Assembly: GCA_003153505.1 (NCBI GenBank)
Contig: PLZA01000019.1
Coordinates: forward strand, 4,076 to 68,075
Reading direction: 5' to 3'
Length of the DNA: 64,000 nucleotides
From: Candidatus Dormiibacterota bacterium
GTDB taxonomy: Bacteria > Chloroflexota > Dormibacteria > Aeolococcales > Aeolococcaceae
Below are positions 1-64,000 of this stretch, in pieces. The translations under genes and the position numbers were made by a program. The notes beneath the pieces are model-generated. The model did no database searches, was not told the DNA's origin, and saw nothing but the letters and a program-made list of their open reading frames with translations. Positions within the stretch are counted from its first letter, which is position 1. Each line of letters begins with the position of its first letter.

Positions 1-198
1 TCCGGCGCGTCCGAAACAGCCATCGCCGAGCCTGCAAACCTCGGCCGAGGTTGACCTCCCTCGCGACGGAGAGGGGGCATGCGGCGGCGAACTGCTCAGT
101 GCGATTGACGCGTTCTAACGCTATAGTGGGATAGCGAGGTCAGGAAGCCGCCAGCCGCGGGATGAGCAAGCGCCTCCGCATCCATATCCGCGTACGAG

Positions 199-1155
199 GT
201 GGTTGAGTTGCATCGACGGTGGTCATCCCCCGCGCTCCTCGGTGTCCTGGCGCTGGGCATGATCCTTGGCATCCCGCACACTGAGGCTGCTGCGTCGACC
301 GTCAAGGCGGTCGAGTACCCGGTCAGCGTATCGAGCGGCAGCATTCTGGTGATGACGCCAGGTCCCGACGGGGCCGTCTGGTTCACCGAGAAGCAAGCCG
401 CAACCATCGGTCGGATCAGCGCACGTGGAGCCGTCCACCTGTACCCGCTGCCGTCGCCGGTGCCCGGCTACCCGAGTCCCCAGGTCATCGGGATCACCAC
501 GGGTTCCGACGGGGCGCTGTGGTTCGCGAGTGCCGCGTCGTACGCCGGTCGCCTGACGACCGCGGGCGTCTTCACCTGGTTCCCAATGCCCGCAGGATCG
601 ACATGGGTCGCGTCCGGGCCCGACGGGAATCTCTGGTTCGTGGAACTCACCGGCCACATCGCGCGGGTAACGACCTCGGGCGTGGTGACCGAGTTCCCGA
701 TACCCCCGAGTGGCAATCTCCCGACCGCGATCGTCGCGGGGCCGGACGGGGCGATGTGGTTCAGTGAGAACGCGCAGATGATCGGGCGGGTGACCACGGC
801 CGGGGTGTACACCGAATACCCGTTGGATCACCCTTCGAACACCGCGTGTCTCGCACCGGGCGCTGATGGGAAGGTCTGGATCGCCGAGGACGGTTATCTC
901 GCCGAGGTGTCCAGCACTGGCGCGATGCGAGACCACCCCGCTCCGGCGATCAGTGGCGTCGGGTGCATCGCAGCCAAGGGCAAGCTCATGTGGTTCACGA
1001 CCGCAACCGGCGTCGGGCACATGTCATTCGGCGGGACGTACGCGACGTTCACGGCGCCGTCCGGAGACGGCTCCTATGGTCTGTGTCTTGGCCCCGACGG
1101 CCACATCTGGAGCAACGAACTCACCAGCATCGCTCGGTGGGTGAGCGGTCCCTGA
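199..1155 (+). CDS. Secreted Vgb/SMP-30-like beta-propeller (virginiamycin B lyase-like)
   Basis: Signal-like N-terminus, repeated 'GPDGAVWFTE...IGRI...' blades (GPDGNLWFVE, GPDGAMWFSE, GPDGHIWSNE). Confidence 0.8.
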   Translation: MVELHRRWSSPALLGVLALGMILGIPHTEAAASTVKAVEYPVSVSSGSILVMTPGPDGAVWFTEKQAATIGRISARGAVHLYPLPSPVPGYPSPQVIGITTGSDGALWFASAASYAGRLTTAGVFTWFPMPAGSTWVASGPDGNLWFVELTGHIARVTTSGVVTEFPIPPSGNLPTAIVAGPDGAMWFSENAQMIGRVTTAGVYTEYPLDHPSNTACLAPGADGKVWIAEDGYLAEVSSTGAMRDHPAPAISGVGCIAAKGKLMWFTTATGVGHMSFGGTYATFTAPSGDGSYGLCLGPDGHIWSNELTSIARWVSGP

Positions 1156-1189
1156 CAGCACCGCGATTCCCCGGATCGCCCCCGTTACG

Positions 1190-1702
1190 ATGGTGGCGAG
1201 ACCGGTATGGAGATCCTCACACCGCGCCTGTCTTGTCCCGCTGATCGCAGGGGATATCGAAGAGCTGGCCGCCCTCTACGCGGATGCCGAGGTGATGCGT
1301 GGGAGCTCGGGGTTTGCCATACCCCGTGACCGCGCCGCAGGCGAACAGTGGCTGCAACGGACGCTGGCCGTTCCGAGCACTGACGCGTGGGTGACGTTCC
1401 GCGTCGACGATCGGTCGAGCCGTACGTTCCTGGGCAGGTGTGGGCTCCGCCGGGAGGACGGCAGCCAGGAAACAGAGCTGGCGTCCGCGTTCGTACGAGC
1501 GGCATGGGGGCGTGGCGTTGCCACTGAGGCGTCGGCGGTGGTCCGGCACGGCTTCGACACTGGACTCACGCGGATCGTGGGCTGCGCGCTCGCCGGCAAT
1601 GGCACTTCGCTGCGCATCCTCGAAAAGGTGGGAATGCGGCGGACTCGCGAGGACCTCACGTCAACGGGCGTCGTGATTCGCTATGAGATGGAGCGCCTGT
1701 GA
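1190..1702 (+). CDS. GNAT-family N-acetyltransferase (RimJ/RimL type)
   Basis: 'AWGRGVATEASAVVRHGFDTGLTRIVGCALAGNGTSLRILEKVGMRRTRE' is a typical GNAT motif. Confidence 0.8.
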   Translation: MVARPVWRSSHRACLVPLIAGDIEELAALYADAEVMRGSSGFAIPRDRAAGEQWLQRTLAVPSTDAWVTFRVDDRSSRTFLGRCGLRREDGSQETELASAFVRAAWGRGVATEASAVVRHGFDTGLTRIVGCALAGNGTSLRILEKVGMRRTREDLTSTGVVIRYEMERL

Positions 1703-1756
1703 AGTTGTTGCGCGTTCGCGGATCCGAAGCTGGCAGCCACGTGCCGGCCTGCGAGC

Positions 1757-2038
1757 CTATTGGGCCGGTCGCCTGGGCAGCGCCTGGCGGCGCGTCAGTG
1801 CTTGCTCGTAGTGGCGCTGGCACCAGGCCACGGTCTCGGTTGGGCCGAACGGTCGCAGGTAACTCGGGCCGCGCGCGTGCCACGTCGCACGCACCGCCGG
1901 GGCTCCGCACACTCGACATCCTCGGCGCAGCGCGGTCGGGCGATCACGGGCCACCCAGGTCAGATACTGGATTCTGCGCGCCCGGCTGACGAGGCCGAGC
2001 GCGACGAACACGACTGCTAACACGCCGACGGCAACCAT
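1757..2038 (-). CDS. Small membrane protein with Cys/His residues, unknown function
   Basis: N-terminal TM helix, then 'CRVCGAPAVRATWHARG...WCQRHYEQ'. Confidence 0.4.
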   Translation of the reverse strand: MVAVGVLAVVFVALGLVSRARRIQYLTWVARDRPTALRRGCRVCGAPAVRATWHARGPSYLRPFGPTETVAWCQRHYEQALTRRQALPRRPAQ

Positions 2039-2313
2039 TCCCCGAGCCTACGGGCTCGCCGCAAGTCCTTTGGTGACGACCAGGTATCGGGTCGCCGCAG
2101 CGCTGGCGATACATCGACGGCTGCCGCGGGCGGTGACCTCCGGCACCCACGCGGTCATGGATCTGGGCGCCGGTTGGGAACTGCCCGGCTTCCGTGGTCG
2201 CGCCTGCCCTGGGTTCATCCCGACAACGTCGGGCTGACGGCAGCTGCGGAACAACCAGAGACGGCCCTCACAGCGGGCCTCACAGACTGAGGTGAGGCAC
2301 GCGACGCCTGGAT

Positions 2314-2862
2314 TCATGATGGCCGCCCGCCGAACTGCCAGTTGTGGACCTCGATGGCGGCGTACCGGTCAGGGAGCAGGATGGCGCGGGCCGTTTCCGG
2401 GTCCGGTGCCCGGATCAACACCGCCGTACCAAGCCAGCCGGCGCCGTTGTCGGACAGGAGCGGCCCAAATGCGATCAACTCGTCCTGATGGCGCGGCAGT
2501 GCGAGGTTGGTGGCTTGTTCCGTGCCGAGGCCGAGCACGAGATACATGCCACCGGTCCGACCACCGGGAAAGTCCCACATCGTGCGCCCCAGCATGTTGC
2601 GCCACCTGCGCAACAACACATCGCGATACACGCCGGCCTGGTAGTTGGGCTCGTCGAAGGCGAACGCACGGGCTGCCGCAGTGTCCGGCAGATCGACGAT
2701 GTGCACGCTGCCAGTTGGCGTGTCGCCGTCGCCGGCGAGCGTCGGGCCGCGCGCGATCATCTCCGTCGCGTACCGGTCCATGTAGGACCAGTGCTTCTCC
2801 AGCAACTCGTCGCGCAGGGCGACCGAGCCGGGCCGATCACGGTGGTAACAAAAGAACTCCAT
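2314..2862 (-). CDS. YciI-like domain protein
   Basis: 'MEFFCYHRDRPGSVALRDELLEKHWSYMDRYATEMIARGPTLAGDGDTPTGSVHIVDLPD...AFAFDEPNYQAGVY' matches the YCII pattern; ATG at 2862 preferred over the longer ORF. Confidence 0.75.
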   Translation of the reverse strand: MEFFCYHRDRPGSVALRDELLEKHWSYMDRYATEMIARGPTLAGDGDTPTGSVHIVDLPDTAAARAFAFDEPNYQAGVYRDVLLRRWRNMLGRTMWDFPGGRTGGMYLVLGLGTEQATNLALPRHQDELIAFGPLLSDNGAGWLGTAVLIRAPDPETARAILLPDRYAAIEVHNWQFGGRPS

Positions 2863-2907
2863 GACGGCAGTCTGCGCCACAATTCGGCGCACCCATGGAG
2901 TGAGAGG

Positions 2908-3648
2908 CTAAGGCCAGACGGGATTGAGCAGCAGTCCCGTGAGCCGCTCGATGCGTGTGTGGTCGAGCCCGATGGCCCGCAGAAGGGAGACGGCGCCGCC
3001 GTGCTCGGAGTCGACGCACTCCATCGTCTTGACCATCGCCTCGCGACGGACGGTGAACAGTCGCTCGGCGCGCACCTCGTTCATGCCGCGTTCCAACGCC
3101 GTGACCCGATCGCGAGCAAGCATGTCTGCAAGCTGCACGCCGCTGATCGCGTAATCGTCGGCGATGTCGTCGACGCTGACGCCGGCGAGACGCAGCACCA
3201 GGCCGACGACGACTCCGGTGCGATCCTTGCCCGCATGACAGTGCACGAGAATCGGCGCAGCGGGGGCGTTCGCGATCGCATTCATCGCGGCCGCGACGCC
3301 TGTCCGGCGTTCGCGGAGCCACCAGCAGTAGACCTCCGCGGCGCTTGTCAAATGGTCGGGATAGTCCTCGTCATCGGTGAAGATGGGTGCGTGGAACGTG
3401 TGCACCCCGGCATTGACCAGTGGGCTCGGTCGTTGCTCGCGTTCTGAGGTGGTGCGCAGGTCGACCACCGCACCAATGCCGAGGTCGAGCAATTCCCGGA
3501 GACCCGACTCGCTCAGCGCGTGCGGCGACTCGCTGCGCAGCAGCCGCCCCGGGACCGTCTGCCGTCCGGATGCGGTTTCCAGCCCCCCGAGGTCGCGCAG
3601 GTTGATGAGCCCATCGATCGCGAGCGCATCGGATTGTTGCGAGAGCAC
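2908..3648 (-). CDS. Tyrosine-protein phosphatase (Y_phosphatase3 type)
   Basis: P-loop 'VHCHAGKDRTGVVVGLVLRLAGV'; N-terminal 'INLRDLGGLET'. Confidence 0.85.
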   Translation of the reverse strand: MLSQQSDALAIDGLINLRDLGGLETASGRQTVPGRLLRSESPHALSESGLRELLDLGIGAVVDLRTTSEREQRPSPLVNAGVHTFHAPIFTDDEDYPDHLTSAAEVYCWWLRERRTGVAAAMNAIANAPAAPILVHCHAGKDRTGVVVGLVLRLAGVSVDDIADDYAISGVQLADMLARDRVTALERGMNEVRAERLFTVRREAMVKTMECVDSEHGGAVSLLRAIGLDHTRIERLTGLLLNPVWP

Positions 3649-3785
3649 GTGCTCACCCTACCAGCGCGCTGGTTAACGGCGCGATATCGCTCCCGACCTG
3701 TGCTTGACGAGCCCAGGGCGAGGAGCGTAGGCGGGGCGTCCGACAGTAAGGTTTCCTAATTGGCCATCGGAGGACACGCTGGCCG

Positions 3786-4148
3786 CTAGCGGATCTGGCC
3801 GACCGCTGCACGCGCCGGCTCGGACATTGCCGGATTGAGTCGGTAGAACGCCCAGATGCCGAACTTGAAACTGGTCACGAAGCCGGCGTCGCGCAGCGTT
3901 GCGAGGTGGTGGCTGATCGTCGGCTGACCGAGATCGAACGCCGCGGTGAAGTCGCAGACGCAGACCGGTTCGCTCGCCGTCGAGAGGATGTGCAGGATCT
4001 GGATTCGGGTTGGGTCGCCGAGCGCTTTGTGGAGCGCTGCGAGGTTGTCCGCACGCGCATCGGGCAGTCCTGGCGCGACGGGCTGGCAGCACCCCTTGAT
4101 ACGGGCGGGTGCGAGCGCGGCCCTGGCGGCGGACGCCGCAGCGGTCAT
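3786..4148 (-). CDS. arsR: ArsR/SmtB-family metalloregulator
   Basis: wHTH 'LGDPTRIQILHILSTASEPVCVCDFTAAFDLGQPTISHHLATLRDAGFV' with the CVC As(III)-binding motif; ATGA overlap with the upstream gene fixes the start. Confidence 0.88.
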   Translation of the reverse strand: MTAAASAARAALAPARIKGCCQPVAPGLPDARADNLAALHKALGDPTRIQILHILSTASEPVCVCDFTAAFDLGQPTISHHLATLRDAGFVTSFKFGIWAFYRLNPAMSEPARAAVGQIR

Positions 4149-4663
4149 GGTGTGCGCCGCTCCATGAGCAGCACGTCCCGCCACACGCCGTTGAGCTGTC
4201 CGAGCCGCTCACGGGTCCCGACCACGCGGAATCCGCAGCGCCTGTGGAGCTCGACGCTCGCGACGTTCTCGGGGAAGATCCCGCTCTGGATCGTCCAGAT
4301 GCCGGCAGCCTCGGCGGCGGCGATGAGCGTTTCGAGGAGCCGGCGGCCGATGCCGTGGCCGCGAGCGCACGCGTCGACATAGACACTGTGTTCGAGCACA
4401 CCTGTGTACACGCAACGATCGGAGACGGGTCCCGCCGCCGCCCAGCCGACGAGCGCGCCGTCGCGCACGGCGACGAAGCGGTATTCGGGTGGATGTGTGG
4501 CCGTCCAGCACTCGAAGGGCGGGACGTCGGTTTCGAACGTGGCGTTGCCCGTGTCGATGCCCTGCACGTAGATGGCGCGCACGGCCCCCCAGTCGCTGTC
4601 GCGGAACGGTCGGATTGCGAGATCGGCCGCCACGGGCCGGGATTCAGTCTGCATGCTGCCCAT
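4145..4663 (-). CDS. arsN1: GNAT acetyltransferase, ArsN1/phosphinothricin acetyltransferase-like
   Basis: 'AIRPFRDSDWGAVRAIYVQGIDTGNATFETDVP...SVYVDACARGHGIGRRLLETLIAAAEAAGIWTIQSGIFPENVASVELHRRCGFRVVGTRERLGQLNGVWRDVLLMER'; located with arsR/arsI. Start at 4663 or 4654. Confidence 0.8.
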   Translation of the reverse strand: MGSMQTESRPVAADLAIRPFRDSDWGAVRAIYVQGIDTGNATFETDVPPFECWTATHPPEYRFVAVRDGALVGWAAAGPVSDRCVYTGVLEHSVYVDACARGHGIGRRLLETLIAAAEAAGIWTIQSGIFPENVASVELHRRCGFRVVGTRERLGQLNGVWRDVLLMERRTP

Positions 4664-4667
4664 TGTA

Positions 4668-4689
4668 TCCATTGACAGTCGTCGATGGA
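4668..4689. promoter_or_regulatory. ArsR-like operator 1 (ATTGA-N6-TCGAT core inside a 22-bp imperfect palindrome), overlapping a -35 TTGACA
   Basis: TCCATTGACAGTCGTCGATGGA; TTGACA (4672-4677)-N18-TAGGAT (4696-4701) makes a good sigma70-type promoter reading rightward. Confidence 0.65.
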
Positions 4690-4713
4690 ACGCGCTAGGA
4701 TCCGGTTGGTTCA

Positions 4714-4729
4714 ATCGACGGTCATCGAT
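4714..4729. promoter_or_regulatory. ArsR-like operator 2 (ATCGA-N6-TCGAT)
   Basis: ATCGACGGTCATCGAT: perfect 5-6-5 inverted repeat, 13/16 identical to the operator 1 core. Confidence 0.6.
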
Positions 4730-4745
4730 AGGAGGTCTGGTCACC

Positions 4746-4796
4746 ATGAGCTGTGAGTGCGGCTGCGAATGCGACGCCACCTGCGACTGCTGCTGA
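4746..4796 (+). CDS. Cysteine-rich 16-aa micropeptide MSCECGCECDATCDCC
   Basis: ATG with TAGGAGG upstream (about 4729-4735); 7 Cys in 16 residues, TGA at 4794-4796 one base before the arsI ATG (4798). Confidence 0.65.
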   Translation: MSCECGCECDATCDCC

Positions 4797-4797
4797 G

Positions 4798-5295
4798 ATG
4801 GGACGCGTACAACTCGCCCTGAACGTCGCCGATCTCGACGAAGCCGTCGGGTTCTATTCGAGGCTCTTTCAGACGGAGCCGGCCAAGCGCCGTCCCGGGT
4901 ACGCGAACTTCGCGGTGGCCGACCCGCCCTTGAAACTGGTGCTCTTCGAGAACCCGGCGCAGGCCGGCACGCTCAATCACCTCGGCGTCGAGGTGGGCAC
5001 GACCGACGAGGTGGTGAGCGCGACGCGTCGGCTCGCCGCGGCCGGGCTTGCCACCGAAGTTGAGGACGGGGTCACCTGCTGCCATGCACTGCAGGACAAG
5101 GTGTGGGTCGCGGGGGCCGACAGCCGCTGGGAGGTGTACACGGTACTTGCCGATGTCCCGCAGAATGCCGAGACGATGACGACGCAGGATTGCTGTGGCA
5201 CGGGAGCATCGGGTGACGAACCAGCGGTGTGCTGCACGACCGCCGCAGGTTCCTCGGGTGCCGGCTCGGAAGTCACGCCCACGCTGAGCGTCTGA
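4798..5295 (+). CDS. arsI: ArsI/CadI-family VOC metalloenzyme (C-As lyase-like) with Cys-pair C-terminal tail
   Basis: 'MGRVQLALNVADLDEAVGFYSRLFQTEPAKRRPGYANFAVADPPLKLVLFENPAQAGTLNHLGVEV...TCCHALQDKVWVAGADSRWEVYTVLAD'. Confidence 0.85.
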   Translation: MGRVQLALNVADLDEAVGFYSRLFQTEPAKRRPGYANFAVADPPLKLVLFENPAQAGTLNHLGVEVGTTDEVVSATRRLAAAGLATEVEDGVTCCHALQDKVWVAGADSRWEVYTVLADVPQNAETMTTQDCCGTGASGDEPAVCCTTAAGSSGAGSEVTPTLSV

Positions 5296-5301
5296 CCCGC
5301 C

Positions 5302-6699
5302 GTGCGGCTCCTGGCGATCGGCGGCAGCGACGCAGGGATCAGCGCGGCGCTCCTTGCCCGCGAGCTCGATCCCGGCGCCGACGTCGCCGTCATCGTCAGC
5401 GACGAGTTTCCCAACTTCTCGATCTGCGGCATCCCGTACTACGTGTCAGGAGAGGTACCCGACTGGCGCAATCTGGCCCACCGCACTGCGACAGACCTCG
5501 AGGCGACTGGCATGCGCCTCCATCTCGGGACGACCGCAGAGCGGATTGATGCCGATGCCCACGAGGTGGCGGTTCGCGATGCCCACGGGACGATGACCGC
5601 GATGCCATACGACGCGCTGGTCGTCGGCACCGGCGCCCGCCCTGTGCGCCCGCCGATACGAGGACTCGATTTCCTGGGACCGCGTGACGGTGTCCACGTC
5701 GTCCATTCGATGGGCGACACATTCGAGGTGATGAGCAGCCTGACGGCACACGACGCGCGCAGAGCCGTGATCATCGGCGCCGGTTATCTCGGGATCGAAA
5801 TGGCCGAGGCGCTGGTCCTGCGCGGCCTCGAGGTGACCCAGGTCGAGCAGCTCGCCGAAGTGCTGCCGACGGTCGACCCAGAACTGGGTCGGCAGGTTGC
5901 CGCGGAACTCCGCGAGCGTGGTGTCGACGTGGTGACCAGGACAGCGGTGCAGCTGATCACACGCACTGACGCGGCGGAGACGGCACGCCTCCGAGTCGAG
6001 GGCGCGTCCAGCGACGGGACGCCGTTTCAGCGCGACGCCGACATCGTCCTCGTCTTCGCGGGCGTCAAGCCTGATGTCGCGCTCGCTGAGGCTGCCGGCG
6101 CAAAGCTCGGCGTTCGAGGAGCGATCGACGTCGACCGGACCATGCGGACGAATCTTTCCGATGTGTTCGCGGCGGGCGACTGCGTCGTCACCCATCACCG
6201 TCTGCTCGGGACCACCTACGTCCCACTCGGAACGACCGCGCATAAGCAGGGCCGCATCGCGGGCGAAAACGCCCTGGGTGGCACCCGTGAATTCGCCGGA
6301 AGCCTCGGCACCCAGGTCGTCAAGGTTTTCGACATGGCGGCAGCACGCACCGGGTTGCGCGACCACGAGGCGGTGAGTGCCGGGTTCGAGCCGGTCACCA
6401 TCGGCGCGGAGGCTGACGATCACAAGGCCTACTACCCGGGCGCTCACCGGATCGCGATGCGGTGGACGGGCGACCGGCGAACGGGACGTCTTCTCGGCCT
6501 CCAGCTCTTCGGCCACCGACACGCCGAGGTGGCCAAACGTGTCGACATCGCCGCCACCGCCATCTTCAACGAGATGACTGTCGACGCGATCAGCGAGCTG
6601 GATCTCTCCTACACACCGCCGCTGGGCAGCCCGTGGGACGCTCTCCAGATCGGGGCACAGGCGTGGGTCAAGGCCGTCGCGGGCACCGCGAAGCGGTAA
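5302..6699 (+). CDS. FAD-dependent pyridine nucleotide-disulfide oxidoreductase, CoA-disulfide reductase/NADH oxidase-like
   Basis: 'LAIGGSDAGISAALLARELDPGADVAVIVSDEFPNFSICGIPYYVSGEV' (redox Cys motif), 'VFAAGDCVVTHHRLLGTTYVPLGTTAHKQGRIAGENALGG'. Confidence 0.85.
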   Translation: MRLLAIGGSDAGISAALLARELDPGADVAVIVSDEFPNFSICGIPYYVSGEVPDWRNLAHRTATDLEATGMRLHLGTTAERIDADAHEVAVRDAHGTMTAMPYDALVVGTGARPVRPPIRGLDFLGPRDGVHVVHSMGDTFEVMSSLTAHDARRAVIIGAGYLGIEMAEALVLRGLEVTQVEQLAEVLPTVDPELGRQVAAELRERGVDVVTRTAVQLITRTDAAETARLRVEGASSDGTPFQRDADIVLVFAGVKPDVALAEAAGAKLGVRGAIDVDRTMRTNLSDVFAAGDCVVTHHRLLGTTYVPLGTTAHKQGRIAGENALGGTREFAGSLGTQVVKVFDMAAARTGLRDHEAVSAGFEPVTIGAEADDHKAYYPGAHRIAMRWTGDRRTGRLLGLQLFGHRHAEVAKRVDIAATAIFNEMTVDAISELDLSYTPPLGSPWDALQIGAQAWVKAVAGTAKR

Positions 6700-6724
6700 C
6701 CGAGCGAGAGCTGCAGATCAGCGG

Positions 6725-7261
6725 TCAACCGCGCCATTCATGAGGAGGGGGCGGTGGGGGTGGTCCGTGCTTCGGCGTCGGGATCGATTCGATGCCGGGC
6801 GTCTCGTCCGGCCACACCAGCAGCACCGCGCAGGGGGCGTGGTCGACGACGAAACGCGTGGCATGGCCCAGGCTCTTGGGACCAAGCCGTGCGTGATCCC
6901 CGTCTCGTGCCACCACGAGCACGTCGACGCCATCGGCGACCGCGTGGATGACTTCGCGTTCAACCCGTCCACGCCTGCTCAGCACCTCCGCATCCGGGTG
7001 GCCGACGCGGGCGGCGGCCGCCGCGAGCAGGCTCGACGCCTCTTCGTCGGCAATGTCGTCGTAGCGGCGGTGCGGCTTCCGCCCGGGAAAGCCGCGCCCG
7101 AACAGTCCGGCGGTGGCGGCGTCGGCGGCCTCGGCCACCTCCAACGGCGTGACGTGGAGGAGGGTGAACCGCGAGTCCGACGGAAAGTGCCGGCGGGCTG
7201 CATCGACGCATCCCTCCCAGGTTCCCTCGACGACCCAGATCACGATGTGCATGGGCGCCAT
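6725..7261 (-). CDS. Universal stress protein family protein
   Basis: 'MAPMHIVIWVVEGTWEGCVDAARRHFP...DVLVVARDGDHARLGPKSLGHATRFVVDHAPCAVLLVWP'; TAATG overlap with the upstream permease. Confidence 0.7.
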   Translation of the reverse strand: MAPMHIVIWVVEGTWEGCVDAARRHFPSDSRFTLLHVTPLEVAEAADAATAGLFGRGFPGRKPHRRYDDIADEEASSLLAAAAARVGHPDAEVLSRRGRVEREVIHAVADGVDVLVVARDGDHARLGPKSLGHATRFVVDHAPCAVLLVWPDETPGIESIPTPKHGPPPPPPPHEWRG

Positions 7262-8511
7262 TAACCCATCACCCGCAGCGAAATCCACAGCGCGAGTGTC
7301 GTGGCGACCAGGACGGGTGGGACCGTGATGGCTCCGAGGCGGAGGAATTCCGAGATCGGGAGTTCCTCACCACGGCGGATGAGGATCCGTCTCCAGAGCA
7401 ACGTGGCGAGCGATCCGACATAGGTGAGGTTGGGCCCGGTGTTGACGCCGATCAGGACGGCGAGCACCGGTCCCGCGCCCGCCCCCGATACCGCGGGGAG
7501 GAGCAGCAGCGCGGCGGGCAGGTTGTTGATGACGTTGGCGAGCACCGCCGCGACGACTGCGATGACCAGCAAAGAGCCGAGACCGGAGCCCCCGGGGACG
7601 AGATGGGCGACGGCCGATCCGAGGCCGTGCAGGGAGATTGCCTTGACCACGAGCCCGAGTGCCAGAACGAAGGCGAGAAAGGGGAGATCGATCGAGATGG
7701 CCAGCTCCTGGAGGGTGGTTCGCCGGCGCACCACCGCCGGCACGGCGAGCACCAGGGCGCCGCCAAGGGCTGCAAATGCCGGGCTCACGTTGAAGGCCGA
7801 GGTGACGAAGAAGCCGGCGAGCGTCAGCCCAACCACCGTGGTCACGAAGACGGGAACGGGGAGTGGGGTCACCTCGCGCGCGTCCCCACGGCCGACGAGG
7901 TCACTGGCGAAGAAGCGGCGGAGCACCAGCCACTCCACGCCGATCGCCGCCAGCCAGGGGAGCGCCATGGTAGCGCCGAATCGAGCGAAGGAGAGGCCAC
8001 TCGCACCGAACGCCAGGAGGTTGGTGAGATTCGACACCGGCAGCAGCAGCGACGCGGAGTTGGCCAGGTGCGTGCACGCGTAGACATGCGGTTTTGTGCG
8101 GAGGTGGAGACGCGCGACGGTGGCGAACACGACCGGCGTGAGCAGGACGACGGTGGCGTCGAGACTGAGCACCGCGGTGACGACGCTTGCTGCCGCGAAG
8201 ACGAGCGCAAGCAACGACACGGGTCTGCCGCGCGAACCGGCCGCCATCCACGAGCCGGCAGCCTCGAACAGCCCATACCGGTCGCAGAGATTGGCGAGGA
8301 CCAGCACGGCGGCGAGGAACCCGATCGTCGGGCCGAGGCTTCCTGCCTCCGCGCCGGCCTGACCCAGGGGCAGCACGCCGAGGACCAGGAGCAGGCCGGC
8401 TGCGGGAACGGCCACGACCGCTTCCGGCAATCCCCGGGGGCGGACGATGGCGCATCCCAGCGTCGCAATGAGGAGCAGGACCGCCAGCGTCTCTGCGAGG
8501 GGACTCGGCAC
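7261..8511 (-). CDS. arsB: ArsB/SLC13-like arsenic/anion permease
   Basis: Multi-TM; 'SLDATVVLLTPVVFATVARLHLRTKPHVYACTHLANSASLLLPVSNLTNLLAFG' and 'VNTGPNLTYVGSLATLLWRRILIRRGEE' are ArsB-like. Confidence 0.8.
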   Translation of the reverse strand: MPSPLAETLAVLLLIATLGCAIVRPRGLPEAVVAVPAAGLLLVLGVLPLGQAGAEAGSLGPTIGFLAAVLVLANLCDRYGLFEAAGSWMAAGSRGRPVSLLALVFAAASVVTAVLSLDATVVLLTPVVFATVARLHLRTKPHVYACTHLANSASLLLPVSNLTNLLAFGASGLSFARFGATMALPWLAAIGVEWLVLRRFFASDLVGRGDAREVTPLPVPVFVTTVVGLTLAGFFVTSAFNVSPAFAALGGALVLAVPAVVRRRTTLQELAISIDLPFLAFVLALGLVVKAISLHGLGSAVAHLVPGGSGLGSLLVIAVVAAVLANVINNLPAALLLLPAVSGAGAGPVLAVLIGVNTGPNLTYVGSLATLLWRRILIRRGEELPISEFLRLGAITVPPVLVATTLALWISLRVMG

Positions 8512-8712
8512 GTCGCCGGACAGCGTACGGCCTCGGGGCGTTCCGGTGACCCAGTTGCGTCACGGCTTGTTTGCCGCGTTCTCCGACGATCGACCACCAC
8601 GCCGTTACCGGATCGCGAAGGATCGGGCAGAACGGTGTGACCTTCCGTTCCAGGGTCTTTCCGTCTCTGCCGTCAGCATCGTCTCCAGGTGCCAAATCGT
8701 CAGGAGACCAAC

Positions 8713-8916
8713 ATGGAGTACCTCTTCGTCCGCTGCCGCGAGTTCGCGTTAGCCGAACTCAACCGGCTCAAGCAGCGCCCCGAGAGTGGCCAGGGGATGG
8801 TGGAGTACGCGTTGATCCTCGTGCTCATCGCCGTCGTTGTCATCGTCATCCTGTCCACCGTGGGCAAGCGGATCAACAACGTGTTCTCGAACATCAGCAA
8901 CGGCCTGAGCACCTGA
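8713..8916 (+). CDS. Flp/Fap-type IVb pilin, orphan
   Basis: 'SGQGMVEYALILVLIAVVVIVILSTVGKRINNVFSNIS': Flp processing motif and hydrophobic segment. Confidence 0.85.
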   Translation: MEYLFVRCREFALAELNRLKQRPESGQGMVEYALILVLIAVVVIVILSTVGKRINNVFSNISNGLST

Positions 8917-8968
8917 GGCCAGTCCCGGGGTATCCGAGCGCGGTGGCGCGCCTCTATAGTCCCGACTC

Positions 8969-9922
8969 GTGGAGCGCGAGGGCGGTGTCGTGCGGGTGGC
9001 AGTCGTCCAACAGCCGCCTGTTCTGCTCGACCGAGGTGCAACCCTCGACGCGGCGGTCACCCATCTCCACGCGGCGGCCGCGGCGGGGGCCGGACTGGTG
9101 GTGTTCCCGGAGACGTTCATCCCCGGGTATCCGGCGTGGATCTGGCGGTTGCGACCCGGCGACGACGCCGATCTGACCGGCGAGATCCACCAGCGACTGG
9201 TGGACAACAGCGTCGACCTCGCTGCCGATGACCTGCGCTCGGTCCGCGAGGCAGCAGCAGAGCTTCATCTCGTCGTGGTGTGCGGCGTCCACGAACGCGA
9301 CGGCGCGTTCGGCCGATCGACGCTCTACAACACGGTGGTCACGATCGGGCCTGACGGCGCGATCCTCAACCGGCATCGCAAGCTCGTGCCGACGAATCCG
9401 GAACGCATGGTGTGGGGACAGGGTGATGCAGCCGGGCTGCGTGTCACCGACACATCGATCGGACGCGTCGGCACGCTCATCTGCTGGGAGAATTACATGC
9501 CGCTGGCGCGCTACGCCCTCTACGCCGACGGCGTCGAGGTGTACGTCGCGTCCACCTGGGACGAAGGCGAGACCTGGATCGCAACAATGCGGCATATCGC
9601 TGCAGAGGGGCGGTGTTGGGTGATCGGATCCGGGTGCGCATTGCGCGCCGCGGACGTGCCGGCGTCGTTTCCCGGACGCGAGCAGCTCTTTCCGGACCCC
9701 GACGAGTGGATCAATCCGGGCGACTCGGTGGTGGTCGCACCCGGGGGCACGATCGTCGCCGGGCCGATGCACGAGGAGATCGGAATCCTCGTGGCCGATA
9801 TCGAACCGTCGCGCGCCGCCGCGGCCCGACGCACGCTCGATGTCGCCGGTCATTACAGCAGGCCGGACGTCTTTCAACTGACGGTAGACCGCAGCGCGCG
9901 CGACCCGGTGACCTTCCGGTAG
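8969..9922 (+). CDS. Nitrilase (carbon-nitrogen hydrolase)
   Basis: Glu 'VVFPETFIPGYP', Lys 'HRKLVPTNPERMVWG', Cys 'GTLICWENYMPLARYALYADG'. Confidence 0.88.
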   Translation: MEREGGVVRVAVVQQPPVLLDRGATLDAAVTHLHAAAAAGAGLVVFPETFIPGYPAWIWRLRPGDDADLTGEIHQRLVDNSVDLAADDLRSVREAAAELHLVVVCGVHERDGAFGRSTLYNTVVTIGPDGAILNRHRKLVPTNPERMVWGQGDAAGLRVTDTSIGRVGTLICWENYMPLARYALYADGVEVYVASTWDEGETWIATMRHIAAEGRCWVIGSGCALRAADVPASFPGREQLFPDPDEWINPGDSVVVAPGGTIVAGPMHEEIGILVADIEPSRAAAARRTLDVAGHYSRPDVFQLTVDRSARDPVTFR

Positions 9923-10034
9923 ACACCGGCGGATCACGGCCTCTCGCGAGACCTCCGTCGCGCGTTCATACGTGGTTCACACGGCGCGCCGAAAGTGGTG
10001 CACATACCGTTCACCCTCCACAAGGAGAATCGAC

Positions 10035-10313
10035 ATGTATCGTGCAGGACGTACCGCCTGGGGCCTCGTCGCCATCGGGGCCGCGACCGCGGTCGGCATC
10101 ACGACGCGCGACCCCGGCTTCACCGTCATCACCTTCCTTGGCGCGCTGGTCGTGCCTCGTGTGCTCGGGCTGACGCCGCGGCGGAGAGGCTGGCGCGGTT
10201 TTGGACCGGCAGGCTTCGGGCCGCACGGCAAAGGCTGGAATGGCGCGTGCGCCGGTGCCGGCCATAAGTCGTCCGATCCGGAGGCATCCACCCCGGCGCC
10301 ACAATCGGTCTGA
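10035..10313 (+). CDS. Small membrane protein, unknown
   Basis: ATG preceded by AAGGAG; two TM-like stretches. Confidence 0.5.
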   Translation: MYRAGRTAWGLVAIGAATAVGITTRDPGFTVITFLGALVVPRVLGLTPRRRGWRGFGPAGFGPHGKGWNGACAGAGHKSSDPEASTPAPQSV

Positions 10314-10321
10314 CGATCGAC

Positions 10322-10345
10322 GGGGCGGCGGCTGCTCGCCGCCCC
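10322..10345. terminator. GC-rich hairpin without a clear U-tract (possible terminator)
   Basis: GGGGCGGCG-GCTGCT-CGCCGCCCC perfect 9-bp stem between two genes. Confidence 0.4.
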
Positions 10346-10369
10346 GCGTCGCCCTACGATGGCCCTGCC

Positions 10370-11059
10370 ATGACGAAAGTGCTGGTCGTCGACGATGAAC
10401 CGGCGATCGTGCGCTTGATTCGCGACTACCTCGAGCGCGCCGGTTTCGACGTGATCACGGCGATCAACGGCGAGGACGCATTGCAGACGTTCGCGCGCAG
10501 CGGCCCGGACCTGGTGATCCTCGATTTGACGCTGCCACGGTTGGACGGTCTCGACGTTGCTCGGGCCATGCGCCGCGCCGGCGACGTGCCCATCATCATG
10601 CTCACGGCGCGAGCCGAGGAGGCGGACCGGGTCGCCGGACTCGAGCTCGGCGCGGACGACTACGTCACCAAGCCCTTCAGCGCCCGAGAGATCGTGGCGC
10701 GGGTGCGCGCCGTGTTGCGCCGGGCACAGGCCGCCGCGATGCACGATGACATCGTTCGTGTCGGCGACTCCATGGTGCTCGACGCGGCGCGCATGCAGGT
10801 GCAGGTCGGGGGGAGCGATGTGCCGCTGACGGCGACCGAGTTCCAACTCCTCCTGCACATGGCCCGGCAACCGGGTCGGGTGTTCACCCGGGCTCAGTTG
10901 CTCGACGCGGTCCATGGCGTCGCCGTCGAATCCTACGAGCGCGCCATCGATGCGCATGTCAAGAACATCCGCCGGAAGATCGAGGACGACCCGCGATCCC
11001 CTCGTCGTCTCCAGACCGTGTTCGGGGTCGGATACCGCCTGGTGGACGGCGAGGCATGA
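10370..11059 (+). CDS. OmpR-family response regulator
   Basis: Receiver 'KVLVVDDEPAIVRLIRDYLERAGFDV' plus winged helix 'TEFQLLLHMARQPGRVFTRAQLLDAV...GVGYRL'. Confidence 0.92.
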   Translation: MTKVLVVDDEPAIVRLIRDYLERAGFDVITAINGEDALQTFARSGPDLVILDLTLPRLDGLDVARAMRRAGDVPIIMLTARAEEADRVAGLELGADDYVTKPFSAREIVARVRAVLRRAQAAAMHDDIVRVGDSMVLDAARMQVQVGGSDVPLTATEFQLLLHMARQPGRVFTRAQLLDAVHGVAVESYERAIDAHVKNIRRKIEDDPRSPRRLQTVFGVGYRLVDGEA

Positions 11060-12177
11060 GGTCGGGTCCGCCCTGGGGAAAAGGCGGCGCCGCCCGGCCG
11101 CCCTGGTGGCCGGAGGGCGACGCCGGACCGTGGTCCGGAGCACCGAACTGGCGGCGTCACGGGCGACGGCTGGCGCGGCGCATCGGGTGCTTCCTTGGTC
11201 TCGCGCTCCTGCTCGTCGTGAGCGCGATCTTCGGGGTGGTGTGGTTGTTGCTGAGCGCGTTTGGCGCCGTCAACTCGGCGCCGTTCGATACTGCGGTCGC
11301 GGTCACCGCGCTGGTGCTCGGCGGAGTCGCGATCGGGGTCGCGATCCTCGTGCTGCGGCGGCTCGCGGCGCCGGTCGGCGCACTCATCGAGGGCGCTCAC
11401 CGCATCGAGGCCGGTGACCTCTCGGCGCGGGTGCCGGTCCGAGGGCCGTCTGACCTTCGCTCCCTGGCCCGCGCGATGAACGCGATCAGCGGCCGTCTCG
11501 AAGCCGAGGAGACCCGGCGACGATCAGTGCTCGCCGACATCGCTCATGAGCTGCGCACGCCGCTCTCGATCATCCGGGGTCAGGCCGAGGCGATCGCCGA
11601 CGGCATCTATCCCGCTGATGCGGAGCACATGGCCCCGATCGTGAGCGCGACGGAGTCGCTGGAGATGCTGGTCAATGACCTCGGCACGCTGACGCTCGCG
11701 GAGAGCGGCGCCCTCCAGCTCCATCGCGAGCCGGTCGATGTTGCGGTCCTCGTCAATGAGACGCTTGGCGCCTTCGCTCCCGAGGCGCGAATCGCCGGCG
11801 TGGCGCTGACCGAGCGGCTCGATGCCGCCCTGCCGGCGATCGATGCCGACCCGGCACGCATCCGTGGCGTTCTGGGCAATCTCGTCAGCAACGCGCTGGC
11901 CCAGGCGCACCCGGGCGGCAGCGTGCGTGTCGAGGGGGGGCGGTCAGACGGTTTGGTGGCGCTCACCGTCTGGGACGACGGATCCGGGATTCCCGCCGAC
12001 CTGCTCCCGCGAGTCTTCGACCGGTTCGTGAAGGGACCGTCGTCCACCGGATCGGGGCTCGGGCTCGCAATCGTTCGCGATGTCGTGGAAGCCCATGGAG
12101 GCTCGGTCAGCGCGAGCAGCACGTCCGCGACCGGTACCGCGATCACGCTCCGTATCCCGGCGGTGACGCACGGATGA
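11056..12177 (+). CDS. Sensor histidine kinase (HAMP, HisKA, HATPase)
   Basis: 'DIAHELRTPLSIIRGQAEAI', 'GLGLAIVRDVVEAHGGSVSA'; ATGA overlap with the regulator. Confidence 0.92.
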   Translation: MRSGPPWGKGGAARPPWWPEGDAGPWSGAPNWRRHGRRLARRIGCFLGLALLLVVSAIFGVVWLLLSAFGAVNSAPFDTAVAVTALVLGGVAIGVAILVLRRLAAPVGALIEGAHRIEAGDLSARVPVRGPSDLRSLARAMNAISGRLEAEETRRRSVLADIAHELRTPLSIIRGQAEAIADGIYPADAEHMAPIVSATESLEMLVNDLGTLTLAESGALQLHREPVDVAVLVNETLGAFAPEARIAGVALTERLDAALPAIDADPARIRGVLGNLVSNALAQAHPGGSVRVEGGRSDGLVALTVWDDGSGIPADLLPRVFDRFVKGPSSTGSGLGLAIVRDVVEAHGGSVSASSTSATGTAITLRIPAVTHG

Positions 12178-12195
12178 TGTGGTAAGTACCCGGGG

Positions 12196-12957
12196 ATGAG
12201 CACGCAGCACGTCGCAACCGACTTCGCAAACTGGCTGGCACGCTGGGACGCACAGCAGCAGCGCCACATCCCGGACCGAGAGGAACGGTTTACCGCGATG
12301 GTCGACGCGCTGGCGGCGTTCGCCGGGCCCGAGCCGCGCGTGCTCGATCTCGGGTGCGGTCCCGGATCCCTCAGCGCGCGCGTCCTCGACCGTCTCCCGG
12401 GTGCGAGCGTCGTCGCAATCGACGCCGATCCGGTGCTCCTCGCCATCGGCCGCGGCGCGCTCGGAGCGCGCACGGGATTGACGTTCGTCGACGCCGACCT
12501 GCGCGGCGACTGGGTCGCCTCCCTGCCGTCGCCAGGGTCGTATGACGCAGCCGTTTCGACCACGGCGCTCCATTGGCTCGGGCTCGAGCAATTGCTGCAG
12601 CTCTATCACGTGCTCGCCGGAGTGCTCCGTCCAGGTGGCGTCTTCCTCGACGGCGACCGGCTCGATTTCGACCACGATCAACGCGCGATCGCCGCAGGCG
12701 CGCGCCAGGTGCGACCCGAGTGGCCCGACGCGCCCGAGGGCGCCGAGGACTACGACGCATGGTGGGCAGCCGCCGTCGCAGAGCCGGGGCTCACCGGTGA
12801 GGTTGCCGAGCGTGCTCGGCGCTGGCAGACGCATCCGCACGAGGACGAGGCGCACAGCTACGAATTCCACCGTTCAGCGCTGTTCTCCGCCGGGTTCGCC
12901 GAGGCGGGAACGGTCTGGCAGCACCTCGCGAATCGAGTGCTGATCTCGATCCGCTGA
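12196..12957 (+). CDS. Class I SAM-dependent methyltransferase
   Basis: 'RVLDLGCGPGSLSARVLDRLPGASVVAIDADPVLL'. Confidence 0.85.
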   Translation: MSTQHVATDFANWLARWDAQQQRHIPDREERFTAMVDALAAFAGPEPRVLDLGCGPGSLSARVLDRLPGASVVAIDADPVLLAIGRGALGARTGLTFVDADLRGDWVASLPSPGSYDAAVSTTALHWLGLEQLLQLYHVLAGVLRPGGVFLDGDRLDFDHDQRAIAAGARQVRPEWPDAPEGAEDYDAWWAAAVAEPGLTGEVAERARRWQTHPHEDEAHSYEFHRSALFSAGFAEAGTVWQHLANRVLISIR

Positions 12958-12991
12958 GGCGACGCGCCGGTGCCTGTGGCACCATTCGCGC

Positions 12992-13861
12992 GTGGTGGCG
13001 ACCGAATTCGATCTGCAGCTGACGTCGGGGCGGTTGCACGCGAGACGCCATGGCTCGCCCGGCGCCCCGCTCGTCCTGGCGGTCCCCGGGCTGTCGGCGA
13101 ATCTGATGAGCTTCGAGTTCCTCGGCGAACGCACCGACCCGGAGACCGTGCAGCTGGTCAGCGTCGACCTCCGCGGACGCGGTCTGAGCGACGTGACTCC
13201 GCCGGGGTCGTACGGCTGGGTGCGTCACGCGGCGGACCTCTTCGAAATCGCCGACCAACTCGCCGCCGAGACCTTTTCGCTGGTCGGGCACTCCATGGGT
13301 GCCGCGGTGGCCATGGCTGCCGCTGCCCAGGACGCGACCCGCATCGAGCGCATGGTGCTGGTCGATCTCTGTGGCGTTCCCGATCCCTCCACCGCCGCGC
13401 CGATCGGCGCGTCTGTCGCGCGCCTCGGTGCGGTGTATCCGTCAGCGCAGGCGTATATCGATCAAATCAAGGCGATCGGAACGATTCAGCCGTGGAGCGA
13501 GTATTGGGACCGGTACTTCCGCTACGAGTTGCAGCCCGCGGAAGGAGGCGGTGTTGCCGTACGCACCAGCCGGGCGGCGGTGACCGAGGACGCGATGTTC
13601 GGCGTCGGCGCCTGCGCTTTTGGTGACGCTGCGGGGGTGTACGGTCTCTGGACGTCACTGAGCATGCCGGTGCTCCTCCTCCGCGCCACCCGCGAGATGT
13701 TTCCCGGCACCGGATTCATCCTGAGCCGGCGCGATCGGGACCGCTTCACGGAGCAGGTTTCCCAGGCGGTCGCGGTCGATATCGACGCGAACCACTACAC
13801 GATCGCGACCAGCGATGAGGCCGCGGGGGCGATCGCCAGGTTCCTCACGCCGGGCGGGTGA
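12992..13861 (+). CDS. Alpha/beta hydrolase
   Basis: 'FSLVGHSMGAAVAMAAAAQD' nucleophile elbow. Confidence 0.85.
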   Translation: MVATEFDLQLTSGRLHARRHGSPGAPLVLAVPGLSANLMSFEFLGERTDPETVQLVSVDLRGRGLSDVTPPGSYGWVRHAADLFEIADQLAAETFSLVGHSMGAAVAMAAAAQDATRIERMVLVDLCGVPDPSTAAPIGASVARLGAVYPSAQAYIDQIKAIGTIQPWSEYWDRYFRYELQPAEGGGVAVRTSRAAVTEDAMFGVGACAFGDAAGVYGLWTSLSMPVLLLRATREMFPGTGFILSRRDRDRFTEQVSQAVAVDIDANHYTIATSDEAAGAIARFLTPGG

Positions 13862-13959
13862 TCCCGGAGCTGGAAAACTCACCCTGAAGGAGCCTGGGCA
13901 GAGGTCGCATGATCGCTGTACCCTGCGGTCACCTATGGGGTTGAACGGGTCGCTGTAGC

Positions 13960-14748
13960 GTGTCCGTACACGCACCCGACGTGACGTCTGCCGTGCTCGA
14001 GGTCGCAGGGATCGATGTGCACTTCGATGGTGTCGTTGCCCTCGACGGCGTCTCGCTCACGGTGCGCGAGCACCAGATCGTCGGTGTCATCGGACCGAAC
14101 GGCGCCGGGAAGACGACGCTGTTCAACGCCGTCTCGAGCTTCGTCACCCCAGTCACGGGCACGATCACCTACCGCGGACGATCGTTGATCGGCGTCCCGA
14201 CGTGGCGGCTCGCACACCTCGGCATCGCCCGGACGCTGCAGGGTCTCGGCCTGTTCCCAACGCTCACCGTGCTCGAAAACGTCATCGCCGGTGCGCCCTC
14301 GCGCGCGCGCCTGGCTGCGGACATGCTCGGCTTTCCCGGCTCCGACCGGCGCACCGAGACGCTCCGGGAGGAAGCGATGGCCAACCTCACCGAGCTCGGC
14401 GTCGCCGACCGGGCCGGCGCGTATCCCGGTGTGCTCCCCCACGGTGTCCAGAAGCGCGTCATCATCGCCCGCGCGCTGATGGCGCGTCCGTCGCTGCTCC
14501 TTCTCGACGAACCCGCCAGCGGGCTCTCCGCGTCCGACGTCAACGAGCTGATCGAACTGCTGCGCACCCTGCGGGAGCGAATGGCAATCGCGCTGGTCGA
14601 GCACCATGTCGACATGGTGATGGCGGTCAGCGACACCATCACGGTGCTCAACCTCGGGCAGGTGATCGCGTCGGGACCGCCGGACGAGATCCGCGCCAAC
14701 AGTGACGTCGCCAGCGCCTACCTGGGGCAGGCGGTCGCGCATGCTTGA
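13960..14748 (+). CDS. livG: Branched-chain amino acid/amide ABC transporter ATPase
   Basis: Walker A 'GPNGAGKTTLFNAVSSF', 'LLLLDEPASGLSASDVNELIELLRTLRER'. Confidence 0.88.
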   Translation: MSVHAPDVTSAVLEVAGIDVHFDGVVALDGVSLTVREHQIVGVIGPNGAGKTTLFNAVSSFVTPVTGTITYRGRSLIGVPTWRLAHLGIARTLQGLGLFPTLTVLENVIAGAPSRARLAADMLGFPGSDRRTETLREEAMANLTELGVADRAGAYPGVLPHGVQKRVIIARALMARPSLLLLDEPASGLSASDVNELIELLRTLRERMAIALVEHHVDMVMAVSDTITVLNLGQVIASGPPDEIRANSDVASAYLGQAVAHA

Positions 14749-15448
14749 GATCAGCGACCTGACCGTTGCGTACGGCGGCGTCATCGCGCTCGACCAGGTG
14801 TCGCTGTCGGTTCCCGAGGGCAGCATCACCGCAGTGCTCGGCGCGAACGGAGCAGGCAAGAGCACGCTGGTCAGAACCATCTCGGGCCTCGTCAAACCTC
14901 GCCGAGGTTCGGTGATGCTCGGCGATGAACAGCTGGTGGGGAGGTCACCCGAAGCGATCGCCCGTCTCGGGGTCGGTCACGTCCCCGAGGGTCACGGCAT
15001 CATCAGCGAGCTGACCGTCGACGAGAACCTGCGCCTCGGCGGTCTGTGGCGTCGCGATCGTGCCGATCAGCGTGTCGCGATCGAGGAGGCGTACGAGCTG
15101 TTTCCACCGCTTCGTGTCCGGCGCAGCGTGCACGCGTCCAACCTCAGTGGGGGAGAGCGGCAGATGCTCTCGATCGGCAGAGCCATGGTCGCCCGGCCCA
15201 CCGCGCTGCTCCTCGACGAGCCCTCACTCGGGCTCGCCGGTGGCCTGCTCGCCCAGATCATGCAACGGCTCGTCGTGCTGGTCACCGAGCGCAACCTGAG
15301 CGTCCTGCTCATCGAACAGAACGCACGGTCGGCGCTGTCCGTCGCGGACCAGGCCGTCGTCCTGTCGCTGGGCAAGATCGAATTGCGCGACAGTGCGGAG
15401 CGGCTCGCGGGCGACGACGCGCTCCGCCATGCGTATCTGGGGTTCTGA
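14741..15448 (+). CDS. livF: Branched-chain amino acid/amide ABC transporter ATPase
   Basis: 'MLEISDLTVAYGGVIALDQVSLSVPEGSITAVLGANGAGKSTLVRTISGL', 'LSGGERQMLSIGRAMVARP'. Confidence 0.88.
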   Translation: MLEISDLTVAYGGVIALDQVSLSVPEGSITAVLGANGAGKSTLVRTISGLVKPRRGSVMLGDEQLVGRSPEAIARLGVGHVPEGHGIISELTVDENLRLGGLWRRDRADQRVAIEEAYELFPPLRVRRSVHASNLSGGERQMLSIGRAMVARPTALLLDEPSLGLAGGLLAQIMQRLVVLVTERNLSVLLIEQNARSALSVADQAVVLSLGKIELRDSAERLAGDDALRHAYLGF

Positions 15449-15450
15449 CC

Positions 15451-16329
15451 GTGCGCCTCTTCGTGATCTATACCGTCGACGGGATCACCAACGGCATGGT
15501 CTATGCGGCCGTGGCGCTGGCGCTCGTGATGATCTGGCGCGCGACCCGGATCATCAACTACGCACAGGGCGCGATGGCGATGTTCACCACCTACATCGCT
15601 CTCGTGGTGATCCGACACGGCGCGCCGTACTGGCTCGGATTCCTGGTCGCCCTCGCGACCGGGCTGGTGCTCGGTGCGGTCACCGAGCGTCTCCTGGTGC
15701 GGCCGGTCGAATCGCGCCCGCCACTCAACGCGGTGATCCTCAGCCTCGGCGTCCTCATCCTGCTCGAGGCTGTGGCGCCGATGCTCTTCGGCGGCCAGAC
15801 ACAGTCTTTTCCGGTGCCCGTCTCGAACATCGACTTCGTCGTCGGCACGACCTCACTGCCGGTATCGCCGTTCGCCGTCTTCACCGTCGGCGCCGTTCTG
15901 ATCGCGATGCTCCTGCTGTTCCTCGTCTTTCAGCGCACCACGCTTGGGCTGCGCATGCGCGCCGCCGCGTTCAACCCGGAGATCGCGCGCATCCTCGGGA
16001 TTCGCGTCGGCAGGATGCTCACCCTCGGATGGGGACTTGCGGCGCTGCTCGGTGCGCTCGCCGGCATGCTGGCCGCGCCGGCCGTGTATCTCTATCCGAG
16101 CAATATGGACGAGGTGCTCGTCTTCGGTTTCACGGGTGCCATCATCGGTGGCCTCGAAAGCCCGGTCGGTGCAGTGACCGGAGCGGTGGGCGTTGGACTC
16201 GCGCTCAGCTACGTCAGCGGCTACATCGGCGCGGATCTGGCCCCCCTCGGTGGGTTCGTGATCCTGATCCTGGTGCTCATGCTCCGCCCGCAGGGACTGT
16301 TCAGCTTCGGGCGGCAGCGCCAGGTATGA
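15451..16329 (+). CDS. livH: Branched-chain amino acid/amide ABC transporter permease
   Basis: GTG start; 'DGITNGMVYAAVALALVMIWRATRIINYAQGAMAMF'. Confidence 0.87.
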   Translation: MRLFVIYTVDGITNGMVYAAVALALVMIWRATRIINYAQGAMAMFTTYIALVVIRHGAPYWLGFLVALATGLVLGAVTERLLVRPVESRPPLNAVILSLGVLILLEAVAPMLFGGQTQSFPVPVSNIDFVVGTTSLPVSPFAVFTVGAVLIAMLLLFLVFQRTTLGLRMRAAAFNPEIARILGIRVGRMLTLGWGLAALLGALAGMLAAPAVYLYPSNMDEVLVFGFTGAIIGGLESPVGAVTGAVGVGLALSYVSGYIGADLAPLGGFVILILVLMLRPQGLFSFGRQRQV

Positions 16330-17390
16330 ACTCCCTGCTCCGCCGCTTCACGTTCGTGCGTCACGGGCTGTTCTTCCTCGGGCTCGCTGTCGTGTTGCTG
16401 ATCCTCACGTCCTTCGTCTTTGACTCGTATACGAATTACAACGTCACCGAGGTGGCGATCTTCGCAATCTCGGCGGCCGGACTCACGGTCCTCACCGGCA
16501 TCAACGGCCAGGTTTCACTCGGTCACGGTGCGCTGATGATGATCGGTGCCTACACGACATCGGTGCTGCTCACCTGGCATCCCGACCTGCCACTCGTCCT
16601 GATGCTCATCGCCTCCATCGTCAGCACCGGAATCGCCGGTGCGATTGTCGGCATCGCTGGAGCACGCTTGCGCGGACCGTACCTTGCCGGCGCGACGCTC
16701 GCGCTGGCCGTCGCGCTCCCGCAAGTCCCGTCGCATTTCGCCAGCGTCTTCGGCGGCAACCAGGGGTTGAGCGTGTCGCCACCGACGCCGCCCGCCTTCC
16801 TCGGCACCAGTTTCGCGCCAGAACAATGGCTGGCCTGGATCACGCTGGCAGCCGCGGTGATCACGTTCTTCGTGCTGGCGAACCTGGTTCGGAGCGCGAC
16901 CGGGAGACGGTTCCGGATGGTGCGTGACAATGAGGTGGCCGCTCGCCTGTCGGGGATTGATGTCGCCCGCACTCAGGTGCTGGCGTTTGTGGTCAGCGCC
17001 GCGTGCGCCGGCCTCGCCGGGTCGCTCTTCGCATACTGGGTGACCGTCACGTCGCCGAGCGGTTTCACGCTCAACCTCTCGTTGTCGCTGCTCACGGCAA
17101 TCGTCATCGGGGGGCTGGGCAGTCTCAGCGGTGCGGTGCTCGGCTCCTTCATCGTGGTGTACTTGCCGGTCTGGACCGGTGGCTTCGCCAGCAGCCTCAA
17201 TCTGTCGAGCAATATCGCCAACAACGTGCCGCTCGCCATCTACGGCGTCGTCCTGATCGTCGCGATCCTCGTCTTCCCGCGCGGGGTCGCTGGGGGAGTG
17301 GCGTCGATCGTTCACGGGGTCCGGCGCGCGGCCGGCTCGAACCGCCGCGCCGGTGTCCTGCCTGCCGCCCCGCAGGCGCCTGCTCAATGA
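16326..17390 (+). CDS. livM: Branched-chain amino acid/amide ABC transporter permease
   Basis: 'AIFAISAAGLTVLTGINGQVSLGHGALMMIGAYT' is the LivM signature; ATG overlaps the livH stop. Confidence 0.87.
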   Translation: MNSLLRRFTFVRHGLFFLGLAVVLLILTSFVFDSYTNYNVTEVAIFAISAAGLTVLTGINGQVSLGHGALMMIGAYTTSVLLTWHPDLPLVLMLIASIVSTGIAGAIVGIAGARLRGPYLAGATLALAVALPQVPSHFASVFGGNQGLSVSPPTPPAFLGTSFAPEQWLAWITLAAAVITFFVLANLVRSATGRRFRMVRDNEVAARLSGIDVARTQVLAFVVSAACAGLAGSLFAYWVTVTSPSGFTLNLSLSLLTAIVIGGLGSLSGAVLGSFIVVYLPVWTGGFASSLNLSSNIANNVPLAIYGVVLIVAILVFPRGVAGGVASIVHGVRRAAGSNRRAGVLPAAPQAPAQ

Positions 17391-17429
17391 GTCCAGCAAT
17401 CGGAATCCGCACACAGAAGGAGCACGCGC

Positions 17430-18773
17430 ATGCGACCACCATTCGGTAGATCGAGAACCCTCGCCATTGCCGCCGTGGGAGGGACGGCGGTGCTGCTGAC
17501 CGCCGCATGCGGCAGTTCCTCGGGGACGTCCAACAGCGCCTCGGCGCCGGGGGTCACGGCGACCACCGTCACCATCGGCAGCACGCAGCCCCTGACCGGC
17601 CCGGCAGCGCCTGGATACTCGGAGATCGCGCCCGCAGCCAATGCGTACTTCAAGTACGTCAACGCACATGGCGGCGTCAACGGTCGGAAGATCACGTACA
17701 CGTACCTGGACGATCAGTACAACCCGACGAGCACCGCGACCCAGACCCGCAAGCTCGTCCTCCAGGACCACGTGTTCGCGATGTTCCAGGCGCTCGGGAC
17801 CCCAACCCACCTCTCAGTGGTGAGCTATCTCAACTCCGAGCATGTGCCCGACCTGTTCGTGGCATCTGGATGCAACTGCTGGAACAACGCATCACAGTAC
17901 CCGGACACCTTCGGATGGCAACCCAACTACACGATCGAGGGCAAGGTCCTCGGGCAGTACATCGTGCAGAACTTCCCGAGCAAGAAGATCGGCTTCTTCC
18001 TGCAGGGACCGAACGACGAGTTCGGCGCCGATGGATTGGCGGGAGTCATGGACTCGCTGCAGGGCAAGGGGCTCTCGGTCGACTCGACGCCGGCGTACTA
18101 CACACCGACTGCTGCCGGAGCCATGGCGGTCGGCGCGGCGATTGCTGGTCTGCAGGCGCAGGGGGTCCAGGTCATCGTGAGCTTCTCGGTCCCGCTGTTC
18201 ACCGCGGTCGCGGAGGCGAGTGCGGCCGGGCTCAACTATCACCCGCAGTTCGTGGTGAGCAACGTGGGGTCGGATCCGCCGACGCTCTCCGCCATCCTGA
18301 CCGGTGGTGCTCTCGGCAAGAAGCTCCCCGCGGGGCTGATCGCCGGCACCATCAGTGACACCTATCTGCCGGTCCTGACCGCCTCCAGCAATCCGTGGGT
18401 CACGCTCTTCCAGAGCATCAAGGCAACGTACGCGCCGTCACTCCCATGGGACGGCAACGTCGAGTACGGCATGGCCGAGGCGTACACGTTCGTCCAGGCG
18501 CTGAAGGCGGCCGGCCAGAATCCCACCCGCGCGAGCATGGTCGCGGCGGTGGAGAGCAGTCGCTGGACTGACGGTCCCGGCCTGACGCCCTATGCGTATT
18601 CGTCGAGCGATCACAACGGGTACACCGGCGTGCAGATGGTCACCGTCGGTGCGGATGGCACGCTCACGACGCTCGGCCCGGTGGAGACCACCGACGACAC
18701 GCCGACGGGCGCGATCGTGACGTACTCGGGCACGGCATCCACGCCGCCGACGAACGGTATCCCCAGCGACTGA
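17430..18773 (+). CDS. ABC transporter substrate-binding lipoprotein (Leu/Ile/Val-binding type)
   Basis: Lipobox 'VLLTAACGSSSG'; 'VTIGSTQPLTGPAAPGYSEIAPAANAYFKYVNAHGGVNGRKITYTYLDDQYNP'. Confidence 0.87.
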   Translation: MRPPFGRSRTLAIAAVGGTAVLLTAACGSSSGTSNSASAPGVTATTVTIGSTQPLTGPAAPGYSEIAPAANAYFKYVNAHGGVNGRKITYTYLDDQYNPTSTATQTRKLVLQDHVFAMFQALGTPTHLSVVSYLNSEHVPDLFVASGCNCWNNASQYPDTFGWQPNYTIEGKVLGQYIVQNFPSKKIGFFLQGPNDEFGADGLAGVMDSLQGKGLSVDSTPAYYTPTAAGAMAVGAAIAGLQAQGVQVIVSFSVPLFTAVAEASAAGLNYHPQFVVSNVGSDPPTLSAILTGGALGKKLPAGLIAGTISDTYLPVLTASSNPWVTLFQSIKATYAPSLPWDGNVEYGMAEAYTFVQALKAAGQNPTRASMVAAVESSRWTDGPGLTPYAYSSSDHNGYTGVQMVTVGADGTLTTLGPVETTDDTPTGAIVTYSGTASTPPTNGIPSD

Positions 18774-18784
18774 GGTGCAGTCTC

Positions 18785-18816
18785 GAGGGGTCGCGAGGCG
18801 TGACTCGCGGCCCCTC
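18785..18816. terminator. Hairpin terminator candidate between convergent genes
   Basis: GAGGGGTCGCGAG-gcgtga-CTCGCGGCCCCTC, 13-bp stem with one non-Watson-Crick position. Confidence 0.5.
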
Positions 18817-18822
18817 CGCGGA

Positions 18823-18987
18823 TCAGTCTGGTGGCTTCCGGCTCTTGAGCTTGCGGTGCACCGACATGTACGTCCGCCCTCGGTAGCGGCTGTCCGGTCG
18901 CGGCCGTGTGGGTGGCAGCCGGATGCCCCACAGGATCAGCGCCCCCACGCCGATGCCGAGAATGAGCAGCAGATAGACGCCGACCAT
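18823..18987 (-). CDS. Small (54 aa) single-TM protein
   Basis: 'MVGVYLLLILGIGVGALILWGIRLPPTRPRPDSRYRGRTYMSVHRKLKSRKPPD'. Confidence 0.5.
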   Translation of the reverse strand: MVGVYLLLILGIGVGALILWGIRLPPTRPRPDSRYRGRTYMSVHRKLKSRKPPD

Positions 18988-19065
18988 GCGTCGAGTGTAT
19001 GCCGGGTGAGCAGGCGCTCCTGAGGATTTGACAGCACGACGGCTCGCGATATATCGTCTCAGCAG

Positions 19066-20013
19066 ATGCAAGCCACCGTCATTCGCACCGCGGAGCTCAC
19101 CAAGATCTACTCCGGGACGGTGAGGGCGGTCGACGGACTGGATCTCACGGTCTTCCAGGGTGAGATCTTCGGGCTCCTCGGACCCAACGGGGCCGGCAAG
19201 ACCACGACGGCGAGCATCCTCACCACCCGCACCATCCCGACCCACGGTCGCGCGCTCGTCGGCGAGATCGACGTGGTCGCGCATCCGGCCGTCGCCAAAC
19301 AATTGATCGGTGTGGTGCCCCAGACGAACACGCTCGACCGCGCACTGACGGTCTGGGAGAACCTGTATTTCCACGGCCGGTTCTTCGGGATGGGGTCGCG
19401 CGCCTCGCGCGAAGCGGCCGACGAGATGCTCGTCCGGTTTCGCCTCACCGAGCGGGCCAGGGCGCCGGTCATGGCACTTTCCGGCGGTCTCGCCCAGCGG
19501 TTGATGGTGGCGCGCGCGATCCTGCACAAGCCCGCGGTCCTCTTTCTCGACGAGCCGACGGCCGGCCTCGACCCCCAGAGCCGGATTGCGCTCTGGGAGA
19601 TCCTCGGCGAGCTGCATACGGGTGGCCAGACCGTGCTGCTCACCACCCACAACATGGAGGAGGCCGACAGCCTGTGCGACCGGATCGGGATCATGGATCA
19701 CGGCAGGATTCTTGCCCTGGATACACCGGCTCGCCTCAAAGCGACGATCGGCGCCGACACACTGGTCACGATCACCGCCGACGGTGACCTCGAGGCGCTC
19801 GCGGTCCGCATGCGCCAGGAGGTCGCGGGCGTCGAGTCCGCGGTGACGCGGAAGGGGACGGTCCAGCTCGCCGTGCGCGGTGGGGACAGGGTGCTCCTGC
19901 GGGTGATCGACAGCGCGGATCGCGGCGGGTTCGTGGTCCGCGACGTCCAGGTGGCCGAGCCGAACCTGGAGACGGTGTTCATCAACCTCACCGGCAAGGA
20001 GCTCCGCGAATGA
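19066..20013 (+). CDS. ABC-2 type (drug-efflux) transporter ATPase
   Basis: 'GPNGAGKTTTASILTTRTIPTHGRALV', 'LSGGLAQRLMVARAILHKPAVLFLDEPTAGLDPQSR'. Confidence 0.9.
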   Translation: MQATVIRTAELTKIYSGTVRAVDGLDLTVFQGEIFGLLGPNGAGKTTTASILTTRTIPTHGRALVGEIDVVAHPAVAKQLIGVVPQTNTLDRALTVWENLYFHGRFFGMGSRASREAADEMLVRFRLTERARAPVMALSGGLAQRLMVARAILHKPAVLFLDEPTAGLDPQSRIALWEILGELHTGGQTVLLTTHNMEEADSLCDRIGIMDHGRILALDTPARLKATIGADTLVTITADGDLEALAVRMRQEVAGVESAVTRKGTVQLAVRGGDRVLLRVIDSADRGGFVVRDVQVAEPNLETVFINLTGKELRE

Positions 20014-20849
20014 CCACGGTCACCACCGCGCTCACGTCGTCGCGGATCGCCTTCGGTGCGCTCCTGCTCCGCGACCTCGTGGTCTTGAAGAAGCGTCTTC
20101 GCGAGTTCATCCCCCGCACCGTGATCCAGCCGTTCCTGCTCTGCTTCGTCTTCCTCTACGTCTTCCCGACGATCGGCCAGGGGGTCGGCGGGGGCCGGGG
20201 TGGAGCAGGGGAGTCCGCGTTCGCGACGATTCTCGTCGCCGGCGTCGTCGGCCTCTCGATCATGTTCCAGGGAATCCAGGCGGTGGCGCTCCCGATGGTG
20301 CAGGAGTTCGGCTATACGAAGGAGATCGAGGATCGCGTGCTCGCGCCCCATCCGGTGTCGCTGGTGGCGATCGAGAAGGTGCTCTTCGGGGCGATCCAGG
20401 GCCTGCTCGCCGCGGCGATCGTGTTCCCGATTGCCGCGGTCGTCCATGCCGGCGGCGTGCATATCGACCTCCAGGTGCACTGGATCGAGCTGATCACGCT
20501 GATCCCGCTCGCGTGCGTCACCTGCTCGTCACTGGGCCTGACCTTCGGGACGATCTTCGATCCGCGCACGGTGCCCCTGCTCTTCGGGATCATCATCCTG
20601 CCGCTGACGTTCCTCGGCGGAACGTACTACTCCTGGACGACCCTCGCACCGGTGACGGTCGGTGGGTTCCACTGGTTGCAGGTGCTCGTCCTGGTGAATC
20701 CCCTCATCTACATCAACGAGGGAATGCGGGGTGCGCTCACGACGGCGCCCCACATGTCGCTCTGGATCGTCTACCCCGTGCTGCTCGGGTTCAGCGCGCT
20801 GTTCCTGTGGTCGGGGACGCGCAACTTCCGGCGGCGGGTGATCAGCTGA
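20010..20849 (+). CDS. ABC-2 type transporter permease
   Basis: Multi-TM, ATGA overlap with the ATPase, 'VTVGGFHWLQVLVLVNPLIYINEGMRGAL'. Confidence 0.87.
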   Translation: MTTVTTALTSSRIAFGALLLRDLVVLKKRLREFIPRTVIQPFLLCFVFLYVFPTIGQGVGGGRGGAGESAFATILVAGVVGLSIMFQGIQAVALPMVQEFGYTKEIEDRVLAPHPVSLVAIEKVLFGAIQGLLAAAIVFPIAAVVHAGGVHIDLQVHWIELITLIPLACVTCSSLGLTFGTIFDPRTVPLLFGIIILPLTFLGGTYYSWTTLAPVTVGGFHWLQVLVLVNPLIYINEGMRGALTTAPHMSLWIVYPVLLGFSALFLWSGTRNFRRRVIS

Positions 20850-21240
20850 TTCGCGGCGTGGTCGACTCCCGGCTACGCACCCACACCAGGCCGTGGACGA
20901 ACAGGCGCCAGCCAAACGTGGTCAGGCCGATGAAGATATAGGCGACGATGATGAATGCGATCGGAGTGTCGCGATGCGTGACGGCTGCGCGGAGACCGAG
21001 TGCGATGGCGGTGCCACCAACCCAGGCGCAGGTGAGCATCACCCATCGATCGAGCGGTGACTTGTAAAGGCGTACGACCAGCGCAACGCCGAACCATCCG
21101 ACCACAAACGGCCAGAGGACGGTGACGTACCAGGTGATTCCTGAGGAGATGTCATGACTCGCCCGACCGAGAGCCACGAACAGCGCGAGGCAGACGGCGT
21201 CGACTCCGGCGGAGCAGGCGCGAGCGGTCCAAGGGCGCAT
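20842..21240 (-). CDS. DUF3054-like membrane protein
   Basis: Four TM helices, 'ALFVALGRASHD...TVLWPFVVGWFGVALV'. Confidence 0.65.
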   Translation of the reverse strand: MRPWTARACSAGVDAVCLALFVALGRASHDISSGITWYVTVLWPFVVGWFGVALVVRLYKSPLDRWVMLTCAWVGGTAIALGLRAAVTHRDTPIAFIIVAYIFIGLTTFGWRLFVHGLVWVRSRESTTPRIS

Positions 21241-21540
21241 GACGCCGCGAAGATATCAGGCGGCGACGCTGCGGCGGACCATCAGGCACGCGTCCGGGTC
21301 AGCTACGACGCCGTTGCCGACGCCTATGTCGAGCGTGTCCACAACGAGCTTCGCCACAAGCCGCTCGATCGGGCGCTGCTCACCGCCTTCGCGGAGCACG
21401 TGCAGGATGGGTTCGGCCGCGGCGCGTCGGTGTGCGACGCCGGGTGCGGTCCCGGCCACGTGAGCGCGTTCCTGGCCACCCTCGGACTCACGGTCACCGG
21501 CATCGATCTCTCACCGGCGATGATCGAGGTGCAGACCAAC
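21154..21540 (+). pseudogene. Truncated class I SAM methyltransferase
   Basis: 'VCDAGCGPGHVSAFLATLGLTVTGIDLSPAMIEV', then homology-like sequence stops; ORF reads on into the rhodanese leader to 21732. Confidence 0.6.
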
Positions 21541-21607
21541 CGGGCGTACGTGCTAGCGGCGTGTGAGCGGCGAGGTCCTGCTGCGAGCGCACGAGGACCG
21601 CAGAAAC

Positions 21608-21637
21608 TTGACTTCGGCGCTTGGGATTCCATACCAT
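21608..21637 (+). promoter_or_regulatory. Promoter candidate TTGACT-N18-TACCAT
   Basis: TTGACT 21608-21613, TACCAT 21632-21637, 11 nt before ATG 21649. Confidence 0.5.
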
Positions 21638-21648
21638 CGGCGCCACAC

Positions 21649-21732
21649 ATGGACGAGACACCGCGGCTGACGCGCCGCCGCTGGCTCGACTGGGGACGCA
21701 ACCGGTCTGACAGGGCAAGCTGTCCGGCGTAG
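21649..21732 (+). CDS. Candidate leaderless regulatory leader peptide upstream of rhodanese (MDETPRLTRRRWLDWGRNRSDRASCPA)
   Basis: 27-aa ORF close to the promoter candidate; RLTRRRxxDxxRxxSxxC resembles actinobacterial sulfur-gene leader peptides. Confidence 0.45.
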   Translation: MDETPRLTRRRWLDWGRNRSDRASCPA

Positions 21733-21841
21733 GCCTCGTGAAGTCCGGGAACGCGACGGTGCAGCGTCCGCGTCCGACATCTCGCAACCGTGCGGCCAGT
21801 CGCCGCTCAGGAACAGCCAACATCAACAGGAGCAATTCCTC

Positions 21842-22711
21842 ATGACCGAATACGCCCATCCAGAGGTCCTGGTCACCACCGAGTGGCTGGCCGGTCACCT
21901 CACCGACCCGCAGGTGCGGGTGCTCGAAGTCGACTACGACCCGTCGGCCTCGTACGAGCTGGGGCACATTCCCGGCGCGGCCCTGGTCGACTGGAAGCGC
22001 GACATCAACGACACCGTCCGCCGTGACATCCTCTCCAGGGAGCAGTTCGAGCAACTCGTCTCGCGGGTCGGGGCGACCCCCGAGACCACGCTCGTCCTCT
22101 ACGGCGACTTCCGGAACTGGTTCGCGGCGTTCGCATTCTGGACCTTCAGGATCTATGGCCACGCCGACATCCGTCTGCTCAACGGCGGGCGTCGCAAGTG
22201 GATCGATGAGGGGCGCGAAGTCACCGAGGATACCCCATCGTTCACGGCCACCTCGTACAAGGCGGCCGAAGCCGACACCTCGATTCGCAGCTTCCGAGGC
22301 GACGTCGAGAAGTCGCTTGGTGCCGAGGGCCGCGCACTCGTGGACGTGCGCTCGCCCGCGGAGTTCAAGGGCGAGATCTCCGCGCCCCCGGAGTACTCGA
22401 ATGAGGGCGCACAGCGCGCCGGACACATCCCTGGTGCCGCCAACATCCCCTGGGCACAGGCGATCCAGGACGACGATACGTTCAAGCCGGCTGACGCGCT
22501 CCGCGAGCTCTACGCCGCTCAGGGCGTGACCGATGACAAGTCGGTGATCACGTACTGCCGGATCGGAGAGCGCTCGTCGCACACCTGGTTCGTGCTCAGC
22601 TACCTGCTCGGCTTCCCTCGCGTGAGCAATTACGACGGATCGTGGAGCGAGTGGGGCAACTCGGTGGGCTTGCCGATCGAGAAGGAAGCCCGCGAGGCCG
22701 TCGCCGTCTGA
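21842..22711 (+). CDS. sseA: Thiosulfate sulfurtransferase (tandem rhodanese)
   Basis: 'ALVDVRSPAEFKGEISAPPEY...AGHIPGAANIPW', active loop 'ITYCRIGERSSHTWFVL'. Confidence 0.9.
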   Translation: MTEYAHPEVLVTTEWLAGHLTDPQVRVLEVDYDPSASYELGHIPGAALVDWKRDINDTVRRDILSREQFEQLVSRVGATPETTLVLYGDFRNWFAAFAFWTFRIYGHADIRLLNGGRRKWIDEGREVTEDTPSFTATSYKAAEADTSIRSFRGDVEKSLGAEGRALVDVRSPAEFKGEISAPPEYSNEGAQRAGHIPGAANIPWAQAIQDDDTFKPADALRELYAAQGVTDDKSVITYCRIGERSSHTWFVLSYLLGFPRVSNYDGSWSEWGNSVGLPIEKEAREAVAV

Positions 22712-23970
22712 TCTGAGACCAGCACCATTGGCGTCCCGGCGAGGATGACCTCGTCGGGGCGCCGCGGTCCGCGGCGGGAGGCGAGGGTGGCCGGGATGAA
22801 CGCCACAATCGATACGACCGCCGCACCGAGCACGAGCGCGGTCCAGCCGACCTGCTCGACCAGCGCGACCGCCGCGATGGCGCCGACGAGCATGCCCGCG
22901 TACAGCAGCAAGCGGATGAGGCCGTTGACCCTGCCGAGGACCTCGGCCGGAACCCGCTGCTGGAGGACAGTCTGCCCGCGGGTCTGGTAGAGCGCCGCCG
23001 ACGCGGTGCTGACAAACAGCAGCCCAAGAGCCGGGACCAGGCCGCCGACCAGGGCGAAGAGCCCGAGCGGGATCACCTCGATCAGGAAGCCCAGCGCAAC
23101 GCCGCGGGCGCCGATGGCGCGCGGGGTCCAGCGCAGAAGGACAACGCTTCCGGCAACGCCGCCGGCGCCGACCGCAGCGTACAGCCAGCCGACATCGGTC
23201 GCCTGTCCGAATCGCTCGGCCGCTGCGACGACGAGCACCGCCTGCAGCGCCGTGATTGCGGCGGCACTGCAGAAGAACGATGCGGCCAGGGAACGCAGCA
23301 TTGGGTCGCGAGCCACGACGGCAGCCGCACTGGTGCGGTCACCGGCGCGCCACGCGATGCGTTCGGCGGGAGCGACACGCAGCGAGAGGACGATCAGGCC
23401 GGCCATGCCGAAGGAGACCGCGTCTCCCCCAACCAGGACCTGCGGCTGGACGAACGGGAGCACGAGGGCCCCGATGACCGGAGCGACGAGCATGCTCGAT
23501 TCAAAGAGCCCGCTGTATAGGGCATTCACACGCAGCAAGCGGGGCGGCGACGTGACCCGTGGGATGCAGGCGCTGTACGCAGGCTGTGCGACCGATCCCA
23601 GGAACCCCGAGCAGGCAACCGCCACCAGGATCGCCCAGATCGTCCCGCTGTTGGCAAAGACGACGATGGCGGCGGTGAGGACGCATTGCGCGAGAGCAGC
23701 GCAGCCGGCCACCAGGCTCGGTCCGTAGCGATCGGCCAGCGTCCCACCGAGGGTGGGGCCCAACACCTTCGGGGCAAATCTCGCGAGGATGTAGAGCGCC
23801 GGCGCAACAGGCCGATGGGTGAGATTGAAGAGCAGGACGGCAAGCGCGACGACGGTCAGCCAGTCCCCGTAGGTCGAGATCCCGGCTGCCACGAGCAGTC
23901 GCGACGACCGATCGGCTTTCGGCAGCGTGCCCGCGGCTCGAGGAAAGAACCGGGCGGTATCGATCGGCAT
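22630..23970 (-). CDS. MFS transporter
   Basis: About 12 TM; 'STYGDWLTVVALAVLLFNLTHRPVAPALYILARFAPKVLGPTLGGTLADRYGP'; start ATG with AGGAG. Confidence 0.85.
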   Translation of the reverse strand: MPIDTARFFPRAAGTLPKADRSSRLLVAAGISTYGDWLTVVALAVLLFNLTHRPVAPALYILARFAPKVLGPTLGGTLADRYGPSLVAGCAALAQCVLTAAIVVFANSGTIWAILVAVACSGFLGSVAQPAYSACIPRVTSPPRLLRVNALYSGLFESSMLVAPVIGALVLPFVQPQVLVGGDAVSFGMAGLIVLSLRVAPAERIAWRAGDRTSAAAVVARDPMLRSLAASFFCSAAAITALQAVLVVAAAERFGQATDVGWLYAAVGAGGVAGSVVLLRWTPRAIGARGVALGFLIEVIPLGLFALVGGLVPALGLLFVSTASAALYQTRGQTVLQQRVPAEVLGRVNGLIRLLLYAGMLVGAIAAVALVEQVGWTALVLGAAVVSIVAFIPATLASRRGPRRPDEVILAGTPMVLVSDQTATASRASFSIGKPTELPHSLHDPS

Positions 23971-24001
23971 CTCACTCCTGGGGCGGGAACGGGAAACGAG
24001 C

Positions 24002-24033
24002 GCGACGCCGTGGGCTCAGACCCACGACGTCGC
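24002..24033. promoter_or_regulatory. Strong hairpin in the leader of the MFS gene (attenuator/terminator candidate)
   Basis: GCGACGCCGTGGG-CTCAGA-CCCACGACGTCGC, 13-bp stem with 12 Watson-Crick pairs, between the micro-ORF and the MFS start. Confidence 0.5.
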
Positions 24034-24082
24034 ACCAACGGATTCAGAACCCCCGGGCGCCCCGGGGATCACCAGCTGAGGA

Positions 24083-24109
24083 TCAGCCCCAGCCCGCGCC
24101 TTCTGCCAT
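24083..24109 (-). CDS. Candidate micro-ORF MAEGAGWG
   Basis: GGAGG 5 nt before ATG on the minus strand; 12-aa in-frame alternative MEAEMAEGAGWG from 24121. Confidence 0.35.
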   Translation of the reverse strand: MAEGAGWG

Positions 24110-24291
24110 TTCCGCCTCCATGGATACCGCCGGCACCAACTCCTCGCCACATCGATGGCAAGGTTGGCGCCCAGAGCGTGCCGCCTTGACGCTCGCCACG
24201 TTCGCGGTGCTTGGCCTGGGTTAACAAGCGTTGTCCACATCTGCACAAATCTTTGCGAGTGTTCCCAGCATGCTGACAAACCGCGGGCACA

Positions 24292-25437
24292 TCAGGCAGG
24301 TTCGGCTCCCTCGCTGACGGCGGTGACGAAGAGCAGCATCGCGCCGAGCGCGCACACGATGAGCACCGTCGCCTGCCAGCCAAGCGGCTGTACCAGGCAG
24401 ACGGCCGCAATAGCCCCGATCAACATGCCGAGATACCCGGCGAAGCGCTCGACGGCCATGGTCCGCCCCAGGAGTTCGCGCGGAACTCGCTGTTGCAGAC
24501 CGACGGTGCCTCTCGTTTGATAGAGGGTCGCGCCAACGGCGCTGAAGAAAAGGAGCGCCACAGCGAGTGCAATCGTCGTGGCGAAAGCGAACGCCGCGAG
24601 CGGTGCGAGCTCGAGCGCTGTGAAGGCGATGATCGGAAGTTGCGTGACGCGCTTCGGAGTTCGGCGGATGACCGGGAGTGTCCCAAGCAGCGAACCCGCG
24701 CCGATCGCCGCGTACAGCCACCCCACGTTACTGTCGCTGCCGAACCGCTGCGCCGCGGCAACAACGAGCACGGCCTGCAGGCTGGTGACCGCGGCAGCGT
24801 TGGAAATGTATGCGGCCGCGAGGAATCGCAGCATCGGATCACGGAGGACAAGGGGGATACCCGCGGACATGCCGCGCGTGCCCCGAGTCGGCGCCGACGT
24901 GCCGGCCCCAACGCGCACCAACGTGGCAACCATCGCCGAGGCAAAAAAGAACGTCGCGGCGTCGATCGTGATGAGCACCTCGGGCGCCGTGAAGCGAAGC
25001 ACCAGGGCTCCGATTGCCGGTGAGACCATCAGGCTCGAGCTGCTTAATGCCGAGTACACACCCTGGACTCGCCCGAGCCCGGCTGAGTCGGTCACTCTCG
25101 GGATGAGGGCGCCGTAGCAGGGCTGTGCCGCCGAGCCGAAGAGTTGCGCCAGCGCGACCACCACGAAGATTGGCCAGATGACGTTGCTGTCGGCGAACAC
25201 AACGATCGAGCCGGTGAGCAAGCCCTGAACGACCGCACAGCCGGCGGCGATCGGGGCGGGGCCATAGCGATCGGCAAGCGCCCCGCCGGGGAACGGCCCG
25301 ACGAGCCGCGGAGCGACGCGGGCAATCATGTAGACGGCTGGACCGATCGGGGAGTGGGTCGCTCGAAACAGGAGTACGACCAGTGCCACCGTGGTGAGCC
25401 AGTCTCCGTATGACGAGGTACCGGTGGCGATGAGCAA
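24292..25437 (-). CDS. MFS transporter (paralogue of the 22630-23970 gene)
   Basis: 'SSYGDWLTTVALVVLLFRATHSPIGPAVYMIARVAPRLVGPFPGGALADRYGP'; no ATG in frame, TTG at 25437 or another rare start upstream. Confidence 0.8.
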   Translation of the reverse strand: MLIATGTSSYGDWLTTVALVVLLFRATHSPIGPAVYMIARVAPRLVGPFPGGALADRYGPAPIAAGCAVVQGLLTGSIVVFADSNVIWPIFVVVALAQLFGSAAQPCYGALIPRVTDSAGLGRVQGVYSALSSSSLMVSPAIGALVLRFTAPEVLITIDAATFFFASAMVATLVRVGAGTSAPTRGTRGMSAGIPLVLRDPMLRFLAAAYISNAAAVTSLQAVLVVAAAQRFGSDSNVGWLYAAIGAGSLLGTLPVIRRTPKRVTQLPIIAFTALELAPLAAFAFATTIALAVALLFFSAVGATLYQTRGTVGLQQRVPRELLGRTMAVERFAGYLGMLIGAIAAVCLVQPLGWQATVLIVCALGAMLLFVTAVSEGAEPA

Positions 25438-25723
25438 CCGAACAGCCGGGCTCAGCGCACCGCGAGGGGCGCGAACCGGAGCGGTGGACGCGCCCGCCGA
25501 GGCGCTCAGCGTGGGTTCCTTCGAGGAATTCTCAATCGCGTCGCAAGCGTACGCGAGCGGCCGTCAACCCGGGGCCGAATGCGCGCACTTGCGCACCCGG
25601 CGGCCCGCCTCGACAGGCCCCTCCGTGATAATGACGCGATCGACCCGTTATCGGCTCGTCACGAGATTACCCAATGGATCGTCACACCGGCGCTCTAGAG
25701 TGAGTGCCGGGCAGGACTGAGGC

Positions 25724-25759
25724 CTAGCCCCAGTTCTCGAGATCGCCCCAAGTAGCCAT
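25724..25759 (-). CDS. Candidate micro-ORF MATWGDLENWG
   Basis: CCTAGGAGGTTCCCATG: AGGAGG 5 nt before ATG; 11 aa then TAG. Confidence 0.45.
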   Translation of the reverse strand: MATWGDLENWG

Positions 25760-26053
25760 GGGAACCTCCTAGGAATATTGCGCCTGCGGGTAGCGTGAGA
25801 CCTGACCGCTGACGCGTTGGTATTGCACGTACTGTAATCCTCTGGGGGTTCTCTGGGCTTAAGACCTGTTGAGCGATCTTATGTTCACATTTCTTCGCCA
25901 CATCTTCGCGCTGTGATAACTGACGCAAGCGACGCGATCCCGCCGAAGCAACGCGTCAAACGTCAAGCGCCAATAAGGGCTTTCGGGGTCGCGCGCTGAC
26001 AATGCTGTCACGTACGCCGCGCCGTACGCCGCGTGCGGAATAGGATCCGACGC

Positions 26054-27556
26054 ATGGTGCAGGATGCCGTCGCGCCCCGTACACATCGGGCTGACGATGT
26101 CGGGTGGTTTCGCGGCGCCGTGACGACGCTCCGTCGACTGGATCTGGTGCCGAAGTCGCCGGCGCTCGGACCGGTCGATTACAAGAATGTCGGGCTCGTG
26201 GCCTACGTTGGCGCGACGGTCGTTGCCGCGGTGGTCGTCGGGATCGTTGCCGTTCTGACCGTCCGCGTCCAGGTCGACGTCGTGACGCTCGCGATTGCCG
26301 GACTCACGATCTTCCTGATGTCTGTCTTCGCGGTCAGACTGGCTCCCCCAGCCAACGTGCAGTGGGTCCCCACCGCTTTTGTTCACCTCGGTCTCGCGGT
26401 GACGTTCGGCCCCGCGGGAGCCGCCGTCGGGGCTCTGGCAGAGCCCATCGGCGTATCGATTCGCAGCCGCAACGGGTGGTTCCGGACGACCTTCAACATC
26501 GCGAACGCGTTCCTGGCCAATGTCGCCGCATGGGGCGTCTTCCTGTGGATCCATGGTCCCGATGCAGGTCGTGGCACGGGATCTGACCTGGCCGCGGGAG
26601 TGGCCGCCGGAGCTGTCAACTTCGCACTGAACTCAGGCTTCGTGGCGTTGGTCATACGACTGTCGGACCCCAGCGCCCCAATGGGGCGCGTCCTCCGGCA
26701 GCGCCTCTCGGTGCTGCCGTACAGCATCGGGTACGGATTTGCCGCTTTCGCTTTTGTGACCATGCACAGCGTCGCCGGCGCGGTGGGATTCATGGCGCTG
26801 CTGGCACCGGTGATCCTCCTGCACGGGTTTCTGGTCATCTCCACGCGTCGAGTGCAGCGGTATGAGGAACAGCGCGCCAAAGACCAGAAGGAAAAGGAAG
26901 AGCTGCTCCAGAGAGCGGTCGATGCGTCGGAAGCTGAGCGCCGAAGAATTGCACGAGACCTCCACGACGGCGTCGTGCAGAACCTGGCTGGGATGGCGTT
27001 TGCGCTGTCGGCAGAGGCGTCGCATCTCAAGACGGCGGCGGATGTTGCCAATGGGCAGAAGGACCTGCTCGAGCTCCTCGAGACATCCGCCAACGAAACC
27101 CGTGGGGCGATGAAGGACCTGCGCACATTGATCATCGAGCTCGCGCCCCCGGCGCTTCGTCGCGAGGGACTTCAAGCCGCACTGCTTGGGGTTCTCAGCG
27201 AGATCAAGCGGAAAGGCACCAACACCGAACTCGATCTTCCACCGAACCTGCGCCTTCGCGAGGATCGCGCAGCGCTTATCTTCCGCGTGGGGCAGGAGAT
27301 CCTCCGCAACGTTGCTGCCCACGCCCAGGCCAAGAACGTCAAGGTCGAGTTGACGACTGCGGAGGGATCGGCGGTTCTGAGCATCCAGGACGACGGCAGG
27401 GGCTTCACGAAAAGCGATATCGAACGCCGCAGAGCGGAGGGACACCTCGGCACCGTCGCCATCGTCGAGCTCGCCGAGAATGCGGGCGGAACGCTCACCA
27501 TCGACTCCGAGCCAGGTCGTGGCACGCTCGTCGTTCTGACGCTGCCCATCGAGTAG
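26054..27556 (+). CDS. NarL-type sensor histidine kinase with multi-TM N-terminal domain
   Basis: HisKA_3 'ASEAERRRIARDLHDGVVQNLAGMAFAL', HATPase 'LSIQDDGRGFTKSD'; 6-8 TM helices at the N-terminus. Confidence 0.87.
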   Translation: MVQDAVAPRTHRADDVGWFRGAVTTLRRLDLVPKSPALGPVDYKNVGLVAYVGATVVAAVVVGIVAVLTVRVQVDVVTLAIAGLTIFLMSVFAVRLAPPANVQWVPTAFVHLGLAVTFGPAGAAVGALAEPIGVSIRSRNGWFRTTFNIANAFLANVAAWGVFLWIHGPDAGRGTGSDLAAGVAAGAVNFALNSGFVALVIRLSDPSAPMGRVLRQRLSVLPYSIGYGFAAFAFVTMHSVAGAVGFMALLAPVILLHGFLVISTRRVQRYEEQRAKDQKEKEELLQRAVDASEAERRRIARDLHDGVVQNLAGMAFALSAEASHLKTAADVANGQKDLLELLETSANETRGAMKDLRTLIIELAPPALRREGLQAALLGVLSEIKRKGTNTELDLPPNLRLREDRAALIFRVGQEILRNVAAHAQAKNVKVELTTAEGSAVLSIQDDGRGFTKSDIERRRAEGHLGTVAIVELAENAGGTLTIDSEPGRGTLVVLTLPIE

Positions 27557-27568
27557 AGTGGATTGCAG

Positions 27569-27970
27569 ATGCCCCCCGCAGCGACTCGCGTCATGATCGT
27601 GGACGACCATCCGGTCGTCCGCAAGGGGCTGGCTTCGTTCCTGGGTCACGAGCCTGACATCGAGGTCGTGGGGCTCGCGGATTCCGGCGAGCAGGCCCTC
27701 GAGATGGCTCAGGAATTGCATCCCGACGTGGTGCTCATGGACCTCTCGATGCCAGGAATGGGCGGTATCGAAGCCACGCGGCGACTCGTCGAGACCGCGC
27801 CGGGAACCCGCGTGATGATGCTGACGTCATTCGGCGGCCACGAGCGCATGGTCGAGGCGCTGAAGAGCGGTGCGGTCGGCTACGTGGTGAAAGACACTGC
27901 GCCGGCTGACCTGCTCAACGCGCTGCGCAGCGTCGCGGCAACCGGCAAGGCTCCGCCTACTGCTTCTTGA
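27569..27970 (+). CDS. Receiver-only response regulator, NarL type, output domain missing
   Basis: 'RVMIVDDHPVVRKGLASFLGHEPDIEVVG...VGYVVKDTAPADLLNALRSVAATGKAPPTAS*'; ends after the receiver, overlapping the pntB 3' end. Confidence 0.8.
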   Translation: MPPAATRVMIVDDHPVVRKGLASFLGHEPDIEVVGLADSGEQALEMAQELHPDVVLMDLSMPGMGGIEATRRLVETAPGTRVMMLTSFGGHERMVEALKSGAVGYVVKDTAPADLLNALRSVAATGKAPPTAS

Positions 27971-29351
27971 CCTCAGCGATGAGCGCCGCAACCGAGGCTC
28001 GCGCGTCGCCGAACAGCATGAGCGTATTCGGCTTGTAGAACAGCGGGTTGTCGACCCCCGCGAACCCGGTGGCCATGCTGCGCTTGAGGACGACGACGGT
28101 TTTCGCCTTGTCGACGTCGAGGATCGGCATGCCGAAGATCGGGCTGCTGGTCTGGGTGCGTGCTGCGGGGTTGACGACGTCGTTGGCGCCGATGACCACA
28201 GCAACGTCGGTTCGCGGGAAGTCGCCGTTGACGGCGTCCATCTCCTTGAGTTGCGTGTAGGGCACGTTGGCCTCGGCAAGCAGCACGTTCATGTGCCCGG
28301 GCATGCGGCCCGCCACCGGATGGATGGCGTACTCGACGGTGACGCCGCGCTTCTCGAGCTCGTCCGCAAGCTCCTTGACCTCATGCTGGGCACGCGCGAC
28401 GGCCATGCCGTACCCGGGCACGATCACCACGAGCTGCGCAAATGCCAGCAACGGCGCGAGATCCTCCACGGTGGTGGGGTGGATGGTGCCGCCCTCGGCG
28501 CCGGCTGCGCTCCCAGCGGATTCGACCTTCGAGCCGAAGCCGCTGAACAGCACATTGAAGAGCGACCGGTTCATGGCCTTGCTCATCGCCAGGGTCAGAA
28601 TGGTTCCCGAGGCGCCCACCAGCGCCCCGCTCACGATGAGCACGTCGTTGCTCAGCACGAACCCGGTGCTGGCCGCGGCGAGACCGGTGAATGAGTTGAG
28701 CAGCGAGATGATCACCGGCATGTCGGCCCCGCCGATCGGCACGACGAACAGCACACCGAGGAGCAGCGACAGGACGATGAAGACGGCGAAGAGCGCGAGG
28801 TTCTGGTCCCCCACGATGAGGTAGACGCCGATCGCCAGGATGACCACGAGCAGCAGCCCGTTGACCAGGCTCTGCAACCGATACGTGAGCGGACGGCCAG
28901 GCATCAACTCCTGCAATTTCGCGAAGGCGACGAGGCTGCCCGCGAAACTGAGTGAGCCGATGATGCAACTCACCATGATCGCCCACGTGATGTCCGGATG
29001 AGCCGTGCCACCGGCGACCGCCGTGCGGAAATCCTGTGCGGCGATGAGGGCGGCGGAGCCGCCACCCATACCGTTGAAGAGCGCGACCATCTGGGGCATC
29101 GCGGTCATGCGCACGAGCCGCGCGGAGACCGCACCGACAGCGATGCCCACGAGGATTGGCGGGATGATCAGTGGCCAGTTGCCGGTGTTGTGGACGAGCG
29201 CCGCGGTGATGCCAAGGACGAGCAACATGCCCACCGCTGCGATACGGTTGCCCTGCCGCGCGGTTGCCGGCGAGCGCAGCAGCTGGATACCGAACATGAA
29301 CGCGATCGCCGTCAGCATGTAGCCGAGGGTGGTGAGCGCGGAGGGCTGCAT
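27957..29351 (-). CDS. pntB: NAD(P) transhydrogenase beta subunit
   Basis: 'GRMPGHMNVLLAEANVPY', 'VVIGANDVVNPAAR', 'SMATGFAGVDNPLFY'. Confidence 0.93.
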   Translation of the reverse strand: MQPSALTTLGYMLTAIAFMFGIQLLRSPATARQGNRIAAVGMLLVLGITAALVHNTGNWPLIIPPILVGIAVGAVSARLVRMTAMPQMVALFNGMGGGSAALIAAQDFRTAVAGGTAHPDITWAIMVSCIIGSLSFAGSLVAFAKLQELMPGRPLTYRLQSLVNGLLLVVILAIGVYLIVGDQNLALFAVFIVLSLLLGVLFVVPIGGADMPVIISLLNSFTGLAAASTGFVLSNDVLIVSGALVGASGTILTLAMSKAMNRSLFNVLFSGFGSKVESAGSAAGAEGGTIHPTTVEDLAPLLAFAQLVVIVPGYGMAVARAQHEVKELADELEKRGVTVEYAIHPVAGRMPGHMNVLLAEANVPYTQLKEMDAVNGDFPRTDVAVVIGANDVVNPAARTQTSSPIFGMPILDVDKAKTVVVLKRSMATGFAGVDNPLFYKPNTLMLFGDARASVAALIAEVKKQ

Positions 29352-29356
29352 CGGGA

Positions 29357-29695
29357 TCAGTGTTCCGAGGGTGCCGGCGGCGTCTCGGCCTTGTGCGCAT
29401 CAACCGTGGGCCGGCGCCGGAACATCTGCAGCATGCGATCGGTGACCACCCAGCCGCCGACGACGTTCAGGGTGCCGAGCAGCACCGCCGCCATGGCGAT
29501 GATGTAACCGAGCGTGTCGTTGGCCGCTGCCGCCACCGTGATCGCCCCGACGAGGACGATCCCGTGGATGAAGTTGGTTCCCGACATCAGCGGCGTGTGC
29601 AGCATCGTGGGGACTTTCGAGATGAGCAGGAATCCCACGAACACCGCGAGCGCGAAGATGAAGGCTCCGAGTGCGAGCGTCTGTCCGGGGCTCAC
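29357..29695 (-). CDS. pntA2: NAD(P) transhydrogenase alpha-2 subunit
   Basis: 'VGFLLISKVPTMLHTPLMSGTNFIHGIVLVGAI'. Confidence 0.9.
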   Translation of the reverse strand: MSPGQTLALGAFIFALAVFVGFLLISKVPTMLHTPLMSGTNFIHGIVLVGAITVAAAANDTLGYIIAMAAVLLGTLNVVGGWVVTDRMLQMFRRRPTVDAHKAETPPAPSEH

Positions 29696-30834
29696 GCTTT
29701 GGCTCCCTGCAGCAACGCCTCGATCTGCTCACCCATCGGCTTGCCCTCGTGGGTGATGCAGGTCTGGCTGATCACGACGTCATCGAAGTCGAGGTGCACC
29801 GCACCGTCCTTGAGCAACTGGCTCAGGAATCGCGTGGCGTTGTGCGAGTAGAGCTGGCTCGCCTGACCGGGGATGGCGGCAGGGAGGTTCATCGGGCCGA
29901 GGATGAGGACGCCATTGGCATTGACCTCCTCGTCGGGACGCGTGAGCTCGCAATTGCCCCCACCCGGCGCTGCGAGGTCGACGATCACCGACCCCGTGCG
30001 CATCGACGCAACCATGTCCGCGGTGACCAGCACGGGGGCCTTGCGATTGGGGATCTGCGCGGTCGAGATCACCACGTCCGATTCCTTGACATGCTCGGCC
30101 AGGACCTGGTGCTGGCGGGCCTGAGCATCAGCTTCGAGCTCGCGGGCATAGCCGCCGGTATCCTGCTGCGTGTCGGACTCGACGCCGGTCTCGACAAAAC
30201 GAGCACCGAGTGATTCGACCTGTTCGCGCACCGCGGGCCGCACGTCGAAAGCCTCGACCACCGCGCCGAGACGCCGGCACGTGGCGATCGCCTGCAGGCC
30301 GGCGACGCCGGCACCGAGCACGAGCGCCCGCGCCGGCGTGATCGTTCCGGCCGCCGTCATCAACAACGGGAAGATGCGCGGCAGCCGGAAGGCGGCCATC
30401 ACCGCCGCGTGGTAGCCGGCGAGCGTCGCCATCGAGGAGAGCACGTCCATGTCCTGTGCCCGGCTGATCCGGGGCATCGCTTCGAGGCGAAATGCCGTGA
30501 TGCCGCCGTCGACGAGCGCGCGAACCAGCGCCGGGTCACCGATCGGCTCGAGGACGCCGACGAGGATCGCCCCCCGCTTCATCTGGCCGACGAACTCGAC
30601 GTCGGGGCGGCGAATGACCACGACGATGTCTGCGTCGGCCAGGAGCGCCTTTCGGTCCGCCACCACCTCGGCGCTCACCTCGCGGTAGGCGGCGTCGGTG
30701 ATACCGGCCGCCGCGCCCGCCCCGGCCTGAATGGCTACCGTTGCACCCGTGGACACCAACTGCGTGGCGGAGCGCGGCACCAACGCGACCCGGGTCTCGC
30801 CGGGAGCAGTCTCGGTGGGGGCGATGATGCGCAT
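29692..30834 (-). CDS. pntA1: NAD(P) transhydrogenase alpha-1 subunit
   Basis: 'MRIIAPTETAPGETRVALVPRSATQLV', 'VLGAGVAGLQAIATCRRLGAVVEAFDVRPAVREQVESLGARFVE'. Confidence 0.92.
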   Translation of the reverse strand: MRIIAPTETAPGETRVALVPRSATQLVSTGATVAIQAGAGAAAGITDAAYREVSAEVVADRKALLADADIVVVIRRPDVEFVGQMKRGAILVGVLEPIGDPALVRALVDGGITAFRLEAMPRISRAQDMDVLSSMATLAGYHAAVMAAFRLPRIFPLLMTAAGTITPARALVLGAGVAGLQAIATCRRLGAVVEAFDVRPAVREQVESLGARFVETGVESDTQQDTGGYARELEADAQARQHQVLAEHVKESDVVISTAQIPNRKAPVLVTADMVASMRTGSVIVDLAAPGGGNCELTRPDEEVNANGVLILGPMNLPAAIPGQASQLYSHNATRFLSQLLKDGAVHLDFDDVVISQTCITHEGKPMGEQIEALLQGAKA

Positions 30835-30872
30835 GCTGGGTGCTTACTCTACGGGTCGACCGTGTGGACGCG

Positions 30873-31400
30873 ATGCACGCTGACGAATCGGCGACTATCG
30901 AGACGAGGGTTCGCGACCGGCTCGCCGCCCTGGGCGTCGCGCACGAGATGCTGGCATGCGATCCGGATTTCGCCGACACCGCGGCCTTCTGCGCGAGGTA
31001 TGGCGTCTCGCCGGATCAGTCGGCGAACACCATCGTGGTCGCAGCGCGCAAGGAGCCCGGCACCGCCTGCGCCTGCGTCGTGCTCGCGACCTGTCGCCTC
31101 GACGTGAACCACGCCGTGTGTGACCTGCTCGGGGTGCGCAAGGCATCATTTGCCAGCGCGGATCAGACGCGCGAGTTGACGGCCATGATGATCGGCGGCG
31201 TGACCCCATTCGGTCTGCCCGACTCCCTGCCGCTGTATATCGACGCCCGTGTGATGACCCAGGACGCCGTGGTGATCGGCGGCGGGAGCCGATCGATGAA
31301 GATCAGGCTCGCACCGGTGGACCTCTTGCGCTTGCCCGGCTCGCGTGTTGTCGATGGACTTGCAACCCTGGTGGAGGCACCGACCCCGTGGCACGGCTGA
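30873..31400 (+). CDS. YbaK/prolyl-tRNA-editing family aminoacyl-tRNA deacylase
   Basis: 'SADQTRELTAMMIGGVTPFGLPDSLPLYIDARVMTQDAVVIGGGSRSMKIRLAP'. Confidence 0.8.
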   Translation: MHADESATIETRVRDRLAALGVAHEMLACDPDFADTAAFCARYGVSPDQSANTIVVAARKEPGTACACVVLATCRLDVNHAVCDLLGVRKASFASADQTRELTAMMIGGVTPFGLPDSLPLYIDARVMTQDAVVIGGGSRSMKIRLAPVDLLRLPGSRVVDGLATLVEAPTPWHG

Positions 31401-32080
31401 GCGCGGCCGTCGCGCACATCGTCAAGGTCGACCCGGCATTCCGGCCCATCGTTGACACGAGCCCGACAATGGAACTGCGACCGGAGGCTGACTCGGCGTT
31501 CGAATCCCTGCTCAGCGCGATCGTGTCGCAACAGCTCGCCGGCGCCGCTGCGCGAACCATCCACGGACGGCTCGTGACCGCGCTCGGCGGAGCCCCGGTG
31601 GCACCCGAGTCCGTCCTCGCCGCCAACCCGGAGGCGATGCGCGCCGCCGGCCTCTCCGCCAACAAGCTCGCCGCGATCATCGACCTCGCCGCGAAGTTCG
31701 TCGACGGGACCGTCCCCACGCACGACCTGGACGACCTCAGCGACGACGAGATCGTCGCGCGCCTGGTGACGGTGCGCGGAGTCGGCCGGTGGACCGCCGA
31801 GATGTTCCTGCTCTTCCAACTGCGGCGGCCCGACGTCTGGCCGGTGGACGATCTCGGAGTTCGCAATGGCTGGACACGCATTCACGCCATCGCCGCGCCT
31901 CCGACCCCAAAAGCGCTGATGGTTCTTGGCGAGGCGCTCAGCCCCTACCGGAGCAGTGCGGCCTGGTACTGCTGGCGCGCTGCCGCACCGGTGCCGACCG
32001 TCAAGGCGCCCGTTCCAGCGGCCCAGCGGCGGGTCACAGCCTCGGGTCGACGACCACCTTCGCCCCGGAAGCGGGCGTGA
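31388..32080 (+). CDS. alkA: DNA-3-methyladenine glycosylase II
   Basis: HhH-GPD 'LVTVRGVGRWTAEMFLLFQLRRPDVWPVDDLGVRNG'. Confidence 0.88.
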   Translation: MARLSAAVAHIVKVDPAFRPIVDTSPTMELRPEADSAFESLLSAIVSQQLAGAAARTIHGRLVTALGGAPVAPESVLAANPEAMRAAGLSANKLAAIIDLAAKFVDGTVPTHDLDDLSDDEIVARLVTVRGVGRWTAEMFLLFQLRRPDVWPVDDLGVRNGWTRIHAIAAPPTPKALMVLGEALSPYRSSAAWYCWRAAAPVPTVKAPVPAAQRRVTASGRRPPSPRKRA

Positions 32081-33029
32081 TCAACTCCTCGAAGACTTCT
32101 GGGACCTGAGCGAGCGACACCCGGCGGGTTGCCACGCGTGCGATCCCCTCGTCACCGGCCAGCATTTCAAGCGACACGGCGAAGTCTGACGCGCTCGAGG
32201 CGATGCTGCCGATGATTTCGATCTCGCGGGTCACCCACATCAACGGAATGATCGTGGCCTCACCGAATGGCACGCCCACCAGGACGAGACGGCCGCCGGG
32301 CGCCACCAGATCGGCCGCCGCGTGGAGGAGGGGTGCGTACCCGGAACATTCGATCACCGCCGGCACCGGGGCGACGTGACTGCGCACCTCGCGACAATCG
32401 GCCACGGCGGTTGTCGCGCCGAGGTCGAGGGCGAGCCGGCGCCGATCCTCCACGGGGTCGACGCCGATGATTGGGCCGATGCCACGTGCATGAAGGGTCG
32501 CCACCGTGAGCAGGCCGATGGGTCCGAGTCCGATGACCACGACCGGGTCGCCAGGATGGACACGGGCACGCTCGACGCCGTGGATCGCCACCGAAAGTGG
32601 TTCAACAAGGCAGGCGTGCTCGAGCGCCAGACCATCCGGCAGGCGGTGGAGCAACGAGGCCGGCACTGCCACCAATTCGGCGAAGCCACCGTCACGGGCG
32701 AAGCCGATGCCGGCGGTGAGGGCCATCGCGCAGCGATAGGACGCCCCGTTGCGGCAGTCAGCGCAGACCCCGCAGGGAATCTTCGGGTCGATCACCGCGG
32801 CGTCCCCGGGAGCCCAGCCGGTCACGCCATCGCCGACGGCGTCGACCACACCCGCGAGCTCGTGTCCGGGGACCGTGTCGGTGAACAGCCCGACTTTGTA
32901 TGAGGTCAGATCCGAGCCACAGATGCCGCACCCGTCGACGCGGATGACCACCTCACCAGCTGTCGCCTCAGGCGCGGGGACATCGACGAGCTCGAGGCGG
33001 TGCGCTTCGAGAAGCCGGACTGCCCGCAT
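32034..33029 (-). CDS. Zinc-dependent medium-chain alcohol dehydrogenase
   Basis: 'VDGCGICGSDLTSYKVG...PGHELAGVVDAVGDGV', structural Zn 'PCGVCADCRNG'. Confidence 0.88.
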   Translation of the reverse strand: MRAVRLLEAHRLELVDVPAPEATAGEVVIRVDGCGICGSDLTSYKVGLFTDTVPGHELAGVVDAVGDGVTGWAPGDAAVIDPKIPCGVCADCRNGASYRCAMALTAGIGFARDGGFAELVAVPASLLHRLPDGLALEHACLVEPLSVAIHGVERARVHPGDPVVVIGLGPIGLLTVATLHARGIGPIIGVDPVEDRRRLALDLGATTAVADCREVRSHVAPVPAVIECSGYAPLLHAAADLVAPGGRLVLVGVPFGEATIIPLMWVTREIEIIGSIASSASDFAVSLEMLAGDEGIARVATRRVSLAQVPEVFEELITPASGAKVVVDPRL

Positions 33030-33031
33030 GC

Positions 33032-34753
33032 CTACATCAGGCCCAGTTGCGCAACCATGCGCAGGAGTTCGGAGACGACGTCGGGGTCGGTCTGCACGTC
33101 GATGACGCTGCAGACGCCGCTGTCGATCGACCGGTCGAGAGCAGGTGCCAGCTCCTCGAGGCGCTCGACGCGCTCGCCGTGACCGCCAAGGGCCTCCGCC
33201 AGGCGATCGTAGCGAATGCCGGGAAGCGTGCTTGCGACATGACGCCCTGGCCCGAAGAGCTCGTCCTGCTCGTAACGGACGTCACCCCACCCGGCATTGT
33301 TCGACACGATTGCGATCACGGGGAGATGGTGTCGCACGGCCGTGGCGACCTCCATGGCGCTGAGACCGAAGGAGCCGTCGCCAGTGAAGAGGAAGACCGG
33401 TTCGCCGGGCCGGGCGGCTTGGGCGGCGAGGGCGAAGGGCATCCCGACACCAAGGGTTCCGAGCGCGGTTGTGGTGGTGAGCAGTCGGCCCGGCAACTCC
33501 GATCTGAAATACGCGAGCGCCCAGGCGAGCGCGTCACCGCCGTCGGCGACGCATGTCGCGCTGCCGCCGAACCTCTGATGGATCAGATCGGCGAGCGTGC
33601 GCGCCGCTGCTCCGGCGTGGATGCGCTCCCCGGTGTGCTCGTCGATCTGACGATTCCAGAACTCCAGCGAGGCTCCTGCGAGCGCGCGTCCGCGATCCAG
33701 CCACTCCTCACGGCCCGGGGGCGTCGCGGTCCAGGCCTCGCAGCAGTCCCGCATCACCGCCGCGATGTCACCGATGACAGTGACGTCGGCCGCGCGATTG
33801 CCGCCAACGCGCTCGGCAGCGATGTCGACCTGGATGATCGTTTGATCAGTGCCGAACAGTGGCGCGCCGCCGTACATGACGTTCGCGTTGAACGCCGAGC
33901 CGAGGACCAGCACGCAGTCGGCGCTGGGAATCGCGAGACCTCCGTGCACCAGTGAGCCGAGGCTCCACGGATGCGAATCGGGGACGACCCCGCGGGCGGC
34001 ACTCGCGGTGATCACCGGAATCTGAGCGAGCTCGGCGAAACGACCGATCTCGGTGCCAGCTCCAGACCAGAACGCCCCGCTTCCGGCCACGATGAGGGGC
34101 CGCTCTGCCGACGCAAGCGCGGCAACCGCGGCACCGATGTCTGCGGGGGCGCCGGCGGCGCGGCTGGGTTCGACCGGGAACCCCCCCGGAACGACATCCA
34201 GGGGGGCGGCGTTCCCATAGACGGCATGGGAGTCCACCTCGAGGTACACAGCGCCGGGGCAGCCGGTTCGAGCGCGATGGAGAGCCTCGGCGACGTACCG
34301 CGGTATTCGCCCGGCGTCCGAGCAACTCGCGGCCCATTTGGCGATCGGCGCCGCGATGGCGCGCTGGTCGACGTCCGCGACGGCTCCGCGTCCCTGCCGG
34401 TTGCGGCTCGTTCTGCCCGCGAGCATCACCAGCGGCACGCTCCACGTAGCCGCGTCCAGCAACCCGATGAGGCCGTTGGCAAATCCCGGCCCGGCGGTCA
34501 CTGCGGCGACGCCCGTCTGCCCGGTTGCCAGCGCCCAGCCCTCAGCGGCGAGTACTGCCGCCCCTTCGTGGCGGGTGTCGATAATCCGCAGGTCCTCGTC
34601 GATGGATGCGTCGAGAAAGGGCAGGATGTGGCCGCCGGGGAGCGTGAACACCGTGGTCACGCCGTGCGCTCGAAGCGTTCGAGCCATCAGCGCTCCGCCG
34701 TCGGTGCGTTGCTCGGCGTCGCTGTGAGGTCGCTCGGCCGCGACGTCAGGCAT
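33032..34753 (-). CDS. Thiamine diphosphate-dependent enzyme, acetolactate synthase-like
   Basis: 'HGVTTVFTLPGGHILPFLDA...IIDTRHEGAAVLAAEGWALATG'; 'FTGDGSFGLSAMEVATAVRHHLPVIAIVSNNAGWG'. Confidence 0.87.
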   Translation of the reverse strand: MPDVAAERPHSDAEQRTDGGALMARTLRAHGVTTVFTLPGGHILPFLDASIDEDLRIIDTRHEGAAVLAAEGWALATGQTGVAAVTAGPGFANGLIGLLDAATWSVPLVMLAGRTSRNRQGRGAVADVDQRAIAAPIAKWAASCSDAGRIPRYVAEALHRARTGCPGAVYLEVDSHAVYGNAAPLDVVPGGFPVEPSRAAGAPADIGAAVAALASAERPLIVAGSGAFWSGAGTEIGRFAELAQIPVITASAARGVVPDSHPWSLGSLVHGGLAIPSADCVLVLGSAFNANVMYGGAPLFGTDQTIIQVDIAAERVGGNRAADVTVIGDIAAVMRDCCEAWTATPPGREEWLDRGRALAGASLEFWNRQIDEHTGERIHAGAAARTLADLIHQRFGGSATCVADGGDALAWALAYFRSELPGRLLTTTTALGTLGVGMPFALAAQAARPGEPVFLFTGDGSFGLSAMEVATAVRHHLPVIAIVSNNAGWGDVRYEQDELFGPGRHVASTLPGIRYDRLAEALGGHGERVERLEELAPALDRSIDSGVCSVIDVQTDPDVVSELLRMVAQLGLM

Positions 34754-34811
34754 GGCTCGGCAGTGTATCGACCGGCATCATGCACGGGTACTGCGTTGAC
34801 GCGCGCATAGA

Positions 34812-36296
34812 ATGGGCGTCTTGCAGGACGAACCGCCGGCGCCCGGCGCAGTGACGCCGGATATCCCGGGCGGCCTCGGGATGCGCGCGCTTCGCAACAC
34901 CGTGCTCATCCTCATGGTGCGCGTGATCTCGCGTATCGTGGCGCTCATTGCCGTCATCATCATCGGCAATTACCTGGATCCCACCCGGTTCGGTGAGATG
35001 CAAACGGCGGTGACGTATGTGGGATTGGTTGGCACGGTTACCGACCTCGGCTTCTCGGCACTCTACGTGCGCGAGGGCGCCCGCCACACCGACCAACTCT
35101 CCCGTTATTGGAACAACGTCGCCTCGCTCAAGGTCGTGGGTGTGGCGATTGGCCTGCCCCTGATCTTCGCGGCGCTCGACATCGCCGGGGTTCGTTCGCT
35201 GCTCTGGCCGTCATTCGCGATCCTGGTGCTCTCCGGCTACCAATTGTTGTTGCGCAACACGCTCTATGCGATGCAGCGGCTCACGTTCGAGATCATCGAG
35301 ATCGTCCCCGAGACACTAGTCGTGTTCGCGCTCGTCGTGATCGGTGCCCATATCCATGCTGACACGGGATTCTTCCTCTGGGCGTATGCAATCAGCTATG
35401 CGTTCGCGTGCGTGTATTTCGGGGTCGTGCTCATCGCCACGGGGGTGCTCCGCCCGGGCCTGCAATTCGAGCCGGGACTGCTCCTGCAGTGGGTACGGGT
35501 GGCGATTCCGCTCGGTATCACCTTCATCATCACAACCGTCTATTTCAAGGTTGACGTCCCGATCCTGCAGCGTTTCAGACCCTACAGCGAGGTCGGTTAC
35601 TACACGTTCGCGTACAAGCCGTTCGAGTCGCTGCTCTTCATTCCGTTCGCGCTGCGCAGCGTCGTGTTCCCGGTGCTCTCGGTCTATCACCGTCGATCGC
35701 CCGAGCGCGTCCTGCCGCTCGCCGAGAAGTTCTTCAAGGCCCTGGTGATCCTCGGCTGGCCGATCACCGTGGGGGTCTTTCTGCTCGCACCGCAGTTCAA
35801 CAGCCTGCTGCATCTCTACGCAGGATCCGAGCCGGCGCTGCAGATCCTTGCCCTCGCCATCGTGTTCATGTTCGCCGACAACACATTCGCTGCCACCCTG
35901 AACGCTATCGACAAGCAGAATGTCTTCGCGTTCGTGGCCATGGTCGGCCTGGTGATCAATGTCGGCGTCAATCTGCTCGTGATCCCGCGCTATGGATATC
36001 TGGGGGCGAGCTGGGCGGTCGTGGTCACCGAGGCCGCGCTCGTGGTGGTCGGCTGGCTGGTGCTTCGCGCTCAGTTGGGGACGATTCCGCTGGTCAGCAC
36101 GTCGTGGAAGGCGCTCGTGGCCGGGCTGGTCATGGGCGTTTTCGTGTACATCGCAAATCCGCATCAGAATCGCGTGCTGCTGTTTGTGGTCGTCGTCGCC
36201 GCCGCACTCATCTACGGGGCGGTGCTCCTCGCGCTGCGGGTGGCTGATCGCGAGGAGATCAGCGTCATCCGTAGCGCGCTTCGGCTCGGTCGCTAG
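34812..36296 (+). CDS. Polysaccharide flippase (MOP/Wzx-like)
   Basis: Multi-TM; 'RNTVLILMVRVISRIVALIAVIIIGNYLDPTRFGEMQTAVTYVGLVG'. Confidence 0.82.
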   Translation: MGVLQDEPPAPGAVTPDIPGGLGMRALRNTVLILMVRVISRIVALIAVIIIGNYLDPTRFGEMQTAVTYVGLVGTVTDLGFSALYVREGARHTDQLSRYWNNVASLKVVGVAIGLPLIFAALDIAGVRSLLWPSFAILVLSGYQLLLRNTLYAMQRLTFEIIEIVPETLVVFALVVIGAHIHADTGFFLWAYAISYAFACVYFGVVLIATGVLRPGLQFEPGLLLQWVRVAIPLGITFIITTVYFKVDVPILQRFRPYSEVGYYTFAYKPFESLLFIPFALRSVVFPVLSVYHRRSPERVLPLAEKFFKALVILGWPITVGVFLLAPQFNSLLHLYAGSEPALQILALAIVFMFADNTFAATLNAIDKQNVFAFVAMVGLVINVGVNLLVIPRYGYLGASWAVVVTEAALVVVGWLVLRAQLGTIPLVSTSWKALVAGLVMGVFVYIANPHQNRVLLFVVVVAAALIYGAVLLALRVADREEISVIRSALRLGR

Positions 36297-37846
36297 CTCG
36301 GGCGCACCCCGACGTCTGCGAGGAGCGCCATCGCGCAGTTGCGGCCATTGATCGCCATGACGCTGCCGCCGGGGTGGGTGCTTGCGCCGCACATGTAGAG
36401 GCCGGCGATCCCGGTGCGAGGCGAGAATCGGCGATCCCACATCTGGTCGGGCAGGCATTCGCCCTGGAAGATGTGGCCGCCGGCAAGGCCGACGGCGCGT
36501 TCGATGTCCGGGGGTGCCAGGACCTGGCGCGCGACGACGCAGTCGACGACATCTGGCGCGAACCGCGCGATTTCTGCAAACACCTCGTCGGCCACCGCCT
36601 CACGCCGGTCGTCCCACGAGCCTGTGGTCAGGGTGTACGGCGCGTACTGGGCGAAGACGCTCATGACGTGCTGCCCGGGCGGGGCGACCGACGGGTCGTA
36701 CGCGGAGTGGAAGTACAACTCAGCCCAGCGGGGCGCGGGCTCGCCGGCTCGGCTGCGCTCATACGCCGCCTGCGTCTCGTCGAGGCTGCGAGCGATGGTC
36801 ACCATCGCTCGGTGCGGTGCATCGTCCGCCGATGCCGCGGTGAAGGTCGGCAGCCTCGAGAGTGCGCAGTTGATCTTCAGGACGGGGCCCTCCATGCGCC
36901 ACTCGCGGACCTTGTGAGCAAATGCCGTGGGCGCGGCATCGGCGAGCAGGCCGAGCGTGGTGCGTGGGTCGGCGTTGGAGATGATGGTGCGCGCGCGGAT
37001 CCGCGAGCCATCCTCGAGGATGACCGCGTCGCCGGGCACGATCTCGGTGACTCGGGCGTTGCGCGTGATGACCGCGCCGGCTGCTTCAGCAGCTTTCGCC
37101 AGTGCAAACGACACGTTGCCCATCCCACCCTGGACGTAGCCCCAGGCTCCCGGCCTGCCCTCGATGGTCCCCATCGAATGCAGGGCGTGAATGGCCGCTG
37201 TTCCAGGGTCACGCGGTCCCGCCCAGGTACCGATCAACCCCTGTCCGTGAAGGGCGGTGCGAAGCCGCTCGTCATCGACGTGACGCTCGATGACCGAGGC
37301 GATCGACTCCTCGAACATCACCTCGATCAGCTCGGGGTCGTGGCCGAGGAGCGCCTCGAGCGCGGGTCGGTCAGGGGCGTCGCCGACCCAGCTGTCGTTC
37401 GGGTCGGATCGGAGCGCGCGCCGAATCCGCCCGAAGAGTTGCTCGTAGCGAGAGTAGCCGTCGGCGTCGCGCGGGCTCATCGCCGCAACCACCTGGTGGT
37501 TACGCTCGGAGTCGTCCCACAGGCTCAGGGCGGTGCCGTCCTCGAAGGGACACCACAGATGTGGGTCGACGACATGGACTCGGTAGCCATGCCGGCGCAG
37601 GTCGAGCTCGTCGATCACGCGGTGGTGGAGGAGACCCACGAGATACGCGCACGGGCTCACCACGAATCGCGGATCCTCGAAGGGGTGCTCGAGGGTGCAC
37701 GCGCCACCGATGCGGTCGCGGGCCTCCAGCACCAGCACGGTGCTACCAGCGCGGGCCAGGTACGCGGCGGCAGTGAGACCGTTGTGGCCGGCGCCGACGA
37801 CCACGGTGTCCCACGTGGTCGCGCCGTGGCTGCCGCTCATCGCCAC
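36293..37846 (-). CDS. Phytoene dehydrogenase-like FAD oxidoreductase (CrtI family)
   Basis: 'DTVVVGAGHNGLTAAAYLARAGSTVLVLEARDRIGGAC'; C-terminal 'GLYMCGASTHPGGSVMAINGRNCA'. Confidence 0.88.
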   Translation of the reverse strand: MAMSGSHGATTWDTVVVGAGHNGLTAAAYLARAGSTVLVLEARDRIGGACTLEHPFEDPRFVVSPCAYLVGLLHHRVIDELDLRRHGYRVHVVDPHLWCPFEDGTALSLWDDSERNHQVVAAMSPRDADGYSRYEQLFGRIRRALRSDPNDSWVGDAPDRPALEALLGHDPELIEVMFEESIASVIERHVDDERLRTALHGQGLIGTWAGPRDPGTAAIHALHSMGTIEGRPGAWGYVQGGMGNVSFALAKAAEAAGAVITRNARVTEIVPGDAVILEDGSRIRARTIISNADPRTTLGLLADAAPTAFAHKVREWRMEGPVLKINCALSRLPTFTAASADDAPHRAMVTIARSLDETQAAYERSRAGEPAPRWAELYFHSAYDPSVAPPGQHVMSVFAQYAPYTLTTGSWDDRREAVADEVFAEIARFAPDVVDCVVARQVLAPPDIERAVGLAGGHIFQGECLPDQMWDRRFSPRTGIAGLYMCGASTHPGGSVMAINGRNCAMALLADVGVRPS

Positions 37847-38712
37847 GCTCGGAGGAAGGTCATCGCGTGGCGTCGCTCGCCGCGACCGTGATGGAGTGCC
37901 TCGCGGAGGGTGTCTGTGAATCGCTCAATCTCGGTGCCGCTCAGCGCCTGCGCCATGAGCGCGCGAGTCGTCGGGGCGAGCGGATTGGGGGCCGTGTCGA
38001 GAAAGACCTCGAGGTCATCGCGAGCCGGAGGGGGCGCGAGCGCGAGCTCGGTCTGCGTCTCGACGCGCTGGAACCCGGCGGCTCGGGCGATCGCGATGAG
38101 ATCGCGGTCGTCGAAACCGCGGAGCAGGGCGTCGTCCGCAGCTCGCGCGGCTCGATCCGCAAGATGCAGCTTCCGCTCCAGGTCCGCCGCGGCCGTCACG
38201 TCGTACCCCCAGAGATACCCGGGGCGATCGGCGCTCATCCAGCTGTTGAGCGGTTCGCCCAAGGAGACTCGGCCGCCCGATCGGAGCACCCGGTGGTATT
38301 CGGAGAGCGCACGCGCGCGATCTTCGATGAAAAGCAGCACTGCTCGCTCGACGACAACGTCGATGGACGCGGTGCCAATCGCGGAGAGGTCGGTTGCTGC
38401 CGCTGCGAGGAATGTCGAGTGCCCGCCGGCGGCGACCTGCGCAACCGCCTCGCGGCAGTCATCGAGCAGCGCCTCCGAGATGTCCGAGAAGACGACGTGG
38501 CCCTGTGGTCCGACGCGCTCCAGCGCACCGAGGCCGAGCAGCCCCTGGCCGGTGCCGACGTCGAGCACGCGGTCTCCGGCCTGGATCTCGGCCCGATCGA
38601 GGATGAGGTCCCGCATCGAGGCGAGGCGGCTCTGGTTCTCGGCGCGCATCCGGGAGCTGCCGCCATCCCGACCGGTACGCAGCCAGGCGGCCCAGACGTC
38701 GGTATCAGGCAC
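37837..38712 (-). CDS. Class I SAM-dependent methyltransferase
   Basis: 'GDRVLDVGTGQGLLGLGALERVGPQGHVVFSDIS'. Confidence 0.82.
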   Translation of the reverse strand: MPDTDVWAAWLRTGRDGGSSRMRAENQSRLASMRDLILDRAEIQAGDRVLDVGTGQGLLGLGALERVGPQGHVVFSDISEALLDDCREAVAQVAAGGHSTFLAAAATDLSAIGTASIDVVVERAVLLFIEDRARALSEYHRVLRSGGRVSLGEPLNSWMSADRPGYLWGYDVTAAADLERKLHLADRAARAADDALLRGFDDRDLIAIARAAGFQRVETQTELALAPPPARDDLEVFLDTAPNPLAPTTRALMAQALSGTEIERFTDTLREALHHGRGERRHAMTFLRAWR

Positions 38713-39694
38713 GCGACGAGGCGTCGAGCACGATCTTGCCCACCACCGCGCCGGCTTCCATCAGGCGGTGGGCCTCGCTCGCCTCCTCGAGCGGAAGCAC
38801 GCAGTCGACCACCGCCCCCATGCGGCCGTCGGCGAGGGCGGGGACGACGTCAGCGGCAAACGCTGCAACGATCGCCGCCTTCTGAGCCGCCGGGCGAGCG
38901 CGCAGCGCTGTCGAAATCAGCGAGATCCGGCGGCGCATCATGGCGCCGAGATCGATGTCGGTCTGGGTGCCGCCCAGCATCCCGATGATCACGATGCGCC
39001 CATCGGCCGCCACTGCGTTCATGTTCTGGCCCAGGTACGACGCGCCCATGATGTCGAGCACGACGTCGGCGCCGCGGCCGTCGGTCAGTTCGCGAGTGCG
39101 AGCGGCAAAGTCCTCCGATCGGTAGTTGATCCCCGCGTCGGCCCCGAGTGCGGTGCACCGTTCGAGCTTCGCGGCGGAACCCGCGGTCACGATGACTCGA
39201 CAGCCGTGGAGGCGCGCGAGTTGGATTGCGGCGGTGCCGACGCCGCCCCCACCGCCGTGGATCAGCACGGTCTCGCCGTGCTGAAGGTGTCCCCTCGTGA
39301 AGAGTGCATCGTGGGCCGTGATGAACACTTCGGGGATGCCGCCCGCCGTGATCAGGTCGATGTTGTCCGGAACCCGCACGGCCTGCGTTGCTCGAACCGC
39401 CACGAGCTCCGCGTACCCTCCGCCCTCGACGAGCAGCATGACGCGGTCCCCCTGGGCGAAGGTTTCGACGCCGGGTCCAACGCCGGCAACCAGGCCCGAC
39501 GCCTCGAGACCGAGGATGTCGCTGGCCCCGGATGGCGGTGGGTAGAAGCCCTGACGCTGGAGCAGGTCGGCGCGATTGATGCCCGCACCTGCGACCCGCA
39601 CGACGATCTCCCCCTCCGCTGAGATCGGGTCGGGACGCTCCCCGACCTGCAGTTGCTCTGGACCCCCAGGCGCGACAACGACGATGGCGCGCAT
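38705..39694 (-). CDS. NAD(P)H:quinone oxidoreductase (zeta-crystallin/PIG3 type)
   Basis: 'RADLLQRQGFYPPPSGASDILGLEASGLV', 'VLIHGGGGGVGTAAIQLARLHGCRVIVTAGS'. Confidence 0.9.
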   Translation of the reverse strand: MRAIVVVAPGGPEQLQVGERPDPISAEGEIVVRVAGAGINRADLLQRQGFYPPPSGASDILGLEASGLVAGVGPGVETFAQGDRVMLLVEGGGYAELVAVRATQAVRVPDNIDLITAGGIPEVFITAHDALFTRGHLQHGETVLIHGGGGGVGTAAIQLARLHGCRVIVTAGSAAKLERCTALGADAGINYRSEDFAARTRELTDGRGADVVLDIMGASYLGQNMNAVAADGRIVIIGMLGGTQTDIDLGAMMRRRISLISTALRARPAAQKAAIVAAFAADVVPALADGRMGAVVDCVLPLEEASEAHRLMEAGAVVGKIVLDASSRA

Positions 39695-39726
39695 CGCTCA
39701 GCAGTGGTGGTCAGCCGTGGCGGCGG

Positions 39727-41013
39727 TCAGGAGACCTGGCCGGGAAGCGAGGAAGTGCTGACCGGAGCCGTCCAAACGGAACCAAGTCCCGCGGTATTGG
39801 AGAACGCTGCGAACGGCAGTTGCCAATCTCCCTCACCGTCCGAGTACGCCGCGTTGTAGCCGGTGTTCTCGACCTGAACGACGTCGCCCGGGATGCTGAA
39901 GTTGTAGAACTGCGTGGCGCGCGCATTGCTGAGGTTGATGCAGCCGTGCGACACGTCGGCTCGTCCCTGCGAGCCGACGGACCAGGGCGCGGCGTGGATG
40001 AAGTAGCCACTGGTCGAGATCGCCGTGTCTTCGTAGACCGGGTCGCTGTAGTACTGAGCGCCACCGGGGATGCAGGCGGCGGGAGTATGGAAGGTCGGGC
40101 AAGACTTCATGACGACGACCGGGGTCTTGTAGAGAACGATCAGCGTGCCCTGGATGGTTGCGAATCCGCCCTTGCCGAGACTGACCGGATACGTGGCCAA
40201 CAGCTTGTCGTTGTTGAACACTTGCATCGTATGCGTGGCGTTGTTGACGATCGAGACGTGCTTGGCGCCCACGGTGAAGCTCGATGTCCAGTCAGCCAGA
40301 CCCCAGATGCCGCTGCCGGCGCCGAAGCCCTTGAGGTTTGCGGTGACGGTCACCTTGGTGCCGGAGGGCCAGTATGTCGCGGGGCGGAAGTGGACGACGT
40401 CTGCGGCGAGCCAGTGCCAGCCGCCAATGACCGCCGGGATCGAGGTGACCTGGATGCGCTGGAGCAGCGCTGCACGCTCAGCCGCTGGAATGGACGTATT
40501 GAAGCGAAGGTCGATCGTCTCGCCGACACCAACCACGGCACCGTCGAGGGGGGTCATCCCGGTGAGCAAGCGGCTCTTTGCAGTAAGCGTCACAAACGTC
40601 GACGTCGACGTGGAGGTCGAGCCGGCGGTGCTGGTAGCAGTCGCGACCACCGTGTAGTGCGCATTCGGATCGAGCGCCTGGCTCATCTCCCAGGACTGCC
40701 CATCAGGGGACAGCACACCGGAAAGCGGAGTCGACGAGCCGGCCTCACTGAGCGACACCGTGTCCAGATGGCCGGTGCTCACACTCACCAGGATTGGCGC
40801 ATCGAGAGCGACACCCTGCGCGGAATTCGAGGGGCTGACGACGATCGCCGGCGGCGCGGCCACTACGGGAACGCCGGCGATGTGAACGGTGCCGACATTG
40901 CCGACGGGCCCCGATGTTCCGGGCAGCGCGCACGAGGTCAGCAGCAAAGCGCTGAAAGCAACGCCACCGGCGAGCATGAGGCCTCCGCGGCGCCGCCAAG
41001 TCTGGTCAGCCAT
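39727..41013 (-). CDS. L,D-transpeptidase lipoprotein with Ig-like domains
   Basis: Lipobox 'LLLTSCALPG'; YkuD 'ISTSGYFIHAAPWSVGSQGRADVSHGCINLSNARATQFY'. Confidence 0.9.
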   Translation of the reverse strand: MADQTWRRRGGLMLAGGVAFSALLLTSCALPGTSGPVGNVGTVHIAGVPVVAAPPAIVVSPSNSAQGVALDAPILVSVSTGHLDTVSLSEAGSSTPLSGVLSPDGQSWEMSQALDPNAHYTVVATATSTAGSTSTSTSTFVTLTAKSRLLTGMTPLDGAVVGVGETIDLRFNTSIPAAERAALLQRIQVTSIPAVIGGWHWLAADVVHFRPATYWPSGTKVTVTANLKGFGAGSGIWGLADWTSSFTVGAKHVSIVNNATHTMQVFNNDKLLATYPVSLGKGGFATIQGTLIVLYKTPVVVMKSCPTFHTPAACIPGGAQYYSDPVYEDTAISTSGYFIHAAPWSVGSQGRADVSHGCINLSNARATQFYNFSIPGDVVQVENTGYNAAYSDGEGDWQLPFAAFSNTAGLGSVWTAPVSTSSLPGQVS

Positions 41014-41130
41014 GCATCTCCACCGTACCATTGTTCGGTCTCAGGACGCAGACGAACTGCGCGATCGAAGCGCTAACGCAGCCGCCTTCACTGAGGTTTC
41101 ATCGCTCACTGTCACCGAGGATCCTAGGGA

Positions 41131-41976
41131 ATGGTATCGCTCTTGCTCGATTGTCACGGGCTCGCGGCACGGCTTGCCGGCGAGCGTCCTCCAGTTGTCC
41201 TTGACGTTCGCTGGGCTCTCGGCGGACCGTCCGGGGTGGACGACTTCCGCAGGGGGCACATCCCGGGCGCTCACTTCGTCGACCTCGATCGCGAGCTCAG
41301 CGCGCCTCCGGGGCCGGGACGGCACCCCCTGCCCGACCCGGCGTCATTTGCCCGCGCGATGCGCCGGCACGGCGTCGACGGCTCGGGGCTGGTCGTCGCA
41401 TACGACGCGGCCACCGGGACCTCGGCTGCGCGAGCGTGGTGGTTGCTCAGGTACTTCGGCCACGCGAACGTGGCACTCCTCGACGGTGGCTATGCCGCGT
41501 GGGCGTCCGCAGGCCTCCCGGTGGAGGAGGGCGGCGACCGCGATCCAGAACCGGGCGACTTCGACGCGACGCCGGGCGGCATGCCGTTGCTCGACGCCGC
41601 TGGCGCGGCCGCGATGGCTCGGACCGGAGTCCTGATCGACGCACGAGCGCCCGAGCGTTTCCGGGGTGAGACCGAGCCGGTGGACCCGGTTGCCGGTCAC
41701 ATCCCCGGCGCACGAAACCTTCCGGCCCAGCGAACCGAGGAACCGGATGGGACCTTCCTTTCTCCGGACGCCCTGCGCGAGCGATACGAAGAGGTGGGCG
41801 TGGCGCCGGGGCAACCCGTCGGCGTCTACTGCGGTTCCGGCGTCGTGGCCACGCAAGGGGTCTTCGCCCTCGGTCTCGCCGGCATCGATGCCGCGATGTA
41901 TGCGGGGTCGTGGAGCGAGTGGATCACCGACCCCGGCCGGCCGATCGAGATCGGGGAGTCAAAAGCAGCCGAATGA
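41131..41976 (+). CDS. Thiosulfate/3-mercaptopyruvate sulfurtransferase (rhodanese)
   Basis: 'LDVRWALGGPSGVDDFRRGHIPGAHFVDLDRELS', active loop 'VGVYCGSGVVATQ'. Confidence 0.9.
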   Translation: MVSLLLDCHGLAARLAGERPPVVLDVRWALGGPSGVDDFRRGHIPGAHFVDLDRELSAPPGPGRHPLPDPASFARAMRRHGVDGSGLVVAYDAATGTSAARAWWLLRYFGHANVALLDGGYAAWASAGLPVEEGGDRDPEPGDFDATPGGMPLLDAAGAAAMARTGVLIDARAPERFRGETEPVDPVAGHIPGARNLPAQRTEEPDGTFLSPDALRERYEEVGVAPGQPVGVYCGSGVVATQGVFALGLAGIDAAMYAGSWSEWITDPGRPIEIGESKAAE

Positions 41977-41982
41977 TGAAAT

Positions 41983-42012
41983 GAGGCCGGCGCTCCCCCG
42001 AACGCCGGCCTC
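41983..42012. terminator. 10-bp perfect hairpin after rhodanese gene
   Basis: GAGGCCGGCG-CTCCCCCGAA-CGCCGGCCTC. Confidence 0.55.
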
Positions 42013-42167
42013 CCAAGAAAGTGCTCTCGTCCCCCAGACCACGCGAACGCGTCGCACGACGCTGGCGGGTCAAACGGAGAGTACTGCGCAACCCTGGCAG
42101 ATGTAAAGCATCGCGGTCATGAAGCGAGCGCGGGCTGTACGCTAGCGCACACAGCGGAGGTTCAACG

Positions 42168-43424
42168 GTGACCGTGGTGCTTCCAGATCGGTGGCTCAAT
42201 GAATTGAGTCGCACCTCACGCGACCTGCGCCTCATCCGGGGCGACGGGGCATACGTGTGGGATGACGAGGAGCGCCAGTACCTGGATCTCACCTCGAGCG
42301 GTGGCACGACCCTGCTCGGTCACAACCACCCGCGAATCGCTGAGGCGATCAGCGGCCAGCTGTCCGCATTCAGCGGCGTCCCCCCTGGATTCGACTACGA
42401 CCTGCGCGAGGAGTTGCTCGAGGCGCTCAGCTTCATCATCCCGGTCCCGCTGACCCACGTCAGCTTCACGACATCCGGCTCGGCGGCCGTCGATCTCGCG
42501 ATCACGATGGTCGCCTCGGTATCGCAGCGCCCTCGCCTGATCGCCATGCAGCGATCCGATCACGGGTCGGGGATCGCCGGGCGCGCCGCGAGCGGCGGAC
42601 GCCGTCTCGGGGACATCGCCGGGCGCAGCCTCGAGGTCATCCGGGTCCCCTTCGACGACATCGATGCCCTGAGTGCGCAGCTCGATCACCGGGTCGCCGC
42701 CGTGCTCGTCGAGCCGATCCAGGTCGAGAGCGGCATCCGGGTGCCTGGTGAGGGCTACCTTGCGTCGGTGGCCGAGCTCTGCCGTCGGGCCGGCGCGTTG
42801 CTCGTCGTCGACGAGGTCAGAACCGCGCTGCGGATGGGACCGGCGTTGGCCTCGGCGGCGGCGGGCGTCAGTGCCGACATCGTCTGCCTCGGGCCGTCAC
42901 TTGCCAACGGTCTGCCTTTCGGCGTGACCGCTGTGGGTCCATCCATTTCCCGGAGAGCGCGGGTTGCTCGCCGCGACAACGACGAGGCCTGTCCGCCCCT
43001 GGTCTGCGCCGTGGCCAACGCCACCATCCGAACGGCGCTCGGCCCAACCCTTAGCGCGCTGGCAAAGCTCACGTCGGAGCGGCTCCAGGGCCGGCTCCGC
43101 GCCCTTCGACTCGGTGAGATCCGGGAGGTTCGCGGGAGCGGAGCGATGGTAGCGGTCGAGACCAGCCTGAATGCACCAACGCTGCTCCGCCGCCTCGAGC
43201 AGCGGGGCATCCTCGCGCTCCCCGGGGGTACCGGCAGCGTGCGCATCCTCGCGCCGCTCATCCTCGAGCGCCGGGAAGCCGACGGGGTGGTCGAGGCGCT
43301 GGCCGCCATCGTTCTCGCGAACCGTCCTCCCCGACGCCGGTCGGTCGGCGTTCGAGCCCCGGGGGAGGTCGAGGTGGTGCTGCCCGGTATGCCGGTGCGT
43401 CACCGCCCGAAGGTCGCGCTCTAA
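42168..43424 (+). CDS. Class-III aminotransferase homologue (glutamate-1-semialdehyde aminotransferase-like), PLP lysine position replaced by Pro
   Basis: 'GGTTLLGHNHPRIAEAI', 'VEPIQVESGIRVPGEGYLASVAELCRRAGALLVVDEVRTALRMG', then 'DIVCLGPSLANGLPFG' where GK is expected. Confidence 0.8.
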   Translation: MTVVLPDRWLNELSRTSRDLRLIRGDGAYVWDDEERQYLDLTSSGGTTLLGHNHPRIAEAISGQLSAFSGVPPGFDYDLREELLEALSFIIPVPLTHVSFTTSGSAAVDLAITMVASVSQRPRLIAMQRSDHGSGIAGRAASGGRRLGDIAGRSLEVIRVPFDDIDALSAQLDHRVAAVLVEPIQVESGIRVPGEGYLASVAELCRRAGALLVVDEVRTALRMGPALASAAAGVSADIVCLGPSLANGLPFGVTAVGPSISRRARVARRDNDEACPPLVCAVANATIRTALGPTLSALAKLTSERLQGRLRALRLGEIREVRGSGAMVAVETSLNAPTLLRRLEQRGILALPGGTGSVRILAPLILERREADGVVEALAAIVLANRPPRRRSVGVRAPGEVEVVLPGMPVRHRPKVAL

Positions 43425-43455
43425 ACCGACCTCACCGCGTCGGCGCCCTCGCCGC

Positions 43456-44622
43456 TCAGTTGAGGCGCTCCACGATCATGGCCATACCCTGGCCGCCGCC
43501 GACGCACATGGTCTCGAGACCGATCGTCGCGTCTGCGGTCTGCAGGTCGTTCAAGAGCGTGCAGAGGATGCGGGCGCCGGTCATCCCGAAGGGGTGTCCG
43601 AGGGCGATCGCTCCACCGTGCGGGTTGAGACGATCGTCAAACGGGTCGAGGCCGATGCCACGGGCGGACGGGATGACCTGCGCCGCGAACGCCTCATTGA
43701 TCTCGACGACATGGACGTCGTCGAGAGTCATCCCGGCACGCTCGAGGGCCTGGCGGGACGCATCAATTGGTCCGAGTCCCATGAACTCCGGCTCGAGGGA
43801 GCTCAACCCGGTGGAGACGATGCGCGCAAGTGGCGTGATGCCGAGCTCACGGGCGCGGGTATCGGACATGATCACCACCGCGGCCGCCCCGTCGTTCAGG
43901 GGGCACGCGTTGCCCGCGGTCACGGTGCCGTGCTCCCGGAACACGGGCTTCAACTCGGCCAGCTTCTCGAGCGTCGTCTCACGTCGTGGGCCGTCATCCC
44001 TGCTGACGGTCCCGCCACCGTTCGGCAATGTGATCGGCACGATCTCTCGCTCAAAGAAGCCGTCATCCTGAGCCGCGACGGCGCGCTGCTGGCTGCGGAA
44101 CGCGTAGCGATCCATCTCCTCACGCGAGATCTCCTCGCGCGCGGCGACGTTCTCCGCGGTCTGTCCCATCGCCAGGTAGATATCCGGGAAGCCCTCCGAG
44201 TTGCCCGGTTGGAGGCGGTCGTTCTGACATTGGGGCATGTCGCTCGACCCGTTCATGTACCGCGAGACACACTCGACGCCAACGCTGAGGAAGACGTCAC
44301 CCTCGCCGGCGCGAATCGCGTGCGCCGCCATCCGCGTGGTCTGCAGCGAGGACGCGCAATAGCGGGTGACGGTCGTGCCGGGCACGTTGATGCGGGAGAG
44401 GATGCTGATCACGCGTCCGAGGTTGAAGCCTTGCTCGCCGCCCGGAAGCCCGCAGCCGCAGATGAGGTCTTCGATGGTCGAGCGGTCCAGCTGGGGGAGG
44501 CGGTCGAGTACCTGGGTCACGACCGTCGCGGCGAGGTCGTCGGGTCGAATGTTGACCAGCGAACCCTTCATGGCCCGTCCGATGGGGGATCTGGCGAGGG
44601 CGACGATGACTGGCTCTGGCAT
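43456..44622 (-). CDS. fadA: Acetyl-CoA C-acyltransferase (thiolase)
   Basis: 'TVTRYCASSLQTTRMAAHAIRAGEGDVFLSVGVECVSR', 'GGAIALGHPFGMTGAR', 'TMCVGGGQGMAMI'. Confidence 0.92.
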   Translation of the reverse strand: MPEPVIVALARSPIGRAMKGSLVNIRPDDLAATVVTQVLDRLPQLDRSTIEDLICGCGLPGGEQGFNLGRVISILSRINVPGTTVTRYCASSLQTTRMAAHAIRAGEGDVFLSVGVECVSRYMNGSSDMPQCQNDRLQPGNSEGFPDIYLAMGQTAENVAAREEISREEMDRYAFRSQQRAVAAQDDGFFEREIVPITLPNGGGTVSRDDGPRRETTLEKLAELKPVFREHGTVTAGNACPLNDGAAAVVIMSDTRARELGITPLARIVSTGLSSLEPEFMGLGPIDASRQALERAGMTLDDVHVVEINEAFAAQVIPSARGIGLDPFDDRLNPHGGAIALGHPFGMTGARILCTLLNDLQTADATIGLETMCVGGGQGMAMIVERLN

Positions 44623-44663
44623 GGCTCTGTCTCCGATTGTCGTAAAAAGCTATTGTCGGCCGC

Positions 44664-46643
44664 GTGACGTACTTCATCACGGGGGCCACCGGGTTCATCG
44701 GTCGCCACCTCGTCCCGCTCCTCCTCGCCAGAGGCGACAACGTCTTCGTGCTGGTCCGCCCGGGCTCGCGGGCCCGCTTCGCAGCCCAGCGCGAGCGGCT
44801 CGATCCAGGCGGCAAACGGCTGCATGCCCTGACGGGCGATCTCACCGCGCCGGGCCTCGCGCTCTCGGTCGATGACCGTGATCAGCTCCGCGGTGCGCAC
44901 GTCTTTCACCTGGCCGCCATCTACGACCTGACCGCTGAGGCCGGCGCGACCGAGCGAGCCAACGTTACGGGAACCCGCAACCTCGTCGAGCTCGCCAACG
45001 ACGTGGGCGCCGCCTGCGTCCACCTGGTCAGTTCGATCGCTGTGGCCGGACGCTTCAAAGGGTCCTTCACCGAGGCGATGTTCGACGAGGGACAGGAGCT
45101 CGACCATCCCTATTACAAGACCAAGCACGAGGCCGAGGGCATCGTGCGCACCGAGGCGACGGTGCCCTGGCGCGTCTACCGCCCAGGAATGGTCATCGGG
45201 TCGTCGGATACGGGCGAGGCGGATCGGGTCGACGGGCCGTACTACGCGTTCAAGCTCATCCAGCAGATGCGTGACGCGTTCCCGCAGTGGGTGCCGTTCA
45301 TCGGCCCCGAAGGGGGACCGTTCAATCTCGTGCCCGTCGATTTCGTCGCCAAGGCAATCGACCACATCGCCCATCAGGATGGTCTCGACGGACGCGTGTT
45401 TCACATCGTCGACCCCACCCCGCTGTCACTGGGCGACACGCTCAACACGTTCTGCAGAGCAGCTCACGCGCCCGAATTCGCACTCCGGATCGATCGCCGC
45501 ATGGCTCGTATGATTCCCGGTGGTTTCGCGGCGATGGGCTCACTCCCCGCAGTGCAGCGCATGCGTCAGCAGGCACTGGCGCGTCTCGGCATTCCCGAGG
45601 CAGCGTTTCTGTACATGGACTACCCGGCGACCTTCGACGCGACCGACGCGCAGGCCGCCCTCGCAGGCAGCGGGATCGCGTGCCCGCCGCTGCACGAGTA
45701 CGCGTGGAAGGTGTGGGATTACTGGGAGCGGCATCTGGACCCTCAGCTCCCCACACCCGCGAACGTGCGCCGCGTCGTCGGTGGCCGTGTGGTTGTCATC
45801 ACCGGCGCGTCGAGCGGCATCGGGCGCGCGGTGTGCAAGCACCTCGCAGTCTCGGGCGCGACGATCATCGGAGTCGCCCGGCGCACCGAGCAGCTCGAGG
45901 AGATGCGCGCCGAGGTCGAAAGCGCGGGCGGCAGGGCACACGTGTATCCCACCGACCTCAGCGACCACGACGCGTGCACTCATCTCATCGAGCGCGTGAC
46001 GGCCGACCACGGCCGCGTCGACGTACTCATCAACAACGCGGGCCGGTCGATCCGCCGGTCAGTCCTCGACTCGCTCGACCGGTTCCACGACTTCGAGCGC
46101 ACCATGAAGCTGAACTACTTCGGCGCGATCGCGCTCATCATGGCGGTGATCACCGGCATGCGCGAGCGCCAGGACGGGCACATCATCAACATCACGTCAA
46201 TCGGCGGGCAGGCCTACCCACCGCGATTCGCGGCGTATGTCGCGAGCAAGAACGCGTTGGATGCCTTCTCCCGATGCTTCGCACCCGAGGTGGCGGCGGA
46301 GGGCATCGCCGTCACCACGATCCACATGCCCCTGGTGCGCACACCGATGATCGCGCCCACCGGGATGTACAAGAGCTTTCCGACGATCAGCTCCGATGAG
46401 GCGGCGGACATGGTGGTCGAGGCGCTGATCAAGCGGCCGCACGAGGTGTCGACACGGGTGGGGAAGTTCGGCGAGCTCGTCCACGCGATCGCACCGAACG
46501 TGCATCAGCTGATCATGGCCGGCGCGTTTCAGATGCTTCCCGACAGCTCGTCACGGTCGCACGCCGATGCGGAGCCGGGCGAACAGCAGGTCACTCCTGA
46601 GGCCTATGCGCTCGGGATGCTGATGCGCGGCATCCACCTCTAG
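44664..46643 (+). CDS. Two-domain SDR oxidoreductase (extended SDR/fatty acyl-CoA reductase-like fused to classical SDR)
   Basis: 'MTYFITGATGFIGRHLVPLLLARGD...' plus 'RVVVITGASSGIGRAVCKHLAVSG...YVASKNALDAF'. Confidence 0.88.
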   Translation: MTYFITGATGFIGRHLVPLLLARGDNVFVLVRPGSRARFAAQRERLDPGGKRLHALTGDLTAPGLALSVDDRDQLRGAHVFHLAAIYDLTAEAGATERANVTGTRNLVELANDVGAACVHLVSSIAVAGRFKGSFTEAMFDEGQELDHPYYKTKHEAEGIVRTEATVPWRVYRPGMVIGSSDTGEADRVDGPYYAFKLIQQMRDAFPQWVPFIGPEGGPFNLVPVDFVAKAIDHIAHQDGLDGRVFHIVDPTPLSLGDTLNTFCRAAHAPEFALRIDRRMARMIPGGFAAMGSLPAVQRMRQQALARLGIPEAAFLYMDYPATFDATDAQAALAGSGIACPPLHEYAWKVWDYWERHLDPQLPTPANVRRVVGGRVVVITGASSGIGRAVCKHLAVSGATIIGVARRTEQLEEMRAEVESAGGRAHVYPTDLSDHDACTHLIERVTADHGRVDVLINNAGRSIRRSVLDSLDRFHDFERTMKLNYFGAIALIMAVITGMRERQDGHIINITSIGGQAYPPRFAAYVASKNALDAFSRCFAPEVAAEGIAVTTIHMPLVRTPMIAPTGMYKSFPTISSDEAADMVVEALIKRPHEVSTRVGKFGELVHAIAPNVHQLIMAGAFQMLPDSSSRSHADAEPGEQQVTPEAYALGMLMRGIHL

Positions 46644-46782
46644 CGACGCAACCTCATTAGGATGCGAGGGGCGTCGCGGTCGGGGCGCGCTTGCGGCGGT
46701 TGAAATACAGCCGCATGGCGACGGAGAGACCACCGAAGAGCACGGCACTCGCGACCGCCGCAACAGGCGATGGTGCCGACCT

Positions 46783-47598
46783 TCACGAGGACCTTCCGCT
46801 CGCCTGGCCGGTCGCCTCCAGGACCAGATCGTGCAGCAGCCCGTTCGACGAGATCCCAGTGCCGCCAAGGACCGGGTCATCGTCGCTACGGTCGGTGAAT
46901 CGTCCTCCTGCTTCGGTGACGATCAGCTTGAGCGCGGCGTAGTCCCAGAGGTTGGCTCGTGAGGTCCAGCCGATGTCGGCCGTTCCTCGAGCGACCGCGA
47001 GATGCGACATCGAGTTGCCGACGCCCCGGGCGTCCCAGCACCGTCCGGCAAGGGCGACGAGCCGCTCCGCCTGCTTGGTGATGACGAAACCGCGAATCGC
47101 GGTATGCGTGATCAGCGCTTCAGAGATGTCGGCAATCCTCGAGACCTGGATTCGGCGTCCATTGAGAAAGGCGCCGCCTCCGAGTGTGGCGTGGAAGCGC
47201 AGGCGCATTGCCGGTGCGGATGCGACGGCAACGACCGATTCGCCTTCGCGCTGCAGGGCAATGAGGGTCGCCCAGGTCTCGTTGCCTCGCACGAAACTGC
47301 GGGTTCCGTCGATCGGGTCGATCACCCACCGCCAGGTCGCATTCCGGTCGCCGACCACACCGAATTCCTCGCCGATGATCGCGTGATCAGGGCGTTCGAT
47401 CCCGATGCGTTCCCGAGCGTACGTCTCAATCGCGCGATCAGCCTCGGTCACCGGCGAAAGGTCGGGCTTGGAGTCGATCTTGAGATCGTGAGCCCGGAAT
47501 CGCTCCATCGAGATGCCGTCGGCGACGTCGGCGAGCTCGAGGGCGAGCGCGAGGTCGTCTGTCACCAGGGCTGAGCTTAGCGGGCGGGGATGCGCCAC
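46783..47598 (-). CDS. hisN: Inositol monophosphatase family, histidinol-phosphatase-like
   Basis: 'VTEADRAIETYARERI', 'GEEFG', 'WVIDPIDGTRSFVRGNETWATLIAL', 'WTSRANLWDYAALKLIVTEAGGRF'. Confidence 0.85.
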   Translation of the reverse strand: MAHPRPLSSALVTDDLALALELADVADGISMERFRAHDLKIDSKPDLSPVTEADRAIETYARERIGIERPDHAIIGEEFGVVGDRNATWRWVIDPIDGTRSFVRGNETWATLIALQREGESVVAVASAPAMRLRFHATLGGGAFLNGRRIQVSRIADISEALITHTAIRGFVITKQAERLVALAGRCWDARGVGNSMSHLAVARGTADIGWTSRANLWDYAALKLIVTEAGGRFTDRSDDDPVLGGTGISSNGLLHDLVLEATGQASGRSS

Positions 47599-47674
47599 GG
47601 CCCGCAGCCGCGTGTAGCCTTAGTGGCTGATTCCACCTTGGCCGTACCGTGTCCAGACATCGAGAGGTAATCCC

Positions 47675-48316
47675 ATGGCTCACATCAAACTCGACGTGCT
47701 CGCCCAGAACGGCCATGCCATCCTTGGGGACGGCCCGGCGATCCCTCCGGAGGAGTGGGAGCGACTCGAATATGTCGACTGGAAGTCGGGTGGCGACACC
47801 AACTTCGCGCCCCTGGCGTCGGCGATGGGGGAGATGGAGTGCGCCGGCTTCTGGGATCACGGCAAGCCTGACAAGGACGGCATCTGGACGTCGAACCGCG
47901 AGATCGCGCCGACCCTGTGCAGGTACGTCGACGCGGTCGGAGCTCGATACGGGCGAGTGCGTGTGATCAAGCTCAACCCATCGTCCGAAGCCGATGCACT
48001 GCGCCAGCTGCACCAGGACGACAACAATCGCCTCAACCCGGAAGGCGAAGGCTGGGTCGTCCGTTCGTGGCTCGAGCTCAACGCTCCTGCGGGATCGGAG
48101 TTCATCCTGCGGGAGGTCCGCGACGATCCCGCCACCGAGAGCCGGATCCCGCTGCATCCCCGCCGCCAGCTGGTCATCGACACCGAGCGCCTGTATCACG
48201 TGGTGCACAACCCGGGGCCGAATCCCCGGTACGCGTTGATCACCTCGTTCGAATCCGGCGAGCCCCTGGATCGGTGGATCGCTTCGCAGCGGCGCGAGGC
48301 GGTGCAACCGGTCTGA
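47675..48316 (+). CDS. Conserved hypothetical protein
   Basis: Start with AGAGG; acidic 213 aa; no family confidently recognised. Confidence 0.55.
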   Translation: MAHIKLDVLAQNGHAILGDGPAIPPEEWERLEYVDWKSGGDTNFAPLASAMGEMECAGFWDHGKPDKDGIWTSNREIAPTLCRYVDAVGARYGRVRVIKLNPSSEADALRQLHQDDNNRLNPEGEGWVVRSWLELNAPAGSEFILREVRDDPATESRIPLHPRRQLVIDTERLYHVVHNPGPNPRYALITSFESGEPLDRWIASQRREAVQPV

Positions 48317-48364
48317 TCCCATTCGGGCACCGTGCGCCTGCGCTCGTGGACGTCTGGAAGCGCG

Positions 48365-48398
48365 CCCCAAGCGCTTGAGCCGTTGAGCTTGGGGTTTT
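48365..48398 (+). terminator. Rho-independent terminator
   Basis: CCCCAAGC-N14-GCTTGGGG-TTTT. Confidence 0.75.
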
Positions 48399-48499
48399 GG
48401 TGACTTTCGACCCTAACACGCTGACCGGCTCCGTAGAGGACCATGCCCTCGACCGAACGACGACGTCATGCAGGGAATTTGTGGCATGGAGGATGATCG

Positions 48500-49669
48500 A
48501 TGAAGCGCTTTGCCATAGGCGGAATGCTCCTGATGGTGATGAGTCTGCTGGCTGTCGGGCAGGCGCAGGCGAGCACGCTCAAGTGGGTCATCCAATCCAC
48601 TCCCAATCTCCACCAGCCCGCCTTCTTCCTGGCGTCGTCCTGCCCGTCCACGACGGCGTGCACCGCGGTGGGCTGGAACCGTGCCACGGACCACTCGGAA
48701 CTCCAAGTCCCGCTGGCCGAGCGGTGGAACGGGAGCAGCTGGTCTGTCCAGGCTGTGCCCAACCCGGTGGCGGACGAGAACGATGCCGAGCTGCAAGGCG
48801 TCTCGTGTCCGTCGATCACCTCGTGCACGGCCGTCGGCACCATGGACGTCGATCCCCTCGGCCAGTTCACGCTCACCGAGTATTGGGACGGCAGCACATG
48901 GGCTGTGCAGACCACTCCGAACCCGAGCGGCACTGAGCCTCAGCTGACGGCTGTGTCCTGTGCGTCGGCCGGTGTCTGCACTGCGGTCGGCTCCTACACC
49001 GACGGCGCGGGTGTCGTGTCCAACCTCGTGGAAGGCTGGAGCGGCGGCACTTGGTCGATCCAATCGGCGCCGGCTCCCGCTGGTGCCGAAGCCAGCATGC
49101 TGGCGAGTGTTTCCTGCGCCTCGATCACCGCGTGCATCGCCGTTGGCAAATACACCAATGGCGCCGGTCTCGTGTCGACCCTGGTGGAAGGCTGGAGCGG
49201 CGGCACTTGGTCGATCCAGTCGGCACCGCCTCCCGCCGGCGCCACGTCGAGCATGCTGAATGGCGTTTCCTGCCCCTCAACGTCGGTCTGCACTGCCGTC
49301 GGCAACTACAACCACGCTGGCGTCACCACACTCGCCCAACACTGGAGCCGTGGCGTCTGGTCTATCGAGCCCACCATGAATCCGGTGCCGAAGTCAGATC
49401 GCCTCTACGCCGTCTCCTGCGCTTCGACCAGCGTCTGCACCGCTGTCGGCTCGTACACCAACGCCGCGGGGGCGATGGTGACCCTGGCCGAACGGTGGGG
49501 CGGCGGCTCGTGGGCGCTGCAGACCAGTCCGAATCCAAGCGGTAGTACGACTGCTCAGTTCGCCGGCGTGTCGTGTCCGTCTACGACGCTGTGCACCGGT
49601 GTCGGTTCCTTCTATTCCTACCCCACTGGATATTTCTGGAATCACACGCTTGCGGAGCGCTACCCGTAA
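48500..49669 (+). CDS. Secreted repeat protein with 'LxxVSCxSxxxCTAVGxY...LAExWxGGxWxxQxxPxPxG' repeats
   Basis: Signal peptide 'MKRFAIGGMLLMVMSLLAVGQAQA' followed by about 7 repeats of roughly 50 aa. Confidence 0.8.
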   Translation: MKRFAIGGMLLMVMSLLAVGQAQASTLKWVIQSTPNLHQPAFFLASSCPSTTACTAVGWNRATDHSELQVPLAERWNGSSWSVQAVPNPVADENDAELQGVSCPSITSCTAVGTMDVDPLGQFTLTEYWDGSTWAVQTTPNPSGTEPQLTAVSCASAGVCTAVGSYTDGAGVVSNLVEGWSGGTWSIQSAPAPAGAEASMLASVSCASITACIAVGKYTNGAGLVSTLVEGWSGGTWSIQSAPPPAGATSSMLNGVSCPSTSVCTAVGNYNHAGVTTLAQHWSRGVWSIEPTMNPVPKSDRLYAVSCASTSVCTAVGSYTNAAGAMVTLAERWGGGSWALQTSPNPSGSTTAQFAGVSCPSTTLCTGVGSFYSYPTGYFWNHTLAERYP

Positions 49670-49872
49670 GGCATCGACGTCATGGAGTGCGCCAAACTCG
49701 GGCGCGAGAGTGCGAAGCGGGCTGACTGAATGCTGCCGCGGCTCCAACTGCTTCCCGGCTGGTTACGAGGCCGCTACTATGAACGCCGCCCAGGAGCACG
49801 GATTCGATACGTAGGGTGGCGCCACAAGGTAGAGAATCCCGAGGAAGTGCTCTGAGCAAGATCAGTTAGCCA

Positions 49873-49947
49873 GCGGGAGTAGCTCAGTGGTAGAGCACTA
49901 CCTTGCCAAGGTAGGGGTCGCGAGTTCGAGCCTCGTCTCCCGCTCCA
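49873..49947 (+). tRNA. tRNA-Gly (anticodon GCC), CCA encoded
   Basis: GCGGGAG acceptor, D-arm GCTCAGTGGTAGAGC, CTACC-TTGCCAA-GGTAG, T-arm GCGAG-TTCGAGC-CTCGT, CTCCCGC-T-CCA. Confidence 0.97.
49900..49947. repeat. 48-bp att-like core, copy 1 (inside the intact tRNA-Gly)
   Basis: ACCTTGCCAAGGTAGGGGTCGCGAGTTCGAGCCTCGTCTCCCGCTCCA. Confidence 0.85.
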
Positions 49948-50239
49948 GTCGCCCTTGAGGTGCCGGGTCGAATTCATTTTGACCCTCGTACGCCCGCTGA
50001 GCACCCTACCTCGATTTGCGTCGAGTGCGATGCTCGGCAATTGATCGGACGAAGCTGGCAGGTCTAGGCCGCGTGCGAGTTCCTCTCGTCGATCCGCTCT
50101 CGCCCATGGTGCCCCGGCACTCTACATATCGACCCTGTCCTTCTGAGCACCGTCGTCCGTGCGGGCGACACCGCGGTCGACTCCCGCGGCCCGTACCCGA
50201 TAGGCTGTTGCCCGCAGCGGTATGTAGGGGACACGCCAG

Positions 50240-50936
50240 GTGAGCAAACAGGATGCGGACCTGTTGCAGAACACACCGCTCTTCGGGTCGATGCCGATCG
50301 ACGCGCTGGAGCGGCTTGCCGAGAAGGCGGTCAGCAAGTTATATGCCCGGGGCGAGGTCATCTTCCGTGAGGAGGACTCGGGCGACGCGCTCTGCGTCGT
50401 CGTCGCCGGCCTGGTGAAGGTGTATCGGACCTCGTCCGACGGGTGACGAGATGCTGCTCGTGACCCTCGGCCCGTCATCGGTATTCGGCGAGCTCCCCAT
50501 GGTCGACGGCGGACTCCGGTCGGCGTCGGCGGCCGCGCTCGAAGCCACGACCGTGTTGACCGTCACCCGGAGTGCGCTCCTCGAGGCACTCCGAGGGTCG
50601 CCGGAGCTGGCCGACAGCCTGCTGGGCTCCTTGGGGTCGGTGGTGCGCCGGCTCACCGATCAGGCCGCCGATCTTGTGTTTCTCGCCCTCCACGGTCGTG
50701 TCGCCAAGCTCCTCCTCAGCCTTGCGGAGGAGCGCGGTACCAGCGAAGCCGATGGACGAACGCTCGATCTGCATTTGACGCAGTCGGATCTCGCCAACAT
50801 GGTCGGAGGATCACGGCAGAGCGTCGACCACGTTCTGAACTCGTTCGAGCGTCTCCGATATCTCGAGCTCGATGGGCGCCGGATCGTGATCAGGAAACCG
50901 GAATTGTTGCAACGGCGCTCGGGTCAGTCTGATTGA
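50240..50936 (+). pseudogene. Crp/Fnr-family regulator interrupted by a +1 frameshift at GGG TGA C
   Basis: First ORF ends '...GLVKVYRTSSDG*'; second resumes 'EMLLVTLGPSSVFGELPMVDGG...LTQSDLANMVGGSRQSVDHVLNSFERLRYL'. Skipping the T restores SSDG-DEMLL. Confidence 0.75.
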
Positions 50937-51091
50937 CGGTGCGCCGACCCGCGGGCGGCACTGAACCGCGAACAGCCCTGTCAGGTCGGCGACGCCACGC
51001 GTGTCAGCCACCCGACTGACGAACGAGATGGTGAGGTGACAGGATGACGCCATCACAAGAACCGGCGGCCAGCCCGCGAGAAGGAGACCCA

Positions 51092-51397
51092 ATGAGCACG
51101 GACGAGACAAACGGACAGGAAGCCCCCGGAGTCCGCACCGCCAAGACTGACGAAGAGGACACCGAGGGCCACGTGCGCACTGCCATGGGTGGCGATGCGG
51201 AGTCCGGCGACCAGCAACCATCCGTCCGAACAGCGGTCCGCACTGCGGACAGGGTGGAAGAGGACGACACCGAGGGTCACAAGTTCACCGCTGTGAGCGG
51301 CGACCCAGACTTCGGCTCCCAGCAGCCCTCTGTGCATACGTCAGCGACGGCGGACGAGGACGACACCGAAGGTCACGTCAAGAACCCCTCGCGCTGA
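51092..51397 (+). CDS. Small acidic protein with three (E/D)DTEGH motifs
   Basis: 'EEDTEGHVRTA', 'EDDTEGHKFTA', 'EDDTEGHVKNP'; start with AAGGAG. Confidence 0.65.
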   Translation: MSTDETNGQEAPGVRTAKTDEEDTEGHVRTAMGGDAESGDQQPSVRTAVRTADRVEEDDTEGHKFTAVSGDPDFGSQQPSVHTSATADEDDTEGHVKNPSR

Positions 51398-51510
51398 CCT
51401 CGTCGTCAGCAAGGGCCATGATCTCGAGCGCGCAGATCTTGGTGGCACGCTGGATCTGCTCGGGGAGGATGCGAGCTGGGCAATGCCGCCACTGAGCCGT
51501 TGGTACAGCG

Positions 51511-51870
51511 GTGGCGAAGCTATGGGTCGCGATCGGCGACCACTCCTACCGGACACCCGTCGCGCGGATGGATGGTCGCTTCCGGGTGCCACTCAGCGCC
51601 GAGAATCGCTCGGCGGCCGGCGTGGCGGCCGGGGATGCAGTCGAGGTCGACATCAGCCTCGACGCGGCACCGCGCGAGGTCGGCGTCCCGGCTGATCTCG
51701 TAGCCGCCTTCGCCCAGGCAGACGTTGCGCGTCAGCGATTCGACGACCTCGCAGTCAGCCACCGCAAGGAATGGTTGCGCTACATTGAGGAAGCCAAGAC
51801 AAACGAGACCCGCGCCAGACGCATCGACCGCACCGTTGCGGAGCTGCGGGAAGGCCAACGGGCGCACTGA
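51511..51870 (+). CDS. DUF1905/YdeI-OmpD-associated (OmdA) family protein, probably N-terminally truncated
   Basis: 'KLWVAIGDHSYRTPVARMDGRFRVPLSAENRSAAGVAAGDAVEVDI...FDDLAVSHRKEWLRYIEEAKTNETRARRIDRTVAELREG'. Confidence 0.7.
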   Translation: MAKLWVAIGDHSYRTPVARMDGRFRVPLSAENRSAAGVAAGDAVEVDISLDAAPREVGVPADLVAAFAQADVARQRFDDLAVSHRKEWLRYIEEAKTNETRARRIDRTVAELREGQRAH

Positions 51871-51917
51871 AACGGGTGCGCTACCCGTACCGCATCGGCT
51901 GGTCGTACGCTTCGCTC

Positions 51918-54017
51918 ATGGAAAGCTGCCGGAGCTGCGGGCATGACAATGCGGCGGGGGCGCGTTTTTGCAACTCGTGCGGCAATCAGCTTGCGCTGGC
52001 GGATACGCGTGAGGAGCGGAAGCTCGTCACTGTCCTCTTTGTCGACCTCGTCGGTTTCACGGCCCGCGCCGACCATCTCGACCCCGAGGACGTCCGCGCG
52101 ATTCTGACCCCTTACTACGCTCGCCTTCGCGCTGAGATCGAGGTGTTTGGAGGCACGGTTGAGAAGTTCATCGGCGACGCGGTCGTGGGCGTCTTCGGTG
52201 CCCCGGTCGCGCACGGCGACGACCCCGAGCGCGCCGTACGAGCGGCGCTCAGCATTCGCAGTGTCATCGCCGAGATGAACGCCGGCGACGAACATCTCGA
52301 TCTGCAGGTCAGGCTCGCCGTGAACACGGGGGAGGCCATCGTCTCGCTCGGTGCCAGGCCGGAGTTGGGGGAGGGCATGGTCGCGGGAGACGTGATCAAC
52401 ACCGCTTCGCGACTGCAAACCGCTGCGCCCACCAATGGCATTCTCGTGGGGGAGGCGGCGTATCGGGCGACGCGCACCGTCGTGGAATATCGCGAGGTCG
52501 CGGCGATGACGGTGAAAGGTAAGGACACGCCGATCCGCGGGTGGCTGGCCGTCAGGACCAGCGCCAGTCCCGGTGAGCGCCGCTCCGCCACCGTGCCGAT
52601 GGTGGGGCGTAGCCGTGAGACGGGCATCCTCGAAGGCATCTTCGAAGGCGTGGTCGCCCAGCAGCGACCGCATCTGATGACCGTGTTCGGTGACGCCGGA
52701 GTCGGCAAGACCCGGCTCGCGGCGGAGTTCACCGCCGAACTCGAGCGATCCGGGGCGCAGGTGCTCCGGGGACGTTCGCTTCCGTACGGTGCGCAAACAC
52801 TGCACGGCCCATTCGGCCAGCACGTCAAGCAGTTCGCAGGCATTTTCGCGAGTGATGGCGTGGCGTCCGCGCGTGAGAAGTTGCACTCTGCGATCGAGCC
52901 GCTCCGGCTCGACAAAAGCGCCGATCAACTCGCGTCGCACCTGGCCCTATTCATCGGGCTTGGACGCGAGGACGAGGTCGCGGACCCGCAGATCCTGTTC
53001 TTCGCGGCGCGGCGATTCGTTGAATCGGTCGCGAGAGACCATCCAACTGTCTTCGTCTTCGAGGACCTGCACTGGGCCGATGCCGGGACGTTCGACCTCC
53101 TCGAGTTGCTGGCTTCGCGCATCCGGCACGCGCCGGTGATGCTGCTAGCGCTCGCCCGCCCGGATCTGCTTCTCGCGCACCCCGGCTGGGGTGGAGGTCT
53201 CCCGGCGTACTCCGCGATGTCGCTCGAAGCGCTCAGCGCGGAGGACTCGCACGAGCTTGCGGTCTGCCTGCTCCCTCATGCGACGGGCGCGGCCGACGCC
53301 CGACGGGTCGCTGAAACCGCCGAGGGCAACCCGCTCTTCATCGAGGAGCTCGCGGCCTCGCTCGTGGACATCCCGACCTTTGCCGGGCAGCTCCTCCCGA
53401 CGACCATCCGCGAGCTCATCTCCGCCCGGATCGACGCGCTGCCCAGGCTCGAGCGACGGGTGCTCCTCGCCGCGGCCGTTGTGGGGAAGACCTTCTGGCG
53501 AGGTGCGCTCGAGCGTATGGAGCGCGATGCGACGGGATTGGTGGAATCACTCGATTTCCTCGAGGCGCACGACTTGATCCGGCGCGAGTCGTCATCGTGG
53601 ATCGAAAGCGAGGAACAGTTCACCTTCAAGCACGTCCTGATCCGAGAGGTCGCGTATGCCACCGTTCCACGTACGACTCGCAAGGAGCGCCACCTCGCCG
53701 TCGCCGAGTTCCTGGAGTCAGCGACCAACGGGGCCGGCGCGACCGCGACCGCCCTCGCACGGCACTGGCGCGAGGCCGGTCACGACGACCGTGCGCTCAA
53801 ATATCTGTTGCTCGCCGCGGCCCAGGCCGGTAGGGGCTGGGCCAAGGACGAGGCCGCCGCCCTCTACCGAGAGGCGCTCGAGCTCGTCCCTGAGCAGGAC
53901 GCCGAGCAGCGCAACAGCATCGCCCGGCGGCGGACGTTGGCACTCGTTGCCGCAAGCCACGTGACCGACGCCCGCAGCCACAAGCGCGGACCGGACAGCA
54001 CGCCGCCCGACGACTGA
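51918..54017 (+). CDS. Class III adenylate/guanylate cyclase with zinc ribbon and AAA ATPase domain
   Basis: 'MESCRSCGHDNAAGARFCNSCGNQLA', 'LVTVLFVDLVGFTARADHLDPEDVR', 'MTVFGDAGVGKTRLAAEF'. Confidence 0.88.
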   Translation: MESCRSCGHDNAAGARFCNSCGNQLALADTREERKLVTVLFVDLVGFTARADHLDPEDVRAILTPYYARLRAEIEVFGGTVEKFIGDAVVGVFGAPVAHGDDPERAVRAALSIRSVIAEMNAGDEHLDLQVRLAVNTGEAIVSLGARPELGEGMVAGDVINTASRLQTAAPTNGILVGEAAYRATRTVVEYREVAAMTVKGKDTPIRGWLAVRTSASPGERRSATVPMVGRSRETGILEGIFEGVVAQQRPHLMTVFGDAGVGKTRLAAEFTAELERSGAQVLRGRSLPYGAQTLHGPFGQHVKQFAGIFASDGVASAREKLHSAIEPLRLDKSADQLASHLALFIGLGREDEVADPQILFFAARRFVESVARDHPTVFVFEDLHWADAGTFDLLELLASRIRHAPVMLLALARPDLLLAHPGWGGGLPAYSAMSLEALSAEDSHELAVCLLPHATGAADARRVAETAEGNPLFIEELAASLVDIPTFAGQLLPTTIRELISARIDALPRLERRVLLAAAVVGKTFWRGALERMERDATGLVESLDFLEAHDLIRRESSSWIESEEQFTFKHVLIREVAYATVPRTTRKERHLAVAEFLESATNGAGATATALARHWREAGHDDRALKYLLLAAAQAGRGWAKDEAAALYREALELVPEQDAEQRNSIARRRTLALVAASHVTDARSHKRGPDSTPPDD

Positions 54018-54026
54018 GAGGCGCGG

Positions 54027-54311
54027 TCAGACTGGAGGAAAGTCGGCGGGAGTGACGTCCCCGGCAATCTCGTAGAGAGCGAGGATCTCGTGAAACCCCA
54101 GCTGCTGCGCGTGCTGGCGAACCATCTCCTCGCTGGGGGCGCCGTATATGCAGAACGTTTTCACCACGCCCTGCTGGTCAACACAGACGTGGCTGTGCTC
54201 CCAGACGATCTCGGGAAACGACTCCTCGACGATCCTTCGCGACCGGCGCCCAACCTCCGGCATCCTATCCTCGGTGACCTCGAACTTGCGCTCGATCAGG
54301 TATCGCGTCAT
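54027..54311 (-). CDS. DUF4242 family protein
   Basis: 'MTRYLIERKFEVTEDRM...ESFPEIVWEHSHVCVDQQGVVKTFCIYGAPSEEMVRQHAQQLGF'. Confidence 0.8.
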   Translation of the reverse strand: MTRYLIERKFEVTEDRMPEVGRRSRRIVEESFPEIVWEHSHVCVDQQGVVKTFCIYGAPSEEMVRQHAQQLGFHEILALYEIAGDVTPADFPPV

Positions 54312-54363
54312 GCATCCTCCTCGGCGGTCAAGCCAGGATCACGTATGGGGCGCAGGAGACCAT

Positions 54364-54870
54364 TCAACTGCTGGTCACCACGCTAGCCTCGATTTTCGGT
54401 GGCGCCTGCAGGGTCTGCAGGACGACGCAGTAGCGTTCGGTTTTCTCGATCAGTGCGTCCACGTCCTCCCGGCTCGCCGCCGGAGCCTTGATGTCGAAGC
54501 GAACACGTATGGCCTCGAATCCAACCGGTGCGCCCCGTACCAGCCCAAGCGTTCCACTGAGGTCGAGGTCGCCTTCGACAGTCACTTGAATCTCTTCGAC
54601 GGGTATTTCCATCGACGCGGCGACCATCTGGCAGGTCAGTTGGGCGCACGCCGCGAGGGCGCCGAGCAGCAGATCTCCCGAGCAGGCACCGGTACCCGCT
54701 CCGCCGACTCCGGCGTGCGCCTGCGCCTCGTAGATGGCCCGGCCGAGGTCAACCGAGCACGCGATGGGAGCGTCGCCCTGGCCGCCGCGAGCCACCAGCG
54801 TGATCCGAGACGACGCCGGGTTCTCCCGGTAGCCGTCCTTCAGCGGTTTCTGAACTTCCCGCAGGTTCAT
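54364..54870 (-). CDS. OsmC family protein
   Basis: 'GTGACSGDLLLGALAACAQLTCQMVAASMEIPVEEIQVTVEGDLDLSGTLGL'. Confidence 0.82.
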   Translation of the reverse strand: MNLREVQKPLKDGYRENPASSRITLVARGGQGDAPIACSVDLGRAIYEAQAHAGVGGAGTGACSGDLLLGALAACAQLTCQMVAASMEIPVEEIQVTVEGDLDLSGTLGLVRGAPVGFEAIRVRFDIKAPAASREDVDALIEKTERYCVVLQTLQAPPKIEASVVTSS

Positions 54871-55573
54871 TGGTCCCCTCGGTGGCATTGCGGCATGAGC
54901 TGCGATGACCAATTCTGTCTGATTGCATGACCCTCGGCGGCGATGGCGCTTTCGGTCACCGAACGGGGCCCTGCTCGGCATCAGCAGATTCCGGCTCAGT
55001 ACCGTGAGCCGATGCCTTTGCTCGCGGTCGATCCGGAGCGGTAGGATCGAAGATCTCAGAGAAAACTTTGCTCGCATCGGGGAACGCGGGGTTTTGTATT
55101 CGTAACGTGGGAGCGCGCTCCGAGCTTCCTCTGTGCCTTCCCGTGAGCCTTCCTCGGTTTCCTCCTGGTGCCTCTCCAGTGCGTCTCCGATGTGTCTCCC
55201 GCATCGGACGATCTGTCCGTATACCGCACGATCGCGTACCACCAGGGATCGTCAGCCCGCCAGCCGACGCGGGTTCGGGGGTGCCCGTTCAGCCACTGCA
55301 GATCCAACTCGGCGTCGGCCGTTGCGATGTTGTGCCGGAGCCGACCGCGATTGAAGGCCAGCCGGGTAGAGAGGGTCCTCGCACCTCACCTAATCGCAGG
55401 CCATATGCGGACCGGACCACAGCTTCGTTGGGGGACCGCCGAGTGTCGCGTTTTGTCTTCGAGGACCTCACCCAACCACAGGCCAACTAGGTTCCGCCCC
55501 GAGGTCCCGCAGGGGGCGCTCGCGTGCCGAGCAGGCTGAAGCAGGTAATGCCCATGCACACGAGTGTGCTCTC

Positions 55574-55754
55574 ACTCGATCACTGACAGGTCGTCGTGGC
55601 TTGACGTCAACCGCCGTCAAGTCTGCGTCGAACAGCATCGATCCAGCGGCGAAGTAGGCGCCGCGAGGCCGTTTTTTGGTCCTCGCGTATTCGGAATTGG
55701 AGCCGGACCTTGCCAAGGTAGGGGCCGCGAGTTCGAGCCTCGTCTCCCGCTCCA
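55574..55754. repeat. 181-bp repeat R2 ending in a 48-bp tRNA-Gly 3' fragment (core 55707-55754)
   Basis: Core differs from copy 1 at one base; the preceding ~130 bp are also shared with 57431-57612. Confidence 0.88.
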
Positions 55755-55821
55755 GTTGCTGCTGAGGCGACGGATCGAATTCATTTCGATCCTCGACGAG
55801 CAAAGCCCACACCATGCGGTC

Positions 55822-57204
55822 TCACGCTGTGGTGGCGGGTGTCGCGGCTGCTTGACTGGTGCCGTACAGCCGCCATCGACCGGGAACGCCCTTGAGGTCG
55901 TGTTCACCCGCGTCTGCAAACGTGAACCCCGATCCTGCGACGAGATCCCTGACGGTCTGAGACACGAGCACCTGCGAAGGGCCGGCCTTGGATGCCACTC
56001 GCGCGCCGATTGAAACAGCGATGCCGGTGTACTTTCCGTCGAGCAACTCGCACTCACCCGTGTGCACGCCCGCGCGGATCTCGAGGTCCAAGTCTCGGAC
56101 TCCCTCGACGATCTGGAGCGCGCATCGGATCGCCCGAGCGGGTCCGTCGAACGTGGCGTAGAACCCGTCGCCGGCCGTGTCGTTCTCGGTACCGCGCCAG
56201 CGTCGCAAAGCCTCCCGCACCATCGCGTGGTGGTGTTGCACGAGGTCCCGCCAGCCACGGTCCCCGAGCGCAGCCTGGATCTTGGTTGACCCGACGATAT
56301 CCGTGAAGAGCACCGTCGCAAGCACCGTCTCGAGTTCGGGAGCAGGAGGATCGACACCGGCCATCCTGCGCAGTATTTCGAGTATGGGTACGTGTGCGAG
56401 CCCAGACCGCCCCTGGACGGTATGCACCGTCGCGTTGGGCATGAGCGAGGCGATGTACGCGACTTCATCGACTCGGTCCTGAGTCCCGGTCACCAATACG
56501 ACGGGCGCATGCACGGAAGGCAGGATGGCGCGGACGTCCGTATCCCACGTGATGCGTGCGATTTCGCGAGCAACGTCGGGAGTCGCTGTGTTGCGGTTGA
56601 TCCGTCCATAGTCACTCAGCGGTGGTCGATCGATGCCCGTACCGTGCACCTCCGACGCGCGCCCGATGCGCTCGATCGCTCGAAACTCCGCGAGCGCGCG
56701 GCTGTATTCCAGAGTCCCCCAGCCGTCCGAGAGCCGCATCAAACGCTCGAACTCCTCCTGCCCCTGTCCCCAGGGATAGTCCGGCGCCCACGCAGTGCGA
56801 GCCACGGGGTTGTTCCACAACAGCGCGGTCACGCGGTCCGGATGGGTCGCCGCGAAGAGCGCGTGCATCGCCCCCGTGTCCGAACCGGCGAACAGGATCG
56901 GTCGCACGGAGCCCACGGAGTCGAGCACCGCCAGCAGGTCGGAGACTCGCGTCTCGAGGTTTGCTGGCGGGACATTTCTGCTGGAGACGCCCAACCCTCG
57001 TCGGTCGTGCACGATCACGCGACCGAACGCCGTCGGCCCGGTTAGGAAGGGCTGCCAGTCCGGCTCAGCCCACATGAGATCGACGTTGCTCTCATCGGGG
57101 TGGAAATCGAAGACGAAGTCGGTGGGCCCTTCGCCCACCACCTGGTACGCGATGTATACGCCGTCCGGCGTCTTGACGTACTCGGTTTCAGGCGAGTCGT
57201 TCAC
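55822..57204 (-). CDS. Alpha/beta hydrolase-class III adenylate cyclase fusion
   Basis: 'YVKTPDGVYIAYQVVGEGPTDFVFDF...VIVHDRRGLGVSS' plus 'ATVLFTDIVGSTKIQAALGDRGWRDLVQHHHAMVREAL...AGVHTGECELL'; likely GTG start at 57204. Confidence 0.85.
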   Translation of the reverse strand: MNDSPETEYVKTPDGVYIAYQVVGEGPTDFVFDFHPDESNVDLMWAEPDWQPFLTGPTAFGRVIVHDRRGLGVSSRNVPPANLETRVSDLLAVLDSVGSVRPILFAGSDTGAMHALFAATHPDRVTALLWNNPVARTAWAPDYPWGQGQEEFERLMRLSDGWGTLEYSRALAEFRAIERIGRASEVHGTGIDRPPLSDYGRINRNTATPDVAREIARITWDTDVRAILPSVHAPVVLVTGTQDRVDEVAYIASLMPNATVHTVQGRSGLAHVPILEILRRMAGVDPPAPELETVLATVLFTDIVGSTKIQAALGDRGWRDLVQHHHAMVREALRRWRGTENDTAGDGFYATFDGPARAIRCALQIVEGVRDLDLEIRAGVHTGECELLDGKYTGIAVSIGARVASKAGPSQVLVSQTVRDLVAGSGFTFADAGEHDLKGVPGRWRLYGTSQAAATPATTA

Positions 57205-57430
57205 GCAATCACCGCGCGCGGGAGCTCCTTCCCGCAGGTCGGGCATGTGGCCACGGACCGAGTCTCGCCGAAACGGAGCGTCTCTGTACCCGCCGTCCAC
57301 TGGATGACCAGGCCGGGACCCGCGAGGTCCGCTCGGCGCAAGCCGGTAAGACAGGATCGTGCCTCCCTGAGTCAAGTGCTGTTCGAGGACGTCACCCGGA
57401 GGAGCCCCCTCGATCACACCAGCGACTCAA

Positions 57431-57612
57431 ACTCGATCACTGAAAGATCGCTGTGGCTCGACGTCGAACGGCCGACAACTCCGCGTCGAACAGCATCGAT
57501 CCAGCGGCGAAGTAGGCGCCGCAAGGCCATTTTCTGGCCCTCGCGTATTCGGATTTGGAGCCGGACCTTGCCAAGGTAGGGGTCGCGAGTTCGAGCCTCG
57601 TCTCCCGCTCCA
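57431..57612. repeat. 182-bp repeat R3 ending in a 48-bp tRNA-Gly 3' fragment (core 57565-57612)
   Basis: Core identical to the tRNA copy; left arm strongly similar to R2. Confidence 0.88.
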
Positions 57613-57717
57613 CCTTGAGGCGCCATTGCCCCCGCCCTGGCTTGCGTGAAGACCCGCGTCGCCGGAGGCAGTGCCGCACTCTGACGCCACCATCGCGACC
57701 CGGCGACAATCCCTTCC

Positions 57718-58272
57718 TCAGACCGGAGGCGGGCACTCCACAATGCTGAACGTGCCACCGGTGAGGTGGTTGCCGCTGCCATCGCGGAACTCATACGTAT
57801 AGTCGCCGGCAGGCAGCGAATCCGTTCCATCGGTTCCGACTGGATTTCTCAGGATGTTTCCCGGCTCGATGATGAGCTCGCCCGCCCCATACGATCCGCC
57901 CGTCCACGAAACGCTTCCCCCGGAGCCACCATCGCACGTTGTCACAGTCAGCACAGGCACAACGCCTGCCGGAGTTGGGGATGGTGGCGCGCAAGGGCCT
58001 TGTGGTGACGGCACGTACCCCGGCGAATCCGAGAAGCAGGGCGGAATCGACGGCGTTGCTGTTGGGGTTTCAGTGGCAGTGGACGTTGGCGTTGCCGAAG
58101 GTGCTGCGGTCGGTGCGGGCAGCGGAGTTGCCGCCAGGGTTGCGGTTGCGGACGGTGATGAGCTCGGCTGCGACGACGTTCTGGGCGATGCCGCGCAGGC
58201 AGTGAGGAGGAGGCATGCGGCTCCCGCACAGGCCATCACGAACCGGGTCGAGACTCCCGTTTGTGTCATCAC
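57718..58272 (-). CDS. Pro/Thr/Ser-rich lipoprotein
   Basis: Lipobox 'ACLLLTACAASP' followed by a low-complexity linker and small C-terminal domain. Confidence 0.65.
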   Translation of the reverse strand: MMTQTGVSTRFVMACAGAACLLLTACAASPRTSSQPSSSPSATATLAATPLPAPTAAPSATPTSTATETPTATPSIPPCFSDSPGYVPSPQGPCAPPSPTPAGVVPVLTVTTCDGGSGGSVSWTGGSYGAGELIIEPGNILRNPVGTDGTDSLPAGDYTYEFRDGSGNHLTGGTFSIVECPPPV

Positions 58273-58490
58273 AAAGATGGAACTCGGCGCATCGTGGCGG
58301 GGTTACACGAAGATCAGGGGGACGCCCTTCGCCTTTCCGTAGTCGCGGATGGGACGCGCAATCGACCGTCGATTGAACCTTCATCGATCGCATCGCCGCC
58401 CGCGCTCGGGTTGGCTGATTCGAATGGCACTCAGCTCCCCATGTCTGACGGTTAGCATCCCGTGGCGAGCGTTCTGCTCCGGAAAACGAG

Positions 58491-58880
58491 GTGAAGACGG
58501 TGCTTGATGATGCGATGCTGGTTCCAACGGTTGCGGTGACCGATCTCGACCGAGCGAAGCGCTTCTTCGGGGAGCAACTCGGTCTGTCCATGCTCGACGA
58601 GACGCCGTTTGCCGTTCGCTACGCCGCCGGAAAGGGCACGCAGGTGTCCGTCAGGCGCGGGCAGCCAAACGTCGGTCAGACTGTGGCGCACTTTGAGGTC
58701 GACGACCTGGACAGCCTGATCCGGGATCTGACCGCACGCGGGGTCACGTTCGAGGAGTACGAAACGCCGAAGACGACGAACTTCATCGCTCAGGTCGGAC
58801 CTGCCCGCGGCGCCTGGTTCAAGGATCCTGACGGCAACGTGTTCGGCCTCCGCGAGGGACCCGTTCCCGGCGCAAGCTAG
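58491..58880 (+). CDS. Glyoxalase/VOC family protein
   Basis: 'LVPTVAVTDLDRAKRFFGEQLGLSMLDETPFAVRYAAGKGTQVSV...ARGAWFKDPDGNVFGLRE'. Confidence 0.88.
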   Translation: MKTVLDDAMLVPTVAVTDLDRAKRFFGEQLGLSMLDETPFAVRYAAGKGTQVSVRRGQPNVGQTVAHFEVDDLDSLIRDLTARGVTFEEYETPKTTNFIAQVGPARGAWFKDPDGNVFGLREGPVPGAS

Positions 58881-58883
58881 GCT

Positions 58884-59327
58884 CTACGAGCCCCAGAACA
58901 CTCCGGTAAGTGTGAACCCGGCGACCAAGACACCGATCGCGCCCAGGGCTCCGGCAAGCTGAGGGAGTCGCGAAGCCTGGGGTGCAACCCCCAGGGCTGC
59001 CATCGCAAGAAGTCCCGCCGTGATGAGCAGGCCCAGACCGATGCTGAAGATTGCAAGAAAGCCGAGGGCGCCACAGCCAGCGGCTGCGGCTACCAACATC
59101 GTCTTGGCGATCGTACGGTGCTCGCTCAGAATCAGCCAAACACTCAGAGCCGCTGTGAGTGCCACAGCGGCGATATACGCGATCAGGAACGGCACTACCC
59201 CGGCGTTCGGCGAGGTTGCATCCTGGGATCGAATGTAGCCGTAGTAGACGCCATCCGTCGCAGCGGCGGCCACCGACGCCAGCATTGCGGTCACGGCATT
59301 CCTGCGCCATGCGACGCTGGTGATCAC
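58884..59327 (-). CDS. Small multi-TM membrane protein
   Basis: Four hydrophobic helices. Confidence 0.5.
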   Translation of the reverse strand: MITSVAWRRNAVTAMLASVAAAATDGVYYGYIRSQDATSPNAGVVPFLIAYIAAVALTAALSVWLILSEHRTIAKTMLVAAAAGCGALGFLAIFSIGLGLLITAGLLAMAALGVAPQASRLPQLAGALGAIGVLVAGFTLTGVFWGS

Positions 59328-59369
59328 AGCGCTCAGCGTAAACCGTTTTCGCGACCGTGGCTGACGCCG

Positions 59370-59885
59370 TCAGCTCGGATGCTCGGACCCCGCGGGCTCT
59401 TGCCACACGTCGCGTTCCCGCCAGCTGACGACGGTCGCAGCGATGAGCAGGGCGGTCGTCCCCAACGCCATGAAATAGCCAGGCCCGAGATATGCGTTGA
59501 ACCCATCCGATTCGGCGCGGCCGAGGTTGTCGATGTACTCGATGTACAGCCCGAGCGGTACCGCGAAGTCGAGCCCCACAAACAGGAATCGCATGAACCC
59601 AGCCGGCGGCGCGACGGTCAGCCGTGCGGCCACCGCGATCAGCACCAGGGCGACGAAGAGCATCCAGCTCGCCTGCTCCAGGCCGTTGACGATGACGTAG
59701 CGCCCGGTCGGCGTCACCACGCCCACCCAGTTGAAGAGCGTCGACGTCGCATACAGGACTGCCGCCGCGGTCAGCATCACGATCGCCAGCCGCTTCGGCC
59801 GATAGCGCTCTAACTGGTACTCAGCGAGCGACCTCAGGGGCACGCGCGAACCACGAGTTGACCGCCCTGTCGGCACGACGCGCAC
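59370..59885 (-). CDS. Membrane protein, unknown
   Basis: Four or five hydrophobic helices; start uncertain. Confidence 0.5.
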   Translation of the reverse strand: MRVVPTGRSTRGSRVPLRSLAEYQLERYRPKRLAIVMLTAAAVLYATSTLFNWVGVVTPTGRYVIVNGLEQASWMLFVALVLIAVAARLTVAPPAGFMRFLFVGLDFAVPLGLYIEYIDNLGRAESDGFNAYLGPGYFMALGTTALLIAATVVSWRERDVWQEPAGSEHPS

Positions 59886-59948
59886 AGCGTGACTATCATC
59901 TTTGCAATTCTGTCGCGCCGGTCATAGCACGCTCGGAGGTTATTGCCA

Positions 59949-62900
59949 GTGAGCATTCGCACTCGCGTCCGTCGGTGGCCGGTGCTTCGCCAGTTGACCA
60001 GCGGCGACCCGCTTGGTCGCGGGACCGCGGTGCGCTCCGCCCAAACCGAGCACATGATGCCCCGGACAAGGACGGCCGACCGCGTGATCAAAAGCATCTG
60101 CCCGTATTGCGCGGTCGGCTGCGGGCAGCGCGTCTACGTCAAGGGCGACCGGGTGGTGCAGATCGAGGGCGACCCGGACTCGCCGATATCGCGTGGGCGC
60201 CTCTGCCCGAAGGGCGCGGCGAGCGAGCAATTGGTCAACAGCCCTGGGCGGGTCACCACCGTGAAGTACCGGCGCCCGTACGGCACCGACTGGGAAGACC
60301 TCCCGCTCGACCGAGCGATGGAGATGATCGCCGACCGGGTCCTGGCGTCCCGGGAGCGCACGTGGGAGGACGCCGACGAGCACGGCCGCGGGTTGCACCG
60401 CACGCTCGGCATCGCGAGCCTCGGCGGCGCCACCCTGGACAACGAAGAGAACTACCTCATCAAGAAGCTCTTCACCGCAATCGGGGTTGTGCAGGTCGAG
60501 AATCAGGCCCGTATTTGACACAGCTCCACCGTCCCCAGTCTGGGGACTTCGTTCGGGCGTGGCGGAGCCACGACGTTCCAGCAGGACCTGCAGAACGCTG
60601 ACTGCATCGTCATTCAGGGTTCGAACATGGCCGAGTGCCATCCGGTCGGATTCCAGTGGGTGATGGAGGCCAAGGACCGGGGTGCCACCGTCATCCACAT
60701 CGACCCGCGCTTCACTCGAACGTCCGCGATGGCCGACCTCTACGTGCCGTTGCGCGCCGGGAGTGATATCGCGTTCCTCGGCGGGATCATCAACTACATC
60801 CTCAGCGGCGAGAAGTACTTTCGCGAGTATGTCGTGAGCTACACCAACGCTGCGACGATCATCAGCGAGGACTTTCAGGACGCGGACCAGCTCGATGGCT
60901 TCTTCTCCGGGTTCGACCCGAAAACGGGTACCTACGACACCACGAGCTGGGCGTACGAGGGAATGGAGACCGCCGCTGCCGCCGGGTCGCGCGCCGTCGC
61001 GGGCAGGCAGCCGCCAGCGCAGGCGGGCGGCGGAGGGGACGAGCTCGGCGGTCGCGGCGCGGCGCTGCCGCACAGCGAGGTGCGGCGCGACGAGAGCCTT
61101 GAGGACCCGTTCTGCGTTTTCCAGATCCTCAAGCGGCACTACGCGCGGTACACGCCCGAGATGGTCGAGCGGATCTGCGGCGTACCACCCGACCAGTTCG
61201 CCAAGGTCTGCGAGGCCGTCACCGCCAACAGCGGTCGCGAGCGGACGACGTCCTGGGTGTACTCGGTGGGGTGGACGCAGCACTCGGTGGGCGTGCAGTA
61301 CATCCGCGGCGCGGCGATCATCCAGCTGCTGCTGGGCAACATGGGCCGTCCGGGCGGGGGGATCCTGGCCTTGCGCGGGCACGCGAGCATCCAGGGTTCC
61401 ACGGATATCCCGACCTTGTTCGACCTGCTCCCCGGCTACCTCCCGATGCCGAAGGCGGGTGTGCACGGCTCCCTCGACGATTACCTCACATCGATCAAGA
61501 GTGACCGCCAGAAGGGCTTCTGGACGGCGGCCGACACGTACGTCGTGAGCCTGCTCAAGGCATGGTGGGGCGACGCCGCGACGCCGGAGAACGACTTCGG
61601 CTTCGGCTGGCTGCCGCGCATCAACGCCGACCACAGCAATTACCAGACCATCGTCGACATGCTCGACGGCAAGGTCGAGGGCTACTTCCTGCTCGGTCAG
61701 AACCCGGCGGTGGGCTCCGCAAACGGGAAGATGCAGCGGCTCGCCATGTCGCGCCTGCAATGGCTTGTTGTGCGCGACCTGAACCTGATCGAGTCGGCGA
61801 CGTTCTGGAAGGACGGTCCGGAGATCGCGACCGGGGAGATGCGCACCGAGGACATCGCGACCGAGGTCTTCTTCCTGCCGGCTGCGGCCCACACCGAGAA
61901 AGACGGCACCTTCACCCAGACGCAGCGACTGCTGCAGTGGCATCACAAGGCCGTCGAGCCATCGGGCGATTGCCGGAGCGAGCTGCACTTCTTCTACCAC
62001 CTCGGCCGGATGCTTCGAGAACGCCTCGAGACGTCAGCCCTCGACCGCGACCTGCCGTTGCGCCAACTCGTCTGGGAGTATCCGTTGCTCCAGGGAGACG
62101 AGCCTGATGCCGAGGCGGTGCTCCGCGAGATCAATGGCTGCCACCTGAGCGGCGAGAAGGCCGGCCAGTTGCTCAACAGTTTCGTCGAGATGAAGGCCGA
62201 CGGCTCCACCGCCGGCGGCTGCTGGATCTACACCGGTGTCTATAGCGACGGCGTCAACCAGTCGGCACGGCGCAAGCCAGGATCGGAGCAGTCGTGGGTT
62301 GCACCTGAGTGGGGCTGGGCCTGGCCGATGAACCGGCGCATCCTGTACAACCGCGCGTCTGCAGACCCTGCGGGGCGGCCCTGGAGCGAGCGCAAGGCCT
62401 ACGTCTGGTGGGACGAGGCCGCCGGGAAATGGACCGGTCATGACGTGCCCGACTTCCAGGCGACCAAGGCCCCGACGTTCCGGCCGGAGCCGGGCATCGG
62501 CGGTCCCGACGGGCTCGCAGGCGACGACCCCTTCATCATGCAGTCGGACGGCAAGGGCTGGCTCTACGCGCCGAGCGGACTCCTCGACGGGCCGTTGCCG
62601 GTGCATTACGAGCCCATCGAGTCGCCGCTGCGCAACGCGATGCACACACAGCAGTCGAACCCGACTCGCGAGATGTTTCCGCGCACCGAGAACCTCTCGA
62701 GCCCGTCGCCACCCGACCTGGGCGCCGAGGTGTTCCCCTACGTCGTCACCACCTATCGCCTCACCGAGCACCACACCGCAGGTGGCATGAGCCGGTGGTC
62801 CCCATACCTGGCCGAGCTGCAGCCGGAGTTCTTCTGCGAGGTATCGCCTGAACTTGCGGCCGAGCGAGGACTCGAGCATCTCGGTTGGGCCACCATCGTG

Positions 62901-63242
62901 ACCGCGCGCACCGCCATCGAGGCAAGGGTCCTGGTGACCGACCGGCTCACGCCGCTCACGGTGGGCGGACGGGTCATCCACCAGATCGGCCTGCCGTACC
63001 ACTGGGGGGTCGGTGGGGGCGGTGCGATCGTCAGCGGCGACTCGGCAAACGACCTGATGGGGGTGAGCCTCGACCCCAACGTCCACATCCAGGAGTCGAA
63101 GGCGGCTGCGTGCGATATCCAGCCGGGGCGGCGGCCGACAGGCGCGGCGCTCCCGCGCTTCGTCGAAGCGTATCGGCAGCGCGCCGGCCTCAGCGTCGAC
63201 ACCGGAACCACGCGGATCACGCCCCCGGGGGACGGCACCTGA
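59949..63242 (+). CDS. fdhA: Formate dehydrogenase alpha subunit, selenocysteine-containing (UGA Sec at 60516-60518)
   Basis: 'ICPYCAVGCGQRVYVKGDRVVQIEGDPDSPISRGRLCPKG'; the two ORFs are in frame across a TGA: 'VENQARI-U-HSSTVPSLGTSFGRGGATTFQQDLQNADCIVIQGSNMAECHPVGFQW'. Confidence 0.9.
60519..60547 (+). promoter_or_regulatory. Bacterial SECIS-like element
   Basis: Immediately 3' of TGA: CACAGCTCCACC-GTCCCC-AGTCT-GGGGAC; loop 19-23 nt after the UGA. Confidence 0.75.
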
Positions 63243-64000
63243 TGTCGCGCTGGACGAGGACGGCGGATCCCGCGGCCGACGCCGGCTGGAAGAACGCGCC
63301 GCCGCGCAAGGGATTCTTCACGGACAGCTCGATCTGCATCGGGTGCAAGGCGTGCGAGGTCGCCTGCAAGGAGTGGAACGGCATCCCCGAGGACGGCCTC
63401 GAGATGCTCGGCATGTCGTACGACAACACCGGTAGTCTCGGGGCGAGCACGTGGCGCCATGTCGCCTTCATCGAGCAGCCGCGACGGGCGGTCGCCGCAT
63501 CGGGCCTCACACCGCTGCCGGTCGTTGCAGCCAGACCTGGCGAGAACAGGTCCTTTGATGGCGCGGAGACCGGCATTCGCTGGTTGATGTCGTCGGATGT
63601 CTGCAAGCACTGCACCAACGCCGCCTGCCTCGACGTGTGTCCCACCGGGTCGCTGATGCGCACCGAGTTCGGGACCGTTGTGGTGCAGGACGACATTTGC
63701 AATGGCTGCGGGTACTGCATCCCCGCGTGCCCTTTCGGTGTCATCGACCGCCGCCAGGGCCCGCCGGGCACACGCAATGTCGGCATCGCACAGAAGTGCA
63801 CCCTGTGCTACGACCGTCTCGGAGACGGCATGACCCCGGCTTGCGCGCAGGCATGCCCGACGCAGTCGATCCAGTACGGCGATCTGGATGAGCTGCGTGT
63901 GCGCGCGCAGCACCGAGTCGATGCGCTCCACGCCGCAGGCGTCGCCGACGCGCAGCTCTACGGCGCCGATCCCAATGACGGCATCGGTGGCGCCGGGGCG
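63242..64000 (+). CDS. fdhB: Formate dehydrogenase beta (4Fe-4S) subunit, partial at window end
   Basis: 'DSSICIGCKACEVACKEWNGIPEDG', 'DVCKHCTNAACLDVCPTGSL', 'DICNGCGYCIPACPFGVIDRR'; TGATG overlap with fdhA. Confidence 0.92.
   Translation, partial: MSRWTRTADPAADAGWKNAPPRKGFFTDSSICIGCKACEVACKEWNGIPEDGLEMLGMSYDNTGSLGASTWRHVAFIEQPRRAVAASGLTPLPVVAARPGENRSFDGAETGIRWLMSSDVCKHCTNAACLDVCPTGSLMRTEFGTVVVQDDICNGCGYCIPACPFGVIDRRQGPPGTRNVGIAQKCTLCYDRLGDGMTPACAQACPTQSIQYGDLDELRVRAQHRVDALHAAGVADAQLYGADPNDGIGGAGA

Follow-up and report, generated by a model that had tools for sequence, protein, structure and literature searches.

Directly in front of arsI, the gene for a C-As lyase, a contig of Candidatus Dormiibacterota bacterium carries a very short ORF whose predicted product is extraordinarily rich in cysteine. 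Is such an ORF a gene at all, and if so, does its product bind a metal(loid), or does its translation serve to regulate what lies downstream? An earlier note on this DNA raised both readings. Here we examine the ORF within the window, by which we mean the whole stretch of 64,000 nucleotides that was analysed, and compare it with relatives in other genomes.

A cysteine-rich micropeptide ORF in front of arsI

The ORF and its neighbors are listed in Table 1. As the earlier note had described, it encodes a peptide of 16 residues with seven cysteines, MSCECGCECDATCDCC (ATG AGC TGT GAG TGC GGC TGC GAA TGC GAC GCC ACC TGC GAC TGC TGC TGA), it is preceded by a strong ribosome-binding site, and a single G separates its stop codon from the ATG of arsI. 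Cysteine accounts for 44% of the peptide, in CxC and CC spacing, and aromatic residues are absent; most of its relatives have the same make-up.

Table 1. Features surrounding the micropeptide ORF, in window coordinates
Feature	Position	Strand	Remarks
arsR, SmtB/ArsR metalloregulator, divergent	3786..4151	-	KGCC and CVCDF motifs; NF033788, 82.3 bits against a cutoff of 55
GNAT acetyltransferase, ArsN1-like	4145..4654	-	NF040503, 140.9 bits, under the cutoff of 170
Operator-like inverted repeat 1, CATTGACAGTCGTCGATG	4670..4687	+	Overlaps the -35 box
Sigma-70-like promoter, TTGACA-18-TAGGAT	4672..4701	+	10/12 matches; 0.1 expected
Operator-like inverted repeat 2, AATCGACGGTCATCGATA	4713..4730	+	Between promoter and Shine-Dalgarno sequence, ending at the latter
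Shine-Dalgarno sequence of the micropeptide, AGGAGG	4730..4735	+	10 nt before the ATG; duplex energy -10.9 kcal/mol
Cys-rich micropeptide ORF, MSCECGCECDATCDCC	4746..4796	+	16 aa, 7 Cys; related ORFs, codon-level purifying selection
arsI (C-As lyase, ArsI/CadI family)	4798..5295	+	NCBIfam ArsI_CadI_VOC, 184.8 bits, cutoff 116
FAD-dependent disulfide reductase-like protein, 3' of arsI	5302..6699	+	CoA-disulfide reductase family, under cutoff

Cysteine-rich frames can arise by chance, as on the antisense strand of a His-rich repeat in G669. However, none of 100 first-order Markov copies of the window yielded seven cysteines in an sORF of 20 residues or fewer (the maximum was six), and the ORF is conserved in many species with a synonymous bias. 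A chance ORF or an annotation artefact is therefore hardly credible, and we conclude that the micropeptide ORF is a real gene. The window holds 1592 sORFs of 10-45 aa, and among those of them that have a Shine-Dalgarno (SD) sequence the runner-up in cysteine has three; the background of Cys-rich ORFs was taken from the window and the compared loci.

The gene following the micropeptide scores above the equivalog cutoff of the ArsI/CadI family. Because the two inverted repeats sit beside a divergent arsR, we infer that they are ArsR-type operators. A like pair precedes the other Dormibacteria ars promoters, with repeat 1 weaker in two of them. No ArsA or ArsD was found in the examined part of this operon. 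The C-terminal tail of ArsI itself is Cys-rich (DCCGTGASGDEPAVCCTT, window 5180-5260), and its number of cysteines differs among relatives. In genus g1 the gene for the ArsN1-like acetyltransferase adjoins arsR; in G001 and G006, arsR and the ArsN1-like gene are on a different contig from arsI, and the arsI-linked micropeptides of these two genomes are the most degenerate of all.

Distribution and selection of the arsI-linked micropeptide

We found arsI in 13 of 110 Dormibacteria genomes, 12 of which were used for counts at the arsI start (G042, a fragment, was left out). The earlier note had proposed a search upstream of arsI homologues, and its outcome depended on the lineage. In Dormibacteria, a Cys-rich sORF with an SD sequence of its own precedes arsI in 11 of the 12 genomes with an intact arsI start, and its stop codon lies 1-7 nt from that start. 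The 11 peptides are MSCECGCECDATCDCC, MDCECPDGTCPCDCGCSC, MNCDCGCDCDGTCDCECNC, MNCDCGCDCDGACDCGCNC, MECEPADGMCMCDGGGCC, MPCDCPCPCECPCVGGCL, MSCDCPCGSCPCPCGC, MPCDCPCGTCPCPCGC, MIPCDCPDGTCDCGREGG, MPCDRPCGTCPCPCGC and the degenerate MDCEPSEGTCPYPRKGL, with residue 1 given as M where the codon is GTG. In all contexts together, related ORFs occur in 15 Dormibacteria genomes besides that of the window. Among other bacteria, by contrast, no micropeptide precedes any of 76 arsI loci (mostly from Actinomycetota, with some from Chloroflexota and Cyanobacteria); at these loci arsI has an SD sequence of its own and mostly lies directly past an operator. The core pattern described below was likewise absent from 50 arsI-bearing genomes of other groups.

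Orthologous loci without the ORF, which the earlier note had named as the evidence that would speak against the micropeptide, thus do exist, both outside Dormibacteria and, in two instances, within. G009 has an arsI with its own GGAG and without the ORF, and the copy in G001 is down to two cysteines. Because of these two genomes, we conclude that the micropeptide is dispensable in some lineages.

Where it is present, the micropeptide is under purifying selection at the codon level. Four independent close pairs differ by 16 synonymous and 6 non-synonymous changes, where about 24% synonymous would be expected (P=2e-6). The synonymous changes hit Cys codons (TGC/TGT) and Pro codons alike, the ORFs of the relatives vary in length by whole codons only, and a conserved core, C-[DE]-C-P-x-G-x-C-x-C, keeps Pro, Gly and Asp besides the cysteines.

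Because the patterns were strict and the profile insensitive, the counts given here for the distribution of the micropeptide are lower bounds; a profile search with an 11-member alignment missed the window ORF itself as well as those of G004 and G027. Most of the genomes compared are draft assemblies from metagenomes. A looser, three-Cys pattern gave matches at background level, and tblastn against plasmids returned no micropeptide match. Two matches on viral contigs were rejected for want of a start codon or as a fortuitous frame, as was the sole match in 396 genomes sampled as the phylum of the Arthrobacter genome G124, which lies opposite a His-rich repeat, on its antisense strand. The G669 repeat mentioned above belongs to a transporter-like gene (L292) and reads CECPCGP repeats in antisense, which makes it a trap for searches for Cys-rich ORFs. 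We also set aside a PDB sequence match to the 21-aa peptide Hact-2 as weak and not meaningful (E=3).

Probable translational coupling to arsI

The earlier note had observed that arsI has no good SD sequence of its own and had suggested that its translation may be coupled to that of the micropeptide. The first point was borne out: the duplex with the anti-SD is worth +0.4 kcal/mol for arsI in the window, against -10.9 kcal/mol for the sORF. Behind an sORF, arsI has a weak SD sequence in 8 of the 11 loci (+0.4 to -3.3 kcal/mol), and the sORFs of these loci have strong ones (-7.3 to -12.5 kcal/mol). The exceptions, with a stronger arsI SD sequence, are L005 (-9.3), L008 (-6.1) and L011 (-6.5). 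Where there is no sORF (n=76), the median for arsI is -8.85 kcal/mol, and 93% of the genes are at -5 or below. That arsI mostly has a weak SD sequence behind the sORF and a strong one without it speaks for coupling. Taken with the distribution of the ORF and the selection on its codons, translation of the micropeptide and its coupling to arsI are well supported.

The same pattern could mean that coupling is all that the ORF provides, i.e. that it supplies a ribosome site to arsI and its amino acid sequence is irrelevant. The general lack of an arsI SD sequence where the ORF is present would fit this idea, as would the degenerate copy in G001, which has lost cysteines while keeping its start, its frame and its stop-start junction. 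We nevertheless regard it as quite unlikely, given the strong excess of synonymous changes, the extreme cysteine content kept across genera, and the solo and terminal copies described below, which have no downstream gene to serve.

Copies away from arsI

Copies away from arsI were located by peptide searches and by searches of arsM and arsR loci. Micropeptides precede arsM, behind similar tandem operators, in G011 (MPCDCPCGSCPCPCLASRHG), G024 (MPCDCPCGSCPCPCPCAAGR) and G020 (MPCDCPGDDCSRPCTTDGDG). In G008 the micropeptide (MIPCDCPCGSCPCPCGC) instead closes the operon: it comes after arsM, has a GGAGG to itself and is followed by a terminator hairpin. In G014 it (MDCDCPTCDCPCC) is the sole gene of an ArsR-divergent transcript, behind ArsR operators, and the next gene is convergent. 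An arsM-like match is present in 80 genomes, and we found the micropeptide with arsM in only four; most Dormibacteria arsM loci are without it, and the link to arsM is a minority trait.

Two further ORFs were noticed near arsM. In L273 (G028:C176), three near-repeats of TGYTKCGATTGCCC upstream of arsM form a 35-aa ORF with seven cysteines; such a peptide may have arisen here independently. In L183 (G068:C209), an insertion at the 3' end of arsM, absent from relatives, adds AAGGAGG and VCPCGPDCPCC immediately ahead of the terminator. Whether L183 and L273 belong in the micropeptide set is uncertain, since they are missing from relatives or differ in composition.

Similar peptides beside CueR-like regulators in other Chloroflexota

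In 399 Chloroflexota genomes, a sample that includes two of the Dormibacteria loci at identical coordinates, the stringent core pattern identified five further loci. At each of them the peptide ORF (23-36 aa) either overlaps or directly adjoins a MerR-family gene at its 3' end, and a hairpin comes after it. A CueR-like MerR was present in 11 genomes, in nine of which a separate Cys-rich micropeptide follows it; in L304 (G200:C7) the Cys-rich peptide is fused in frame to the C-terminus of MerR, and L303 has MerR without a micropeptide. The MerR-linked peptides are 23-43 residues long. The merR promoters hold TTGACCTTCC-N7-GGAAGGT or a near variant, which we take to be a CueR-type operator, and the best NCBIfam match of the regulators is CueR, under its cutoff. 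From the type of operator, the MerR-linked peptides most likely form a buffer for copper, a soft metal.

Are these peptides related to those of the ars loci? Their likeness to the ars-linked peptides beyond the Cys positions was reached by none of 200 shuffles, and for this reason a common origin is likely, though short of proof; individually, two of the ten MerR-linked peptides (L297 and L300) were not above shuffles.

The Cys-rich regions of the regulators themselves deserve mention. The CxC-rich extension of MerR in L304 (DQMRMYTNGCCDCCDDADCDCSTCDCGACTCQSA) carries its own internal SD sequence and ATG, making it a sensor-micropeptide fusion. In L294, L295, L301 and L302, the C-termini of MerR are also Cys-rich (VCCCL, DACCL, VCCHQGSCCA and LCCV, respectively), and there the micropeptide ORF shares DNA with merR in a second frame, so that one stretch encodes two Cys-rich frames.

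A thiol buffer, a leader or a delivery peptide

We consider it quite probable that the micropeptide is an ArsR-induced, translationally coupled mini-metallothionein, serving to buffer As(III) and MAs(III) or to pass them on. In this model the micropeptide gene would open an operon under ArsR control, and arsenicals would relieve repression by ArsR so that the mRNA is made. Ribosomes would enter at the strong SD sequence of the micropeptide and, on reaching its stop codon, re-initiate at the adjacent arsI start, yielding peptide and enzyme together. The CxC-spaced thiols, with Asp, Glu, Pro and Gly between them, most likely bind soft trivalent arsenicals such as As(III) and MAs(III); the bound peptide would protect the cytosol, and the substrate and product of ArsI or ArsM could be held until turnover or export. 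Sites that hold As(III) by three thiols occur widely, in ArsR, ArsD, ArsM and metallothioneins (PMC11212059), and a gene-encoded artificial (Glu-Cys)20 peptide, EC20, increases the arsenic resistance of E. coli (PMC4611968).

The second reading of the earlier note was a Cys-responsive leader, in which the speed of the ribosome on the seven Cys codons would sense depletion of cysteine or thiols and set the translation of arsI. The position of the ORF directly 5' of arsI, its 44% Cys codons and the apparent coupling suit such a device, and there is a mycobacterial precedent (Canestrari et al. 2020, as cited in PMC9094748 and PMC9031893). However, the copies in G008, before a terminator, and G014, a sole gene, have nothing downstream to regulate, and a leader or attenuator fails because it is unable to explain these arrangements. 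The copies after merR and before terminators in nine genomes, and the one fused into MerR, are at odds with it as well, as is the conservation of the non-Cys residues. Shuffled sequences fold better than the leader RNA does (z=+1.67), no masking hairpin or RNA switch is evident, and no Rfam family was found within 4600-5000. Furthermore, since arsI lacks an SD sequence, stalling on the sORF should lower its expression rather than raise it, and the ORF is led by an SD sequence, unlike the leaderless mycobacterial ORFs. Above all because of the last-gene, solo and fused copies, we find a leader unlikely. We thus favor the first reading, a metal(loid)-binding peptide, with binding itself predicted from the residues.

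The earlier note had also spoken of a chaperone to ArsI, which proved too narrow because arsM and MerR are companions of the peptide too. A broader version, in which the micropeptide delivers metal to a sensor (ArsR or MerR) or an enzyme rather than buffering it, is conceivable, if doubtful. Regulators neighbor nearly every locus and one copy is fused in frame to the C-terminus of MerR (G200, L304), as one might expect of a delivery peptide; yet the partner is not conserved, being arsI, arsM, MerR or nothing besides a divergent arsR, and sequence does not separate a buffer from a chaperone.

We lean, with some reserve, toward treating the ars-linked and MerR-linked peptides of Dormibacteria and other Chloroflexota as one previously undescribed family of ribosomally made micro-metallothioneins, 13-43 aa long and sharing the core CDCPxGxCxC. 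Its members would be employed in ArsR-arsI/arsM circuits for (organo)arsenicals and in CueR-like MerR circuits for copper-like metals. If this is true, hardly any natural metallothionein known would be smaller than the arsenic versions (13-20 aa), which would also be the first with a tie to the cycle of arsenic methylation and demethylation. They may provide lineages assumed to lack glutathione with an inexpensive, co-induced buffer of thiols against trivalent arsenicals, and would fill a gap in the handling of As(III) and MAs(III) between ArsM, ArsI and efflux. It would also follow that metal-resistance operons hold genes far under the limits of gene callers. The peptides are short enough for immediate synthesis and testing, and are natural starting points for tags and sensors that bind arsenic.

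Comparison with known systems

Seven representative relatives (20-36 aa) had no Pfam match at E<=1. In the literature searched, we found neither an arsI paired with a small Cys-rich ORF nor ribosomally encoded arsenic-binding peptides of such size, and to our knowledge no peptide of the latter kind is known; the micro-metallothionein family appears new as far as that literature goes. The micropeptides have the traits of metallothioneins as a class, being short, with cysteine at roughly a quarter of the residues or more in CxC and CC spacing and few aromatics. Their surroundings, namely putative tandem ArsR-type operators with a divergent arsR and, in the MerR-linked set, a CueR-type operator before merR, would suit metal(loid)-responsive expression.

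Among bacterial metallothioneins, SmtA/BmtA and MymT are likewise small, Cys-rich and encoded beside or under metal-responsive regulators, and MymT also began as an unannotated small ORF (PMC7558416). They differ in their size, about 50 residues (4.9 kDa for MymT) against 13-20 for the arsenic-linked micropeptides, and SmtA has a zinc-finger fold. The micropeptide is linked to organoarsenical enzymes. ArsD, the arsenite metallochaperone, is another Cys-rich product of ars operons and uses three thiols to bind As(III) (PMC11212059), but unlike the micropeptide it is a folded protein and the partner of the ArsA pump.

The polycysteine leaders of mycobacteria (Canestrari et al. 2020, as described in the citing papers) are also very short Cys-rich ORFs directly before an operon. 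According to those accounts they are leaderless, contain contiguous runs of Cys codons and act in cis, always from upstream. The micropeptide, in contrast, starts behind AGGAGG, has spaced Cys codons in a CxC arrangement, and occurs also at operon ends, alone and in a fusion. On present comparisons it is therefore most likely a natural metal(loid)-binding peptide, one of the smallest, and not a regulatory leader.

Short copper metallothioneins of fungi, such as that of Neurospora crassa (about 25 aa, seven Cys), are similar in length class and CxC spacing; they are eukaryotic. Phytochelatins and EC20, (Glu-Cys)20-Gly, alternate an acidic residue with Cys much as the micropeptide does (SCECGCECD). 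Phytochelatins are made by an enzyme and have gamma-Glu links, and EC20 is man-made; the micropeptide would be their natural, ribosomally made counterpart.
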